A stretch of DNA of 46,634 nucleotides from a virus. The stretch is from IMG/VR virus record IMGVR_UViG_3300010373_000064, positions 1-46,634 of that record; one strand, 5' to 3'. Within the stretch, counting starts at the first letter, position 1; each line of letters begins with the position of its first letter. A program made the position numbers and the translations under genes. Shown here in pieces: positions 1-46,634 of this stretch. The notes beneath the pieces are model-generated. The model saw nothing but the letters and a program-made list of their open reading frames with translations. It did no database searches and had not been told where the DNA came from.

Positions 1-960
1 CGCCTCGTCGATGAAGACCAGGAGCGGATGGCCGTGGTACTCCTTGTATTCCCGGGCGAAGGTGAAGATGTTGCGGATATGGGCCTCAGTCGCACCCACG
101 AACATCGACTGGATGTCGGTGGACTGGATGGACAGGAACTCCACTTCCCCGCCGTAGAGTTTGATGAACTCGTTGGCGGCGGCCCGGGCGAACATAGTCT
201 TGCCGCAGCCCGGAGGCCCGCAGAGCAGAGCGCCCTTCGGCATCTTCATGTTGTACTTTTCGTACAGCTCCTTGTACTTGACCGGAGCCTGCACGGCGTC
301 GATGAGGGCCTCGAGAGCTTCCTCGTTACCGACGATATCCTCGAAGTTCTGAGGATCGGCTTTGACGATGAAGTCTTCGACCTCTTCCCGGGCCTCTTTG
401 TAGGACTGCGGGGGCTCACGCTTGGGCGGCGCCGTGGGTTCCCTGGGAACTTCGATGCCTGCGGGACGCATCGAGCCGTCCATCGGGTTGTAGAGGAACC
501 GTTGGCCGACCATATCGCTCAGGCGCCCGCTGCCGATGATGCCGAAGAGAGACTCCGGGTTCATGCCCATAGTCCGGGCGATGTCCCGCAGCATCCGTTC
601 TTGCGACTCGCTAATCTCCCTGTTACGGGCAGCAGGATCGGGGTCGCCCGGCCGGATCGGGACGTCCCTGAACGATCCGTCAGATTGCGCCACCCGACGG
701 TACTCAATGTTTCCAGGCCGGTTCGGCCCCCCAGGAACAGCCATGCCGTTATTGAACCCCATGCCTTGTGCGCGAGCCGCGCGGTTGACGTTATCAGGAT
801 AGCAAGCCGGGCACTGGGGATTGCCGCACCCAGGGCCAAGTTGCATCGGTTCGGGAGGCTTCTCTTCCTTGCCACCCATCTTCTTAGGTTGCTCGATCTT
901 TCCCCTGCCCCAATTGAGGGGATCGAAAGGCGAGCCGAACTTATCTCTCTTCTTTGCCAT
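1..960 (-). CDS. AAA+ ATPase, N-terminal part (continues at the other end of the window)
   Basis: Encodes the first 320 residues of an AAA+ ATPase of the FtsH/Cdc48-like kind. The N-terminal ~180 residues are a low-complexity, Pro/Arg-rich region with a CxxxxCPAC cysteine cluster near residues 45-54, possibly metal binding. The ATPase core follows: a Walker A motif GPPGCGKT near residue 247 and a Walker B motif LLVFIDEA that ends at the window edge. The ATG at 960 lies three bases after the stop of the upstream helicase gene, so the two are probably co-transcribed. The rest of the protein (sensor 1, arginine finger) is encoded at 45975-46634, giving about 528 residues once the circle is closed. 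Such ATPases remodel or unfold protein complexes; the target here is unknown. Confidence 0.85.
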   Translation of the reverse strand, partial: MAKKRDKFGSPFDPLNWGRGKIEQPKKMGGKEEKPPEPMQLGPGCGNPQCPACYPDNVNRAARAQGMGFNNGMAVPGGPNRPGNIEYRRVAQSDGSFRDVPIRPGDPDPAARNREISESQERMLRDIARTMGMNPESLFGIIGSGRLSDMVGQRFLYNPMDGSMRPAGIEVPREPTAPPKREPPQSYKEAREEVEDFIVKADPQNFEDIVGNEEALEALIDAVQAPVKYKELYEKYNMKMPKGALLCGPPGCGKTMFARAAANEFIKLYGGEVEFLSIQSTDIQSMFVGATEAHIRNIFTFAREYKEYHGHPLLVFIDEA

Positions 961-963
961 GAT

Positions 964-2451
964 CTACTCGATGATGTCCTCAAGGTCGATGATGTAGAGG
1001 GTCTCCTTAGCCCTCGTGTGGATGACGTACTGGAGATTGTACTCCTGCTGAAGCTGAGTATCGTCCCCTTCTTCGGCCGCCTTGCGGGACCACTTCGAGG
1101 GGATCAGATGCGGCTCCAGGTGGTACACGATGTCGAACTCGAGTCCTTTGGACTTGTGCCCGGTCATCATCTGGATTGGGCCTGCTTGCTTGAACAGGTT
1201 CTCCGCCCACAGCATAGCCTCGTTGGAGTCGTTGCCGACGTCCGCGAAGACGTTGAGGCACGCGAACTTGTCGTGGATGACAGCGTGCCGCTCCTCGGGC
1301 TGGCGCCGAATTTCCTCGGTGTGCCAGGCACGGATCGCTTTCCGGAACTCCTCCTTGGGAAGAGTGTTCGGGGCGATCTTCTTCATCAACTTCACCAGTC
1401 CAGCGCCGATGTCGTTGCCGATCAGATGAATGCCTCGACCGGCGCGGATCAGTCGCATGGCACAAGCGAACAGCGGAGCGTTATTCCTGCAGATGATCGC
1501 CGAGCCATCTACGATGTCCTTCGGGTCCAGCTCAGTCAGCCGCTCGACCTTGCCCTCCTTGGCCCAGTCGGGATACCGCATGGTAGGGACCCGGTGACGC
1601 ACGTACTCGACCACCTTGATAGGGCAGCGCATGGAAATGGTCAGAGGAAGCTCAGTCATATCGAACTTCTCCTTCATCACCGACATGGCCGAAGTGTGCG
1701 CCCCGCGGAAACCGTAGATCGCCTGGTTCTGATCCCCGACTGCGATCAGCCGACTACCGATGACTTTGGTCAGCGTCTCGAAGTTTAGCGGAGAAAGGTC
1801 CTGCACTTCGTCCGCGAGGACCAGCGGGAACTTGGTGAACTGGCCGCCGAACAGAGTCGACATGTAGATTTGATCGTCGAAGTCGATCAGACCATTGTAT
1901 GCCTGGGCGATCGAGCGGAGCAGCATTTCGTCGACTGTGGACAGGAAGAAGTCGTCGACGTCCGCATCCACCGCGTTCCAGAGTGCGGCCTCGAACGAGC
2001 CTTCGTCACAGAGCGACTTGCCCATGCTCTGTGCCTTGGGCGGGACGTAGCCCATCGACTTGGCGAGGCGCACCGCCCGCATGATCGCGGCGAAGTTGTC
2101 GGAAATCAACTTCTTCTGGGATTGAGGCTTGGTGTCGGAATACTCCTTGAGGTCGTTATAGCCTTTGTTCGGCTCGACAGCGAGGCGTTTGCCGACTGCG
2201 GTGCCCCAGGCCCGGTGGCCCACGGAGTTGATGGTTGAAGACTGGACGTGGCCGGGCAGCCGCTTGGCCATCTCCTCTGCGATCCGCTTGTTGAAGGCGA
2301 GAGCGAGAGTCGGCGTCAGAACGGCATTGGCGACTAGGACCAACGTACTGGTCTTGGTCGCGCCGGCGAGTGCAGAGACGAGGAGGTTGTCCTTCGTCCG
2401 CTTGGCCGCCTCGACAATTGCGGCCTGTTCTTCGGTTGGAGTGAAAGCCAT
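964..2451 (-). CDS. UvrD/Rep-like superfamily 1 helicase
   Basis: A 495-residue SF1 DNA helicase. A Q-like motif (FTPTEEQAAIV) opens the protein, followed by a P-loop in the segment SALAGATKTSTL, Walker B VLADEVQDLSP (UvrD proteins have DExQD here), motif III GDQNQAIYGFRGA, motif V MMTGHKSKGLEFD, and a C-terminal motif VIHTRAKETLYI. The P-loop is unusual: the glycine normally preceding the lysine is threonine (AGATKT). It is shorter than UvrD (about 720 aa), as is common for phage versions. The ATG overlaps the stop of the preceding small gene (TGATG). The likely role is unwinding during phage replication or recombination. Confidence 0.9.
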   Translation of the reverse strand: MAFTPTEEQAAIVEAAKRTKDNLLVSALAGATKTSTLVLVANAVLTPTLALAFNKRIAEEMAKRLPGHVQSSTINSVGHRAWGTAVGKRLAVEPNKGYNDLKEYSDTKPQSQKKLISDNFAAIMRAVRLAKSMGYVPPKAQSMGKSLCDEGSFEAALWNAVDADVDDFFLSTVDEMLLRSIAQAYNGLIDFDDQIYMSTLFGGQFTKFPLVLADEVQDLSPLNFETLTKVIGSRLIAVGDQNQAIYGFRGAHTSAMSVMKEKFDMTELPLTISMRCPIKVVEYVRHRVPTMRYPDWAKEGKVERLTELDPKDIVDGSAIICRNNAPLFACAMRLIRAGRGIHLIGNDIGAGLVKLMKKIAPNTLPKEEFRKAIRAWHTEEIRRQPEERHAVIHDKFACLNVFADVGNDSNEAMLWAENLFKQAGPIQMMTGHKSKGLEFDIVYHLEPHLIPSKWSRKAAEEGDDTQLQQEYNLQYVIHTRAKETLYIIDLEDIIE

Positions 2452-2693
2452 CAGAGCGTATCCTTCAAAAGCTTGGTGATTGCTTCGCTGATGTCCTCAC
2501 GGAGCATCTTGCGAGTTACGGAGACGACGCCATCCTCGGGCTCGTGCTGGTCGACCATTGGCTTGTCCAGCACTTCGAGAGCGGCGGCGAGTGACTGAGA
2601 AACGCCGTCGTTGAAGGATCGGCATTGCTCGCGGTAGCGTTGGATGAGCCTGTGCTCATCTTCCGTGACTTTGATCCTAGAAGGGGATTTCAT
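2451..2693 (-). CDS. Small basic/helical protein, function unknown
   Basis: An 80-residue protein starting with MKSPSRIKVTEDEHRLI. Residues 5-45 are predicted helical by eye and resemble the short helical N-termini of small phage DNA-binding proteins, but I see no clear fold. The ATG overlaps the end of the upstream gene by 17 nt and its stop codon overlaps the helicase ATG by one base, so translation is probably coupled to the helicase. A role linked to helicase loading is only an inference from position. Confidence 0.65.
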   Translation of the reverse strand: MKSPSRIKVTEDEHRLIQRYREQCRSFNDGVSQSLAAALEVLDKPMVDQHEPEDGVVSVTRKMLREDISEAITKLLKDTL

Positions 2694-3096
2694 CGTCGAT
2701 CTCCTTCTGACCAACATCCTGGCCGAAGCCGGAGTAGTCTTGGCCGATAGCCACGCCTGGATGCGTCTCGGCGAAGTCCTTGAGAGCATCGAAGTGATCG
2801 ACGATCGAGTGGATGTTCGCGTTGGGATCGACTGGTGAAGTGGGAGCGCCTGCATCGAAGGCGGGCGAGGGCTTGCCGAACTTGTCCTCGAACGTCTTCA
2901 GATAGTATGTCTCCACCATTTCCAACTTCATCATCAGCAGTTTCTGCGTGACGACCTGGATGTCGATGGCGTGTGCCTGGGCTTGCCAATAGTCATCGAA
3001 GCGCCGGGCGTATTCGTGCCAAGACTTGCCGTCGTCCTCGGAAATGAGGATGGCGGTTTGGGTCCTGTGTTCCAGGAACCTGCTAGCTTCGGACAA
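2677..3096 (-). CDS. Unknown protein with an SSB-type C-terminal tip (DDEIPF)
   Basis: A 139-residue protein starting at TTG (3096), chosen because AAGGAG sits seven bases upstream. The body is mostly helical with no obvious OB fold. Residues ~95-110 are Pro/Ala-rich, and the last residues are KEIDDEIPF. This matches the acidic tip of bacterial SSB (E. coli SSB ends DDDIPF), which binds many replication and repair proteins. It could be a divergent ssDNA-binding protein or a mimic of the SSB tail that recruits host SSB partners. It sits two genes upstream of the helicase. The tip is seen directly; the function is inferred. Confidence 0.7.
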   Translation of the reverse strand: MSEASRFLEHRTQTAILISEDDGKSWHEYARRFDDYWQAQAHAIDIQVVTQKLLMMKLEMVETYYLKTFEDKFGKPSPAFDAGAPTSPVDPNANIHSIVDHFDALKDFAETHPGVAIGQDYSGFGQDVGQKEIDDEIPF

Positions 3097-3292
3097 AGCC
3101 GATCTCCTTCAAGAACTTGCGCTTCTCGGAATAAGGAGCGCGTGCTGCGAGTTTGGTGAGAGCTTCAAGGAAGCCCGCACCGACGATGGCGTCGCCTTCC
3201 CAATCTGAGTCGACACCGCCCTGCCAAATGGCGGCTTCGCCGACTGCAGCGAGAAGTAAGTCAGCCCGGATTTGCGGGTGACGGTAGGTCAT
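3083..3292 (-). CDS. Hypothetical protein, 69 aa
   Basis: Starts MTYRHPQIRADLLLAAVGEAAIWQGG and ends in a basic helix (EKRKFLKEIGFVRS). The ATG is preceded by a strong AAGGAGG site six bases upstream, which supports the start despite a 32-nt overlap with the upstream gene. The family is not recognised. Confidence 0.65.
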   Translation of the reverse strand: MTYRHPQIRADLLLAAVGEAAIWQGGVDSDWEGDAIVGAGFLEALTKLAARAPYSEKRKFLKEIGFVRS

Positions 3293-3551
3293 ACTGGCCC
3301 TCCTTGAGTTTGCCGAGCATGGGGGACTTGGGATCGCCGACGTAAGTCACGCCGTCAGCCCACTTCCACTCGGCGTTGCAGGAGTCTCCATCATCAGTGA
3401 TGATGACGCGACGAGTCGTGCCGAGCTTCGCGCCGACTGAGGTGCAGTAGTGCAGAAACGCCTTGAACGCCTCTTCTGCCGAGACGTAACGCCTTACGTA
3501 TTCGTAAGTCTCGTCCGGGAAGAACTGGCAGACGGAGAACTCACCAGTCAT
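3261..3551 (-). CDS. Hypothetical protein, 96 aa
   Basis: Starts MTGEFSVCQFFPDETYEYVRRYVSAEEAFKAF at an ATG that overlaps the upstream stop (ATGA). The sequence reads like a compact alpha/beta domain: an aromatic-rich N-terminus, a helix with SAEEAFKAFLHYC, then strands (RRVIITDDGD, GVTYVG). This resembles small phage proteins that contain a repeated 'EAFKAFxHY' helix, but I cannot name a function. Confidence 0.65.
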   Translation of the reverse strand: MTGEFSVCQFFPDETYEYVRRYVSAEEAFKAFLHYCTSVGAKLGTTRRVIITDDGDSCNAEWKWADGVTYVGDPKSPMLGKLKEGQYDLPSPANPG

Positions 3552-3754
3552 TTCATGCTCTCCCACAGCGCCAGCGCATCCTTGGGCATATGCTGCCTGC
3601 AATAATGCGAGTTGATGAGCCCGCCCGCCATGTAGCCTTCTGGAGGCTTGTGGTTCGAGCGCGTGACTGCGAAGATCGCCGGTGATGGGCAATCCTCGCA
3701 GGAGAAGTTCAGTCTCTGAACCGAGACGACTTCGTTTCCTCTATAGTCTGCCAT
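3548..3754 (-). CDS. Small putative zinc-binding protein
   Basis: A 68-residue protein with CEDCPS near residue 20 and HYCRQHM near residue 53, a CxxC...HxCxxH spacing typical of a small zinc ribbon or treble clef. The ATG overlaps the stop of the upstream gene by one base (TAATG). Function unknown. Confidence 0.65.
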   Translation of the reverse strand: MADYRGNEVVSVQRLNFSCEDCPSPAIFAVTRSNHKPPEGYMAGGLINSHYCRQHMPKDALALWESMK

Positions 3755-4095
3755 TATTCCCCTATCAAGTCGAGATTGACTTCATCCAGCAGATCGAGGT
3801 TGATCTCTGGACTCTTGATGACGCCGACGACTTGGACCATGCCGAGTTCTTCGGCTTGGCGGATAAGTTCTGCATCGTTACTGTGGTCGGCTTTAGTACG
3901 ATGCTGGTCCGGGTGCTCGATTGCGATGACTCCACGGCGGAAGAGGTTTAACGTGTTCTCCAACTTGCCGCCGACGTCGTTCCTCGAAACGGGAATAACT
4001 GCCCCGTTTTCGAGGTTGGCGTAATACAGACCACTGGTATGATCGTATGTGAAGTCGATACGTAGCCGGAAGCCGGTCTTTTTAGCCTTTCGCAT
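3754..4095 (-). CDS. Small protein with a tandem NLDLL/NLDLI C-terminal motif
   Basis: A 113-residue protein with a basic N-terminus (MRKAKKTGFRLRI) and a mixed alpha/beta body. The C-terminus carries EINLDLL and, directly after, VNLDLIGE. The same INLDLL ending occurs in two other small proteins of this arm (43810-44052 and 45478-45726). The motif resembles the sliding-clamp binding peptide (Q-L-S/D-L-F/L) with Asn in place of Gln. The start at 4095 overlaps the upstream gene by 14 nt. The body family is not recognised. Confidence 0.65.
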   Translation of the reverse strand: MRKAKKTGFRLRIDFTYDHTSGLYYANLENGAVIPVSRNDVGGKLENTLNLFRRGVIAIEHPDQHRTKADHSNDAELIRQAEELGMVQVVGVIKSPEINLDLLDEVNLDLIGE

Positions 4096-4351
4096 CGACG
4101 GGCTCCCTGATTGGGTCGAAGTCGCAGACGGTGAAGTTGGGCTCAAGGCCGAACAACGCCTCCTGGAAATCGTCCTTGTACTTCCGAATGGCTGCGAGGC
4201 GACGGTTTGCGATGTACGCCTCCGCCCACAGCCTGGCTGCATGTTGGTGAGGAAAGACCGATCGCCGGACGACCTGGTTAAAGGCCGCCCGGTCCTCGAT
4301 CTCGCACAGGACCACCACGTTGCCGACGTAGTGAGTGCGAGCTTTACTCAT
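4082..4351 (-). CDS. Hypothetical protein, 89 aa
   Basis: Starts MSKARTHYVGNVVVLCEIEDRAAF at an ATG overlapping the stop of the 26-codon gene upstream (ATGA). It contains a helix-rich middle (HAARLWAEAYIANRRLAAIRKYKDDF) and ends acidic. No known domain recognised. Confidence 0.65.
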   Translation of the reverse strand: MSKARTHYVGNVVVLCEIEDRAAFNQVVRRSVFPHQHAARLWAEAYIANRRLAAIRKYKDDFQEALFGLEPNFTVCDFDPIREPVDAKG

Positions 4352-4428
4352 TTGCGATGGTCCTTCATCAGAACAGACAAGCCACCAGCAAAGAGCAGTA
4401 TCCAGATGAGTGCCTCTGCCGGGCTCAC
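4348..4428 (-). CDS. 26-residue membrane peptide
   Basis: A very short gene: GTG at 4428 preceded by GGAGG five bases upstream. It encodes a peptide whose middle (ALIWILLFAGGLSVLM) is one hydrophobic segment, followed by a basic tail (KDHRK). Its GTG overlaps the upstream stop (GTGA) and its own stop overlaps the next ATG (ATGA), so it fills the operon with no spare base. That architecture is the main argument that it is real. It may be a small inner-membrane peptide acting on the host. Confidence 0.6.
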   Translation of the reverse strand: MSPAEALIWILLFAGGLSVLMKDHRK

Positions 4429-4664
4429 TTGATCCTCCAAACCATGATGTAAGGACCATCGCGCATAGTGCGATAACGCCGGATGCCGTCCTTGTTGATC
4501 CTGTAGATTTCCCGGCGCATTTCTTGAGCTTCCTTTTCAGACAGCTCAAACTCCCCCGCAGATGCCAGGGGAATGGTGGCAAGTTCCTCTGCCGAAGGAA
4601 CCTTGGTCCAGCGGAGCCTCGGCGCTGGCTTGTGGATTTTACGAAGCTCGACTACGTTGTTCAA
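4425..4664 (-). CDS. Hypothetical protein, 79 aa
   Basis: Begins at TTG 4664, supported by GGAGG six bases upstream and by an exact TTGA overlap with the upstream stop. The frame is open further upstream, but that stretch merely shadows the neighbouring genes. The protein is charged, with a helix FELSEKEAQEMRREIYRI and a C-terminal strand-like PYIMVWRIK. Function unknown. Confidence 0.6.
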   Translation of the reverse strand: MNNVVELRKIHKPAPRLRWTKVPSAEELATIPLASAGEFELSEKEAQEMRREIYRINKDGIRRYRTMRDGPYIMVWRIK

Positions 4665-4843
4665 TGGATACCCTCCATGTTGGGATTGAAGCGACTTAGG
4701 GGACGACCCCTGGGCCGCATGTGAGTGCCGATCTGCGTGAGCAGTCGCCACATCTTGACGTGATTGATGCCCGTATACTCTGCGATCTCTTTGATACTGA
4801 AACCCCAGTAGTACAACGTCTGCATCTCCTGCAGGGTGAGCAT
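4661..4843 (-). CDS. Small helix-turn-helix protein
   Basis: A 60-residue protein. Residues ~14-38 (GFSIKEIAEYTGINHVKMWRLL) have the spacing of a helix-turn-helix, with a conserved-looking SIKEIAEYTGIN turn. A basic RPRGRPLSR tail resembles an AT-hook and follows the domain. It probably binds DNA and may regulate early phage or host promoters. It lies six bases after the upstream gene and is read from the promoter at about 5105-5133. Confidence 0.7.
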   Translation of the reverse strand: MLTLQEMQTLYYWGFSIKEIAEYTGINHVKMWRLLTQIGTHMRPRGRPLSRFNPNMEGIH

Positions 4844-4849
4844 GGGCGA

Positions 4850-5068
4850 TCACCCGGCGACTTTGAGAAAGCGACCATCCGGCTGCTTCTCGTACTTCTG
4901 GCCGCAGCCAGTCCCAAGGTTTGGGGCGGCCCGGTGGTCTCGCCACGACTCTTCTGTCATGAGCGCCCAGGGTCCATGTCTGGTCCTGGCGTCATACAGA
5001 ACGTCCTTGACGGGAACACCGAAGTCGTCCTCGGCCGGTTGCCCGCACCAATAGACTTCGTTAGTCAC
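4850..5068 (-). CDS. Hypothetical protein, 72 aa; first gene after a strong leftward promoter
   Basis: GTG start at 5068 with GGAG seven bases upstream. The protein starts MTNEVYWCGQPAEDDFGVPV and contains two cysteines and many aromatic residues; it is not recognised. It is the first gene downstream of the TTGACA-17-TAAGCT promoter, so it may be expressed early. Confidence 0.6.
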   Translation of the reverse strand: MTNEVYWCGQPAEDDFGVPVKDVLYDARTRHGPWALMTEESWRDHRAAPNLGTGCGQKYEKQPDGRFLKVAG

Positions 5069-5100
5069 TGACTTATCTCCATTTCTTACTACGCTAACGC

Positions 5101-5112
5101 GGTAAGCTTACC
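5101..5112. promoter_or_regulatory. Perfect 12-bp palindrome overlapping the -10 box (candidate operator)
   Basis: GGTAAGCTTACC is a perfect palindrome that covers the -10 element of the leftward promoter, where a dimeric repressor would block RNA polymerase. The nearby small HTH protein is a candidate binder, by position only. Confidence 0.45.
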
Positions 5113-5133
5113 ATATTTCTTCCAGTATGTCAA
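5105..5133 (-). promoter_or_regulatory. Leftward sigma70-like promoter
   Basis: On the minus strand TTGACA (5133-5128) and TAAGCT (5110-5105) are separated by exactly 17 bases in an AT-rich stretch between two genes. Transcription would start near 5098 and give a ~30-nt leader before the GTG at 5068. Confidence 0.6.
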
Positions 5134-5165
5134 TCTATATTAATCTATCCATCTATTTAATTTGA

Positions 5166-5657
5166 CTATAAGAACGGGTTGTCTAGGTAGAACTGTCTCG
5201 TTTCTTCGTTATACCCGAAGACGCCATTGCCTGATCTAATCTCACTCACAAGATACGCGGCGACTTCTTGCGGGTCTCGGCCGATCTTAGTGGCGCATTC
5301 AGATACAGTGAACGGTGTCATGAGTTTATACCGTGCGCGGATGCTGCGGAGCATGTTACTTCTCTGAGCCCGCTTGCGCTCTGCGACTTTGCGCGGGTTG
5401 ACAGCCTCGACAGACTGTTTGACCAGCTTGTCAACCGCTGCCTCCAGCTCGGTCATCGCCTCGTCAATTTCCGCTGGCGCTACGCTGCCTTCGAGTCCAG
5501 CCAGCGGGTCATCCTCATCTGGCGTCTCGGCGGGATTTAGCTCCTCCAACCATTTGATGTAAGTGTCCTGGTCGGCGGGCGATGCAGTCTTGAATGCCTC
5601 GTTCAACTTATCCCTGTCGTTGTGGTAGAAGTCTTGGAACTGTTCGCGGGTGAGCAT
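5166..5657 (-). CDS. Putative DNA-binding protein, first gene of the leftward arm
   Basis: A 163-residue protein. ATG 5657 was chosen over the in-frame TTG at 5669 because GGAGG lies five bases upstream of the ATG. The N-terminal half is acidic and helical (EELNPAETPDEDDPLAGLEG). The C-terminal ~65 residues are basic, then FTVSECATKIGRDPQEVAAYLVSEIRSGNGVFGY, which looks like a winged-helix domain (helix, turn, recognition helix, wing). It lies next to the putative origin, so an origin-binding or regulatory role is possible. This is inference from fold-like pattern and position. Confidence 0.65.
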   Translation of the reverse strand: MLTREQFQDFYHNDRDKLNEAFKTASPADQDTYIKWLEELNPAETPDEDDPLAGLEGSVAPAEIDEAMTELEAAVDKLVKQSVEAVNPRKVAERKRAQRSNMLRSIRARYKLMTPFTVSECATKIGRDPQEVAAYLVSEIRSGNGVFGYNEETRQFYLDNPFL

Positions 5658-5720
5658 GTTTGCCTCCAAATGTTCGCCGGGCGCTCCGCGTACCGACTGT
5701 TAATGCCCTGGACTGTTCGA

Positions 5721-5752
5721 TGCGGATACGGGTCAATCCGGGTGCGGATCAA
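5721..5752 (-). repeat. Two 16-bp iterons, left pair (reverse orientation)
   Basis: 5737-5752 reads TTGATCCGCACCCGGA on the minus strand, identical to the right-hand unit at 5994-6009. 5721-5736 is a diverged neighbour matching it at 12 of 16 positions. Confidence 0.7.
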
Positions 5753-5786
5753 TGGTCGCTCCACACCGCGCGGGAGTCAATGGTCT

Positions 5787-5823
5787 GCATGTATGCCCTC
5801 GGAATACGTCTGCATCAATTACT
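5787..5823. repeat. Dispersed palindromic repeat, copy A
   Basis: Core GTATGCCCTCGGAATAC (5791-5807) is a hairpin with one mismatch, followed by GTCTGCATCAATTACT. The 20-base tail ATACGTCTGCATCAATTACT is identical to the copy inside the 1837-aa gene at 28928-28947. Confidence 0.7.
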
Positions 5824-5847
5824 GTAAGAACTTGCTACTGTTCAATT

Positions 5848-5874
5848 CTCAGTCTGTTCTGCCCTGAGACTGAG
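5848..5874. repeat. Hairpin in the origin-like region
   Basis: CTCAGTCT (5848-5855) and AGACTGAG (5867-5874) are perfect inverted arms around an 11-base loop. An A-rich tract, not a T-rich one, follows on the plus strand, so it is a poor intrinsic terminator for either direction and more likely part of the origin. Confidence 0.55.
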
Positions 5875-5908
5875 TATTAAAAAAAAAAAAAATAATAATA
5901 CTATACTA
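5875..5908. other. AT-rich tract (possible unwinding element)
   Basis: Almost pure A/T in a GC-rich genome, including a run of 14 A (5879-5892) followed by TAATAATAATACTATA. It lies between the oppositely oriented iteron pairs. Confidence 0.55.
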
Positions 5909-5977
5909 GACCGGACTGGGTGGGATTGACTAGAAGACACAGAGTAAGCCCCGGCTGGACGGCGAGCACACATAGCG

Positions 5978-6009
5978 TTGATCCGCACTCGGATTGATCC
6001 GCACCCGGA
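5978..6009 (+). repeat. Two 16-bp iterons, right pair (forward orientation)
   Basis: TTGATCCGCACTCGGA and TTGATCCGCACCCGGA are directly adjacent and differ at one base. The second is the exact inverse of 5737-5752; that inverted match extends to 17 bp. Confidence 0.75.
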
Positions 6010-6205
6010 CACAACGTAGTCACGATCACAAAAGCGTGATTGACCGGCTGGACGGATTGACTAACCCGCTACGCGGTCCCATGTTGGGGGTCCGGTGATT
6101 GACCGGGCGGCGCAAGCCGTGGTCTTTGACAATCGAGCAAAGAACGAGTCGGGCGCTAGCTGCGTCGCCCGGTTCGGCAACTCATAGCAGCGGAGAACTA
6201 CCACA

Positions 6206-6772
6206 ATGGCTGATACCCATAACGTGACTCTCGCCATTCCGGACTCGATTGGCGTCACGCTTCGCGGCTTCGCCCGCAAGCTGGACACTACCAAGCTTCC
6301 GGAAAACGTGATCGTCGCACTCTTCGAGAAGGGCGTTCAACGCGGGTCGAATGATCCGCTCGGCGCACTCTTCGAGAAGGGCGAGACGGTCGCCGAGTCC
6401 AAGGTGGACGAATACTGGAACGATCTGGTCGCGCGCTGGACGAAGGGCGAAGTCGCCAAGACTCGCTCGGGCGGACTCGGCCGGACTACCGATCCGGTGC
6501 AACGCGAGATCAAGCGACTGGCGAACGCGGAAGTCGACGCCAGCTTGACCAAGCTTCTCGTCCATCACGGCGCCGGCGGAGTCCCGATGACGCGCAAAGA
6601 CTTCGACGAGAAGTTGCGCGCGAAGTACGTGACCGGCCAAATCGAGCGGCACAAAGACCGACTCGAGAAGGAAGCGAAGGCCAATCTGGCCAAGCTGCAA
6701 AAGGCCGGTGAAGTCGAGCTGCTGGACATCGGCGGCGGCGACGAGTCGGAAGGCGAAGGCGGCGACGAATAG
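6206..6772 (+). CDS. Unknown 188-aa protein on its own transcription unit
   Basis: Starts MADTHNVTLAIPDSIGVTLRGFARKLDTT; GCGGAG lies about ten bases upstream of the ATG. The body is lysine/glutamate-rich and helical, with EIKRLANAEVDASLTKLL and KDRLEKEAKANLAKLQKAGE suggesting coiled coil. The C-terminus is an acidic, Gly-rich tail (GGGDESEGEGGDE). It is the first rightward gene, followed by a strong intrinsic terminator and a 350-bp gap, so it is regulated apart from the structural genes. The acidic tail could suit a DNA mimic, a chaperone or a ssDNA-binding protein. Family not recognised. Confidence 0.75.
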   Translation: MADTHNVTLAIPDSIGVTLRGFARKLDTTKLPENVIVALFEKGVQRGSNDPLGALFEKGETVAESKVDEYWNDLVARWTKGEVAKTRSGGLGRTTDPVQREIKRLANAEVDASLTKLLVHHGAGGVPMTRKDFDEKLRAKYVTGQIERHKDRLEKEAKANLAKLQKAGEVELLDIGGGDESEGEGGDE

Positions 6773-6800
6773 TCCGCACGCTGACGATCTAGACTAAGCG

Positions 6801-6836
6801 AGCCCCGGCTGACAGAACGTCGCCGGGGCTTTGCTT
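6801..6836 (+). terminator. Intrinsic terminator after the 188-aa gene
   Basis: AGCCCCGGC (6801-6809) pairs perfectly with GCCGGGGCT (6822-6830) over a 12-base loop and is followed by TTGCTTT. It lies 30 bases after the stop codon. Confidence 0.8.
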
Positions 6837-7033
6837 TGACTGCTTGTTGCGAGTGACTCGCATTCGCAGTCGTTACTCCAAGTGACTCGATCGTCCGTGG
6901 ACTGACGATCCGCGACTGGTGCGGGTTAGTCGACCATCCGTTTCGGCGCGTCGGGGCACCCACCCCCGCCGAGGCACCCCCCATCGCGCGCCCCACCACC
7001 AGGAAGAACGCGCGACTGGGCAACCATGCAGAT

Positions 7034-7071
7034 CAATGTGCATCTATGGACTAGGCGCGCTATGCACATTG
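7034..7071. promoter_or_regulatory. 10-bp inverted repeat upstream of terS (candidate operator)
   Basis: CAATGTGCAT (7034-7043) and ATGCACATTG (7062-7071) are perfect inverted arms 18 bases apart. The right arm abuts the possible -35 box TTGCGG at 7072. CAATGTGC also occurs on the minus strand between the -35 and -10 boxes of the leftward promoter at 44723-44751, so the two late/early control sites may share a binder. Confidence 0.5.
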
Positions 7072-7100
7072 TTGCGGCCGGTCGCCCGGTGTGGTATGCT
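7072..7100 (+). promoter_or_regulatory. Possible rightward promoter for the structural arm
   Basis: TTGCGG (7072-7077) and TATGCT (7095-7100) are spaced by 17 bases. Transcription would start near 7107, which leaves a very short leader before the ribosome site GGAG (7108-7111) and ATG 7120. That short leader lowers confidence. Confidence 0.3.
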
Positions 7101-7119
7101 GTGAGTCGGAGTAAGTCTG

Positions 7120-7734
7120 ATGACCGAGCTACTGGACGGCATTCAACTCGGGGAGCTAAGAGGCCGACGCCAGAAGGCAATGTCGGCTGTGGCCGTGCGC
7201 CCGCTTCAAGAGGCCGACATCGCAGTCCTGGCGCAAGGAGAACGCCGGGCCACCCCGCCGACTTCCGTGAAGCGCCTCCGGGACCGCCACCACATCATCG
7301 CAAGGCTGGTCGTCGCCGGCAAGTCGAACCCGGAAATTTCCCTGATCACCGGGATGGACCCGACTCGTATCTCCGTCCTCCGCGGAGACCCGGCCTTCAA
7401 GGAGCTGGTCGCCGACTACAAGAAGATCGAGGATGGTGTCCAGGCCGAGGTCCACAACCGCCTCGTTCAGCTGAACCTGACCGTGGTCGAGGAGATTCAG
7501 GACAGGATCGAGAACTCGGAGGAACCCGTTCCGCTCTCGACTCTTCTCGAAGTCGGCAAGTTCACCGCTGACCGGATCGGTCATGGCCCGATCACCAAGC
7601 AGATGAACACTAACGTCAATGTCGACCTCAGTGGACGTCTGGCGGCCGCCCGGAAGCGCGTTGCCTCACTGCCCCCGCCGGACAAGGTGACTGACGCCGA
7701 GTTCGTCGAAGTCCGTACAGGGACCGACGACTGA
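7120..7734 (+). CDS. terS: Terminase small subunit
   Basis: A 204-residue protein directly upstream of the large terminase subunit and overlapping it by one base (TGATG). Residues ~58-98 (HIIARLVVAGKSNPEISLITGMDPTRISVLR) are a helix-turn-helix of the kind small terminases use to bind the packaging site. A long helical oligomerisation region follows. GGAG eight bases before ATG 7120 supports the start. It recognises phage DNA and hands it to TerL at the portal. Confidence 0.8.
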   Translation: MTELLDGIQLGELRGRRQKAMSAVAVRPLQEADIAVLAQGERRATPPTSVKRLRDRHHIIARLVVAGKSNPEISLITGMDPTRISVLRGDPAFKELVADYKKIEDGVQAEVHNRLVQLNLTVVEEIQDRIENSEEPVPLSTLLEVGKFTADRIGHGPITKQMNTNVNVDLSGRLAAARKRVASLPPPDKVTDAEFVEVRTGTDD

Positions 7735-9215
7735 TGGCGGTGGATGACGAACTCATCGAGGAACTCGGGTCCTACTCGAACCGGCCTTATGACTTCGTCA
7801 TGTGGGCCTTCCCTTGGGGCGAGCCGGACACTGAACTCGAGGAACAGGACGGCCCCGACGTCTGGCAGACTCAGATGCTGAAGGACCTTCAGAACGAGTT
7901 GCAGACCAAGGGCGACGTCCTGGACAAGTTCACTATCCGCTCCGGCCACGGGGTTGGTAAGTCGGCAGACTTCTCCTGGCTCATCATCTGGGCGATGTCG
8001 ACCCGGGAGTACACTCGCGGCCGTGTTACCGCGAACACCAAGGAACAGCTCATGCGCGTCCTGTGGGGCGAGCTGGCTAAGTGGCACGGCCTCTTCATCG
8101 CCAAGCACCTGTTCAAGGTGACTGCCACCGCCATGTTCGCCACTCAAGACGAGAAGAGGTGGCGGATTGATGCGATCCCCTGGTCTGAGGATAATCCGGA
8201 AGCCTTTGCCGGCCTTCACAACTACGGCGGGCGGCTCCTCTACTTGTTCGACGAGGCCTCTGCCATTCCCAGCGGCATTTGGGAAGTCATGGAAGGGGCC
8301 ACCACCGACAAGAATACTCAGATCATCTGGGGAGTGGCCGGCAACCCGACCAGGAACTCCGGTCCCTTCCGGGACTCACATGACATAAACTCGCCCTGGA
8401 GGAAGTACCAGGTCGACGCGAGAGAGTCCAAGTTCGGCAACCAGGAACTCTTCGCCAAGTGGGAAAAACAATATGGCGAAGACTCCGACTTCTTCCGAGT
8501 TCGGGTGCGTGGTGAGTTTCCCAACGCCGCCACCACACAGCTTATACCAATCGAGCTTATTCGCACAGCGGCAGTTCGGGAGGTACAGTCGTTCTATCAG
8601 GAGTCTCTCATCCTCGGAGTCGACGTCGCGCGGTTCGGTAATAACGCTTCCGTCGCGGCGTTCCGTAGAGGCAGAGACGCCCGCACGATCCCTGCCGCCA
8701 TCTGGCGCGGACTTGACGTAGTCGCGACCGCGAACCGCATTGCTGGACTTATTGCCGAGAAGCACCCGGATGCAGTGTTCGTCGACGAAGGCGGTGTAGG
8801 GGGCGGCGTGGTCGATGTTCTTAGGAGCCTCGGCCACGCCGTCATCCCTGTTAACTTCGGCGTGCCTCCCTCCACCCGCCCCGGCGGGACTCTGGTCGCC
8901 AACAAGAGGGCGGAAATGTACGTCGCCCTGCGGGAATGGCTCAGAGAGGGCGGCTGCATTGAAGTGGTTGAAGACCTGCACAAGGAACTCATTTCCATCG
9001 AGTACCACTTCAACAAGAAGCAAGAAATCCAACTGGTGAGCAAAGAGGATATGCGCGCCATTGGTAAGGAGTCGCCAGACTGGGCCGACGCCCTGGCGCT
9101 CACCTTCGCTTATCCTGTTGCGAACACCGCCTGGATGTTTCAGCAGCCTCGGCAGACCAGGCAAGCCAATATGGAATACGACCCGTATTCCTTCGAAGCA
9201 ATGGTGGGGAACTGA
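7734..9215 (+). CDS. terL: Terminase large subunit (packaging motor)
   Basis: A 493-residue motor and nuclease. The ATPase domain has Walker A SGHGVGKS (residues 70-77) and Walker B LLYLFDEAS near residue 165, followed by a coupling segment WGVAGNPTR. The C-terminal RNase H-like nuclease shows GVDVARFG near residue 290 and FVDEGGVGGGVVD near residue 345, with acidic residues that would bind metal. It cuts concatemeric DNA and pumps it through the portal. Normal length for the family. Confidence 0.95.
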   Translation: MAVDDELIEELGSYSNRPYDFVMWAFPWGEPDTELEEQDGPDVWQTQMLKDLQNELQTKGDVLDKFTIRSGHGVGKSADFSWLIIWAMSTREYTRGRVTANTKEQLMRVLWGELAKWHGLFIAKHLFKVTATAMFATQDEKRWRIDAIPWSEDNPEAFAGLHNYGGRLLYLFDEASAIPSGIWEVMEGATTDKNTQIIWGVAGNPTRNSGPFRDSHDINSPWRKYQVDARESKFGNQELFAKWEKQYGEDSDFFRVRVRGEFPNAATTQLIPIELIRTAAVREVQSFYQESLILGVDVARFGNNASVAAFRRGRDARTIPAAIWRGLDVVATANRIAGLIAEKHPDAVFVDEGGVGGGVVDVLRSLGHAVIPVNFGVPPSTRPGGTLVANKRAEMYVALREWLREGGCIEVVEDLHKELISIEYHFNKKQEIQLVSKEDMRAIGKESPDWADALALTFAYPVANTAWMFQQPRQTRQANMEYDPYSFEAMVGN

Positions 9216-9436
9216 TGTTCAAGGCACCCAAAATCCCGTCAGCACCTCCGCCCGCTCCGCAGGCGCCAAGCCTTCCTGCACTCCTCTCCAACAAAGCGCG
9301 CACTGTCTTCGGTCAGGGACGCGGCTCGGCGGGTGGCACGTTCCTGACCGGTCCGATCGGAGGGGGCAGCAACCCGATGGGCAACGTGCCTGGGTCGACT
9401 GGCCAGTCCGGCATGAAGACCGCGCTGGGGACTTAA
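9215..9436 (+). CDS. Small Pro/Gly-rich protein between TerL and portal
   Basis: A 73-residue protein rich in Pro, Ala and Gly (SAPPPAPQAPSLPALL, then TGPIGGGSNPMGNVPGS), probably disordered. ATG 9215 overlaps the terL stop by one base. Similar short proteins lie at this position in other phages, perhaps as minor head components; the function is unknown. Confidence 0.65.
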   Translation: MFKAPKIPSAPPPAPQAPSLPALLSNKARTVFGQGRGSAGGTFLTGPIGGGSNPMGNVPGSTGQSGMKTALGT

Positions 9437-9440
9437 GACC

Positions 9441-9551
9441 ATGCGGGGGGCCCTCAAAATTCTGGCACTGGTCGTGGTTCTCGCAGTTGGAAGCTGCGCG
9501 TTCGCGGCCTTCTATGTTGTCACGCACTGCACAGACGAGGGCTGCCGGTGA
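9441..9551 (+). CDS. 36-residue membrane or lipoprotein-like peptide
   Basis: Starts MRGALKILALVVVLAVGSCAFAAFYVV: a basic residue, then one hydrophobic segment. A cysteine after VGS loosely resembles a lipobox, and two more cysteines follow near the end (HCTDEGCR). Its TGA overlaps the GTG start of the portal gene as GTGA, the same junction type used across this genome, which argues that it is translated. Function unknown. Confidence 0.55.
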   Translation: MRGALKILALVVVLAVGSCAFAAFYVVTHCTDEGCR

Positions 9552-11311
9552 TCGACGTCAAGCGCATTCCTGACTCTCTTCGGAACTCCTACCGCCAGCA
9601 GATGCACGCGCGGATGGAGGGGATGCGGAGTACCCGCCTCTCCTTCTGGACCCATTGGGGTCAACTGGCTGAAGTGTTCCTCCCTCGGAGGTACAAGTGG
9701 TTCATCACGCCAAACCAGTACAACCGCGGCGCCCAAATCAACCAGAGTATTGTCGACGAAACTGGCGTGATTGCTGCCAGAACCCTCTCAGCGGGCATGA
9801 TGAGTGGGCTGACCTCGCCGACAAAGCCCTGGTTCAAGTTGGGCTTGCACGACCTTCAAAAAGTCGACTACGGCCCTGCAAAGCAATGGTTGGCCGAGTG
9901 CGAGCGGCGCGTCTTGCGAGTTCTCTCGGAGAGCAACTTCTACCAGAGCCTGGGGACGCTCTACCACGATAATTCAGTCTTTGGCTCGGCGGCCATGCTG
10001 ATCTACGAGGACGAGCGCGATGTCATCCGGTGCTACAACCCCTGTCTGGGCGAGTTCTTCTTTGATAACGACTCCCGCATGTCGGTCGGGACCTTCGCCC
10101 GCGAGTTTACACTCAATCTTCAACAACTCGTGCAGCAGTTCGGACTGGAGAACGTTTCAGTCTCTTCGAGAAGCGGCTATCAAAGTGGTGGCGCAAATCG
10201 AACGAGGGAAGTCGTCGTCCAGCACATGATCGAGCCGAATACTCCCATCTACGAGGGAGAAACGATGCTCGGCTACCTCGTCCCGAAGAAGTTCAAGTTC
10301 CGGGAAGTTTACTGGGAAGTCAACGCCACCGGCGGAGCAATCCTCCGTGCCGCAGGCTACAACGAACAACCCTTCGTCGCCGCCCGCTGGGACACAGTGT
10401 CCAACGACGCCTACGGCCGTTCGCCGGGCATGGACGCGATGCCTGCGACCAAGCAACTGCAAATTGAGCAGCGGCGCAAGGGCGAGGCAATCGACAAGAT
10501 CGTGCGGCCTCCCATGACCGCCTCAGTCAGCATGAAGAACGAGCCCGCCTCGATCATGCCCGGGGCGATCACTTACGTGAACGACCTGACCAAGGATGGG
10601 TTCAAGCCGGCGTACCTCGTCAACCCGAACCTTGCCGACATGAAGGAAGACATCATCGAGGTCCAGAACCGGATCAAGTCTGTCTTCTTCGTCGACCTGT
10701 TCATGATGATTTCCGAACTCGACACCGTGCGGACTGCGACCGAGATCGACGCCCGGCGGGAGGAAAAGCTGATCCAACTCGGGCCAGTTATCGAACGCTT
10801 CGAAAACGAAGTCCTCGATCCGATCATCGACCGAGTCTTTACGATCATGACCCGCCGTGGCCTCCTCCCGCCGGCACCGCCTGAAATCCAAGGCCAGCCT
10901 CTGAACATCCAGTACGTGTCCATGCTCGCGGAGGCTCAACGTGCCGCCTCTACTGCCGCTATCGAACGACTCCTGGCTCTCGTGGGCAACCTGGCTGGCG
11001 TTGATCCTGACGCTCTGGACAACGTGGACGTGGACGAGGCGATTGACTACTACGCTGACGCCCTTGGAGTCCCGCCGAACATCATCCGGTCGACCGCGCA
11101 AGTCATCGACATCCGCACTGCGAAGCAGCAAAAGCAGCAGCAGATGGAGGCGGCTCAGGCAGGCATGGCGGCGGCTCAAACGGCTCAGGTTCTGAGCAAG
11201 ACTGACGTCGGCGGAGGCCAGAACGCCATGCAACTCATGATGGGTGGGGCGCCCGGCGCAGGCATGATGCCCGGTAACACTCAGACCTTCGGACCTAGGC
11301 AAGCCGCATGA
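9548..11311 (+). CDS. Portal (head-to-tail connector) protein
   Basis: A 587-residue protein of the podovirus 'head to tail connecting' family, starting at GTG 9548. The N-terminus (MHARMEGMRSTRLSFWTHW then LAEVFLPRRYKW) and SGMMSGLTSPTKPWFKL near residue 82 are typical. The C-terminal ~90 residues become Gln/Ala/Met-rich, ending GAPGAGMMPGNTQTFG, as in other podovirus portals. Twelve copies would form the ring through which TerL packs DNA and to which the tail tubular proteins attach. Confidence 0.93.
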   Translation: MIDVKRIPDSLRNSYRQQMHARMEGMRSTRLSFWTHWGQLAEVFLPRRYKWFITPNQYNRGAQINQSIVDETGVIAARTLSAGMMSGLTSPTKPWFKLGLHDLQKVDYGPAKQWLAECERRVLRVLSESNFYQSLGTLYHDNSVFGSAAMLIYEDERDVIRCYNPCLGEFFFDNDSRMSVGTFAREFTLNLQQLVQQFGLENVSVSSRSGYQSGGANRTREVVVQHMIEPNTPIYEGETMLGYLVPKKFKFREVYWEVNATGGAILRAAGYNEQPFVAARWDTVSNDAYGRSPGMDAMPATKQLQIEQRRKGEAIDKIVRPPMTASVSMKNEPASIMPGAITYVNDLTKDGFKPAYLVNPNLADMKEDIIEVQNRIKSVFFVDLFMMISELDTVRTATEIDARREEKLIQLGPVIERFENEVLDPIIDRVFTIMTRRGLLPPAPPEIQGQPLNIQYVSMLAEAQRAASTAAIERLLALVGNLAGVDPDALDNVDVDEAIDYYADALGVPPNIIRSTAQVIDIRTAKQQKQQQMEAAQAGMAAAQTAQVLSKTDVGGGQNAMQLMMGGAPGAGMMPGNTQTFGPRQAA

Positions 11312-11697
11312 CTGAGTTCGCAGACGACCAGTCAGCCATCGACAAGAAGCGGTCGAAGCAGGCGACCCGTCGGTTCCTCATGGACGGCGTGATCCGCCAG
11401 CTGATGAACTCGCAAGTCGGCAGACTATGGATTTGGGAGCAGTTGGCAGCTTGCCACCTGTTCGAGAACATCGCGTACTTCGATGGCGAGGGCGCCATTC
11501 AGAAGACTTACTTCGCAGCCGGCGAGAGGAACATCGGCCTCAAACTTCTCGCGGACGTCCAGCGCCTGTGCCCGAAAGAGTACGTGCTGGCGATGGAAGA
11601 GAATACCAAACTGGAGCAAGACAATGGCAGACGATCCCGCACCGGCCCCGACTCCGACGACGGAGGGGACACCACCGACGAGTCAGACCCCGGCTAG
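11308..11697 (+). CDS. Conserved protein between portal and scaffold
   Basis: A 129-residue protein with a compact helical domain (RRFLMDGVIRQLMNSQVGRLWIWEQLAACHLFE... AAGERNIGLKLL) and an acidic disordered tail. A protein with this helical signature lies at this place in BPP-1-like podoviruses. ATG overlaps the portal stop (ATGA). Its last 74 nt overlap the scaffold gene in another frame. Role unknown, probably head assembly. Confidence 0.75.
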   Translation: MTEFADDQSAIDKKRSKQATRRFLMDGVIRQLMNSQVGRLWIWEQLAACHLFENIAYFDGEGAIQKTYFAAGERNIGLKLLADVQRLCPKEYVLAMEENTKLEQDNGRRSRTGPDSDDGGDTTDESDPG

Positions 11698-12343
11698 CGC
11701 CGATCCCGCACCTCCCCGCGAAGGATCGCCTCTGGGGACGGCCGGTGCGGGTGACCAACCCAAGCCTGAGGGCGAGAAGCCCGAAGGTGAAGAGAAGCCC
11801 GAAGGCGAAAAGCCAGAGGGCGAGGAGAAGCCTGAAGGGGAAGCCCTGACGGCCCAGAACTACCGTGACGCAATCCAAATCCCTGAAGGGGCAGAGCCTG
11901 ACGAAGCGCTACTGGGAAAGTTCGCAGACTTCGCTGCGGAAGCGAAGCTGACCACAGAACAAGCCCAGAGCCTGGCCGGCATGTACTTCGATGGGATGGA
12001 GAGTCTCGTGACTCAGTTGGCGCAAGCCAACCAGAAGGCATGGGACACGACGATCGACACGTGGAAGGCTGAAATCGAGGCCGACCCTGTGATTGGTGGG
12101 GACAAGTCGAAAGACGTCCAAACCACTCTCGGCAAGGTCCTTGACGAGTACGGAACTCCGGACGCTCGCCGTGCGTTCGAAGTCACCGGCGCGGGCTGGA
12201 ACCCTCATGTCATTCGTTTCATTCACAAGATGGCACTCGCCCTGACCGAAGGGTCTCCCGTTCCGGCGCCTAACCCGGCTCCGAAGGGACCCAAGACGCT
12301 GGGCGTCGCCCTCTACGGCGAACAACCGCAACCAGCCACTTAG
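11624..12343 (+). CDS. Putative scaffolding protein
   Basis: A 239-residue acidic protein just before the major capsid gene. ATG 11624 has GGAG seven bases upstream. Residues ~1-40 are Pro/Thr-rich; residues ~46-72 are tandem KPEGE-type repeats. A helical core follows (LTTEQAQSLAGMYFDGMESLVTQLAQANQKAWDTTID), and a positively charged C-terminus ends KTLGVALYGEQPQPAT. Acidic disorder plus a helix and a C-terminal capsid-binding tail is the usual scaffold layout. The KTLG-x-x-LYG tail recurs in small late proteins further on. Confidence 0.8.
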   Translation: MADDPAPAPTPTTEGTPPTSQTPASADPAPPREGSPLGTAGAGDQPKPEGEKPEGEEKPEGEKPEGEEKPEGEALTAQNYRDAIQIPEGAEPDEALLGKFADFAAEAKLTTEQAQSLAGMYFDGMESLVTQLAQANQKAWDTTIDTWKAEIEADPVIGGDKSKDVQTTLGKVLDEYGTPDARRAFEVTGAGWNPHVIRFIHKMALALTEGSPVPAPNPAPKGPKTLGVALYGEQPQPAT

Positions 12344-12352
12344 GGATAACCA

Positions 12353-13399
12353 ATGGCTATCATCACTCCCGGCGCATTCACCTACTCCGAGTGGGCGCTG
12401 CGCCATGACCCGACTGGCAAGATCGCCACTCTGGTCGACCTGCTCTCGCAGGAGAACGGGATCGTCGAAGACATGCTGACTGTCGAATGTCAGTCGGGCA
12501 ACGCCTTCGAGTACACCCAAGTCGTGAAGCTGCCTACCCCGGCTCGCCGCGTCTACAACCAAGGCGTTCCGATCACGATGGCCGGCGTCGCCAAGCAGAC
12601 TGCGATCTGCATGGAGTACGGCGACTGGGTGCAGTACGACGCTTCGCTCGCGGAACTCGGGGGCAACCTCGCAGAACTTCGGGCGCAAGAAGTCGCGCTG
12701 CACATGGAAGGCATGTCTCAGCTCGTCGCCAGTGACCTGTTCTACGCGAACCGCGCCACCGACCCGACTCAGCTGACCGGCCTCGCCAACATCTACAACA
12801 CCGTCTCGACCGCGACTTCGCCGATCGCCAAGAACGTCATCGACTGCGGCGGCACCGGCTCCACCAACAGTTCCATGTGGCTGGTGACGTGGGGTCCGAG
12901 GCACATCCACGCCCTGTTCCCGAAGGGGACGCAGGCGGGCCTCAAGCACCAAGACTTTGGTCTCGGGTGGGGCCTGGATACCCAGTCGCCGGCGCAGCAA
13001 CTCCCGGTCTACCGCGACTACCTGTCGTGGAAGCTGGGTCTGGCGATCCACGACTGGCGGTTCGCCGTTCGCGGCTGCAACATCGACGTCACTCTGCTCA
13101 ACGGCGGCACCGCCGCCAACCTGATCAACACCCTGGTCAGGATGACGCAGAAGACTCCGATCCAGCCCGCTGGCGTCGGCCCGGTCCAGTCCTCGGATGC
13201 GCCGGACAAGGTGGTCATGGGAAGGTCGGCGATCTACGTCAACCGTACCATCGCCACCTACCTCGATCTGCAGGCGATGAACAAGACCAACGTCCTGCTC
13301 AAGATGGAGGAATGGGACGGCAAGTCGGTGACCACGTTCCGGGGCATCCCGATCCGAGTCGTCGACGCGCTCACCACCACTGAGAGCCGCGTGACCTGA
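12353..13399 (+). CDS. Major capsid protein (BPP-1 Bbp17-like)
   Basis: A 348-residue protein located after portal and scaffold and before a Bbp16-like cement protein. The start (MAIITPGAFTYSEWALRHDPTGKIATLVDLLSQEN) and later blocks (GAFEYTQVV-like strand, CMEYGDWVQYDASLAELGGN, NVLLKMEEWDGKSVTTFRGIPIRVVDAL) match the pattern of the Bordetella phage BPP-1 major capsid family, an HK97-fold variant. It forms the icosahedral shell. Assigned by order plus residue pattern. Confidence 0.85.
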   Translation: MAIITPGAFTYSEWALRHDPTGKIATLVDLLSQENGIVEDMLTVECQSGNAFEYTQVVKLPTPARRVYNQGVPITMAGVAKQTAICMEYGDWVQYDASLAELGGNLAELRAQEVALHMEGMSQLVASDLFYANRATDPTQLTGLANIYNTVSTATSPIAKNVIDCGGTGSTNSSMWLVTWGPRHIHALFPKGTQAGLKHQDFGLGWGLDTQSPAQQLPVYRDYLSWKLGLAIHDWRFAVRGCNIDVTLLNGGTAANLINTLVRMTQKTPIQPAGVGPVQSSDAPDKVVMGRSAIYVNRTIATYLDLQAMNKTNVLLKMEEWDGKSVTTFRGIPIRVVDALTTTESRVT

Positions 13400-13401
13400 T
13401 A

Positions 13402-13430
13402 CATACGTATGCCCACGGCATAGGTACGTA
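13402..13430. repeat. Dispersed palindromic repeat, copy D
   Basis: TATGCC-CAC-GGCATA (13408-13422) is a perfect 6-bp stem inside a longer ACGTATGCC...TACGTA symmetry, in the 57-base gap after the capsid gene. It shares the GTATGCCC-CGG-ATA core with copies A, B and C. Here it could also act as an RNA hairpin that protects or attenuates the capsid message. Confidence 0.55.
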
Positions 13431-13456
13431 TCGACACTCCAACTGAAAGAACTTCA

Positions 13457-13948
13457 ATGCTTGACGCATCGCAAATCTTCAGTGGTTCGGCTCCGGCCAC
13501 CGGCCAAGCCATCACTGCCACCGCTGTCTCCACCAACGTCCTTGACCTGCTCGCGGGCCGGGACATCGGTGCAGGCAACAACAACGGGATGGGGCAACAG
13601 CTCCACTGTCAGGTCATCACGGCCTTCGACAATGGCGCCACCCCCACTCTCCAGATCGCCGTTCAGGCGGCACCCGACAACGGTTCCGGGTCTCCCGGCA
13701 CCTACTACGATCTCCTGTTCTCGCCGGTCCTGACCGGAGCGCAACTGATCGTGGGCGCCAGGGTGTTCCGTGTTGCCTGGCCGGACATCCAGCTGAAGTT
13801 TCCGGCGGGGGATACCAACCCCATGCGGTTCCTGAGGCTGAACTACACCGTGGCCTCCGGGCCGTTCACCACCGGGTCGATCCTGGCGTATCTGGCCGCC
13901 GAGCGGGAAGAGCGCCTCATCTACCCCAACAACTACACGTCGGCGTAG
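13457..13948 (+). CDS. Bbp16-like capsid cement (decoration) protein
   Basis: A 163-residue protein directly after the major capsid gene. Starts MLDASQIFSGSAPATGQAITATAVSTN, then GRDIGAGNNN and strand-rich blocks (LQIAVQAAPDNGSG, YYDLLFSPVL, RFLRLNYTVASG). This layout matches the Bbp16 family, the jelly-roll protein that binds outside the BPP-1 capsid at its joints. Resistance to internal DNA pressure is known for the family; its role here is inferred. Confidence 0.8.
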   Translation: MLDASQIFSGSAPATGQAITATAVSTNVLDLLAGRDIGAGNNNGMGQQLHCQVITAFDNGATPTLQIAVQAAPDNGSGSPGTYYDLLFSPVLTGAQLIVGARVFRVAWPDIQLKFPAGDTNPMRFLRLNYTVASGPFTTGSILAYLAAEREERLIYPNNYTSA

Positions 13949-13978
13949 TAGCCGGCCGTGCCAGCAAGGAGAAAAAGC

Positions 13979-14392
13979 ATGGCAGACGAAGTGCAAGAGG
14001 AAGTCCTGGACCCGCGTGCCCAACAGCCTCTGCCCGAAGGGCAGGTGCCGCGGTACAAGACTCTCCAGGCCACCTTCCTCGCGCCGAACCTCATCCCGGA
14101 AGGGAAGATCATCGAGTTCGACGGCGAGCCTGGGCCCCATCTGGAGCCCTTGAACGAAGCCGCCCAAGTCATGATGGACAACTACTACAAGGCCAAGCCC
14201 GAAGCCCGGGTGACGGCAGTGGAGCAGCTTCCCATGACGATGGGCGCCAGTGGCACGCCCACGGCTCGAGTGGTCGGCGACGCGCCGCCTGATGAGATCA
14301 TCTCCTTCGTCGACATGGCGAACCGAGCGGGTTACACTCAGGAGAAGGCGAAAGTCACTTCGCTCGGCGAGGCTCGCAACCGCGTTGGCTAG
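13979..14392 (+). CDS. Hypothetical structural protein, 137 aa
   Basis: ATG 13979 was chosen over in-frame codons upstream because AAGGAG sits seven bases before it. The acidic N-terminus (MADEVQEEVLDPRAQQPLPEGQ) is followed by a small beta-rich segment (YKTLQATFLAPNLIPEGKIIEFDGEPG) and a C-terminal basic helix. Proteins with a 'LIPEGKIIEFDGxPGPHLEPLN' block lie near the head genes of several podoviruses. Exact role unknown. Confidence 0.7.
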   Translation: MADEVQEEVLDPRAQQPLPEGQVPRYKTLQATFLAPNLIPEGKIIEFDGEPGPHLEPLNEAAQVMMDNYYKAKPEARVTAVEQLPMTMGASGTPTARVVGDAPPDEIISFVDMANRAGYTQEKAKVTSLGEARNRVG

Positions 14393-14423
14393 GAAGCCCG
14401 GATTTCCTGGTCCCGGAGCAGTA

Positions 14424-14891
14424 ATGCCCCAAGGCCCGTCTCGGAACCCTTTCGAGAAGTGGTTGAAGGGTATTGCCCTGGGACCAGGATTTTCGTCCGG
14501 TGGAGTTGTTGCTAATGTCCAGCGCATTTCGATGCTTCCTGGCTTCAGCTTCAACGACACCGGGCTTCTAGCCTCCGGCGAAGTTCTAGGCTCCGGTGCA
14601 TGGAACCACGACGTTGTGTGGGACCCTGCGTCAGCGAGCTGGACTATCGTGCTCCAGTTCGCTCCGACCGGGAGCGTCACCTTTCCAATCAAGGCGATCT
14701 TGTCGGGCGTCCCGACTCAAATCGCTCACATCGACGTCGCTGCAGGGGCGAAGGTCGGGACACTTGTGATCCCTTCTGCCTACACCCTTCCAGCCAATAC
14801 CGTTTTCGAGTTACTGGCGCCGAGCCCGGCTGACAGCACACTCGCGAACATCAGTGGCACCGTCTATCTCGCGCTGCCGGAGGGAACATGA
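14424..14891 (+). CDS. Hypothetical structural protein, 155 aa
   Basis: ATG 14424 has GGAG five bases upstream; an in-frame TTG at 14385 would add 13 residues (ARKPGFPGPGAV) and overlap the upstream stop, and is a real alternative. The protein is strand-rich with a jelly-roll or Ig-like feel (WTIVLQFAPTGSVTFPIKAILSG, HIDVAAGAKVGTLVIPSAYTLPANT). Probably a head or tail decoration component; no specific family named. Confidence 0.6.
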   Translation: MPQGPSRNPFEKWLKGIALGPGFSSGGVVANVQRISMLPGFSFNDTGLLASGEVLGSGAWNHDVVWDPASASWTIVLQFAPTGSVTFPIKAILSGVPTQIAHIDVAAGAKVGTLVIPSAYTLPANTVFELLAPSPADSTLANISGTVYLALPEGT

Positions 14892-15211
14892 CGACGCACT
14901 ACAACACCGTGACGTATCACTGTGGGTGCGTTCACGCCTACAAGTGGGAAGAGGAAGACGATCCTCACCACCGGGCGCACCACGTTATCGACGATCAGGA
15001 ACTCCACAACGCCCGCGTGGCGCATGGACACTTTGGTCCGTTGCCTGAGGCGTTCCGCCGGGTCGGCTGCGACAAGCACTGGCACAAGAACCCAGTGAAA
15101 CACGCGCACCGGGTCCATCAGGACTGGCACCAAGGTCATCCTGACTATCGGCCCGAGTACCACGACACCGGGTTCACCGTTCACTACGAGCCGAAGGAGA
15201 CAGTCCAATAG
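14888..15211 (+). CDS. His-rich small protein, possible metal binder
   Basis: A 107-residue protein with 19 histidines by my count and three cysteines, including HCGCVH near residue 11. Clusters such as HHRAHH, KHWHKN and HRVHQDWHQGHPD suggest metal binding. ATG overlaps the previous stop (ATGA). Another His-rich small protein lies at 17058-17333, on the other side of the adhesin-like gene. Whether these are structural or enzymatic is unknown. Confidence 0.6.
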   Translation: MTTHYNTVTYHCGCVHAYKWEEEDDPHHRAHHVIDDQELHNARVAHGHFGPLPEAFRRVGCDKHWHKNPVKHAHRVHQDWHQGHPDYRPEYHDTGFTVHYEPKETVQ

Positions 15212-16611
15212 CCTCCCAGAGCTGGGTTGTAGGAACGCTTCCGCCCACCGTCAATTGGGGGGCTGCGACTTTCTACGTCTCGCTGACTGGAGAGAACGAC
15301 GGGGAAGATCAAGCCCACTCGCAGACGCGAGTTCCCGCTGGCCAGTTCTCGGGCTTGTTCGCCAACTGCAAGTCCGTTACCGGTACGATCACGATTACCT
15401 CGAATAAGAATAACTCGAATGGTAATCAGTCTCTTTCGATCACTACGACTGGCATCTTCGCTGACGCCACGCATACGGACAGTGTGGCAAATGGCGACAA
15501 GTTCTGCACGAAGGTAGTCGGCGGAACGTTTACTGAACTTGGTTGCATTGGCTACTTGTTCGACACCTCGTTCAACTCTGGTTCTAGCAAGGCGACCAAT
15601 TGGCTGGGTCAAGGCTCGCAATCCTCCGGTAACAACGGTGGTGGCTACTTCGGTGGCGGCGTCTTCGCCTCGGCAACCGAGTCGGCCGCCCAGATTAAGA
15701 TGTTCTCGTCGGGGACTATCTCGAACATTCAAGTCTGGGAAACCAACGGGTTCCAGACGTTTACTGGCCGGATCAACGGGTCGAACACCAGTGTCACAGT
15801 CTTGGCCTCGGCAGGCACTTGGGCTGACGACAATACCCATTCCGCGACTTACGCGATCAACGACCTGTATTCCTACGGCGTGAACGCGACGTCGACTGAA
15901 CGAACGTATGGTGAGGCCATGCGGTTCGTCTCTGATGATGGCGGTTATGAGTTTAGCTGCGGCTGGACAGGCGGAGGTAATATCAACGTCACCTCGTTTG
16001 CCTGCCCGAGCATCAACGCGATCAATGGTCAGTTGGAAGCTGACGTCAAGTGTCCGTCCCAATATCAAGTCAAGCTCACCCAACTCTCCATGTATATCTA
16101 TGCGGCGGGTGGGACTGGTACGCTGCGGATCAGGAAGGGCGGCTCGAACGGCACTGGAGCGGTCTCCTGGTCCACGACCATCGGCACTTATCGCGATGCA
16201 GTTAGCTCCGACACGTTCAACACCGGCGACCAGCTGACTTTCAGCGCCGCCCCCAATTCCGCGAGTAATTGCGGCCACACCGAAGTCCACGTCGCTCCTG
16301 GCGTCTCCACAGAGTCGGCAACTGTGGGACTCGCCATCGCGAACCCGACTTTCTCAATCTCGGCAAGTGATACCTCGTTTGCAAACAAGACGGCGACTAT
16401 CGCGATCGCTAATCCTACGTTCTCGATTGCCGCTTCTCGGAAGGAGACTGGAGCCGTTACGCTGGCGATCCAGAAGATGAACTTCACCGTCCGAGGAAGT
16501 CGTGAAGAAACAGGAGCCGTGGCGTTGGCGATTGCCAACCCGCAACTTCAAGTCTTCGCGATCGACTTGTCTGCGCTTAACCCACTTCGCCAGTTTACCG
16601 TCTTCGGTTAG
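15208..16611 (+). CDS. Putative adhesin/appendage protein with C-terminal repeats; apparent ATA start
   Basis: About 467 residues, Gly/Ser/Thr/Asn-rich and strand-rich like receptor-binding or decoration proteins. No ATG, GTG or TTG begins the frame near its 5' end. AAGGAGA (15194-15200) lies seven bases before ATA 15208, which overlaps the preceding TAG (ATAG). The first in-frame TTG (15355) would cut off residues that clearly belong to the same domain. The C-terminus has four ~21-24-residue repeats built around LAIANPTFSI, AIANPTFSI, LAIQKMNFTV and LAIANPQLQV. It probably sits on the virion surface. Confidence 0.6.
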   Translation: MASQSWVVGTLPPTVNWGAATFYVSLTGENDGEDQAHSQTRVPAGQFSGLFANCKSVTGTITITSNKNNSNGNQSLSITTTGIFADATHTDSVANGDKFCTKVVGGTFTELGCIGYLFDTSFNSGSSKATNWLGQGSQSSGNNGGGYFGGGVFASATESAAQIKMFSSGTISNIQVWETNGFQTFTGRINGSNTSVTVLASAGTWADDNTHSATYAINDLYSYGVNATSTERTYGEAMRFVSDDGGYEFSCGWTGGGNINVTSFACPSINAINGQLEADVKCPSQYQVKLTQLSMYIYAAGGTGTLRIRKGGSNGTGAVSWSTTIGTYRDAVSSDTFNTGDQLTFSAAPNSASNCGHTEVHVAPGVSTESATVGLAIANPTFSISASDTSFANKTATIAIANPTFSIAASRKETGAVTLAIQKMNFTVRGSREETGAVALAIANPQLQVFAIDLSALNPLRQFTVFG

Positions 16612-16620
16612 GAGGATCAC

Positions 16621-17058
16621 TTGACCGCAACCCCTATGATTTCGATGCACGGTGCGCGGACCGCCTTGGACGCGTACACGGCTCTCTACACCAATCCGAG
16701 TAAGATCGACATTCGGACTGGTTCGCTGCCCTCCAATTGCGGGGCTGCCCGGACCGGAACCAGTCTGTCGAACGCTTGCCAGTTCTCTGCTACAGCCTTT
16801 GCGGCGAGCACTGACGGCGGGTCCAACGGCCTCGCGACTGCCACCGCGAACGCGATCGCCTCAGACACCAACGCCGCGGCGAGTGGTACCGCCGGCTACT
16901 TCTATACGCACGACAACACTCCGACCACGCTGGCTCAGGGGACGTGCGGTACAAGTCTTGCCGACATGATTATGAACACGACGACTATCACGGCGGGTGA
17001 CACTATCGCCATCTCGTCGTTCGTCATCACCCTGGCCGACGGGAGCGGAAACGACTGA
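16621..17058 (+). CDS. Hypothetical structural protein, 145 aa
   Basis: TTG 16621 start with AGGAGG five bases upstream. The protein is Ala/Thr/Ser-rich and resembles the LYTNPSKIDIRTGSLP...NACQFSATAFAAST-type small virion proteins found near tail genes. Strands and an ending FVITLADGSGND suggest a compact beta domain. Function unknown. Confidence 0.6.
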   Translation: MTATPMISMHGARTALDAYTALYTNPSKIDIRTGSLPSNCGAARTGTSLSNACQFSATAFAASTDGGSNGLATATANAIASDTNAAASGTAGYFYTHDNTPTTLAQGTCGTSLADMIMNTTTITAGDTIAISSFVITLADGSGND

Positions 17059-17333
17059 TGCAGAAGCAACAACTGGCGACACTCATCGTCAAGAAACACC
17101 CGGACGGCTACCACTATGTCCCCTTCGACCACGACCCGCATCCCGACAGGGCGGCGATCGTCGATGCCTTCGTCAGCCAACTGGTGCTGGAAGGGCACGA
17201 AGTGGAAGTCGTTCACGGCTTCGACCATCATGGTGGGGTGACTCACGAAGATGGCCGACCGAAGTATCACCCGAAAGACTTCCACATCAAGCTGAAGTCC
17301 GGACCCCGTTCTCACCTTGGAGCAAAGAAGTGA
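17058..17333 (+). CDS. Second His-rich small protein
   Basis: A 91-residue protein with 12 histidines by my count (KHPDGYHYVPFDHDPHPD, GFDHHGGVTHEDG, KYHPKDFHIKLKSG). ATG overlaps the previous stop (TGATG). The HPD and DH-H pattern recalls the protein at 14888, though I cannot show homology. Likely metal binding; role unknown. Confidence 0.6.
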   Translation: MQKQQLATLIVKKHPDGYHYVPFDHDPHPDRAAIVDAFVSQLVLEGHEVEVVHGFDHHGGVTHEDGRPKYHPKDFHIKLKSGPRSHLGAKK

Positions 17334-17746
17334 AGAAGCTACTCCTGGCGGCTGCGGCCGCTCTCTGCCTGTTCGGTGTGGCAGACGCTCAGTCGATGCA
17401 GTCTATCGGCGCGCCGAACACTTCGGTCAAGCTGGCCATCTCCTCGGCCACCACGACCAAGGTGATTACCGGCTCGTCAGTTCGAGCCGCGAACATCACC
17501 GAGATCGCCTTCGTCTCCGGCGGCGCAGGGAACGTGACTTTCGAGTATGGTCACGGCACCAACTGCGGCACCGGAACCACCGCCCTGTCCGGCGACATGA
17601 CTGTGGCAGCGGCGGAGTATCAGTTCGGCGACGGGATGGGCTCACTGTTCGTGGTCCCGGCCGGCGAGGACTTCTGCATCGTCACGACTTCTTCGGCGAC
17701 GGCGCAAGGCTTCCTGGATTACAACGAGTATGTTGGAAGCCTGTGA
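17330..17746 (+). CDS. Secreted small phage protein with a signal peptide
   Basis: GTG 17330 overlaps the previous stop (GTGA) and has GGAG seven bases upstream. The product starts MKKLLLAAAAALCLFGVADAQSMQ: basic start, hydrophobic core and an ADA-Q cleavage site, so it is likely exported by Sec. The mature ~118 residues contain VTFEYGHGTNCGTGTTALSG and PAGEDFCIVTT, a pattern I recall from small secreted proteins near podovirus tail genes, with two cysteines that could form a disulfide in the periplasm. Confidence 0.7.
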   Translation: MKKLLLAAAAALCLFGVADAQSMQSIGAPNTSVKLAISSATTTKVITGSSVRAANITEIAFVSGGAGNVTFEYGHGTNCGTGTTALSGDMTVAAAEYQFGDGMGSLFVVPAGEDFCIVTTSSATAQGFLDYNEYVGSL

Positions 17747-17785
17747 GCCGTGGCGCGGCCTAATGGGGGGCATAAGGATGAATCA

Positions 17786-18181
17786 ATGCCCGAGCACCAC
17801 CAACTCAACCCAGAGCCTCGCTCTTTTGTAGGGACTGCGGACGTGGAACTTGACCCTATCAGGAACCCGACGAAGGCGACCAGTGCGACGGTCGCGCGAG
17901 GCGTAAACAAGTTGCACAAGTGCGTCGAGACCGGCTTTGCCGAAGTGAAGTCCGAAATGGAGACTATCCGTAAGGCACTTCGCATCGACAAAGACGGTAA
18001 GCCGCTGAAGGGCAGTAAGCCCATTGGCCTACTCTCGACGTGGGAGGCTACATGGCGTGGTGCCTTGGTGATCTTTGGAGCACTGAGCAGCACGGCGTTC
18101 GTGTGGAAGGCTGCCGTTATCCTGTGGCCGGCGGTGGTCAACTTCTTCGAGGCCATCAACAAGTTCATCGTGGGACACTGA
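17786..18181 (+). CDS. Small membrane protein with a coiled coil (XhlA-like layout)
   Basis: 131 residues; ATG 17786 was chosen because AAGGA sits eight bases upstream (a GTG at 17750 is possible but weaker). The middle is helical ([26 protein letters not shown]) and residues ~85-125 hold one or two hydrophobic segments ([31 protein letters not shown]). This layout resembles XhlA-type holin accessory proteins, but it lies among head and tail genes, so a virion membrane role is equally possible. Confidence 0.55.
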
Positions 18182-18182
18182 A

Positions 18183-18386
18183 ATGCCCAGCGTGAGTCAA
18201 GCTCAACATCGGGCGATGGAGGCTGCGGCTCACGGCCACAGCACTCTTGGCATCCCGAAGAAGGTTGGAGAAGAGTTCTCCAAAGCCGACAAGGGGAAGG
18301 TGAAGAACCTCCCCAAACGTAAACCCCATGACCATAAGACTCTTGGTCAGAAACTCTACGGAGGAGGTGAGGACGGAAATGGTTGA
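18183..18386 (+). CDS. Small conserved phage head protein ('[18 protein letters not shown]' type)
   Basis: A 67-residue basic protein starting [20 protein letters not shown] with [16 protein letters not shown], a pattern seen in many small phage proteins encoded among head and tail genes. The C-terminus [14 protein letters not shown] shares a KTLG-x-x-LYG tail with the scaffold. It may bind the capsid interior or DNA; exact role unknown. Confidence 0.7.
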
Positions 18387-18666
18387 TATGGCTCGTGAGC
18401 CTATGGAGCCTGAGTACCCATATGGGCTCTGCCTCCATATCTCTCAGCCTGAGCTGGACAAGCTCGGGATCAAGGCTGAGGACTACAAGATCGGGGACGT
18501 GATCCCCCTCGATGCGGTGGCGAAGGTTACGGGCATCAGCCAGTCTTCAGACGGTTACTCCTGCCTCGACCTTCAGATCACCGACCTCGGGATCGAAACC
18601 GAGGACGACATGGACGCCAAACCAGTCGCTGACTCTGTCGGCGGCAGACTCTATGGAGAAGACTAG
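18379..18666 (+). CDS. Capsid staple-like protein
   Basis: 95 residues starting at ATG 18379. The block [22 protein letters not shown], then [35 protein letters not shown], matches the capsid staple pattern (a 'PYGLxLxLxxxELxKLGI' strand and a small beta domain). Family members bind at capsid interfaces and stabilise the shell. It ends VGGRLYGED, again with the LYG tail seen in neighbouring late proteins. Confidence 0.75.
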
Positions 18667-19244
18667 TGGGTATCAACAATCAAGACACTTACAAGATCAG
18701 CAGCGCCAGCGGCTCCTACCGGGACAACCTGGCCGATGGCATCTTCGCCCACTCGGAAACGAGCCAGGGCAACGGCGCGGACACCACCGACGACGTTTTG
18801 TTCACTGCCAAGGTTCCTGCCTACATGTTGCAGAACCCAGGCTCTTCCGTGCTCGCGGAGGCGTGGGGCGATACTGCAGCCAACGGGAACAACAAGCAGA
18901 TCAAGGTCTGGGTGGGCACTGACGTGCAGACCCTGGGCGCCGCGATCGTTTCAGGCGCCACGACCCTGATCGCCTCGTCCGGCACCGTCACCACCAACAA
19001 TGGTGGCTGGAAGGCCGAGGCGGAAGTCGTGTCCTACGGCAACGTCAACGCCAACACTCAACGGGCGTTCGGCTCGGTCCTGTCCGGTGTCACCACCGGC
19101 GCAGTGTCCTCCGAGAAGACCGTGGCGCTGACTCAGACCGAGAACGCCGACATGTACATCACTGTGACCGGCGCCTCAGGCACCACCGGCGCGGCGAACG
19201 ATGTCGTTGGCAAGTTGTTCAGGCTGAGCCTGAAGAATGCGTAA
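18666..19244 (+). CDS. Hypothetical structural protein, 192 aa
   Basis: GTG 18666 overlaps the staple stop (TAGTG) with GGAG seven bases upstream. The protein has a beta-strand feel with Gly/Thr-rich loops (YKISSASGSYRDNLADGIFAH, VPAYMLQNPGSSVLAEAWGDTAANGNNKQIKVWVG, TADMYITVTGASGTTGAANDVVGK-like segments). Such proteins are usually virion decoration or fibre-related; no specific family recognised. Confidence 0.65.
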   Translation: MGINNQDTYKISSASGSYRDNLADGIFAHSETSQGNGADTTDDVLFTAKVPAYMLQNPGSSVLAEAWGDTAANGNNKQIKVWVGTDVQTLGAAIVSGATTLIASSGTVTTNNGGWKAEAEVVSYGNVNANTQRAFGSVLSGVTTGAVSSEKTVALTQTENADMYITVTGASGTTGAANDVVGKLFRLSLKNA

Positions 19245-19392
19245 GGTCAAGGAGAAGCCCAAGAAGAACAAGAAACTCGTCAACATGGCGCGTAAGGAAT
19301 TGCGCGCCGACGGGACTCACGGTTCGGGAAAGGCTGATCCGACCCAAAAGGCGGCCGCCGGTCCCGGGGCCAAACTATATCAGATGGGGTAA
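19237..19392 (+). CDS. 51-residue basic protein with the C-terminal LY motif
   Basis: Starts MRKVKEKPKKNKKLVNMARKE, overlapping the upstream gene by eight bases and ending three bases before the next ATG. Very basic, then TQKAAAGPGAKLYQMG. The tail matches the G-x-K/R-LYG theme of three other late proteins. It may bind DNA or the capsid. Confidence 0.55.
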   Translation: MRKVKEKPKKNKKLVNMARKELRADGTHGSGKADPTQKAAAGPGAKLYQMG

Positions 19393-19395
19393 GTC

Positions 19396-20154
19396 ATGCA
19401 GCCGGTTGACATCTGTAACATGGCGCTCAGTGAGATGGGCGCTCGGGTCACGCTCAATAACCTGAACACGGACGCGACACCGGCTGCCGTGAACTGCCGC
19501 ATCTGGTATGACCGGCTACGGCGTCAGTTGCTCCGCTCCGCTCCCTGGGGTTTCTCTCGGAAAGTGGTGCAGCTGACGCCGACAGGTTCGATCCTGAACA
19601 ATCCGCCGGACAATCAGTACCCGCAGCTGTTTAACTACGCGTATCCGTCGGACTGTCTCAAGGTACGATATCTCCTGCCGGCTCCGCCGCCGATCCCAGG
19701 AGTCGCCTCGCCAGCACCGGGGGAGCCACTGATCTGGTATCCCTGGATGATGCCAAGCCGTAACTGGCGCTTCCTCGTCTCGAGTGTCGGGGACACCAGC
19801 CAAATCCTGGCGAACATTCAGCAGGCGGTGGGCGTGTATAACGCAGACATTACGAACTGTGATCTGTTCGACGAGTTGTTCATCGGAGCCTTGGCCGCTG
19901 CGCTGGCGGAGAAGTTGATCCTGCCGCTGTCTGGTAACATCCAGATGAAGCAGGGTTTCATCGGGATCGCCTCGAAGGCGGTGACTGACGCTCGGGCGGC
20001 TGACGGAAACGAGGCGTTGCCCTCGACGGATCACACGCCCGACTGGATTGCCGTTCGCGGCCTGCCCGGTTCGGCGGCGTTCCTCGGCCCAGGCGGAATG
20101 GCCGAGTGGGGTATGTGGTACTGCGACTGGAACACCGGGGGCTACGGAGACTAA
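19396..20154 (+). CDS. Tail tubular protein A (gp11-like)
   Basis: A 252-residue protein starting MQPVDICNMALSEMGARVTLNN, then CRIWYDRLRRQLLRSAPWGFSRK, the classic opening of T7 gp11-like tail tubular A proteins (helices that contact the portal). A strand-rich middle (YPSDCLKVRYLLP) is followed by FDELFIGALAAALAEKLILPLSG, also typical. It forms the ring between portal and nozzle. It overlaps the next gene by one base (TAATG). Confidence 0.9.
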   Translation: MQPVDICNMALSEMGARVTLNNLNTDATPAAVNCRIWYDRLRRQLLRSAPWGFSRKVVQLTPTGSILNNPPDNQYPQLFNYAYPSDCLKVRYLLPAPPPIPGVASPAPGEPLIWYPWMMPSRNWRFLVSSVGDTSQILANIQQAVGVYNADITNCDLFDELFIGALAAALAEKLILPLSGNIQMKQGFIGIASKAVTDARAADGNEALPSTDHTPDWIAVRGLPGSAAFLGPGGMAEWGMWYCDWNTGGYGD

Positions 20155-23100
20155 TGGCCGAGACCAAAATCCAGACCTCGTTTGCCGCAGGCGAGCTGTC
20201 GAAGAACCTCTACGCGCGCGTTGACCTGGACAAGTTCACGGTCGGTGCTGCGTTGTTGAGGAACTTTTACGTCGACTGGCGTGGAGGCGCGTCGAACCGC
20301 GCGGGGACTAAGTATGTGAACAAGTGTAAGGTCAACGGCGCAAGGCTGATGCCGTTCGACTTCAACACCGAAATCACCTACATGATGGAGTTTGGGCCAC
20401 AGTATATCCGCTTCTACACCTCCGGCCAGCCGCTACTCGAAGCCTCGCAGCCGATCCTGGGAATGACTTCGGCGAACCCCGGAGTCTTTTTCGTCCCGCT
20501 GCATGGTTGGTCAGTCGGAGACGAGATCGTCCTGAGCGCCCCGAACATGCTCGACTACGACAAGCGTCAGCTCCTGGTCGGCTCGGTCGTGGATGCAAGT
20601 CACGTGACATTCACCGACTTGTTCGGGAACAACATCAACACGACAGGAGTCACGTTCGCTGGACCAGTGACCGGCAGCCGCATCTACACTCTGGCTTCGC
20701 CGTACCTCGCAGCTGATCTGTTCGACTTGAACTTCACACAGTCGGCCGATGTCGTCACCATTGTCCATCCGAACTACATTCCGTACAACCTGAGCCGGGT
20801 GACGGCCAGTCAATTTCAGCTCGTCGCCGACGTTATCGGTCCAGTCATCGACCCGCCGACCGCCTTGACTGTCTCCGCCTCAGCCGCCGGGAACAACAAC
20901 TACGGTTACGTAGTCACCGCGCTGAACGAGGATGGGACTGAAGAGTCGATCATCTGCGTCCCGGAGGTCGTTTCCTCGAAGCTGCTCGACCAGACTGCAT
21001 CCCCGCCAGTGCAGATCGTCATGCACTGGACCGCCCCGAGCCAGATTGTTTCCTCCTACAACATCTACAAGTGGGGTCCGGTTGGCAAGGCGTCGGGTGC
21101 CCCGCCTACCATCTTCGGGTACATCGGGAACACCAAGGCGACCACGTTCACTGACGCCAACATCGCCGCCGACTTCTCGAAGGTGCCGCCCGACTTCCAG
21201 GACCCGTTCGACCCTGGCCAAATCAGCGGAGTCAAGGTGCTGACGGGCGGCGCCTACACTTCCGGAGGCAGCGTCTCTTATGTTGCACTGACGATCGTGG
21301 GCGATGGCACAGGAGCGGCCGGCTATGCCGTGGTGGATTATGGTACTGGTGCCGTGGTGGGCGCTTTCATCACTGCTCCAGGGAAAGGATACACGACCGC
21401 CACCGTGACGGCTGGCGCTGGGGGAGCGACCTTTGAAGCGCAGATCAGTCCGGAGAGCGGCACGTATCCTTCCGTCGTCTCCTATGTCCAGCAACGCCGG
21501 GGTTATGCTGCGCCTAATGGCGATCCGCAGGCGGTCACGCTCTCGCAGACCGGCAACTACAATAACTTCAATGTTAGCCCTGTTGTGGCTGATAGTGACG
21601 CGATCACGCTGAGGCTGGCGTCGACCGAGATCGACTTCATCCAGTCCATGACTCCGATGTCGTCCGGCTTGGTGATCCTGACCTCCGGCGGTGCCTGGCT
21701 TCTGTCAGGCGGGACGCCCGGTGCGCCGATCACTCCGTCCGCCACGACCGCAACACGGCAAGCCTCGCACGGTGCCAACAGGCTCCCGCCGATCGTCCGC
21801 AACTACAACGTCCTCTACATGCAGCAGAAGGGCAACACGGTTCGGGACTTGGCGTTCAACTTCTACCTTCAATCCTACGTCGGACAGGATCGTTCGTACC
21901 TCAGTCAGCATCTGTTCACCAACTTCAACTTCATTCAGTGGACGTCGGCCGAAGAACCACTGAAGCTGATCTGGCTAGTGCGGGACGACGGGAAGCTCCT
22001 GTCGCTGACGTACCTCGCCGAGCAAGAAGTGTACGGTTGGGCGCAACATGACACGCAAGGACTCTTCCGGTCGGTGGCCTCAGTTTCCGAAGGAACTGTG
22101 GATGCTGTGTATGTTATTGTCAGTCGCTACGTACAGCCTGGTGCTGATTGCGGGAGTGGCTGGTATGACTTCATCGAGCGGTTCGACGACAGGAAGTTCG
22201 ACTGCACCGAGGACGTGTGGTTCCTCGACTGTGCGGTAGCGAACGAGAAGGAATTCCCGGCGTTCACTATCTATGACTCCGGGCCAATCGGAACAGTCGG
22301 GGGCAATGTCGAACTGTGCGCGGCACCAAGTACCAACCTCTACGGTGGCTCTGGCTTGTCCTCACCTATGGGTGGGGTTGCCTTGGACTACGTGGCGTCT
22401 TCGAGCGCCCCGCTGCACTACGCGAGAGGGAACTTCGACTTCGACAACAACAGGCTGTACCACGAACAGGCGGTTGCGGGTGGCGATCCCAACACCAACG
22501 GCCACTCCATGTTCGTGTTCAACCTTCAAACCCGCGCTCAGATTGCTGGCCCACTGGCGCCCGGCGAGATCGCCTTTGCTAGTCCGGGCGTTACTTGCGT
22601 CGACTACGCTGGTGGCATCCTCTACGGGACGTCGGACGGCGCGAACCTAGTCGGGCGCTGCGTTGTGACCGACGCCGGTGTGGCGACTAACACCACGTTC
22701 AACGCGACTGGTGTAACCGGCGGCCTCTCTGCCGTAGGCTATGTGGCGCAGATCACTGATGGAACGAACCAGTACGTTCTCGCCACCGGCCTGAACTCCG
22801 GCCAAGGCGTGCCTGCCCACAGCTCACCCTGCTTCGTGGTACAGATGACTGGTACGATCCAGGCCATTGCGGCAGGCAATCCGGCGGACATCACTCAGCC
22901 GTTCCAGAACTACTTCGACGAGCTGCCCGGAGGCGGCATCGCTCCCGGCAACGCCTTCCCGATCAGAGGACCCCGCGGTGCGGGCTTCGTCCTGGTGGTC
23001 GATCCTGTCGGCGGCGTCGGAACTGTGCAAGTCGGCGTGTATATCATGCAGCTCCTGGCTGATGGTAAAGTCTGGAAGACCAAGATCGGGGCGGTGGTTC

Positions 23101-24152
23101 CGACTGCCGTGGACGCTGCCTGGACTTCGATCTCTCTTGAGTCAGCCGTCTACGACGAGACTGACGGCAACATCATCTGCCTGTTCCTTGGTTCCAACGC
23201 CAACCGTTACCTGACCAAGATCAGTTCCAACGATGCGTCAGTCATTTGGAAGATTTCGGTCGCCCCGAGTGTTCCCTTCTGGCAGAGCCGAGTCCGCGAC
23301 GGGAAGATGAACTTCATCGACAACGCAGGCTCCCCATGGGCACTGAAGGTGATCGACACTCTGGCTGGTACTGTCTTGTCGACTACAGCCGAGACAGTGA
23401 TCGGCCCAAACACGTTCGCTACCGACGATGCGACTGGCCAGATTGTGGTGCAGGTCAACGACATTGCCACTACGATGTGGGCGACTTTCGGCCCAGCGAA
23501 CCCGACAGCCTGGGCGACGCCGGGACAAGTCGTGCAGATCGGTTGCGGAAAGGTGACAGTCGTCACAAACGACACTCCGTTCGAGCTTCACGGCACCGTC
23601 ACAAGTCCGCTGACCAACGCCATCCCTAACGACCCGACGGGAACAGTGGGAACGCCGGTCACCGACTTCTCGGTCGCCACGCCGACTACGACTGTCCGGG
23701 GGCTTTGGCACCTTGAAGGTAAGAGTGTCATGGCTGTGGCGGATGGACTGGTCGTCGGCCCGTTCACTGTCACAAACGGCAAGATCACTCTGCAAGACGC
23801 TGCGACCAACATCGTGGTCGGTCTGCTCTATCAGGCTCAACTTCAGACCCTGTACCTTGACGCCCCTGGTCCGAACATGCAGGGAAAGAGGAAGGCCATT
23901 CCTGCAGCGACGATCCGACTTGCCGACTCGCGCGGCCCGAAGATCGGCAGGACGTTCGATGACCTGATCGAAATGCAGGGGCTTCAAGTCGTAGGAGCCA
24001 ACCCGCAGCCGCTGGTCACTGGAGACTTCCGCGAGGTCTTGTTCTCCGACTGGGAGACGAATGGTCAACTCTGCGTGCAGCAAGACTATCCGCTCCCGCT
24101 TACCGTCCTTGGCATCATTCCGGAGTTCGTCCGTGGAGACACTGCAAATTAG
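20154..24152 (+). CDS. Tail tubular protein B / nozzle (enlarged)
   Basis: A 1332-residue protein following tail tubular A. The start (MAETKIQTSFAAGELSKNLYARVDLDKFTVGA, RNFYVDWRGGASNRAGTKYV) and PHRSYIRFY/LILTSGGAWLLSGG-type blocks are typical of podovirus nozzle proteins. It is much longer than T7 gp12 (~790 aa); extra beta-rich domains lie at ~370-470 (GDGTGAAGYAVVDYG, APGKGYTTATVTAGAGG) and through the C-terminal half (CAAPSTNLYGGSGL onward). It forms the tip of the tail and may bind fibres or receptors. Confidence 0.88.
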   Translation: MAETKIQTSFAAGELSKNLYARVDLDKFTVGAALLRNFYVDWRGGASNRAGTKYVNKCKVNGARLMPFDFNTEITYMMEFGPQYIRFYTSGQPLLEASQPILGMTSANPGVFFVPLHGWSVGDEIVLSAPNMLDYDKRQLLVGSVVDASHVTFTDLFGNNINTTGVTFAGPVTGSRIYTLASPYLAADLFDLNFTQSADVVTIVHPNYIPYNLSRVTASQFQLVADVIGPVIDPPTALTVSASAAGNNNYGYVVTALNEDGTEESIICVPEVVSSKLLDQTASPPVQIVMHWTAPSQIVSSYNIYKWGPVGKASGAPPTIFGYIGNTKATTFTDANIAADFSKVPPDFQDPFDPGQISGVKVLTGGAYTSGGSVSYVALTIVGDGTGAAGYAVVDYGTGAVVGAFITAPGKGYTTATVTAGAGGATFEAQISPESGTYPSVVSYVQQRRGYAAPNGDPQAVTLSQTGNYNNFNVSPVVADSDAITLRLASTEIDFIQSMTPMSSGLVILTSGGAWLLSGGTPGAPITPSATTATRQASHGANRLPPIVRNYNVLYMQQKGNTVRDLAFNFYLQSYVGQDRSYLSQHLFTNFNFIQWTSAEEPLKLIWLVRDDGKLLSLTYLAEQEVYGWAQHDTQGLFRSVASVSEGTVDAVYVIVSRYVQPGADCGSGWYDFIERFDDRKFDCTEDVWFLDCAVANEKEFPAFTIYDSGPIGTVGGNVELCAAPSTNLYGGSGLSSPMGGVALDYVASSSAPLHYARGNFDFDNNRLYHEQAVAGGDPNTNGHSMFVFNLQTRAQIAGPLAPGEIAFASPGVTCVDYAGGILYGTSDGANLVGRCVVTDAGVATNTTFNATGVTGGLSAVGYVAQITDGTNQYVLATGLNSGQGVPAHSSPCFVVQMTGTIQAIAAGNPADITQPFQNYFDELPGGGIAPGNAFPIRGPRGAGFVLVVDPVGGVGTVQVGVYIMQLLADGKVWKTKIGAVVPTAVDAAWTSISLESAVYDETDGNIICLFLGSNANRYLTKISSNDASVIWKISVAPSVPFWQSRVRDGKMNFIDNAGSPWALKVIDTLAGTVLSTTAETVIGPNTFATDDATGQIVVQVNDIATTMWATFGPANPTAWATPGQVVQIGCGKVTVVTNDTPFELHGTVTSPLTNAIPNDPTGTVGTPVTDFSVATPTTTVRGLWHLEGKSVMAVADGLVVGPFTVTNGKITLQDAATNIVVGLLYQAQLQTLYLDAPGPNMQGKRKAIPAATIRLADSRGPKIGRTFDDLIEMQGLQVVGANPQPLVTGDFREVLFSDWETNGQLCVQQDYPLPLTVLGIIPEFVRGDTAN

Positions 24153-24564
24153 GCCGATGACTCTTCACGACGTCAAGGTCGTGGGGATGAGGCAATGGGA
24201 AGCGGACGAAGTCCGTGGGTTGGGGCTGGACTACCAAGGCGCCCTGACCAAGACGTTCTTCCAGTCGGATGAGGCATTCGCAGTCTCGTCGGACGGCCAG
24301 CTACTGTTACTCGTCGGGCACTGGGCTCGGTCGATGTTCCTCGGTAGCGGTGTCGCCTGGATGTTCGTGACGCCCGAGGGAGATGAACGGTGGCGGCAGC
24401 TTGTGCGCCTGAGCCGAAAGATTGTCACCCAGCTTTCGAGTATGTACCCTTACCTCTATGTCGCGACGTACTGTGAGAACGTCAGGGCCATCCGATTTCT
24501 GGAGTGGCACGGCTTCAAGATCGACTCGCGGCAAGGTCAAACCCTAACGATGGTGAAGCACTGA
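24133..24564 (+). CDS. GNAT-fold T7 gp13-like protein
   Basis: 143 residues from GTG 24133, chosen because GGAG sits seven bases upstream (ATG 24157 is an alternative). The N-terminus (LQIRPMTLHDVKVVGMRQWEADEVRGLG) and LVGHWARSMFLGSGVAWMFVTPEGDERW, NVRAIRFLEWHGFKI resemble N-acetyltransferase folds of the gp13-like internal virion family. It lies between nozzle and internal virion genes, as in T7-like phages. Whether it has enzyme activity is unclear. Confidence 0.75.
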   Translation: METLQIRPMTLHDVKVVGMRQWEADEVRGLGLDYQGALTKTFFQSDEAFAVSSDGQLLLLVGHWARSMFLGSGVAWMFVTPEGDERWRQLVRLSRKIVTQLSSMYPYLYVATYCENVRAIRFLEWHGFKIDSRQGQTLTMVKH

Positions 24565-25238
24565 TGGCATTCTTTGCACCACTGATCGCCGCCGGGGCAG
24601 GCGCCCTGAGTTCAGCGGGCGCGGCGCTCGGAAGTATGTTCGCTGGAGGCGCGGCTGCGGCGGGTGCAGGGGGAGCGGCTGCGGCAGCATCCTCGAGCCT
24701 TGGCCTGGGCGCGCTGTCGACGGGACTCAGCACGGTCGGCGGAGTACTCGGCGCGGTTGGAACCTACCAGCAGGGAATGTTCCAGTCGAAAATCGCCACG
24801 TACAACGCGCAGTTGGCCGAACAAGGCAAGGAGGCTGCGCTAACTGCCGGCTCCAATGCCGAGTCGATCAAGAGGATGCAGACCGGGAAACTGGTTGGCG
24901 AAGAGGCGGCAGCCCAAGCGGCTGGAGGCGTGGACGTCGGCGGTGGTTCGGCGGAGCAAGTCCGCAATGCCACGAAAGTCTCCGGCGAGATGGACGCACT
25001 GAACATTCGTTACAACGCAGCGCGCTCTGCCTACGGCTACCAGCAAGAGGCGTTCTCCGATCTGCTCCAGGCACAATCTGCCAGGCAATCAGCCGTAAGC
25101 GGACTGGTCGGCGGCATCTTCAAGGCCGGTTCCTCGTTCATCTCAGGGGCCAGCAGCCTGACTGACAAATGGTTGCAGTACCAAATGTCCGGGGCGCTGC
25201 AAGTTCCTTCATCCGGTAGCTCGGAGGTGCCCTTCTGA
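24564..25238 (+). CDS. Internal virion protein (gp14-like)
   Basis: 224 residues with an Ala/Gly-rich hydrophobic N-terminus (residues 1-60), then helical segments (QSKIATYNAQLAEQGKEAALTAG, SIKRMQTGKLVGEEAAAQAAGGVDVGGGSAEQVR, NAARSAYGYQQEAF). This matches the T7 gp14-like proteins that line the ejected channel in the outer membrane. The gene overlaps both neighbours by a single base. Confidence 0.75.
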   Translation: MAFFAPLIAAGAGALSSAGAALGSMFAGGAAAAGAGGAAAAASSSLGLGALSTGLSTVGGVLGAVGTYQQGMFQSKIATYNAQLAEQGKEAALTAGSNAESIKRMQTGKLVGEEAAAQAAGGVDVGGGSAEQVRNATKVSGEMDALNIRYNAARSAYGYQQEAFSDLLQAQSARQSAVSGLVGGIFKAGSSFISGASSLTDKWLQYQMSGALQVPSSGSSEVPF

Positions 25239-27427
25239 TGGCCGCCGTTCCCGAAGGCGCAACGCTCCCCTCGGAGCAGCAACAGGTCGGTGGGGTTCCC
25301 TCGATCCACGCCAACAGTCCCGAGACGATGTTCTCGGCGCTGGGGGAAGGACTGCAGAGCCTTGGCCAGTCTACCGAGAAGTTCTCGGACGTTATGGCTC
25401 AGCACGCGATGCAAGTCGCCGCGCTGAACAACAAGGCATTGTCCGACCAAGCCTACACGTCATACCTCAACGACGCGGGCGCCCTGGAAGCCAAGTTCCA
25501 GATGGACAATAGGTCAGTCGATCCGGCCCAGGCGACCACCCGCTACCAGGACTACGTCGGCCAACTCGAGCAGCTGCGGCAACACTACCGCGGCACGCTA
25601 GGCAACATGATGGCTTCGAGCCTGTTCGATCAAGACTCCCGCAGAATGCAGGGGTACATGATTATGAACGGGAGCAAGACTATCGCCCAAGGAACCCACA
25701 CGTTCCGCGAGGCGGCGTTTAATGGGAGCCAAGCGACCCTGACTGCCCGGGCGGCTGCGAGTCAAGACCCGGCCGAGCAAGAGGAGATCAAGCAGCAGAT
25801 CGCCACCAGCGCGTATAACTGGGGTCGGTCCGAGGGCTTGCCGGAAGACGCGATCAAGGCAGATATCCTGCGTCGGACGTCTCAAGTCGATATGTCGATC
25901 ATCGACGGGATGATGAAGACTCAGCCGGAGAATGCCTGGACCTACTTCAAGGCTCACCGGAATGAGATGACTGTCGAGCACATCGGGGCGACCGAAGAGA
26001 AACTCGACCAAGCTTTGACTGTCCACGGCGGGTACGTGGCTGCGACTCAGGCGATGGCCGGGGTCGGAACTGCGACGGCAGCAGCGCCTGCAGCAATGGC
26101 CGGGAGTGCGGAACACGCTCTGCCCGAGGGAGCGCCGCACGGTGGGCTGACTCCGCACATGGCCGGCCTGGAAGCCGGGATCATGCAGGCATTTCCGGGC
26201 ACCCGCCCGACGAGTGAGGGACGGACGGCAGGCCAGAACGCGGCTGTGCATGGAGCGCAAGACTCTGCTCACATGGCAGGCAACGCGGTCGACTTCCATA
26301 TCCCCGCGGGTATGACTGGCCAGCAGTTTGCCGAGGCGATCAAGGAGAAGTTCCCGCAAGCCAACGTCCTGTACGAAGGGCCGGGCGCAGCTCACTCGAC
26401 TGCCCCGCACGTCCACGTTCAGTTGGGACGGCAAGGCATGGGCGGGAACGGATACCTGCCTGGAACGGCCGGCTCCCAACTCGATGCGATCCAGGGCAAT
26501 GCCCAGAACCTGTTCCGTGCGGCCGACCAAGCGGCAGACGCCTATGCCGCGAAGTACGGCCTCGATCCGATCATGGTCCGGTATCAGGCGGAGCAGAAGC
26601 TCCAGTCGGATATGAACAGGATGGAGTACCAGTTCCGGCAGCAAGAAGACTCGAGCAAGCAGAACATCCTGACCGCAATCTCCGCCGGTGGTCAGGATGG
26701 CGAGCCGATCGGAGATTTGCCAACTCTGTTCCGCCTGAACCCCGGGATGCAGGACGACTATAATAACCTGACCGGCTCGGATCGCCGGGCGGTGCAAGCC
26801 TACCTGCGTCAAGGGGCGAACACGCTGACGCCTGGAAGACAGCTCCAGTGGGAGCAAATCTCCGGGATGAACAGTCAGCAAGTCATGGCGCTGAACCCAC
26901 TTGATCCGAAGCTCGACCTGACTACCAGTCAGCGGACGCAACTGACTAACACCCAGCACCACCTCCGCGAGCAGGCTGCGCGGCAGCAGGAACACGACGC
27001 CCGGATTGCACCGATCACGAGTAACAAGATCATCCACCAAGCACTGGTCGACTCCGGGATCGTGGACTCCGACAACACTATTTCGGACGAGCAATCCTAT
27101 CAAGTGTTCATCGGTCGGATGCTCCAGGCGGAAGACAATTGGGCGGCGGCGCACCCGACTCACAAGGGTGCCATTCCTGACCAAGAACTCATCAACATGG
27201 CCCAGCCTATTCTGGCTCGCCGAGGCGTCCAAGCGCCGAACCAACTGTTCGGGATCAACATTCCGTTCACAGGGAATAAGGGCGAGACGCCTCCGGTCAT
27301 TCCGCCGGATCGGTACGAGTGGCTACGTCAGCAGTATATGAAGGCGTTCCCTGACGCCGGGGAACCGAGTGCCGAACAGATCGGGCGTGAGTACGAACAT
27401 CGTCGCGAGAGGGGGCTTGAGCGTTAA
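25238..27427 (+). CDS. Internal virion protein with an M15-like peptidase domain
   Basis: A 729-residue protein in the position of T7 gp15. Residues ~1-280 are helical. At ~310-395 lies a domain resembling a peptidoglycan D,D/L,D-peptidase of the M15 fold: SAHMAGNAVDFHIP gives the H-x6-D pair and HVHVQLG the second His. The remaining ~330 residues are helical. It may be an ejected virion protein that opens peptidoglycan for genome entry. The domain call is by motif only. Confidence 0.75.
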   Translation: MAAVPEGATLPSEQQQVGGVPSIHANSPETMFSALGEGLQSLGQSTEKFSDVMAQHAMQVAALNNKALSDQAYTSYLNDAGALEAKFQMDNRSVDPAQATTRYQDYVGQLEQLRQHYRGTLGNMMASSLFDQDSRRMQGYMIMNGSKTIAQGTHTFREAAFNGSQATLTARAAASQDPAEQEEIKQQIATSAYNWGRSEGLPEDAIKADILRRTSQVDMSIIDGMMKTQPENAWTYFKAHRNEMTVEHIGATEEKLDQALTVHGGYVAATQAMAGVGTATAAAPAAMAGSAEHALPEGAPHGGLTPHMAGLEAGIMQAFPGTRPTSEGRTAGQNAAVHGAQDSAHMAGNAVDFHIPAGMTGQQFAEAIKEKFPQANVLYEGPGAAHSTAPHVHVQLGRQGMGGNGYLPGTAGSQLDAIQGNAQNLFRAADQAADAYAAKYGLDPIMVRYQAEQKLQSDMNRMEYQFRQQEDSSKQNILTAISAGGQDGEPIGDLPTLFRLNPGMQDDYNNLTGSDRRAVQAYLRQGANTLTPGRQLQWEQISGMNSQQVMALNPLDPKLDLTTSQRTQLTNTQHHLREQAARQQEHDARIAPITSNKIIHQALVDSGIVDSDNTISDEQSYQVFIGRMLQAEDNWAAAHPTHKGAIPDQELINMAQPILARRGVQAPNQLFGINIPFTGNKGETPPVIPPDRYEWLRQQYMKAFPDAGEPSAEQIGREYEHRRERGLER

Positions 27428-30400
27428 TGCCTGACGATCTGAGCACAGGCTGGTCTGAAGGCGGCTCTCAGCCTCAGTCCACGACCCAACAGACTGCTCA
27501 CGCCAACGTGGCGGCAGCGGCGGGCGTTCCTCCGCAACAAGCAGTCAATGCAATCACCAAGGGCGGCCCGCTAGGGATTTCGCCTTCGATCGGCATGTAT
27601 ACGCCTCAACAAGTTCAGCAGGCGCAAGACCAAGCCGGGTGGTCGGAGGGGATCAACAATCATCCTCCTATCGCCCGGTTCGCTGCGACATCGCCTGCTC
27701 ATGCGGCGGCGGCCGGGGGATCGTTGCCTCAGCTTGGGGCAGTCAACCAAGCGACGAGGCAGGGCTTCTGGGACTTGGCGGCGGATCGGTGGAACCAGGC
27801 GCACACCGCAGCCTTGCAGGCTTGGGGTGAAATCGGGACGACCCTCCTTCACCCGGAGCAACAGACTTTCAACGTCGGCCCCTTCTTCAGTCTGCCGGTT
27901 ACGAGCGTGCCTAACGGTATGGGCCAGGCGATGGCCTTGGGCCTCGGTATTCAGCACCTGATCGGTGCGGGACTGTCCGGCGTCACGGCGCCCGTCGGAG
28001 CGGCAGGCGACATCGCCCAGCGTAACCTTAACCCGGATATGCGTCCCTGGGCGAAGATCGCCATTCCCGGGACCAACTACTATTTGCAGTTTGGGCTGAA
28101 GCCAGGATCGTTCGGGGACATCGCCTCAGGTGTCACACAGATTGCGGCTGGTGAGGCGTTGGCTCGCGGGGCTCCTCGTGGCGCACCCAGGGAACAACCG
28201 GCGCCCGGCGAAGGTCCGCGTCCTGGTGGTGGACCGGCAGGCCCGACGACACCGGAGGCTCAAGCCCGGCAGCCCTTCCATAACGGGACTCAGTGGAACA
28301 CGACCTCGGAAGGGTTCCTGGCGGATGAACAGGGTCAACCGGTCGGCTTCAACTCGCCTCGAGAGGCGGCCGCTTGGCGCGCCAGGAACGGCGGAGAGCA
28401 AGTCTTCGAGCCTGACCTGCACGGCGAGGGGATTGGACTGAGAGACGTCCAGGCTCGGCCAGAAGACCCGTATTGGGCCAGTAGGCGTAGCCGTGAGCCG
28501 GTGCCTGGCCAAGACCCTCAGATGGACGAGGTGCTCAAGGAGCAGGCAGACCGCAACGCCCAGATGGCGCAGGAGGCAGAGCAGCGGGTGGCCGAGACGC
28601 CCATGCATACTCAGTCTCCGGAACTCATGCGGGACTTCCTGGATGGTACGCAGGCGGCCGATCGCGAAGTGACCGTCGACCCGTTCGTACTGAAGGACCT
28701 CTACAACAAGGGGTTCAGTCCGTTCAAGGCCAGGATCGAAGACATCGAGGATGCCATGTTCCGGGGGACCGGGATGACGGTTCCTTATTCGGAATACCTG
28801 TCAGAAGTCTCAGGCCAGCCGTGGGCGGATCAAGTTCGGGAAGGCACGTCCTTCACCGCTGGAGGCATCAGCCAGAAAGAGGCAGCCGAGCTTAAAGAAG
28901 TCAAGGATACAGACGCATTCCCCGGGCATACGTCTGCATCAATTACTCCATCCGAGCGCCTCCAGGCCATGCCTGACGCGAATGCGGAGGATGCAGCCAA
29001 GTTCAAGGAAGTCACGCCGTCGGCTGACCGGATCAAAGTCAACCCAACCAAGCGAGGCAAAATCCCGCACGAGGTCAAGTTCTCGAAGGACTCGCGTTCG
29101 CCGGAAGGCCGGGCGGTCCGTGAGAAGGTGGCCGAAGCCGAGGCCAACCAGTCGAAGCAGTCCATCAAGCTGCGGGATTTGAAGTCGCCGCAGACCAGTA
29201 TCGCCGCCAACATCGCCGAGGAGCGGGAGCCTACGGACGAAGAAGGCATGATGGGGACGGTGGAGAAGTACAAGGGCGAGTACTACGTCCGTGACGGGAA
29301 CCACCGGATCGCCAAGGCGATTGCGGCCGGGGAAGAGTTTGGCAACTTCCACGTGATCGACTTGGACAAGCACCTGGGCATCAAGGGCGACCACTCTTAT
29401 GAGCCGCCGAAGGATGTGCCAGAGTCCACTCACGAGCCGCTCAGGAACCTGGCTGCGGCAGTCGACGGGCGGATCGACGAGGTATTCCAGGAGCTTGGAC
29501 TCGGGAAGATTTTCGAGAACCCCAAAGCACTCGGGATGACTCCAGCTCAGTTCGAGCGGTATTCAAATGCCCTCGACGAAGCCAAGTTTGAAATGCGCGA
29601 GCGAGTCATGAAGAAGATGTACTCGCAAATCAAGAAGGAGCGTGGTCCGGACTGGAAGGCAGCGGTCGAACTGGCGAGGGAAGAGGCGACGAAGGAAATC
29701 GAGTCGCACCCGAACATCATCGCCTACCGGAACTTGAAGGACAAGCTGTTCCGCCTGAACAGTGCGATCATTCAATCCCGGTATCCTGACATCGCTAACG
29801 AGTTCCCCAAGAACCTCCAGAAGATCGGAGGCACCGATCCCGACGATATGGCCGAAATCCTGGGGTATTCCTCAGGCGGGGAATTGGTGAAGGAGATGAA
29901 CCTCCTCCAGCGGGCGATGGATTCAGTCGGGGCCAAGACGATCGACACTTTCGTCAAGCACTCGGCGACCATGCTGGCGACTGCCAAGGCGCGGGAACTG
30001 GCTGGGTTCGACGGGTCGCCCGAGGGGATCGAACAAGAAATCCAGGAAGCCGTTCGCGGACCGGAGATGGAAGACTTCCTTATCTCCGAGTTGAAGGCCA
30101 TTCAGAACTCGGCTGGCGAGCTGGACTTGAAGTTCGATGCCCAGAAGATCAAGTCTCGGGCAGAAGACATCTTCGGGAAGATGACTACGAAGGTGGCAAG
30201 TAACGTCAAGCTGGCTGAGAAGGCGTTGCAGAAGACCGGGCGGGCGACGGAGTTTGCCTTGGAGAAGGGCAACTGGCCAGCGGCGTTCAAGGCCAAGCAG
30301 CAGCAACTACTCAACCTTCACATCCTGCGGATGACGCATGACTTCGTAAAGGAGGTCCGGGCGTTCAAACGGGAAGGCGATCGGTTCGCCCGCGTTAAAT

Positions 30401-32940
30401 CCATGCCTACGGTTCCGCAGGCGATGATGGATCAGATCCACTCGTTCTTACAGGACTATGGGTGGAGGGTTCCACAGAATAACATCAAGTATAACTATGA
30501 TCAATGGGCCGAGGCGATGCGGAACCGGCCGCCCGAGCAAGGTGGGCCACTCCAAGTCCAGCCGTACACTCGTCCCCAGCCGACCGACTATTTGAAGCTG
30601 AGTGTCAACGACTTCCGGGACGTGAAGGACAGACTCGAGAACCTGATGTTCCTCGCGAAGGACGAGGGCATGATTAAGATTTTGGACGATCACCTGAGCA
30701 TGGCTCTCCTCGTCCAGCAAGCAGTCGACGCAGCCGCCCCGGTCAAGAAGCGGCCAGTTCTTGCTGACGCTACAGTCACTGTCGGCAAGCTGAACCTGAG
30801 TCAAGCAAACTCGTGGGCGTTCTCGCCTCACACCATGATCGACATTCTGGACAACCGCAATCCTAACGGCGTGTTCAACAGGGTGTTGATGCAGGGCGCC
30901 AAGCGGGCGATGGTCACTGAGCACGATATTGTCGGCCCGGAAGATCAGGCGATCTCCGACATCATCAAGGAGATGGGCTCGCAGGAATGGGATCGACTGT
31001 CCCGCTACGTGCCGAAGGGCCACGGCCTGATGAGGCCGGATCGCCCAGACTTGGAGACCAACCTGACCTACAAAGACCTCATCGGCATCATGCTGCACAT
31101 GGGGAATAAGGAAGGTCGCTGGCATCTGGAGGAAGGCGGTTGGGGCTGGGATCGAGATAAGTACGAGGCGCTGGTTAAGGCCGAAGCACGGCCGAAGGAT
31201 TGGCAATTGGTCGACTCAATCCACAAAGCCCTGGACGGCATGTGGCCGCTGATCGTGGAGGCGGAACGTGAGCTGACTGGGCTGGTGCCGGAGAAGGTGA
31301 AGCCCGAGCCGATCATCCTGGAGCACACGTTCCCTGGCATGGGGCACAATGGAGGTCCGCGGATCGACGTCGAGGTTCACGACGGCGGGTACTTCCCACT
31401 TCGCCGGGACGACCGGATTTCCTCGCGGGTGAAGGGCAAGGCCAAGGTCGACCCCGACTCGCTCTGGGCTCACTATCTGCAAGAGGGCGCCACGCCAAAG
31501 GGGCACACGATCCGCCGGGTTGCGGCCAGTTATGTACCGAGCCTGGACTGGATGAACACTATCCAAATCCATATCCCTAACGTAGCGAAGAGGATCGCAT
31601 ACGGGAAGTGGGCACTCGATGCGTTGAAGTTCCTGTCCCAGCCTGAGATCGTCCAGTTGATTGAGGATGTCCACGGACCCTTTGGGCATGAAGTCCTGCG
31701 TGGCTGGCTGCAACGCCAGCTTGGATATAGGACGATCGACCCCCGGGCGCCTGCTGGTCTGGATGGGTTCCTGCGAGAGTTCCGCACCAGGACCTATTCC
31801 ACCCAGGCGGCCATGAAGCTGTCGATCGCCTTCGAGCACGCTACCTCTATCGCTCAGACTGCGGCTCAGGCGGGAGTGAAGACCACGCTGCGAGGACTGG
31901 TCCGGTGGATCAGCAACCCGAACCAGGCGTACAAGTTCGCCGAAGACTCGTCGGACTACATGCGGGTGCGGTCGGAGGCGGTGACCCGGGAACTGAGGGA
32001 CATCATCGACGACATTCACAATAATAGGAGCACGCTGCTCCCGGCGATGCCTCTGATCGGACGAGTCAAAATCCCGCTGGCCGACCCGGCGGCAGTTAAA
32101 GTCCGCGAGTGGTCGACCAAGTTCTTCGCCTGGTACAACCAGTACTTCGCTGCGACGCCCGCGTGGATCGGCGCCTATCACGACGCCATCGAAGGCAAAG
32201 CCATTCCGGCAGGGAAGCTCAAGCCGCTGCCTGCGATGGACCATGACGAGGCTGTGGACTACGCCGACAAGGTTGTTCAGAAGTCCCACGGCTCCGGCTT
32301 TGAAATGGATATGGGGACTTTCCAATCGGGCGGAGGCAGCGAGTTTTTGAAGACTGTGAACATGTGGAATATCTTCCGAGGGACGTTCGGTGCCCTCATG
32401 CGGGAAGGCGCCTACCACGCATTCCAGGGTCAGGACATCGAGGAGAAGCTGGCGGGCTGGAAGCAGCTCCTGATTGCCGCGCTCACCGTGACTGCCATCG
32501 CCAAGGTAGTCACCGACCATATCCCAAAGTCGGCGGAAGAGTTTGTGTGGTGGCAGATCGAGAATACTCTGGATGCTCTGTCGCACATGGTTCCCTTTGG
32601 TCCCAACATGTTCGAGGTTGGGCGCAGCGTCCTGTCCGGGAAGCCGCCAGAGTTTGAAGTCTCGCCGGTCGAGGGGTCTGTGACTTCCGCTGGCAAAGGC
32701 TTTGCGGATTTGGTCCAGGCAGCGAAGGGGAAGAAGGTCAAGGACTCGCGGGCGATTGAGAACGGCGCGATCCTTGCAGGCATGATGTTCAACATTCCTG
32801 GTGCGGGGCAAGCCGGCGAAACGCTCCAGTCGATCCACGATATGAGTCACCCGCCGGCGCACAAGGGCCGTGTCACTCGACCGTGGCAGGCTATCATGTT
32901 TGGACCCTCTCACGAACGAGACAGGAAACCCGAGAAATGA
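27427..32940 (+). CDS. Giant internal virion protein (gp16-like) with a ParB-like patch
   Basis: An 1837-residue protein in the gp16 position. The N-terminal ~260 residues are low-complexity and Gly/Pro-rich. Residues ~565-650 resemble a ParB/sulfiredoxin-type fold (KLRDLKSPQTSI...YVRDGNHRIAKAIAAGE), with a GNHR motif like ParB's G-x-H-R. Long helices fill the rest (e.g. VRAFKREGDRFARVKSM, NLMFLAKDEGMIKIL). Hydrophobic segments lie near the C-terminus (LAGWKQLLIAALTVTAIAKVV). It probably enters the host with the DNA. A palindromic repeat copy lies in-frame near residue 495. Confidence 0.8.
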   Translation: MPDDLSTGWSEGGSQPQSTTQQTAHANVAAAAGVPPQQAVNAITKGGPLGISPSIGMYTPQQVQQAQDQAGWSEGINNHPPIARFAATSPAHAAAAGGSLPQLGAVNQATRQGFWDLAADRWNQAHTAALQAWGEIGTTLLHPEQQTFNVGPFFSLPVTSVPNGMGQAMALGLGIQHLIGAGLSGVTAPVGAAGDIAQRNLNPDMRPWAKIAIPGTNYYLQFGLKPGSFGDIASGVTQIAAGEALARGAPRGAPREQPAPGEGPRPGGGPAGPTTPEAQARQPFHNGTQWNTTSEGFLADEQGQPVGFNSPREAAAWRARNGGEQVFEPDLHGEGIGLRDVQARPEDPYWASRRSREPVPGQDPQMDEVLKEQADRNAQMAQEAEQRVAETPMHTQSPELMRDFLDGTQAADREVTVDPFVLKDLYNKGFSPFKARIEDIEDAMFRGTGMTVPYSEYLSEVSGQPWADQVREGTSFTAGGISQKEAAELKEVKDTDAFPGHTSASITPSERLQAMPDANAEDAAKFKEVTPSADRIKVNPTKRGKIPHEVKFSKDSRSPEGRAVREKVAEAEANQSKQSIKLRDLKSPQTSIAANIAEEREPTDEEGMMGTVEKYKGEYYVRDGNHRIAKAIAAGEEFGNFHVIDLDKHLGIKGDHSYEPPKDVPESTHEPLRNLAAAVDGRIDEVFQELGLGKIFENPKALGMTPAQFERYSNALDEAKFEMRERVMKKMYSQIKKERGPDWKAAVELAREEATKEIESHPNIIAYRNLKDKLFRLNSAIIQSRYPDIANEFPKNLQKIGGTDPDDMAEILGYSSGGELVKEMNLLQRAMDSVGAKTIDTFVKHSATMLATAKARELAGFDGSPEGIEQEIQEAVRGPEMEDFLISELKAIQNSAGELDLKFDAQKIKSRAEDIFGKMTTKVASNVKLAEKALQKTGRATEFALEKGNWPAAFKAKQQQLLNLHILRMTHDFVKEVRAFKREGDRFARVKSMPTVPQAMMDQIHSFLQDYGWRVPQNNIKYNYDQWAEAMRNRPPEQGGPLQVQPYTRPQPTDYLKLSVNDFRDVKDRLENLMFLAKDEGMIKILDDHLSMALLVQQAVDAAAPVKKRPVLADATVTVGKLNLSQANSWAFSPHTMIDILDNRNPNGVFNRVLMQGAKRAMVTEHDIVGPEDQAISDIIKEMGSQEWDRLSRYVPKGHGLMRPDRPDLETNLTYKDLIGIMLHMGNKEGRWHLEEGGWGWDRDKYEALVKAEARPKDWQLVDSIHKALDGMWPLIVEAERELTGLVPEKVKPEPIILEHTFPGMGHNGGPRIDVEVHDGGYFPLRRDDRISSRVKGKAKVDPDSLWAHYLQEGATPKGHTIRRVAASYVPSLDWMNTIQIHIPNVAKRIAYGKWALDALKFLSQPEIVQLIEDVHGPFGHEVLRGWLQRQLGYRTIDPRAPAGLDGFLREFRTRTYSTQAAMKLSIAFEHATSIAQTAAQAGVKTTLRGLVRWISNPNQAYKFAEDSSDYMRVRSEAVTRELRDIIDDIHNNRSTLLPAMPLIGRVKIPLADPAAVKVREWSTKFFAWYNQYFAATPAWIGAYHDAIEGKAIPAGKLKPLPAMDHDEAVDYADKVVQKSHGSGFEMDMGTFQSGGGSEFLKTVNMWNIFRGTFGALMREGAYHAFQGQDIEEKLAGWKQLLIAALTVTAIAKVVTDHIPKSAEEFVWWQIENTLDALSHMVPFGPNMFEVGRSVLSGKPPEFEVSPVEGSVTSAGKGFADLVQAAKGKKVKDSRAIENGAILAGMMFNIPGAGQAGETLQSIHDMSHPPAHKGRVTRPWQAIMFGPSHERDRKPEK
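28910..28947. repeat. Dispersed palindromic repeat, copy C, inside a coding region
   Basis: CAGACG...CGTCTG at 28910-28936 is a 27-base imperfect palindrome (11 of 13 pairs) followed by the shared tail to 28947. In frame it encodes TDAFPGHTSASIT of the 1837-aa virion protein, directly before the ParB-like segment. It matches copy A over the 20-base tail; the reverse of its core matches copy B at 16 of 17 bases. Confidence 0.65.
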
Positions 32941-33497
32941 CTTTCCCCGTTCAGACGCCTCAGCGCGTTTACATCGGTGACAACGTAACGACTGCGTTCG
33001 CCTTCAACTTCGAGGTGCCGACGCAGCCGGATAATACTGCACAGACCGGGATCGAAGTCTGGCTCATCACGCCCGGCTCTCCTACCACTGTGGTGGAGAA
33101 AGCCCTGACAACCGACTACACTCTGACCGGTGCGGGAGTCGAAGCTGGTGGGACCGTGACCATGCTGGTCGCGCCTCCAACCGGCTCGATCCTCGTTATC
33201 AAGCGGGCTGTCGATCTGGCTCAGGACACCACGTTCCCCAACCAGGGATGGCTGGCGGTCAACATCGAGTCGAGCTTCGACCTCCAGACTATGATGCTCC
33301 AGCAGGCAACGAATACCGCACTGGCCGACGTCGTCACAGTCGCCAGCCTGCCCAACGCCAACACGCAACCCTTCAAGAGAAGGTTCGTGACTGACGCCAC
33401 GCTCACCCTTACCGCCGGGGTGGGTACAGTCGTGGCTGGGGGCGGCACGCACGTAGTCCCGGTGCATTCGGACTGCGTGAATTGGAGGATCGGATGA
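32937..33497 (+). CDS. T7 gp17-like tail fibre N-terminal protein
   Basis: 186 residues starting MTFPVQTPQRVYIGDNVTTAFAFNFEVP, the T7 fibre N-terminal pattern that binds the tail. A strand-rich body follows (VEVWLITPG-like segment, VEKALTTDYTLTGAG, GSILVIKRAVDLAQDTTF, SSFDLQTMMLQQATN). It is far shorter than T7 gp17 (553 aa) and has no receptor-binding tip, so it is probably an adaptor onto which another fibre (possibly 15208-16611) docks. ATGA overlap with both neighbours. Confidence 0.8.
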   Translation: MTFPVQTPQRVYIGDNVTTAFAFNFEVPTQPDNTAQTGIEVWLITPGSPTTVVEKALTTDYTLTGAGVEAGGTVTMLVAPPTGSILVIKRAVDLAQDTTFPNQGWLAVNIESSFDLQTMMLQQATNTALADVVTVASLPNANTQPFKRRFVTDATLTLTAGVGTVVAGGGTHVVPVHSDCVNWRIG

Positions 33498-33931
33498 GCG
33501 ACCTTTTCCTTGACCCGCACCACAAGTTGGGTCAAGTCCATCCCGACTTGATCAAGGTGATGGAGGCAGCGGAACAAACTCCGCAGCCGTTTGAGATAGT
33601 CTACGGCATACGGTCGAAGCTGGGGGAAATGGATGCGGTGAGTACTCACCACAGCCAGACCCTCCACAGCCGGCATCTGAGTCAGGTGAAGGAAAACAAC
33701 TGGTCATGCGCAGTCGACGTGGCTGCCGTGATCGACGGCAAGCTGTCCTGGGCGCCCGGCAAGGAGGAAGAAGTCTTCGGCCAGATCGCCAAGCAAGTCC
33801 TGGCTGCGGCGGCCAAACTCAATATCCCTGTCCAGTGGGGCGGGGCTGCGATAGGCGCATGGGTCCCCGGCGTCCCCTCGCACTTTCACGACTGGGGGCA
33901 TTTCCAACTACCGTGGAAGGAGTATCCATGA
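33494..33931 (+). CDS. M15-type peptidase endolysin
   Basis: 145 residues; ATG 33494 has GGAGG five bases upstream. It has the layout of the L-alanyl-D-glutamate / VanX-like M15 peptidase endolysins: SRHLSQVKENNWSCAVDVAAV supplies the H-x-S...A-x-D pair and FHDWGHFQLP the last His. Note that six extra residues (QVKENN) interrupt the usual SRH-x4-AxD spacing. It would cut peptidoglycan peptides at the end of infection. Part of the lysis cassette with the holin and lipoprotein. Confidence 0.85.
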   Translation: MSDLFLDPHHKLGQVHPDLIKVMEAAEQTPQPFEIVYGIRSKLGEMDAVSTHHSQTLHSRHLSQVKENNWSCAVDVAAVIDGKLSWAPGKEEEVFGQIAKQVLAAAAKLNIPVQWGGAAIGAWVPGVPSHFHDWGHFQLPWKEYP

Positions 33932-34215
33932 GTCAACTCTTCGCAAAGCTCGAAGGGTACAAGACGTACCTCGTCTGCGCTATCGCTGTCCTCACGGCGC
34001 TGCTGTCCTACCTGAACCATCAGATCAGTCTGATCGACTTGGCGATGGCGGTTCTTGCTGCACTCGGTGCGGCCAGCGGGCGGCAGGCTATCACCACTTC
34101 AACCAACAGGGTCATCAATGCGACTCAAGCTGCTGTGGCTGCTGCTGCCCAGCCTCCTCCTGGCAGCGTGCCTCAGTCCCAAGGTCAACCTCGCGATCCC
34201 AACGACCTCGGCTGA
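33928..34215 (+). CDS. Putative holin
   Basis: 95 residues starting at ATG 33928 (ATGA with the endolysin stop). Two hydrophobic segments (YLVCAIAVLTALLSYL and LIDLAMAVLAALGAAS) are joined by a short NHQIS loop. A polar tail (TSTNRVINATQAAVAAAAQPPPG) ends the protein. This is a class II-like holin layout, next to the endolysin. Confidence 0.75.
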   Translation: MSQLFAKLEGYKTYLVCAIAVLTALLSYLNHQISLIDLAMAVLAALGAASGRQAITTSTNRVINATQAAVAAAAQPPPGSVPQSQGQPRDPNDLG

Positions 34216-34357
34216 CGACAACTCCGTTTGCCAAGTCTGGAAGGACATTGGCTATCACGGTTCGACGAGTGCTCACCCGGACACTCCCGATACCGTCCTA
34301 CGCATCCGGGCCAACAACGCCGCGAGAGACTCGTGGTGTGGAGTGAAACCACAATGA
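34118..34357 (+). CDS. Lysis-cassette lipoprotein (Rz1/o-spanin-like)
   Basis: 79 residues from ATG 34118, inside the holin gene in another frame, as Rz1 genes often are embedded. The N-terminus (MRLKLLWLLLPSLLLAACLS) is a lipoprotein signal with an LAAC lipobox. The mature part has CQVWKDIGYHGS, DTPDTVLRIRANNAARDSWC, a pattern I recall from small lysis-linked phage lipoproteins. It probably anchors in the outer membrane. No separate inner spanin was recognised. Confidence 0.7.
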   Translation: MRLKLLWLLLPSLLLAACLSPKVNLAIPTTSADDNSVCQVWKDIGYHGSTSAHPDTPDTVLRIRANNAARDSWCGVKPQ

Positions 34358-34710
34358 GCGGACTTCAAACTTTCCTCGACACGATCAAGACGACCATCAC
34401 GGCCGCCTTCCACAACATCGAGGATGCCGTCGGCATGGCACTGCACGACATCTGGAATGTCGCGCATCCTATCTTCACGTCCTTCGAGCCCACGCTCGTC
34501 AGGGACACGCTGAACGCCCTGGTCGAATTCCTCGGCACGAACGAACAGCACCTTCTCAGCGGCGACTTCGCCGACATCGAGCAGGCGTTCCTGATGTGGC
34601 TGGAGTCGGAAAAGGAGGTCCTGTTCAAGGACGCTCAGTCTCTGGGCTCCACGCTCCTGCACGTGTTGATCGGCCTTGCCAAGAACAAGGTGCAGTCGGT
34701 GGGCGGCTAA
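34354..34710 (+). CDS. Small helical protein at the end of the lysis cassette
   Basis: 118 residues, mostly amphipathic helix (FLDTIKTTITAAFHNIEDAVGMALHDIW, VRDTLNALVEFLGTNEQHLL, ASLGSTLLHVLIGLAKNKV-like). ATG overlaps the lipoprotein stop (ATGA). Its stop overlaps the stop of the opposing gene by three bases, so this is the very end of the rightward arm. Function unknown. Confidence 0.65.
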   Translation: MSGLQTFLDTIKTTITAAFHNIEDAVGMALHDIWNVAHPIFTSFEPTLVRDTLNALVEFLGTNEQHLLSGDFADIEQAFLMWLESEKEVLFKDAQSLGSTLLHVLIGLAKNKVQSVGG

Positions 34711-35969
34711 CGCCCATGCTCGGCTCGGGGGACCGGCTTATAGGTCGGTCTCCCGGCTTTGCCTACGAGGTCAGCCACTTGGATCATGCGACTGTCAACC
34801 AGGTTCTTGAGGATATGCGAAGCGGCGTGCTGTGGCGCCCGCTGCACGATGAAGTGTGTAATTCGATACTCGTCGATGTTCCGCTTTTCCTTGGCGTAAG
34901 TAGTATAGACGAAGTTGAACGCCTCATCCAACACAGCTGCTCCTCCGTCTATTGAGTGAGTCATCGCCCGGAACACATCGGGCATTGCGACTTCCGTTTC
35001 GATTAGGAAGTCTTGAGCTTCCCTGAAATCTTCCATCCTCAACACCAGCTCGCTACTTCGGCTGGCGCTAAACACCATGCAGAGTTTGAGGAAGTGAATA
35101 TGCCTGCGGGGTAAGTAGTGTTCGAGCTTAGGGTGCTCGGGCACCGGGGCTAAGTCGAGGTCCAGCCATGCGCTGAACGTGCGGAGGAAGTCCGGCTCTA
35201 CCTGGAACGAACCGAAGCAGTCGAAGACCTTCTTCAAGTCATCGGTGAGCGCCAACTCCAACTCTTCATCCTTCTCATTCTCGTTGAACGGATTGATCCT
35301 TAACCGCTCCCCGTTATAGGCGATCATGAGTCGGCTGGCAAACCCTTCGGCCCAGGCAGTTTGCGGGAGAGTTCCCGACAACCATGCAGGTGTAGTGGCT
35401 GCGATGATACTCAGCTGAGGTGAACTAATCGCACGTTCCTCACCCTTATTGATACTGCGCTTCTTCTCACTGTAACGCACACAGTCGTAAAGGTGATTGA
35501 GCGTCGACATGAACTCCGTCTCGTACTGAGTAAGGAACGTACCAAATTCCTCAGAAGCGACTTGGAGGGAATGGAACCGAGTGAACGGTGTAAGCTCGGA
35601 AGGGCGAAGGATCGTCCGTTCTGACTCGAAGAGAGAGTCAGCCAGACCAGCCCGACTGATGCTTGTGGGAGCGACATGTAGTCCTGGAAGTTGAGTCCAG
35701 AAATGGTGAACCTCGCGAATAGTATCGGTCTTGCCAACGCCTGGTCCTCCTGTCAGTAGAGCATAGATGTTTGGGTAAAGCACACGCCTCCCTAGCTTGA
35801 GCCACACCTTGCGCTCAAGTGCCCCGGCTATTGTGACAACAGCGCCCCACTTGCGAAACAGGCGGGGCGACTGGTTTCCTTCGGTAAGAGCTAGGAACCC
35901 TTCAACCCACGAAGGAAACTTTCTTTGCCCGCTTCCGGTCGTCGTGCCCTGTGAATGGGACGAGGCCAT
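34707..35969 (-). CDS. DUF3987-like replicative ATPase/helicase domain protein
   Basis: 420 residues starting MASSHSQGTTTGSGQRKFPSWVEGFLALTEGNQ. The block WVEGFLALTEGNQSPRLFRKWGAVVTIAGALERKVW, LTGGPGVGKTDTIREVHHF (Walker A) and SIIAATTPAWLSGTLP, ERLRINPFNENEK resemble the DUF3987 ATPase of phage primase-helicase proteins, but no primase domain is attached. The start overlaps the polymerase gene by 68 nt, which is long for this genome; a later start is possible. Likely a replicative helicase or its loader. Confidence 0.75.
   Translation of the reverse strand: MASSHSQGTTTGSGQRKFPSWVEGFLALTEGNQSPRLFRKWGAVVTIAGALERKVWLKLGRRVLYPNIYALLTGGPGVGKTDTIREVHHFWTQLPGLHVAPTSISRAGLADSLFESERTILRPSELTPFTRFHSLQVASEEFGTFLTQYETEFMSTLNHLYDCVRYSEKKRSINKGEERAISSPQLSIIAATTPAWLSGTLPQTAWAEGFASRLMIAYNGERLRINPFNENEKDEELELALTDDLKKVFDCFGSFQVEPDFLRTFSAWLDLDLAPVPEHPKLEHYLPRRHIHFLKLCMVFSASRSSELVLRMEDFREAQDFLIETEVAMPDVFRAMTHSIDGGAAVLDEAFNFVYTTYAKEKRNIDEYRITHFIVQRAPQHAASHILKNLVDSRMIQVADLVGKAGRPTYKPVPRAEHGR
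34726..34755 (+). terminator. Possible terminator at the convergent gene ends
   Basis: CGGGGGACCG (34726-34735) pairs with CGGTCTCCCG (34746-34755) with one G-U wobble and a ten-base loop. It is followed by GCTTTGCC, so the U-tract is weak. It lies inside the end of the leftward ATPase gene, 16 bases past the last rightward stop. Confidence 0.4.
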
Positions 35970-37386
35970 CCTCGTTTACTACCTTTCCCGACTTGTCCTT
36001 TTGCTTGCCCCAGTTCCAGCCCACCTCAGCCTCGGTCGGGATGGTCATGGTCCTGCCGTTCATCAGCGGCACCTCGATTTCGAGGAGCTTCTGCACAGCG
36101 GGAACTACTTCGTCTTCCTTCTCTTCGTCGTACTGGATCACCACCGCATCGTGAACTTGAAGGAGAAGCTCACAGATTTGGGCACGCCAGACTGCGAGCA
36201 GCCCGGTGTTCAGGATGTCGGCCACAGCAGACTGAGGCTCGTAAGCGATCGCCGCGCGGACAGTCTCCTCGTCGTAACGCCTGCCGAAGAAGTACCGCTG
36301 GCGCCCCATGAAGGTGGTTATAAATCCTTGGTTGGCAACCCTTTGTCTAACGTGCCCATGCCACGAGGGAATGCCAGGGAAAGAAGCAAAGTAAAAGTGC
36401 TGAAAATTGGTGACAAGCGGGAGAGGGATGCGTACTTCCTTTGAAATGTGCGGTGGTTTTCCCATGTAATTGGAGGCATGCCCGAGCCGCTTAGCCGCAT
36501 CTCGATAGTCAAAGTCACGATAGAACTTTCGCTTGGCAAGACTCTTGTCATTCTTAGGGTCTCCAGTCCAGGGTAGATCAGGCCAAGTCATTCGGCAGAC
36601 GGCGGTATGTAAATCTCCACTTTCACAGAAGTCGAGGTAGCGCGGGTCCGCAAAAGTGTTCCATATAATCGCGCCAACTGCGCGGGACTCAGCCTGCTCA
36701 AGATCAATGTAAGCGAGCTTCTTTCCTGGGTCTGCGATGAAGATACTTCGCATTTCACCTGTAACGTTTTGCAGGTTCGTTCCAGAGCCAAAGCAACTCT
36801 CATAACTTGAGAGTCTTCCAGTGTCGGTTCCACCAATATTATAACTTGTGCGAATGCGACCATCGGCGTCGATCCCTGTCTTAAGGAACCCGAGTTTCTT
36901 CCGAACGTCCTGTAGAGCCAGGATGTGATTGCAGATAGGTTCGGCATAGAAGTTGCCTCTCAGCTTCTCCAACGCCTTTCGGTCGGTCGTGATCCTGCCG
37001 CGGTTCTTGACCGGAGGGAGTTTGAGTACGTCGTAGAGAAGGTGCTGCTTCTGTTGCCAGGAGCCTACGTTGATCGTCTCAACGCCCACGCCTTCTTGGA
37101 CGATGTAGTTGAATTGTTCTTCGAGGCGGATACGTTGGGCCTCGTAGAAGTCGTAGACTTCCTTTCGTTTCTGCTGGTCGACGCGCACGCCTCGACATTG
37201 CATTTCCAGGATGGGAGCCATGAGCGCCCGCTCGAAGTCATAGACGTGGCCGGTGACCTCGTTCAGCTGGGGCAGGAGTTCTTCTAGCACCTCCAGCGTT
37301 ACACAGGAGTCAAGCCCGTTATAGACCTGTTCAGACACAGCCGCAGAGTTTGGGTGCGGCTGGTCCGTCCTCCAAATGCTGACCAC
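35902..37386 (-). CDS. Family A DNA polymerase, polymerase domain (C-terminal part of a split enzyme)
   Basis: 494 residues from GTG 37386, which overlaps the previous stop by one base. It begins inside an exonuclease domain: YNGLDSCVTLEV (residues 22-33) is the Exo III motif (Y-x3-D). Polymerase motif A is LAYIDLEQAESRAVG (D228), motif B RDAAKRLGHASNYMG (R295, K299, Y307) and motif C LQVHDAVVIQY (H412-D413). In motif C the glutamate of HDE is alanine. It would work with the UDG/exonuclease protein encoded two genes upstream. Confidence 0.92.
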   Translation of the reverse strand: MVSIWRTDQPHPNSAAVSEQVYNGLDSCVTLEVLEELLPQLNEVTGHVYDFERALMAPILEMQCRGVRVDQQKRKEVYDFYEAQRIRLEEQFNYIVQEGVGVETINVGSWQQKQHLLYDVLKLPPVKNRGRITTDRKALEKLRGNFYAEPICNHILALQDVRKKLGFLKTGIDADGRIRTSYNIGGTDTGRLSSYESCFGSGTNLQNVTGEMRSIFIADPGKKLAYIDLEQAESRAVGAIIWNTFADPRYLDFCESGDLHTAVCRMTWPDLPWTGDPKNDKSLAKRKFYRDFDYRDAAKRLGHASNYMGKPPHISKEVRIPLPLVTNFQHFYFASFPGIPSWHGHVRQRVANQGFITTFMGRQRYFFGRRYDEETVRAAIAYEPQSAVADILNTGLLAVWRAQICELLLQVHDAVVIQYDEEKEDEVVPAVQKLLEIEVPLMNGRTMTIPTEAEVGWNWGKQKDKSGKVVNEDGLVPFTGHDDRKRAKKVSFVG

Positions 37387-37775
37387 TAGCGCCCTCCGGC
37401 CATGTGCTTTATCATCCAGGCAGCATGGCGGAAGTCATTGGCGCGGTAGACGTAGCCGAGCCACTGCCATGTTCCGTAGTCTTGATGCTCGCCGATGGTG
37501 ATGACCGGCTTGCCCTGGGCCATCGCGAACCCCGCCTCGAACAGTGCCCCGCGGAGCTTGTCGTCTCCTTCAGCGTACACTACGCAGAACTCTGCCTCCA
37601 TGATGTCGCGCAGGTTGCGGTTCCAGAACGCCTTGGCGTTAGCCGGCGAGTCTTCCACCGCGTTGACGATGCCTGTCCAAGACGAGGTGAACTCGATGCC
37701 TTGGAAGTACGACTGCTGCTGCTCGCGCTTCAGGCGGTCGGCGTGAACCAGCTTGCTTGCCCAATAGACTCTCAT
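37386..37775 (-). CDS. Nucleoside 2-deoxyribosyltransferase-like protein, inserted in the split polymerase
   Basis: 129 residues; ATG 37775 overlaps the upstream stop (ATGA). The pattern YWASKLVHAD, IEFTSSWTG, NLRDIMEAEFCVVYAEGDD then RGALFEAGFAMAQGKPVITIG matches the nucleoside 2-deoxyribosyltransferase fold; the Glu in ALFEAGFA is in the catalytic position. The product could recycle nucleosides or make a modified base. Its neighbours are the two halves of the DNA polymerase, with single-base or ATGA overlaps on both sides. Enzyme class is inferred from pattern. Confidence 0.75.
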   Translation of the reverse strand: MRVYWASKLVHADRLKREQQQSYFQGIEFTSSWTGIVNAVEDSPANAKAFWNRNLRDIMEAEFCVVYAEGDDKLRGALFEAGFAMAQGKPVITIGEHQDYGTWQWLGYVYRANDFRHAAWMIKHMAGGR

Positions 37776-38809
37776 TCTTCGTCTTCCCTTTTCTCTTGAT
37801 GCTTGCCTCGTGGACGCATAGGCTTCCACGCGATCTCGTTGGTGTAGATACTCCCCAAGAAGCCGAGAGACTTGGGGGACTCCGGGTGCATTGAATGATG
37901 CAGTAGCATGGTGTCGTGTGCTACGTTCGCAACTGGTATTCCGTGAGCCTGCCAGAGATATTGGACGTCATAGAGGATGTTCTGACCAACCTTCTCAGCA
38001 GGGAGTTGACAGACCTTTCGGACCCACTTCCAAGCACGCACTTCGTCATTCTTGTCTTTCCAGTAATGCGCGCCCGGAAAGCGATGGTCAAGGAATGGGA
38101 CGACAAGGACCCGGTCCTTGGAAGGTGCGAACGATATGCAAGTGACCTGACCAATCGCCGTTTCAACGTCCATCGCAATCCTGCGTGCTCCGACGAGGAA
38201 GCGGTCATAGAATATCTCCAGATCATCGAGGTCCGGGTCGGTCCAGACTTCCCGTAGCGGCCGGCGGAGTTCGGGGAACTCGCTCTCGCGTTTGGCCTTC
38301 ATCAGATCGAGGATGGCAACGTGCCGGTTCTCGTACTGGTGAAAGATGTTGGACGGGTGGTAAGTGGGAAGGACTTTCAGTGTTGGTAGAACAGTTGAAT
38401 ACGAGCAAGTACCTCTGATCTTGCCGATGGCTCCACTACCAAGCAGAGCCCACGAGGCCGTGTTGCCAAGTAGAACGGCAATGTTAGGACGGACGGATGC
38501 AAGCTCATCGTATAGTCGAGTAAGGTGCGAAGCATACTCGGCTTTGATATAGAGCCCCTTAACAAGAGGCTTCGATCCTTTGAGAACTGCTGGGTCTTTG
38601 AGTGGACCGCAGAGAGACTCAAGCTTATTGCCAACTGGTCGGAGGTTAAACACGTTGGTAAGGAAGCACTCGTCACGTGAAATACCAGCGTCTGCGAGTT
38701 GACGATTAAGCTCCTGGCCAGCAGCCCCGAGAAAGGGCTTCTTCGCCATTTCCTCAGCCTCACCATAGGCTTCTCCGATGAGAGCGATCTTATAGTTGGC
38801 TGAGGTCAA
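37772..38809 (-). CDS. Fusion of uracil-DNA glycosylase and 3'-5' exonuclease (N-terminal part of a split polymerase)
   Basis: 345 residues from TTG 38809 (GGAG seven bases upstream). Residues 1-170 are a family 4/5-like uracil-DNA glycosylase: IGEAYGEAEEMAKKPFLGAAGQ (12-31) and TYHPSNIF (149-156). Residues 190-325 are a DnaQ-like exonuclease with Exo I DVETA (214-218) and Exo II GQNILYDVQYL (275-285), ending before Exo III. The missing Exo III motif is at the N-terminus of the polymerase protein. Together they would read UDG, proofreading and polymerase, probably reassembling in trans. Confidence 0.9.
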   Translation of the reverse strand: MTSANYKIALIGEAYGEAEEMAKKPFLGAAGQELNRQLADAGISRDECFLTNVFNLRPVGNKLESLCGPLKDPAVLKGSKPLVKGLYIKAEYASHLTRLYDELASVRPNIAVLLGNTASWALLGSGAIGKIRGTCSYSTVLPTLKVLPTYHPSNIFHQYENRHVAILDLMKAKRESEFPELRRPLREVWTDPDLDDLEIFYDRFLVGARRIAMDVETAIGQVTCISFAPSKDRVLVVPFLDHRFPGAHYWKDKNDEVRAWKWVRKVCQLPAEKVGQNILYDVQYLWQAHGIPVANVAHDTMLLHHSMHPESPKSLGFLGSIYTNEIAWKPMRPRGKHQEKREDEE

Positions 38810-40076
38810 CGCCCTTCTCCCAGGCTTCCTGCGCTTGCTTCGCGTATTCCTCGTTCAGTTCAAGGCCCAGAACAGAACCTGCTCCGCAATCACGAGCAGC
38901 CCGCAGAGCACTGGCACTACCACAAGTAGGATCAAGCATCCTAGTGTTGGCGTCGACGAACATGCGGAAGAAGTGGCCGAGCGTCTCAGTGTTCTTCTCC
39001 GACATATGGTCGGCTTCCCGGTTGATCTTACTGGTGTGCCAGTTGGCGACTGCAGATATAATCTTACGGGGGTTCTCCTTCGGCCACGAGCAGAAAAAAG
39101 CAGTCTCATACGCGCGCCTCGGGTTCATGTTCGGGTTGGGAATGATGCCGGCAGTCTTGGCCCAAATGAGTGGGAACGGGTCAACCCACAGCCATGTGCG
39201 GAGCCAGTCGAGGGTCTCCTGATAGTAGTGCATGGAGAACCAGAACATCAGATGGGCACTCTCTCCCATAAGCCGATGCCTATTCTGATACAGACTATTA
39301 CACAGAGCCAAGTGATCGTCGCGAGTATCAGAATATCCACCAAGGGACTTCGCCGCGTATTGTTTATGCGGAGAGCCCACGTTACTATCAATGCCATAAG
39401 GGAAATCGCAATGGACAAAGTTAAACGGGACACCGCGATACTCCTTCGCCCAAGTGTGGAAGTCTGCCACGAGGATGGGTGAAGCTGCCTTCTTCTTCTC
39501 GGAGATACTTGGAGCTTCGAGCGCCAGGAGAGCGGCTGCCTGATCGGCGGCCTTCCTTTCCGTCTGACGCTTCACGATCCCGCGGGCAGTCGAGAACGTG
39601 GGGAGGTTGGCGATCTTCTCGTTGCCCTTGTGCAGCTCCTCGGCCACAGCTAAGAGCTTACTGACGTTGGCTTGAGTCATGCCGATGGCTTGGGCAGTAT
39701 CTTGCTGCCGCCATTCCGGCTTCTCCTTCACGTGCATCACGTGGTAGCGGCGGAGGGCATCGCACTGGTCCTGCCATGACAGGTCCTTGCGCTTGACGTT
39801 CTCCTCGATTTCGATTTCCAGTTTCTGGAACTCGTCCAGGTCCTCGTAGAACCGGACTTCAATGTCTTCCCAGCCTAGGTGGTGCGCGGCTAGGTAGCGC
39901 GTCTCCCCGGCGACTAGCTGGTGCTGGTTGAGGATGGTGTCCCGGTTAACAGTGATCGGATTGATCTGGCCGATCCGGGCCATCGACTCCGCCTTCTCCT
40001 CGATGTCCGCTTCAGTGATCTCTTTGCGGATACGGTCCGAGCGGTTGACTACGATCTGATCGAGAGGTAGGCGCAT
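38790..40076 (-). CDS. ParB-like domain fused to a DNA methyltransferase
   Basis: 428 residues from ATG 40076 (GGGGA upstream; an in-frame GTG at 40148 would add 24 residues). The N-terminus MRLPLDQIVVNRSDRIRKEI then LVAGETRYLAAHHLG is ParB-like; LAQAIGMTQANVSK-like sequence (residues ~115-130) is a helix-turn-helix. The C-terminal half is a methyltransferase: FVHCDFPYGID (motif IV; DPPY-like) precedes LDPTCGSASALRAARDCGAGSVLGLELN (motif I), the beta-type order. Such fusions modify phage DNA, perhaps to resist restriction. It overlaps the UDG gene by 20 nt. Confidence 0.85.
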   Translation of the reverse strand: MRLPLDQIVVNRSDRIRKEITEADIEEKAESMARIGQINPITVNRDTILNQHQLVAGETRYLAAHHLGWEDIEVRFYEDLDEFQKLEIEIEENVKRKDLSWQDQCDALRRYHVMHVKEKPEWRQQDTAQAIGMTQANVSKLLAVAEELHKGNEKIANLPTFSTARGIVKRQTERKAADQAAALLALEAPSISEKKKAASPILVADFHTWAKEYRGVPFNFVHCDFPYGIDSNVGSPHKQYAAKSLGGYSDTRDDHLALCNSLYQNRHRLMGESAHLMFWFSMHYYQETLDWLRTWLWVDPFPLIWAKTAGIIPNPNMNPRRAYETAFFCSWPKENPRKIISAVANWHTSKINREADHMSEKNTETLGHFFRMFVDANTRMLDPTCGSASALRAARDCGAGSVLGLELNEEYAKQAQEAWEKGVDLSQL

Positions 40077-40223
40077 GGTGTTCCCCGACTTGAAAATGAG
40101 AGGCCGAGTTCCACGGCCCTGCCGGTTTAGCGCCGGCTCACTATCCACGTTCTCTATCTATCCTGTTGGGTTCTGTCTAACAGACCGAGTCCTGTTCTCG
40201 GCGTAGGACGGCGCCCATCATGG

Positions 40224-40526
40224 TCAGACCGCTTCGACGCGGATGGTGATGGACTCGCCCGCTTCGACCGCGAGCATGGCGTCGGCCAGTGAGACGTAGC
40301 CGCGTTCACGCAGCGTGTCCACCAGCTCCTTGGCGTGGTTCAGGGGGATGACCACATCGAGGATGTCCTCGACACCATCATCGTCCCCCTCGCCGCCCAG
40401 GTCTTCCGGGTCAGTCTCCGGAATGTCCGGGTCGATCGCCGGCGCCTTCTCGTTCAGCGAACCCGGCTCGACTTCCGTCGGAGCCTTCTCGCCTTCGTCG
40501 GGGGGAGTCTCGTCTTTCTTTGCCAT
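40224..40526 (-). CDS. Acidic hypothetical protein, 100 aa
   Basis: The N-terminal half is low-complexity (PPDEGEKAPTEVEPGS, DPEDLGGEGDDDGVED). The C-terminal part (HAKELVDTLRERGYVSLADAMLAVEAGESITIRVEAV) looks folded. ATG 40526 lies 35 bases after the upstream gene. Function unknown. The ~75-bp gap after it (40149-40223) holds a possible small hairpin and no gene. Confidence 0.65.
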   Translation of the reverse strand: MAKKDETPPDEGEKAPTEVEPGSLNEKAPAIDPDIPETDPEDLGGEGDDDGVEDILDVVIPLNHAKELVDTLRERGYVSLADAMLAVEAGESITIRVEAV

Positions 40527-40560
40527 GTTCTTGTTCCTGGTTCAGTTGCCGAGTGGTCGG

Positions 40561-41028
40561 TCAGACGTGGGCGACGCTGCCGATGTTGACGAAGATAGTC
40601 GGCTTGCCGTCCCTCATGCCCATCTTGTGAATGATGGTGATGAGGAGCTGCTTGCCCACCGACTCGGGAAGAAGTTCGGAGTAGGACTTCTTGTTCTTCC
40701 CGTCTTGCAGTTCGAGCCCCAGCGTCTCCTTGAGGAATTGCTGGAGTGCGAACTCGCCCTGGGGAGTGTCGACCCAGATGTCGTGGTTCTGGGGCATGAC
40801 TGTCGCGAGGTCGGGCGCCGCCTCGGCCAGCTTCTCCATGTCGACTTCGGCGACAGGAGAGATGATCTTGCACTTGAAGCGCAAGACCCCCCGGTCGCCC
40901 TCCTTCGTCTCGACCGTGCGTTGTTCCGGCAGAGACTGGACGGCGGCGAGGTAGGTGCCGGTCGGGAGAGGCTTGGGCTCCTCCGTGTCGGCGGCTTTCT
41001 TGTTCAGGATTTCGGTAAAGTCAACCAC
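40561..41028 (-). CDS. Possible ssDNA-binding partner of the Sak4-like ATPase (DUF669-like)
   Basis: 155 residues from GTG 41028 with AAGGA eight bases upstream. Starts MVDFTEILNKKAADTEEPKPLPTGTYLAAVQSLPEQ, then VLRFKCKIISP and strand-rich blocks (QHDIWVDTPQGEFAL-like, KQLLITIIHKMGMRDGKPTIFVNIGSV). The pattern recalls the DUF669/SSB-like proteins that commonly lie beside Sak4-type RecA ATPases, as here. The role is inferred from neighbourhood. Confidence 0.65.
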   Translation of the reverse strand: MVDFTEILNKKAADTEEPKPLPTGTYLAAVQSLPEQRTVETKEGDRGVLRFKCKIISPVAEVDMEKLAEAAPDLATVMPQNHDIWVDTPQGEFALQQFLKETLGLELQDGKNKKSYSELLPESVGKQLLITIIHKMGMRDGKPTIFVNIGSVAHV

Positions 41029-41044
41029 GGTATCGGTCCTTATC

Positions 41045-41081
41045 GGTTTCGGTTAGGGTTTCGGTTACGGTTACGGTGTAG
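41045..41081. repeat. Tandem hexamer repeat
   Basis: Six near-perfect copies of a hexamer of form NNCGGT (ATCGGT TTCGGT TAGGGT TTCGGT TACGGT TACGGT), in the short gap between two recombination genes and just upstream of the ribosome site of the next gene. Confidence 0.7.
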
Positions 41082-41083
41082 TC

Positions 41084-41947
41084 CTACTTCCTGTTGATGG
41101 CCTCGAAGAACGTAGCGAGGCCGGTTTCAATAGGAAGCTTATCCAGCCCCGCGAACGGGACAGGATTCTTGAGGTCCACTAACGAAGTTGACTTCGTGTG
41201 GATCATTCGCTTGCCGCCCGAGTCATCCATGAGGAGACACGAGTTGAAATGGGCGGCGATGACTTCGTTGAGCGCGGAGCCGACGGAGCGGGGAAAGCCT
41301 TTGCCGAGTTCCAACTGCTCGTGCATAGTCATGGCGTTCCGGTCGTCGGCGTTGCGCGGCCGCTTCGTGTAGGAGAGGTGAGCCAAGACCAGGACGTTGA
41401 CCGCGAAGTCCTTGGAGCAGAGCAGAGCGAGGAGGTTCATCACCAACTGCTGGGCTGCGTGGTAGTCAGCTTGCGGTTCACGCCCGGCCGGGTTCATCGC
41501 CTGGACGTAGCGGAAGGCGGCGGCTGATGCGGTGGTCAGACTGTCGATAACGACCACGGTGTCCATGCCGAGTTTACCGGGGTCGCCGAGGTCTTTACCC
41601 TCGGGGTCGTTCCACTTCGTGAGCTGCTTCATCGCCTTGATATAGGCGGTTGGAGTCCCGTCGTTGTTCGGCATGATCTTGAGACCCTTACCGACCATCA
41701 TCGCAGGGGTATCTGTCCCCTTCAGCTTGTCAGTGAAAGTCTGGAACTCCACGTTCCCGATATTCTCGGGACACTCGTGCCGAACGTAGGCAATGAGAGA
41801 CGTCAAGAGATTGTCGAAGTCGTAGATCAGCAGGCGGTAGCCAGCCTTCACCAGACTTGTGAGTGACCCGGTCTTGCCTGAACCGGGATCACCCATCAAC
41901 AGTCCCTTGACGAGTTGTGGACCTTCGTGCTCTTCAAGGCTGGGCAT
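41084..41947 (-). CDS. Sak4-like RecA ATPase (AAA_24)
   Basis: 287 residues. Walker A is LLMGDPGSGKTGSLTSL near residue 17; RLLIYDFDNLL near residue 38 and VVVIDSLTTASAAAF near residue 125 (Walker B) follow; VNVLVLAHLSYTKRP lies in the RecA-like core. This is the AAA_24 / Sak4 recombinase pattern, a short RecA-like ATPase that drives phage strand annealing or exchange. ATG 41947 overlaps the GroES gene by 14 nt. Confidence 0.85.
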   Translation of the reverse strand: MPSLEEHEGPQLVKGLLMGDPGSGKTGSLTSLVKAGYRLLIYDFDNLLTSLIAYVRHECPENIGNVEFQTFTDKLKGTDTPAMMVGKGLKIMPNNDGTPTAYIKAMKQLTKWNDPEGKDLGDPGKLGMDTVVVIDSLTTASAAAFRYVQAMNPAGREPQADYHAAQQLVMNLLALLCSKDFAVNVLVLAHLSYTKRPRNADDRNAMTMHEQLELGKGFPRSVGSALNEVIAAHFNSCLLMDDSGGKRMIHTKSTSLVDLKNPVPFAGLDKLPIETGLATFFEAINRK

Positions 41948-42236
41948 CGACCACCCTCCCGAGCACGTCCTCTTCGGTGACGAGGGTGAGCTTCTCCGAG
42001 TCCATGCCGATGTTGGACCCTGCGGTGCGGAGAAAGATCACCTTGTCGCCGACCTTGGACTGCGGTGGCCAGAGCACTCCGTTGAAGTCGCGGCGACCGG
42101 GGCCGACGGCGAGGACTTCAGCGACGTAAGTTTGCTTGTTGGCGATGCCGTCGGGAAGCATGATGCCTCCCTCGGTGCGGGTGGAGTCGGCTAGTCTTTT
42201 GACTAGCAAACGGTTCTGATAGGGTTCGACGTTCAT
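41934..42236 (-). CDS. GroES-like co-chaperonin
   Basis: A 100-residue Cpn10 homologue, about the normal length. NVEPYQNRLLVKRLADSTRTEGGIMLPD holds the mobile loop with a GGIML motif that docks on GroEL; AEVLAVGPG and VGDKVIFLRTAGSNI are the conserved core strands. ATG overlaps the upstream stop (ATGA). It would redirect the host GroEL to phage proteins, as T4 gp31 and related phage co-chaperonins do. Its place among recombination genes is unusual. Confidence 0.9.
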   Translation of the reverse strand: MNVEPYQNRLLVKRLADSTRTEGGIMLPDGIANKQTYVAEVLAVGPGRRDFNGVLWPPQSKVGDKVIFLRTAGSNIGMDSEKLTLVTEEDVLGRVVDAQP

Positions 42237-42481
42237 TGCAATCCTCGAGGGAGGCCAGGAAGTTCTGGCTCGATGGGCATGACGGTGACCTTCACCGGGG
42301 AAAAGGTCATGTGAATGTGGTCGCCGGGCTGGATGAACTGCCAGAGTTGGGCAGGGAACGTCAGCTTCATCAGGCCGGAGTCGTCAGTCAACGTGAGCGA
42401 GCGCCCTCCGACGAGACCCTTGCACTCCATTTCAAGGATCACTGGGGCGCCGCTGAACTTGACGGCGACCGAGTTGGTCAT
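42233..42481 (-). CDS. Hypothetical protein, 82 aa
   Basis: Starts MTNSVAVKFSGAPVILEME at ATG 42481. A strand-rich small domain (AKLTFPAQLWQFIQPGDHIHMTF-like) with a Pro-rich end. The block SGAPVILEMECKGLVG and a PGDHI turn look like a compact beta-barrel. No family recognised. Confidence 0.6.
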   Translation of the reverse strand: MTNSVAVKFSGAPVILEMECKGLVGGRSLTLTDDSGLMKLTFPAQLWQFIQPGDHIHMTFSPVKVTVMPIEPELPGLPRGLQ

Positions 42482-42485
42482 GCTG

Positions 42486-42839
42486 TCATCCGACACTGGT
42501 GTTCTCCTGGGCGGCGACAGCCTTCTTGGCTTCTTCGACCGCCTCGTTGTAGCCGACGTCCTTGGCTTCGGTGGCGATCTTGGTGAGGAAGACGTCCATC
42601 TCCTCGTCGGTGTACCGGCGGAACGAGCCGAGGCGAATGCCGGCCAGCGGGAACGAGCGGACTTCCTGCTTCGCCATGTCGAAGGCTTCGAGGAAGAACT
42701 GCACTTCCTTGTGCCAGGGGGTTGAGCCCCATTGCACTGACCGGGCGATGACGACACGCTGGGCTGTCGCCTGCTTGTAGTTGGTGAACTCGAACGTGTA
42801 GGCCACGCCCGGTTGGATCGAATGGATGTAGTCGCTCAT
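42486..42839 (-). CDS. WYL-like small protein
   Basis: 117 residues from ATG 42839 (ATGA with the upstream stop). YTFEFTNYKQATAQRVVIARSVQWGSTPWHKEVQFFLEAFDMAKQEVRSFPLAGI resembles the conserved 'YTNWRGE...WFGSTEWHPEPQW-L-AFD' block of WYL-like phage domains. A helical charged C-terminus follows. Function unknown; WYL domains often sense ligands. Confidence 0.6.
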   Translation of the reverse strand: MSDYIHSIQPGVAYTFEFTNYKQATAQRVVIARSVQWGSTPWHKEVQFFLEAFDMAKQEVRSFPLAGIRLGSFRRYTDEEMDVFLTKIATEAKDVGYNEAVEEAKKAVAAQENTSVG

Positions 42840-43813
42840 CTCTCCTCCAATGGATTCCACTGCCGAACTTCGAACCTCGTTTCAAGAAAGTTTTGCCGAA
42901 CAATCTTGTCGTGGGAACACACGTCCCTGAAGGGACAGCCACCGTATTTGTGGCATGACTTGTCGTTCATGGGCCAGTGCCCGCGTTCGGAATAACGCAG
43001 GGCCAGGCTGGTCCAGTCCTCGAAATCTTCCATCCACTCTTCGAGCTGCGACTCGGTGCGGGTGGTGATCGCCCGGCCGAAGACAGTCGAGCCGACGAGG
43101 ATTTGCGCGGCGTCGATGATGACGCCTTGGACAGGCGTGTTGAAGAGAACCTTCGATGCCAAACTGTAGCCAGACATCTGGTTGTCGGGGTTGAACTGCG
43201 TGAAGTAATAGGCGCCGAGCGAACCGCCGGTAGTCTTCTGATCCATGACGAAGCGGTCGCCATTGAACTCCACGAGCCGGTCGAGGTGGCCGCAATAGAG
43301 TAGCTCGACCCCGTTCAACTGAACGTCGGTCGGCATCTTGAAGCTGAGTTCGACTGCGGGCTGGCCGTTGTCGAGGTAAACGATCTTGGTCGTCGTCTCC
43401 TCGTCCAGGCGGTACGTCTCGAAGTACCAGATCAGAGACCTGATAAGAGTTTGCCGAGTCTTCTTATCATGGTCGTCGGCCATTGTGGCGGAGTCGATCA
43501 TGGCTTGCCGAACCACTTCACGAACCGCTTCCTCGTAAGAGGCGCCGGCCGCCCGGTACTTGTAGTACCGCTCCATCCCCTTGGCGTAATGCCCGCCGAA
43601 CTCAAGGTGGATGCTCTCGCCCTTCGGACGGTAGCCGAGGACATAAGTCAGATAGTATTTGCGGGGACATTCCTTCAGCGTGCCGAGCGTCGAGCTGTCC
43701 CAGGCGAATTGAAATTGAGTGCCTTCCACGAAAGGCGACGGGGCGGGCTGAGACTTTAGCTTAATAGCATTAATGGCCTCAGCCTCATTGACTAGCGTGA
43801 TCGCGTCCATCAC
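42836..43813 (-). CDS. Cas4/RecB-like PD-(D/E)XK exonuclease with Fe-S cysteines
   Basis: 325 residues from GTG 43813 (ATG 43810 also possible). The block TLGTLKECPRKYYLTYVLGY and GHLDRLVEFNGDRFVMDQKTTGG carry the nuclease D and D-x-K residues. CHKYGGCPFRDVC near the end, with the N-terminal CPRKYYL, gives four cysteines for a 4Fe-4S cluster, as in Cas4 and AddB. It lies among the Sak4-like ATPase and GroES genes, and likely generates 3' ends for recombination. Confidence 0.85.
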   Translation of the reverse strand: MMDAITLVNEAEAINAIKLKSQPAPSPFVEGTQFQFAWDSSTLGTLKECPRKYYLTYVLGYRPKGESIHLEFGGHYAKGMERYYKYRAAGASYEEAVREVVRQAMIDSATMADDHDKKTRQTLIRSLIWYFETYRLDEETTTKIVYLDNGQPAVELSFKMPTDVQLNGVELLYCGHLDRLVEFNGDRFVMDQKTTGGSLGAYYFTQFNPDNQMSGYSLASKVLFNTPVQGVIIDAAQILVGSTVFGRAITTRTESQLEEWMEDFEDWTSLALRYSERGHWPMNDKSCHKYGGCPFRDVCSHDKIVRQNFLETRFEVRQWNPLEER

Positions 43814-44052
43814 AGCAAGTCCAGGTTGATGTCGGGAGAGGGTTCTTCGGCTGCCCCGATCAGGTCAAGGGCGAGCCCGGCGGTGTCCGCCTTCTTCGTC
43901 TTCTTTTCCCTGACGGGCTTGATGCCTGCGGCGAAGAGTTCGCGGGCGCCCCGGTACTTCTCGACTATGCGGTCGAGGTCGCCTTTGGTTAAGTCGAGTG
44001 GGTCTCGACCAAACAGTTCGGAAATGGGAAGTTCTTCGACGTCATCGGTCAT
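43810..44052 (-). CDS. Small protein with a C-terminal INLDLL motif
   Basis: 80 residues starting MTDDVEELPISELFGRDPLDLTKGDLDRIVEKYRGARELF, helical. A basic stretch (REKKTKKAD) then LALDLIGAAEEPSPDINLDLL end the protein. INLDLL recurs in two other proteins, and ALDLIG recalls the NLDLIG of the protein at 3754. ATG overlaps the upstream stop (ATGA). Confidence 0.7.
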   Translation of the reverse strand: MTDDVEELPISELFGRDPLDLTKGDLDRIVEKYRGARELFAAGIKPVREKKTKKADTAGLALDLIGAAEEPSPDINLDLL

Positions 44053-44240
44053 TCAGCTTTCGCCTCCTCTTCCATCTCAGTTACCCGTTCGTTCAACTTC
44101 TGAACGTGGGCGCGGACGATCCTACGGATCGCGACCTGCGGGCCGATGGAGTCGTACACGGCCTGCATGACATGGTAGTCTGACTCGTACAAGTTGAGAG
44201 TCACACGAACCAACGGTTCAACTTCTTTCTTACCGGCCAT
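44049..44240 (-). CDS. Possible ribbon-helix-helix protein
   Basis: 63 residues: MAGKKEVEPLVRVTLNLYESDYHVMQAVYDSIGPQVAIRRIVRAHVQKLNE. A short strand (VRVTLNL) followed by two helices is the ribbon-helix-helix layout of small DNA-binding regulators. This is a fold guess; binding site unknown. Confidence 0.55.
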   Translation of the reverse strand: MAGKKEVEPLVRVTLNLYESDYHVMQAVYDSIGPQVAIRRIVRAHVQKLNERVTEMEEEAKAE

Positions 44241-44412
44241 GCTCGCTTTCAGCCTTTAATTGGTCGCGGACAAGCCGCTCCTCTTGATCGAGGCAGTCAC
44301 AGACCAGCTCGCGGCAGGCGGGGTCTTGGAACAGACCTTTGTTGATCTGTGCCCTAATCCCCTCCATCCGCCTCAGCTTGTCCGACAGTTCCCGTTGACG
44401 TTCCTGGTTCAT
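44230..44412 (-). CDS. Small helical protein, 60 aa
   Basis: Starts MNQERQRELSDKLRRMEGIRAQ, AAGGA eight bases before ATG 44412. A helical, charged protein with CRELVCDCLDQEERLVRD near the end (three cysteines). The C-terminus overlaps the next gene by 11 nt. Function unknown. Confidence 0.55.
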   Translation of the reverse strand: MNQERQRELSDKLRRMEGIRAQINKGLFQDPACRELVCDCLDQEERLVRDQLKAESEHGR

Positions 44413-44611
44413 GGAGCGCATCCTTGCGTACGATCCAAAGTTGATTGGGGACGGTCGGAGAGGGGACAAAGGAGAGAATGTCCAGGTCCGGGTCTTGCGC
44501 CTTCTTGCGCTCCCGGTATAGCCGTTGGCGTAACTCTTCCACGTCGCAGTCTTCAGCTTCGACCACGAGGCCACGGTCTTGCGACAAGGCTTGGTAGAGT
44601 AATTCCAACAA
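44354..44611 (-). CDS. Hypothetical protein, ~85 aa
   Basis: Start TTG 44611 was chosen for GGGGA six bases upstream; the frame is open to ATG 44716, but that part is Pro-rich and begins at the predicted transcription start. RQRLYRERKKAQDPDLDILSFVPSPTVPNQLWIVRK resembles a small phage protein type I have seen near early regulators. Overlaps the next gene by 59 nt. Confidence 0.5.
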   Translation of the reverse strand: MLELLYQALSQDRGLVVEAEDCDVEELRQRLYRERKKAQDPDLDILSFVPSPTVPNQLWIVRKDALHEPGTSTGTVGQAEADGGD

Positions 44612-44722
44612 TGGCGTTCCCCGACTTGACTGCGCCGGCCACCCTGCCTCCACATGGGGGGACGGAGGACAGGGTGGCTCGACGCTACTCGCGGGGGCTG
44701 ATTGGGCCGCGAGCATCCGAGT

Positions 44723-44751
44723 AGCCTAGCACATTGCGTGCTGACTTTCAA
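44723..44751 (-). promoter_or_regulatory. Leftward sigma70-like promoter
   Basis: On the minus strand TTGAAA (44751-44746) and TAGGCT (44728-44723) are 17 bases apart in a non-coding gap. Transcription would start near 44716 and serve the replication/recombination genes. The spacer carries CAATGTGC, which is also an arm of the inverted repeat at 7034-7071. Confidence 0.5.
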
Positions 44752-44773
44752 TAGGGTCGCCGCAGTCATCCAC

Positions 44774-44814
44774 ATGTATGTATGCCCGGGGAATACGTAT
44801 GCATGAGGATTACG
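44774..44814. repeat. Dispersed palindromic repeat, copy B
   Basis: GTATGCCCGGGGAATAC core flanked by CATGTAT and GTATGCATG, just upstream of the leftward promoter. Matches copy C's reversed core at 16 of 17 bases. Contains imperfect inverted symmetry centred on CCCGGGG. Confidence 0.65.
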
Positions 44815-45004
44815 CTTCCGGGTGGTGCGGACCGTAGACTGCACGAGTAGAGTATGGTCCGGTGCGGAAGTATTCGTTTCCTCCGTGGATGATGGACGGG
44901 ACTGACGAGCCGAACTGGCGCATCTGGTAGGCTTGGACCGGCGTAAGGTTAAGGACGTGGTTCTGGAACCACTTCCGGAGTTCTGGCGGGAGCGAGTCGT
45001 ACAT
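44810..45004 (-). CDS. Hypothetical protein, 64 aa
   Basis: ATG 45004 gives MYDSLPPELRKWFQNHVLNLTPVQAYQMRQF...; GGGAG lies 12 bases upstream. A longer ATG at 45151 exists, but its extra residues shadow the upstream gene. A helical, aromatic-rich protein. Function unknown. Confidence 0.55.
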   Translation of the reverse strand: MYDSLPPELRKWFQNHVLNLTPVQAYQMRQFGSSVPSIIHGGNEYFRTGPYSTRAVYGPHHPEA

Positions 45005-45059
45005 TCGGTAACGACGCTCCCGCTCTGCCTGTTCAAGCGGCTGACCATCGCCGGCGTTG

Positions 45060-45272
45060 TTAGTATTCGGCGACGTTATCGTAGTAGAAGGACTCGAGCC
45101 AGTCCATCGTCTTCTTCGGAACCTCGATGTCCGCATAGCAGTTGTTTCCAATAGGCTTGCTGACGCGACCGACGGTTACGTTGCCGCCTTTGTCGACGTA
45201 GTACTCGACGTTGCAGGGGATCGGAGTCTCTGACTCGACCAGCTCGATGGGGACGGTTGCGTCTACTCTCAT
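45060..45272 (-). CDS. Hypothetical protein, 70 aa
   Basis: Starts MRVDATVPIELVESETPIPCNVEYYVDKGGNVTVGRVSKPIG; ATG overlaps the upstream stop (ATGA). Beta-rich small domain with two cysteines. No family recognised. Confidence 0.6.
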   Translation of the reverse strand: MRVDATVPIELVESETPIPCNVEYYVDKGGNVTVGRVSKPIGNNCYADIEVPKKTMDWLESFYYDNVAEY

Positions 45273-45481
45273 TTGACCAACTCGTATTTGATGAGTCGCA
45301 GATTGAAGCGTTCGCCCTTTATCTGGAACTCGAGGTTGTCGATGTTGGAGTCAAGCTGGGTCCGTTCGCCGAACGTGACTTTATCAAACTCCAGTTGCAG
45401 CGCGGTGCCGCACACTCCAAGGATTGCCTTGTCCTGTGGGGTGAGCGGCACTCGCCGGGCGGGTTTTTGAGGCTGTCTCAT
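45269..45481 (-). CDS. Hypothetical protein, 70 aa
   Basis: Starts MRQPQKPARRVPLTPQDKAILGVCG; ATG 45481 overlaps the upstream stop (ATGA). Basic N-terminus, then helix and strands (LQLEFDKVTFGERTQLDSNIDNLEFQIKGERFNL). Function unknown. Confidence 0.6.
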   Translation of the reverse strand: MRQPQKPARRVPLTPQDKAILGVCGTALQLEFDKVTFGERTQLDSNIDNLEFQIKGERFNLRLIKYELVK

Positions 45482-45726
45482 AGAAGCAGGTCCAGGTTGA
45501 TAGGAGTATTGTCGACGACCTTCGGCCTTGGTTCGACCCGCTCGACCGGACGGAAGAGGCGCTCCCGCATAAGCCAGTGGGAACGCATCTTCGCCAACAT
45601 TCCGTTGACTACCATCACGTCGAAGTTGCTCGAAGGGTTGAAGCCCTCGAGAACGATCTTCTCCTCGGCGGGCTTCAGGTCGATGGTCACAGCGTCAGAC
45701 GGTTTAGGGTCCTTGAACGGGGTCAA
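45478..45726 (-). CDS. Small protein with a C-terminal INLDLL motif
   Basis: 82 residues from TTG 45726 (GGAGG nine bases upstream). Residues 8-45 have strand-like blocks (DAVTIDLKPAEEKIVLEG), then a helix (VMVVNGMLAKMRSHWLMRERLF). The protein ends NTPINLDLLL, the same motif as in the proteins at 3754 and 43810. Body not recognised. Confidence 0.65.
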   Translation of the reverse strand: MTPFKDPKPSDAVTIDLKPAEEKIVLEGFNPSSNFDVMVVNGMLAKMRSHWLMRERLFRPVERVEPRPKVVDNTPINLDLLL

Positions 45727-45982
45727 TCTCCTTCACCTCCACAATGGCGGGCGCCGCAGTCTTCTTTCTGAAGACCACGACTTTGTTCCGCTCGATGGTG
45801 ACGACTAGGTCGTCGTACTTGGTTGAGCCTAAGTCGCGGATTTCGTCGCGTTTTGCGTAGAAGCGCATCCTTAGGTTGGTGGCGTGACGAGGCATTGTGC
45901 AGACCACCTCGACCCCGATTTCCGAGGCCAAGGCTTGGTCCGCCAACTCCAACACGTTACCGTATGGGTTAGGTCTACTCAT
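45704..45982 (-). CDS. Hypothetical protein, 92 aa
   Basis: Starts MSRPNPYGNVLELADQALASEIG; ATG 45982 overlaps the AAA+ gene by eight bases. Later MRFYAKRDEIRDLGSTKYDDLVVTIERNKVVVFRKK is alpha/beta. It is made directly after the AAA+ ATPase, so it could be an adaptor for it (inference). Confidence 0.6.
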   Translation of the reverse strand: MSRPNPYGNVLELADQALASEIGVEVVCTMPRHATNLRMRFYAKRDEIRDLGSTKYDDLVVTIERNKVVVFRKKTAAPAIVEVKEIDPVQGP

Positions 45983-46634
45983 TTTCCTTCTCTAGGTCTT
46001 TGGCGAACTTCTCCATGAACTCTTCCTGGGCGTAGGGATGCTCCAGGTCTTTGTTTTCAAGGAAAAGATCGTTGACGGCCTTGATGACGTCGGTCACAAG
46101 CACGCCCTTCGGTGGCTCGCCTGACTTCTTATCGCGGGCGAAGGCGAGACGGGTCGCCCGCTGAGGGATGGATACCAGCATCGCGCCTGAGACGATGTCT
46201 TCGAGGAGGAAATGGCGGGCGAGGCCCAGCTTGATTTCCCTCTTCTCGAAGTTTGCAGTGATTGACTTCGCCTCGGCGATGATGTGGTTCGGGTCGTAGA
46301 ACGCCTCGAGCGCCGCAAAGGCGAGCTGGTCGACGGGCTCTCCTGCGAAGACGTGCGCGAACGACCGAGTAAGGATGGTCTCGGCCGCCTCCTTGGTCGG
46401 ACGCTTGACCTTGATCTTGAAGTCGCAGCGACCGTCCCGCAGGAGCGCGTTGTCGATGACGCCCTCGCGGTTCGTGGCGAGGAGTATGAAGGCGCCCGAC
46501 TCTCTGATCCCGTCCATTTCGGCCAGGAACGTGGAGACTTGCGACTCCTCCCAGGGAGTAACCCGACGAACACGGCCGGTCCGGTCAGGGAAAAGGACTT
46601 CCGCCTCGACGATGAAGACCAGGAGCGGATGGCC
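45975..46634 (-). CDS. AAA+ ATPase, C-terminal part (joins to 1-960)
   Basis: 220 codons running in from the window edge. The first 11 codons repeat the Walker B segment at 1-33 but read FIVEA instead of FIDEA, changing the metal-binding aspartate. After that come PWEESQVSTFLAEMDG, sensor 1 FILLATNREG and an arginine-finger-type LRDGRCDFKIKV, then a helical lid and C-terminal small domain. Continuous with 1-960 across the circle join; the Val is probably an end-of-contig base error. Confidence 0.85.
   Translation of the reverse strand, partial: GHPLLVFIVEAEVLFPDRTGRVRRVTPWEESQVSTFLAEMDGIRESGAFILLATNREGVIDNALLRDGRCDFKIKVKRPTKEAAETILTRSFAHVFAGEPVDQLAFAALEAFYDPNHIIAEAKSITANFEKREIKLGLARHFLLEDIVSGAMLVSIPQRATRLAFARDKKSGEPPKGVLVTDVIKAVNDLFLENKDLEHPYAQEEFMEKFAKDLEKENE

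Follow-up and report, generated by a model that had tools for sequence, protein, structure and literature searches.

A 46,634-nucleotide stretch of viral DNA (positions 1 to 46,634 of IMG/VR record IMGVR_UViG_3300010373_000064, hereafter the window) encodes a family A DNA polymerase as two separate proteins, divided at a break that recurs in 128 loci and falls between the exonuclease motifs Exo II and Exo III. We consider it quite probable that this is a split replicase whose break originated with a homing endonuclease, whose two chains assemble into a heterodimer that works in trans, and whose gap has become a slot for cargo genes. The window is a metagenomic virus record, and the whole analysis draws on sequence and one predicted structure.

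One polymerase gene in two pieces

The locus comprises three coupled genes on the minus strand, as are all features given below; an earlier, sequence-only reading of this DNA had described the three open reading frames (ORFs) and their overlaps exactly. The first gene, piece 1 (37,772..38,809; 345 aa, TTG start), carries a UDG domain and a 3'-5' exonuclease with Exo I and Exo II. Its C-terminus reads ...KREDEE and is followed by TGA at 37,774-37,772. The ATGA shared with this stop supplies the ATG (37,775) of the second, a nucleoside 2-deoxyribosyltransferase-like (NDT-like) cargo gene that occupies the break (37,386..37,775; 129 aa, PF05014) and ends with TAG at 37,386. The last base of that gene is the first of the GTG start of piece 2 (35,902..37,386; 494 aa), a one-base overlap. 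Piece 2 consists of a leader of about 20 residues, the Exo III helix and then the polymerase domain. Shine-Dalgarno-like sequences occur at both joins (AGGGA and GGAGG), that for piece 2 lying within the NDT-like gene as GGAGGG (37,392..37,397). A longer ORF listed for the NDT-like gene, up to 37,829, overlaps the exonuclease gene; the gene proper is 37,386-37,775.

Piece 2 matches the family A polymerase model PF00476 (6.3e-35) and the Klenow and Taq structures, with the Klenow alignment beginning at residue 21. Exo III, Y22-N-G-L-D26 (37,309..37,323), is the counterpart of Klenow Tyr497/Asp501, and its Y and D are found in 80/80 split loci. The same is true of the polymerase catalytic aspartate D228 in DLEQAE (36,703..36,705); the second catalytic aspartate, D413 in VHDA, is present in 79/79 aligned split loci.

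The UDG domain of piece 1 (38,327..38,800; residues 4-161) matches PF03167 at 70 bits against a cut-off of 24.3 (2.8e-19). Type-4 UDG structures match piece 1 as well, and the UDG family 4 model TIGR00758 scores 78.9 bits, below its cut-off of 125.3. In the split clade the UDG motifs GExxG..E and HP are mostly retained and are less conserved than the Exo motifs. Judging by these matches, the domain is family-4-like, with the UDG fold and motifs. The exonuclease part contains Exo I, D214-x-E216 (38,162..38,170; both acidic residues in 79/79 of the non-redundant split loci that aligned), and Exo II, NILYDVQ with D281 (37,961..37,981; D in 80/80 non-redundant split loci). Against the general exonuclease model PF01612, piece 1 scores weakly (E = 0.05). 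The placement of Exo I (DVET) and Exo II (NILYDVQ) on the first protein and Exo III (YNGLD) on the second is thus as the sequence-only reading gave it. In other words, both catalytic aspartates and the Exo I, II and III residues expected of a family A DNA polymerase are all present, spread over two proteins; the enzyme is not a single polypeptide but two ORFs with a gene between them, an arrangement shared by 128 loci.

Both proteins match consecutive parts of one DNA polymerase model, phrog_17 (piece 1 at 551-788, piece 2 at 809-1244), which identifies them as two parts of one gene. The two parts also align end to end with unsplit homologues. These homologues run straight through the break against the E. 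coli Klenow fragment, which places the cut in the loop that precedes the Exo III helix; at that position the unsplit relatives have a short loop, for example YWKDEGKDWDAKTGEDQLWFYNCKDA. Together, phrog_17 and the unsplit homologues support the earlier claim of a family A polymerase divided in two between Exo II and Exo III.

The break and its gap in related phages

Scanning viral_contigs with the polymerase piece recovered 62 loci, and wherever a locus contains both parts, the UDG-exonuclease has its own ORF upstream. A second scan, with a diverse alignment, added further loci; a few exceptions apart, their split falls at that model position too. In all, the identical break was found in 128 loci, too many for a chance pattern, although the count contains near-identical pairs; the 80 non-redundant loci left by clustering are the safer number. 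Piece 1 always stops 10-15 residues past a conserved WK, and piece 2 always starts about 20-25 residues ahead of Y(N/C)xxD. The nearest relative of the window (L001) has a polymerase 84% identical, and the isolated, sequenced Caulobacter phage Kuura carries the same split. In the Kuura annotation the first part is a hypothetical protein and the second a DNA polymerase. The polymerase-based search of prophages and hosts gave no match. With the break common to so many loci, the arrangement is not peculiar to the window phage. Splits at other places occur in MW202554 (after Exo III) and in Vibrio phage VS-ABTNL-3 (in the palm).

A tree built from the polymerase domain puts all 80 non-redundant split loci on one side of a branch with an SH-aLRT of 100, a value obtained under two models and two outgroup sets, with and without long-branch outgroups. 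Unsplit, single-ORF relatives fall outside this clade; they are MW202489, Microcystis phage Mel-JY34, vir526, a Desulfofustis phage and a group of IMG/VR contigs. Given that the unsplit state is general outside the clade, a single origin of the split is the simplest reading.

The space between the two pieces ranges from -4 to 2355 nt (median 527), and 12 loci have 5 nt or less, that is, no insert. The class of gap content changed at least 22 times on the tree while the break stayed, ORF calls in the gap being uncertain in a few loci. Even close to the window the content differs: the gap is 52 nt in L001, contains one small ORF in L002 and an HNH gene plus that small ORF in L011, and is absent from the near relatives L004-L006, which have ATGA overlaps and no insert. 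Other occupants include HNH genes, methyltransferases, DUF6378, MazG-like genes and unknowns.

The NDT-like protein of the window matches PF05014 marginally (29.4 bits against a cut-off of 28.8), and its closest relative, from Rhizobium phage RHph_X2_30, is 44% identical. Glu80 stands at the NDT nucleophile position (G-x-x-x-E-x-G region) and is invariant in 7 relatives; LRGALxEAG is also conserved among relatives. Full-length similarity to NDT is weak, and we regard the protein as a putative transferase or hydrolase. The GC3 of its gene is 0.815 versus 0.587 and 0.640 in the neighbours, and none of its close relatives in viral_contigs, genomes or plasmids lies in a polymerase gap. The different GC3 and the absence of the family from every other gap mark the gene as a recent arrival in a slot that is itself old.

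The sequence-only reading singled out a base-exchange-type gene in the break as noteworthy, and the wider sample strengthens this point, since other NDT-fold families (DUF7768 and DUF1937) fill 38 further loci. By distinct gaps, DUF7768 (PF24963) accounts for 31, DUF1937 for 7 and PF05014 for that of the window; NDT-superfamily genes are found in about one third of loci. A model of a DUF7768 gap protein (pLDDT 92) has NDT, DNPH1 and MilB as its best PDB matches, the top ones (NDT, DNPH1) with TM 0.6-0.7, and an NDT fold is predicted for the DUF7768 gap proteins. They have no nucleophile Glu, GMxxGI replacing the Glu motif. Profile-profile comparison of the three small gap families returned no significant match, leaving as the basis of the fold link the DUF7768 model and one protein, from the L061 record, that matches PF24963, PF05014 and PF09152.

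Of the 25 NDT-superfamily genes found in long records of the split clade, 20 sit in the gap (with the L058 case placed across contig ends), a slot that makes up about 1% of the genome. The others are in L004 and L061, whose gaps are empty, in L110, just upstream of the exonuclease piece, and in L132 and L137. This concentration could arise in a neutral slot, in which NDT-fold genes are frequent because DUF7768 was inherited by descent and not because it is a polymerase partner, a reading to which we give an even chance. Arguing for it, many other gene types occupy the slot, and DUF7768 and polymerase distances agree (Mantel r = 0.69, 0/2000 permutations); DUF7768 is probably an early or old occupant. 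Counter to this, there were at least three separate entries of DUF1937 into the slot and one of PF05014, the 20 of 25 genes crowd into a very small part of the genome, and in unsplit Mel-JY34 a DUF1937-like gene lies about 0.3 kb upstream of the polymerase gene, which is intact there (in two other unsplit relatives it is far away). Alternatively, the NDT-fold gap proteins may be functional partners of the split replicase, kept, through repeated turnover among unrelated subfamilies, by their action at the fork. We think this doubtful. If true, an NDT-fold protein might, for example, remove or sense abnormal dNMPs beside a UDG-bearing polymerase, or bridge the two pieces; nucleotide-pool cleaning by the NDT-like protein in that position would be plausible. 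Defence-system annotation assigned none of the NDT-like proteins. For the NDT cargo as a whole, inheritance of an early occupant together with chance seems about as likely as a functional tie.

The divided exonuclease site and the origin of the break

The Exo I D/E, Exo II D and Exo III Y/D are essentially invariant across the 80 loci even though they lie on two proteins and the polymerase otherwise diverges to about 35-45% identity between branches. Exonuclease and polymerase distances correlate as well (r = 0.80). Both observations are hard to explain unless the two chains form one site, and the exonuclease site is almost certainly rebuilt in trans; from this pattern we infer heterodimer assembly and proofreading in trans. 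The sequence-only reading had allowed that the site is either rebuilt in trans or lost. The first of these is favoured, given that the Exo residues are kept in 79/79 to 80/80 loci. Loss of proofreading, with piece 1 retained for its UDG only and the Exo residues left as relics, would suit a cut that parts Exo III from Exo I and II, and would suit UDG-like motifs that are mostly kept. It is improbable, as catalytic residues on both pieces have stayed invariant in 80 lineages at this level of divergence and the Exo motifs are better conserved than those of the UDG.

We consider it more improbable still that frameshifting, an intron or a split intein restores a single protein. Phage polymerase genes are known to harbour introns and split inteins together with homing endonucleases (PMC6892783, PMC10580990). 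In the window and in L089, a search for intron RNA with Rfam found none. Beyond the aligned homology, piece 1 continues for about 10-15 residues and piece 2 contributes no more than about 20, which is too short for intein halves. On these grounds a group I intron and a split intein were both rejected; in addition, the gaps, at -4 to 2355 nt, hold different complete genes.

The codons of KREDEE, the conserved C-terminal tail of piece 1 (37,775..37,792), double as the ribosome-binding region of the next gene. Across the loci the consensus is K-(R/K/A)-(D/E)-(E/D)-stop, with K at -4 in 109/128 and D/E at -2 in 116/128. Arginine is encoded by AGA/AGG in 59% of cases in the tail versus 25% in the body of piece 1 (Fisher p = 5e-9), codons that provide a Shine-Dalgarno sequence for the next gene. 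In a marine subgroup K-A-D-E is retained where its codons do not form such a sequence, which makes selection on the tail at the protein level likely as well. The conserved tail could serve translation coupling instead of assembly.

Later insertions suggest how the break arose. In L011, an HNH gene (PF13392) lies behind an exonuclease tail with changed codons, and downstream of it remains the older tail, which differs from that of L002 by one mismatch. Homing with coconversion at the 3' end of the exonuclease gene would be expected to leave such a recoded and duplicated tail; sought in all gaps, tail duplication was found in L011 only. L089, a member of the unsplit clade, has the same loop cut by an ORF that is homing-endonuclease-like by sequence only (no match in Pfam or NCBIfam); by its position on the tree, L089 was split independently. 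L044 has a further cut, in the UDG part, where an HNH/AP2 gene is inserted. HNH-like genes occur in 11 distinct gap loci, one duplicate record having been removed; the break of the window itself holds no homing endonuclease, in contrast to these related loci. From the insertions in L011, L089 and L044 we infer a homing-endonuclease origin for the ancestral break; the original inserter is not preserved, and its identity is read from the later events.

We envisage that, in the ancestor of a large group of podovirus-like phages, the UDG-Exo-Pol gene was interrupted in the loop that joins the exonuclease core (Exo I and II) to the Exo III helix, the most likely agent being an inserted free-standing homing endonuclease. 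The pieces would have become separate, translationally coupled genes. Their products would form a heterodimer in which piece 1 completes its exonuclease fold with the N-terminal Exo III helix of piece 2 (Tyr22, Asp26). The gap has turned into a slot that genes enter, turn over in and leave without harm to the polymerase, and in the window it contains the recently acquired NDT-like gene.

The sequence-only reading took a different course, in which the split came from insertion of the NDT-like gene into a polymerase gene that had been intact. The tight ATGA and one-base overlaps on both sides and the differing base composition of the insert are in keeping with this. The idea is hardly credible and is refuted by relatives with empty gaps: the closest ones have the break without an NDT gene (52 nt in L001, no insert in L004-L006), 12 of the 128 loci sharing the break have no insert, and the family of the window's NDT gene is in no other gap. 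The window being a metagenomic virus record, an assembly or sequencing artefact could be considered; it has a negligible chance and is refuted by the same break in 128 loci, one of them an isolated, sequenced phage.

Comparison with known systems

In T4-like phages, homing endonucleases have produced genes in pieces: nrdA/mobE in Aeh1, gp43A/43B in Aeromonas phages 25 and 44RR, and the gene 60/mobA topoisomerase (PMC2988022). The split NrdA of Aeh1 has full function, and in phage 25 the two gp43A/43B proteins purify together along with polymerase activity (PMC2988022); as enzymes that work in pieces, they are precedents for reassembly here. The resemblance is that one essential enzyme is made as two separately translated pieces, here predicted to reassemble as those do, with homing endonucleases in or near the break; gp43 is also a DNA polymerase. 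However, gp43 belongs to family B, whereas the present enzyme is of family A, has a fused UDG and is cut between Exo II and Exo III. Unlike in the T4-like cases, one large clade has the break as a fixed feature, and its gap serves as a slot for varied cargo, often of the NDT fold.

Closer in enzyme family are the OM43 phages MEP401 and MEP402, in which PolA is split, as in most related marine virus genomes (PMC10580990). There too a family A polymerase is encoded by two ORFs with a small ORF between, but the cut lies inside the polymerase domain (ORF13 is the exonuclease plus the N-terminal part of the polymerase), and the insert is unknown; the authors considered an intron (PMC10580990). The PolB of MIJ3 carries a split intein (PMC6892783). 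A UDG-PolA fusion is known in Pseudomonas phage PaBG (PMC7412058), and such fusions (phrog_17, PaBG), with a UDG joined to DNA polymerase I, follow the plan of unsplit relatives such as MW202489 and Mel-JY34; the fusions are single polypeptides, whereas the window has two proteins. As for the cargo, the NDT superfamily (PF05014; DNPH1, MilB; DUF7768, DUF1937, DUF4406) includes the window protein by its PF05014 match and catalytic-type Glu. The protein differs from the enzymes of the superfamily in its weak full-length similarity, and DUF7768 differs from them in having no nucleophile Glu.

In the literature searched, a partial sample, a clade-wide split through the proofreading site, or its slot, is not described, and the phage literature within that sample makes no mention of DUF7768. 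The Kuura paper, in the passages searched, names only "a DNA polymerase". We judge that homing-endonuclease-split polymerases and UDG-PolA fusions were already known and that the clade-wide split of the proofreading site and the cargo slot are new.

The relatives document a path from homing-endonuclease insertion to permanent gene break to cargo slot. Its stages are the clade without a split, L089 with a fresh insertion at the same loop, L011 with a coconversion footprint, and then slots that are empty or filled. Through its recurrence as predicted NDT-fold cargo, DUF7768 would gain both a fold and a genomic setting. The split polymerase appears to be a natural, long-lived two-chain proofreading enzyme with an exonuclease site shared between chains. 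It offers a system for studying how a split replicase assembles and, possibly, how proofreading might be regulated by the association of subunits.

Interruptions of the polymerase gene in related loci

The UDG-Exo-Pol gene of one related locus, L089, belongs to a lineage that is unsplit elsewhere, and it is interrupted by an ORF (4543-4980) in the same loop as the break of the split clade. This ORF appears from its sequence to be homing-endonuclease-like; searches of Pfam and NCBIfam gave no match in either.

In two further loci the polymerase is in three pieces. Within L044:4418-6022, the UDG-exonuclease piece is interrupted by an HNH/AP2 gene at 4878-5420, whose ends overlap, and the polymerase is therefore in three pieces. 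Within L147:2944-4436, a 121-aa ORF (3677-4042) lies between the UDG and exonuclease parts; judged by sequence, it looks like a putative DNA-binding protein.

Breaks are also found at other positions. The polymerase of MW202554 (L068:1727-4364) is broken C-terminal of Exo III, which is another independent split. That of Vibrio phage VS-ABTNL-3 (L070:3956-7090) is broken within the palm, and the break is occupied by a 184-aa ORF without a Pfam match.

Nucleotide-related genes of relatives, and further genes of the window

The nearest relative of the window's nucleoside 2-deoxyribosyltransferase-like gene is held by Rhizobium phage RHph_X2_30 (L065:4992-6860), with thymidylate synthase and DUF550 genes nearby. 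The longest gap, 2.3 kb (L047:1961-4268), contains several nucleotide-related genes: YspA-type SLOG, MazG-like, YfbR-like HD and DUF6378.

The window phage encodes, in one genome, two peptidase M15 or endolysin-like proteins (25238-27427 and 33482-33931; one of 729 aa) and a GroES-like co-chaperonin (41934-42236; Cpn10, 3.9e-20). Directly upstream of its polymerase lies a fusion of a ParB N-terminal domain and an N6/N4 DNA methylase (38790-40148), and similar methylase genes are also found upstream of the polymerase in relatives.
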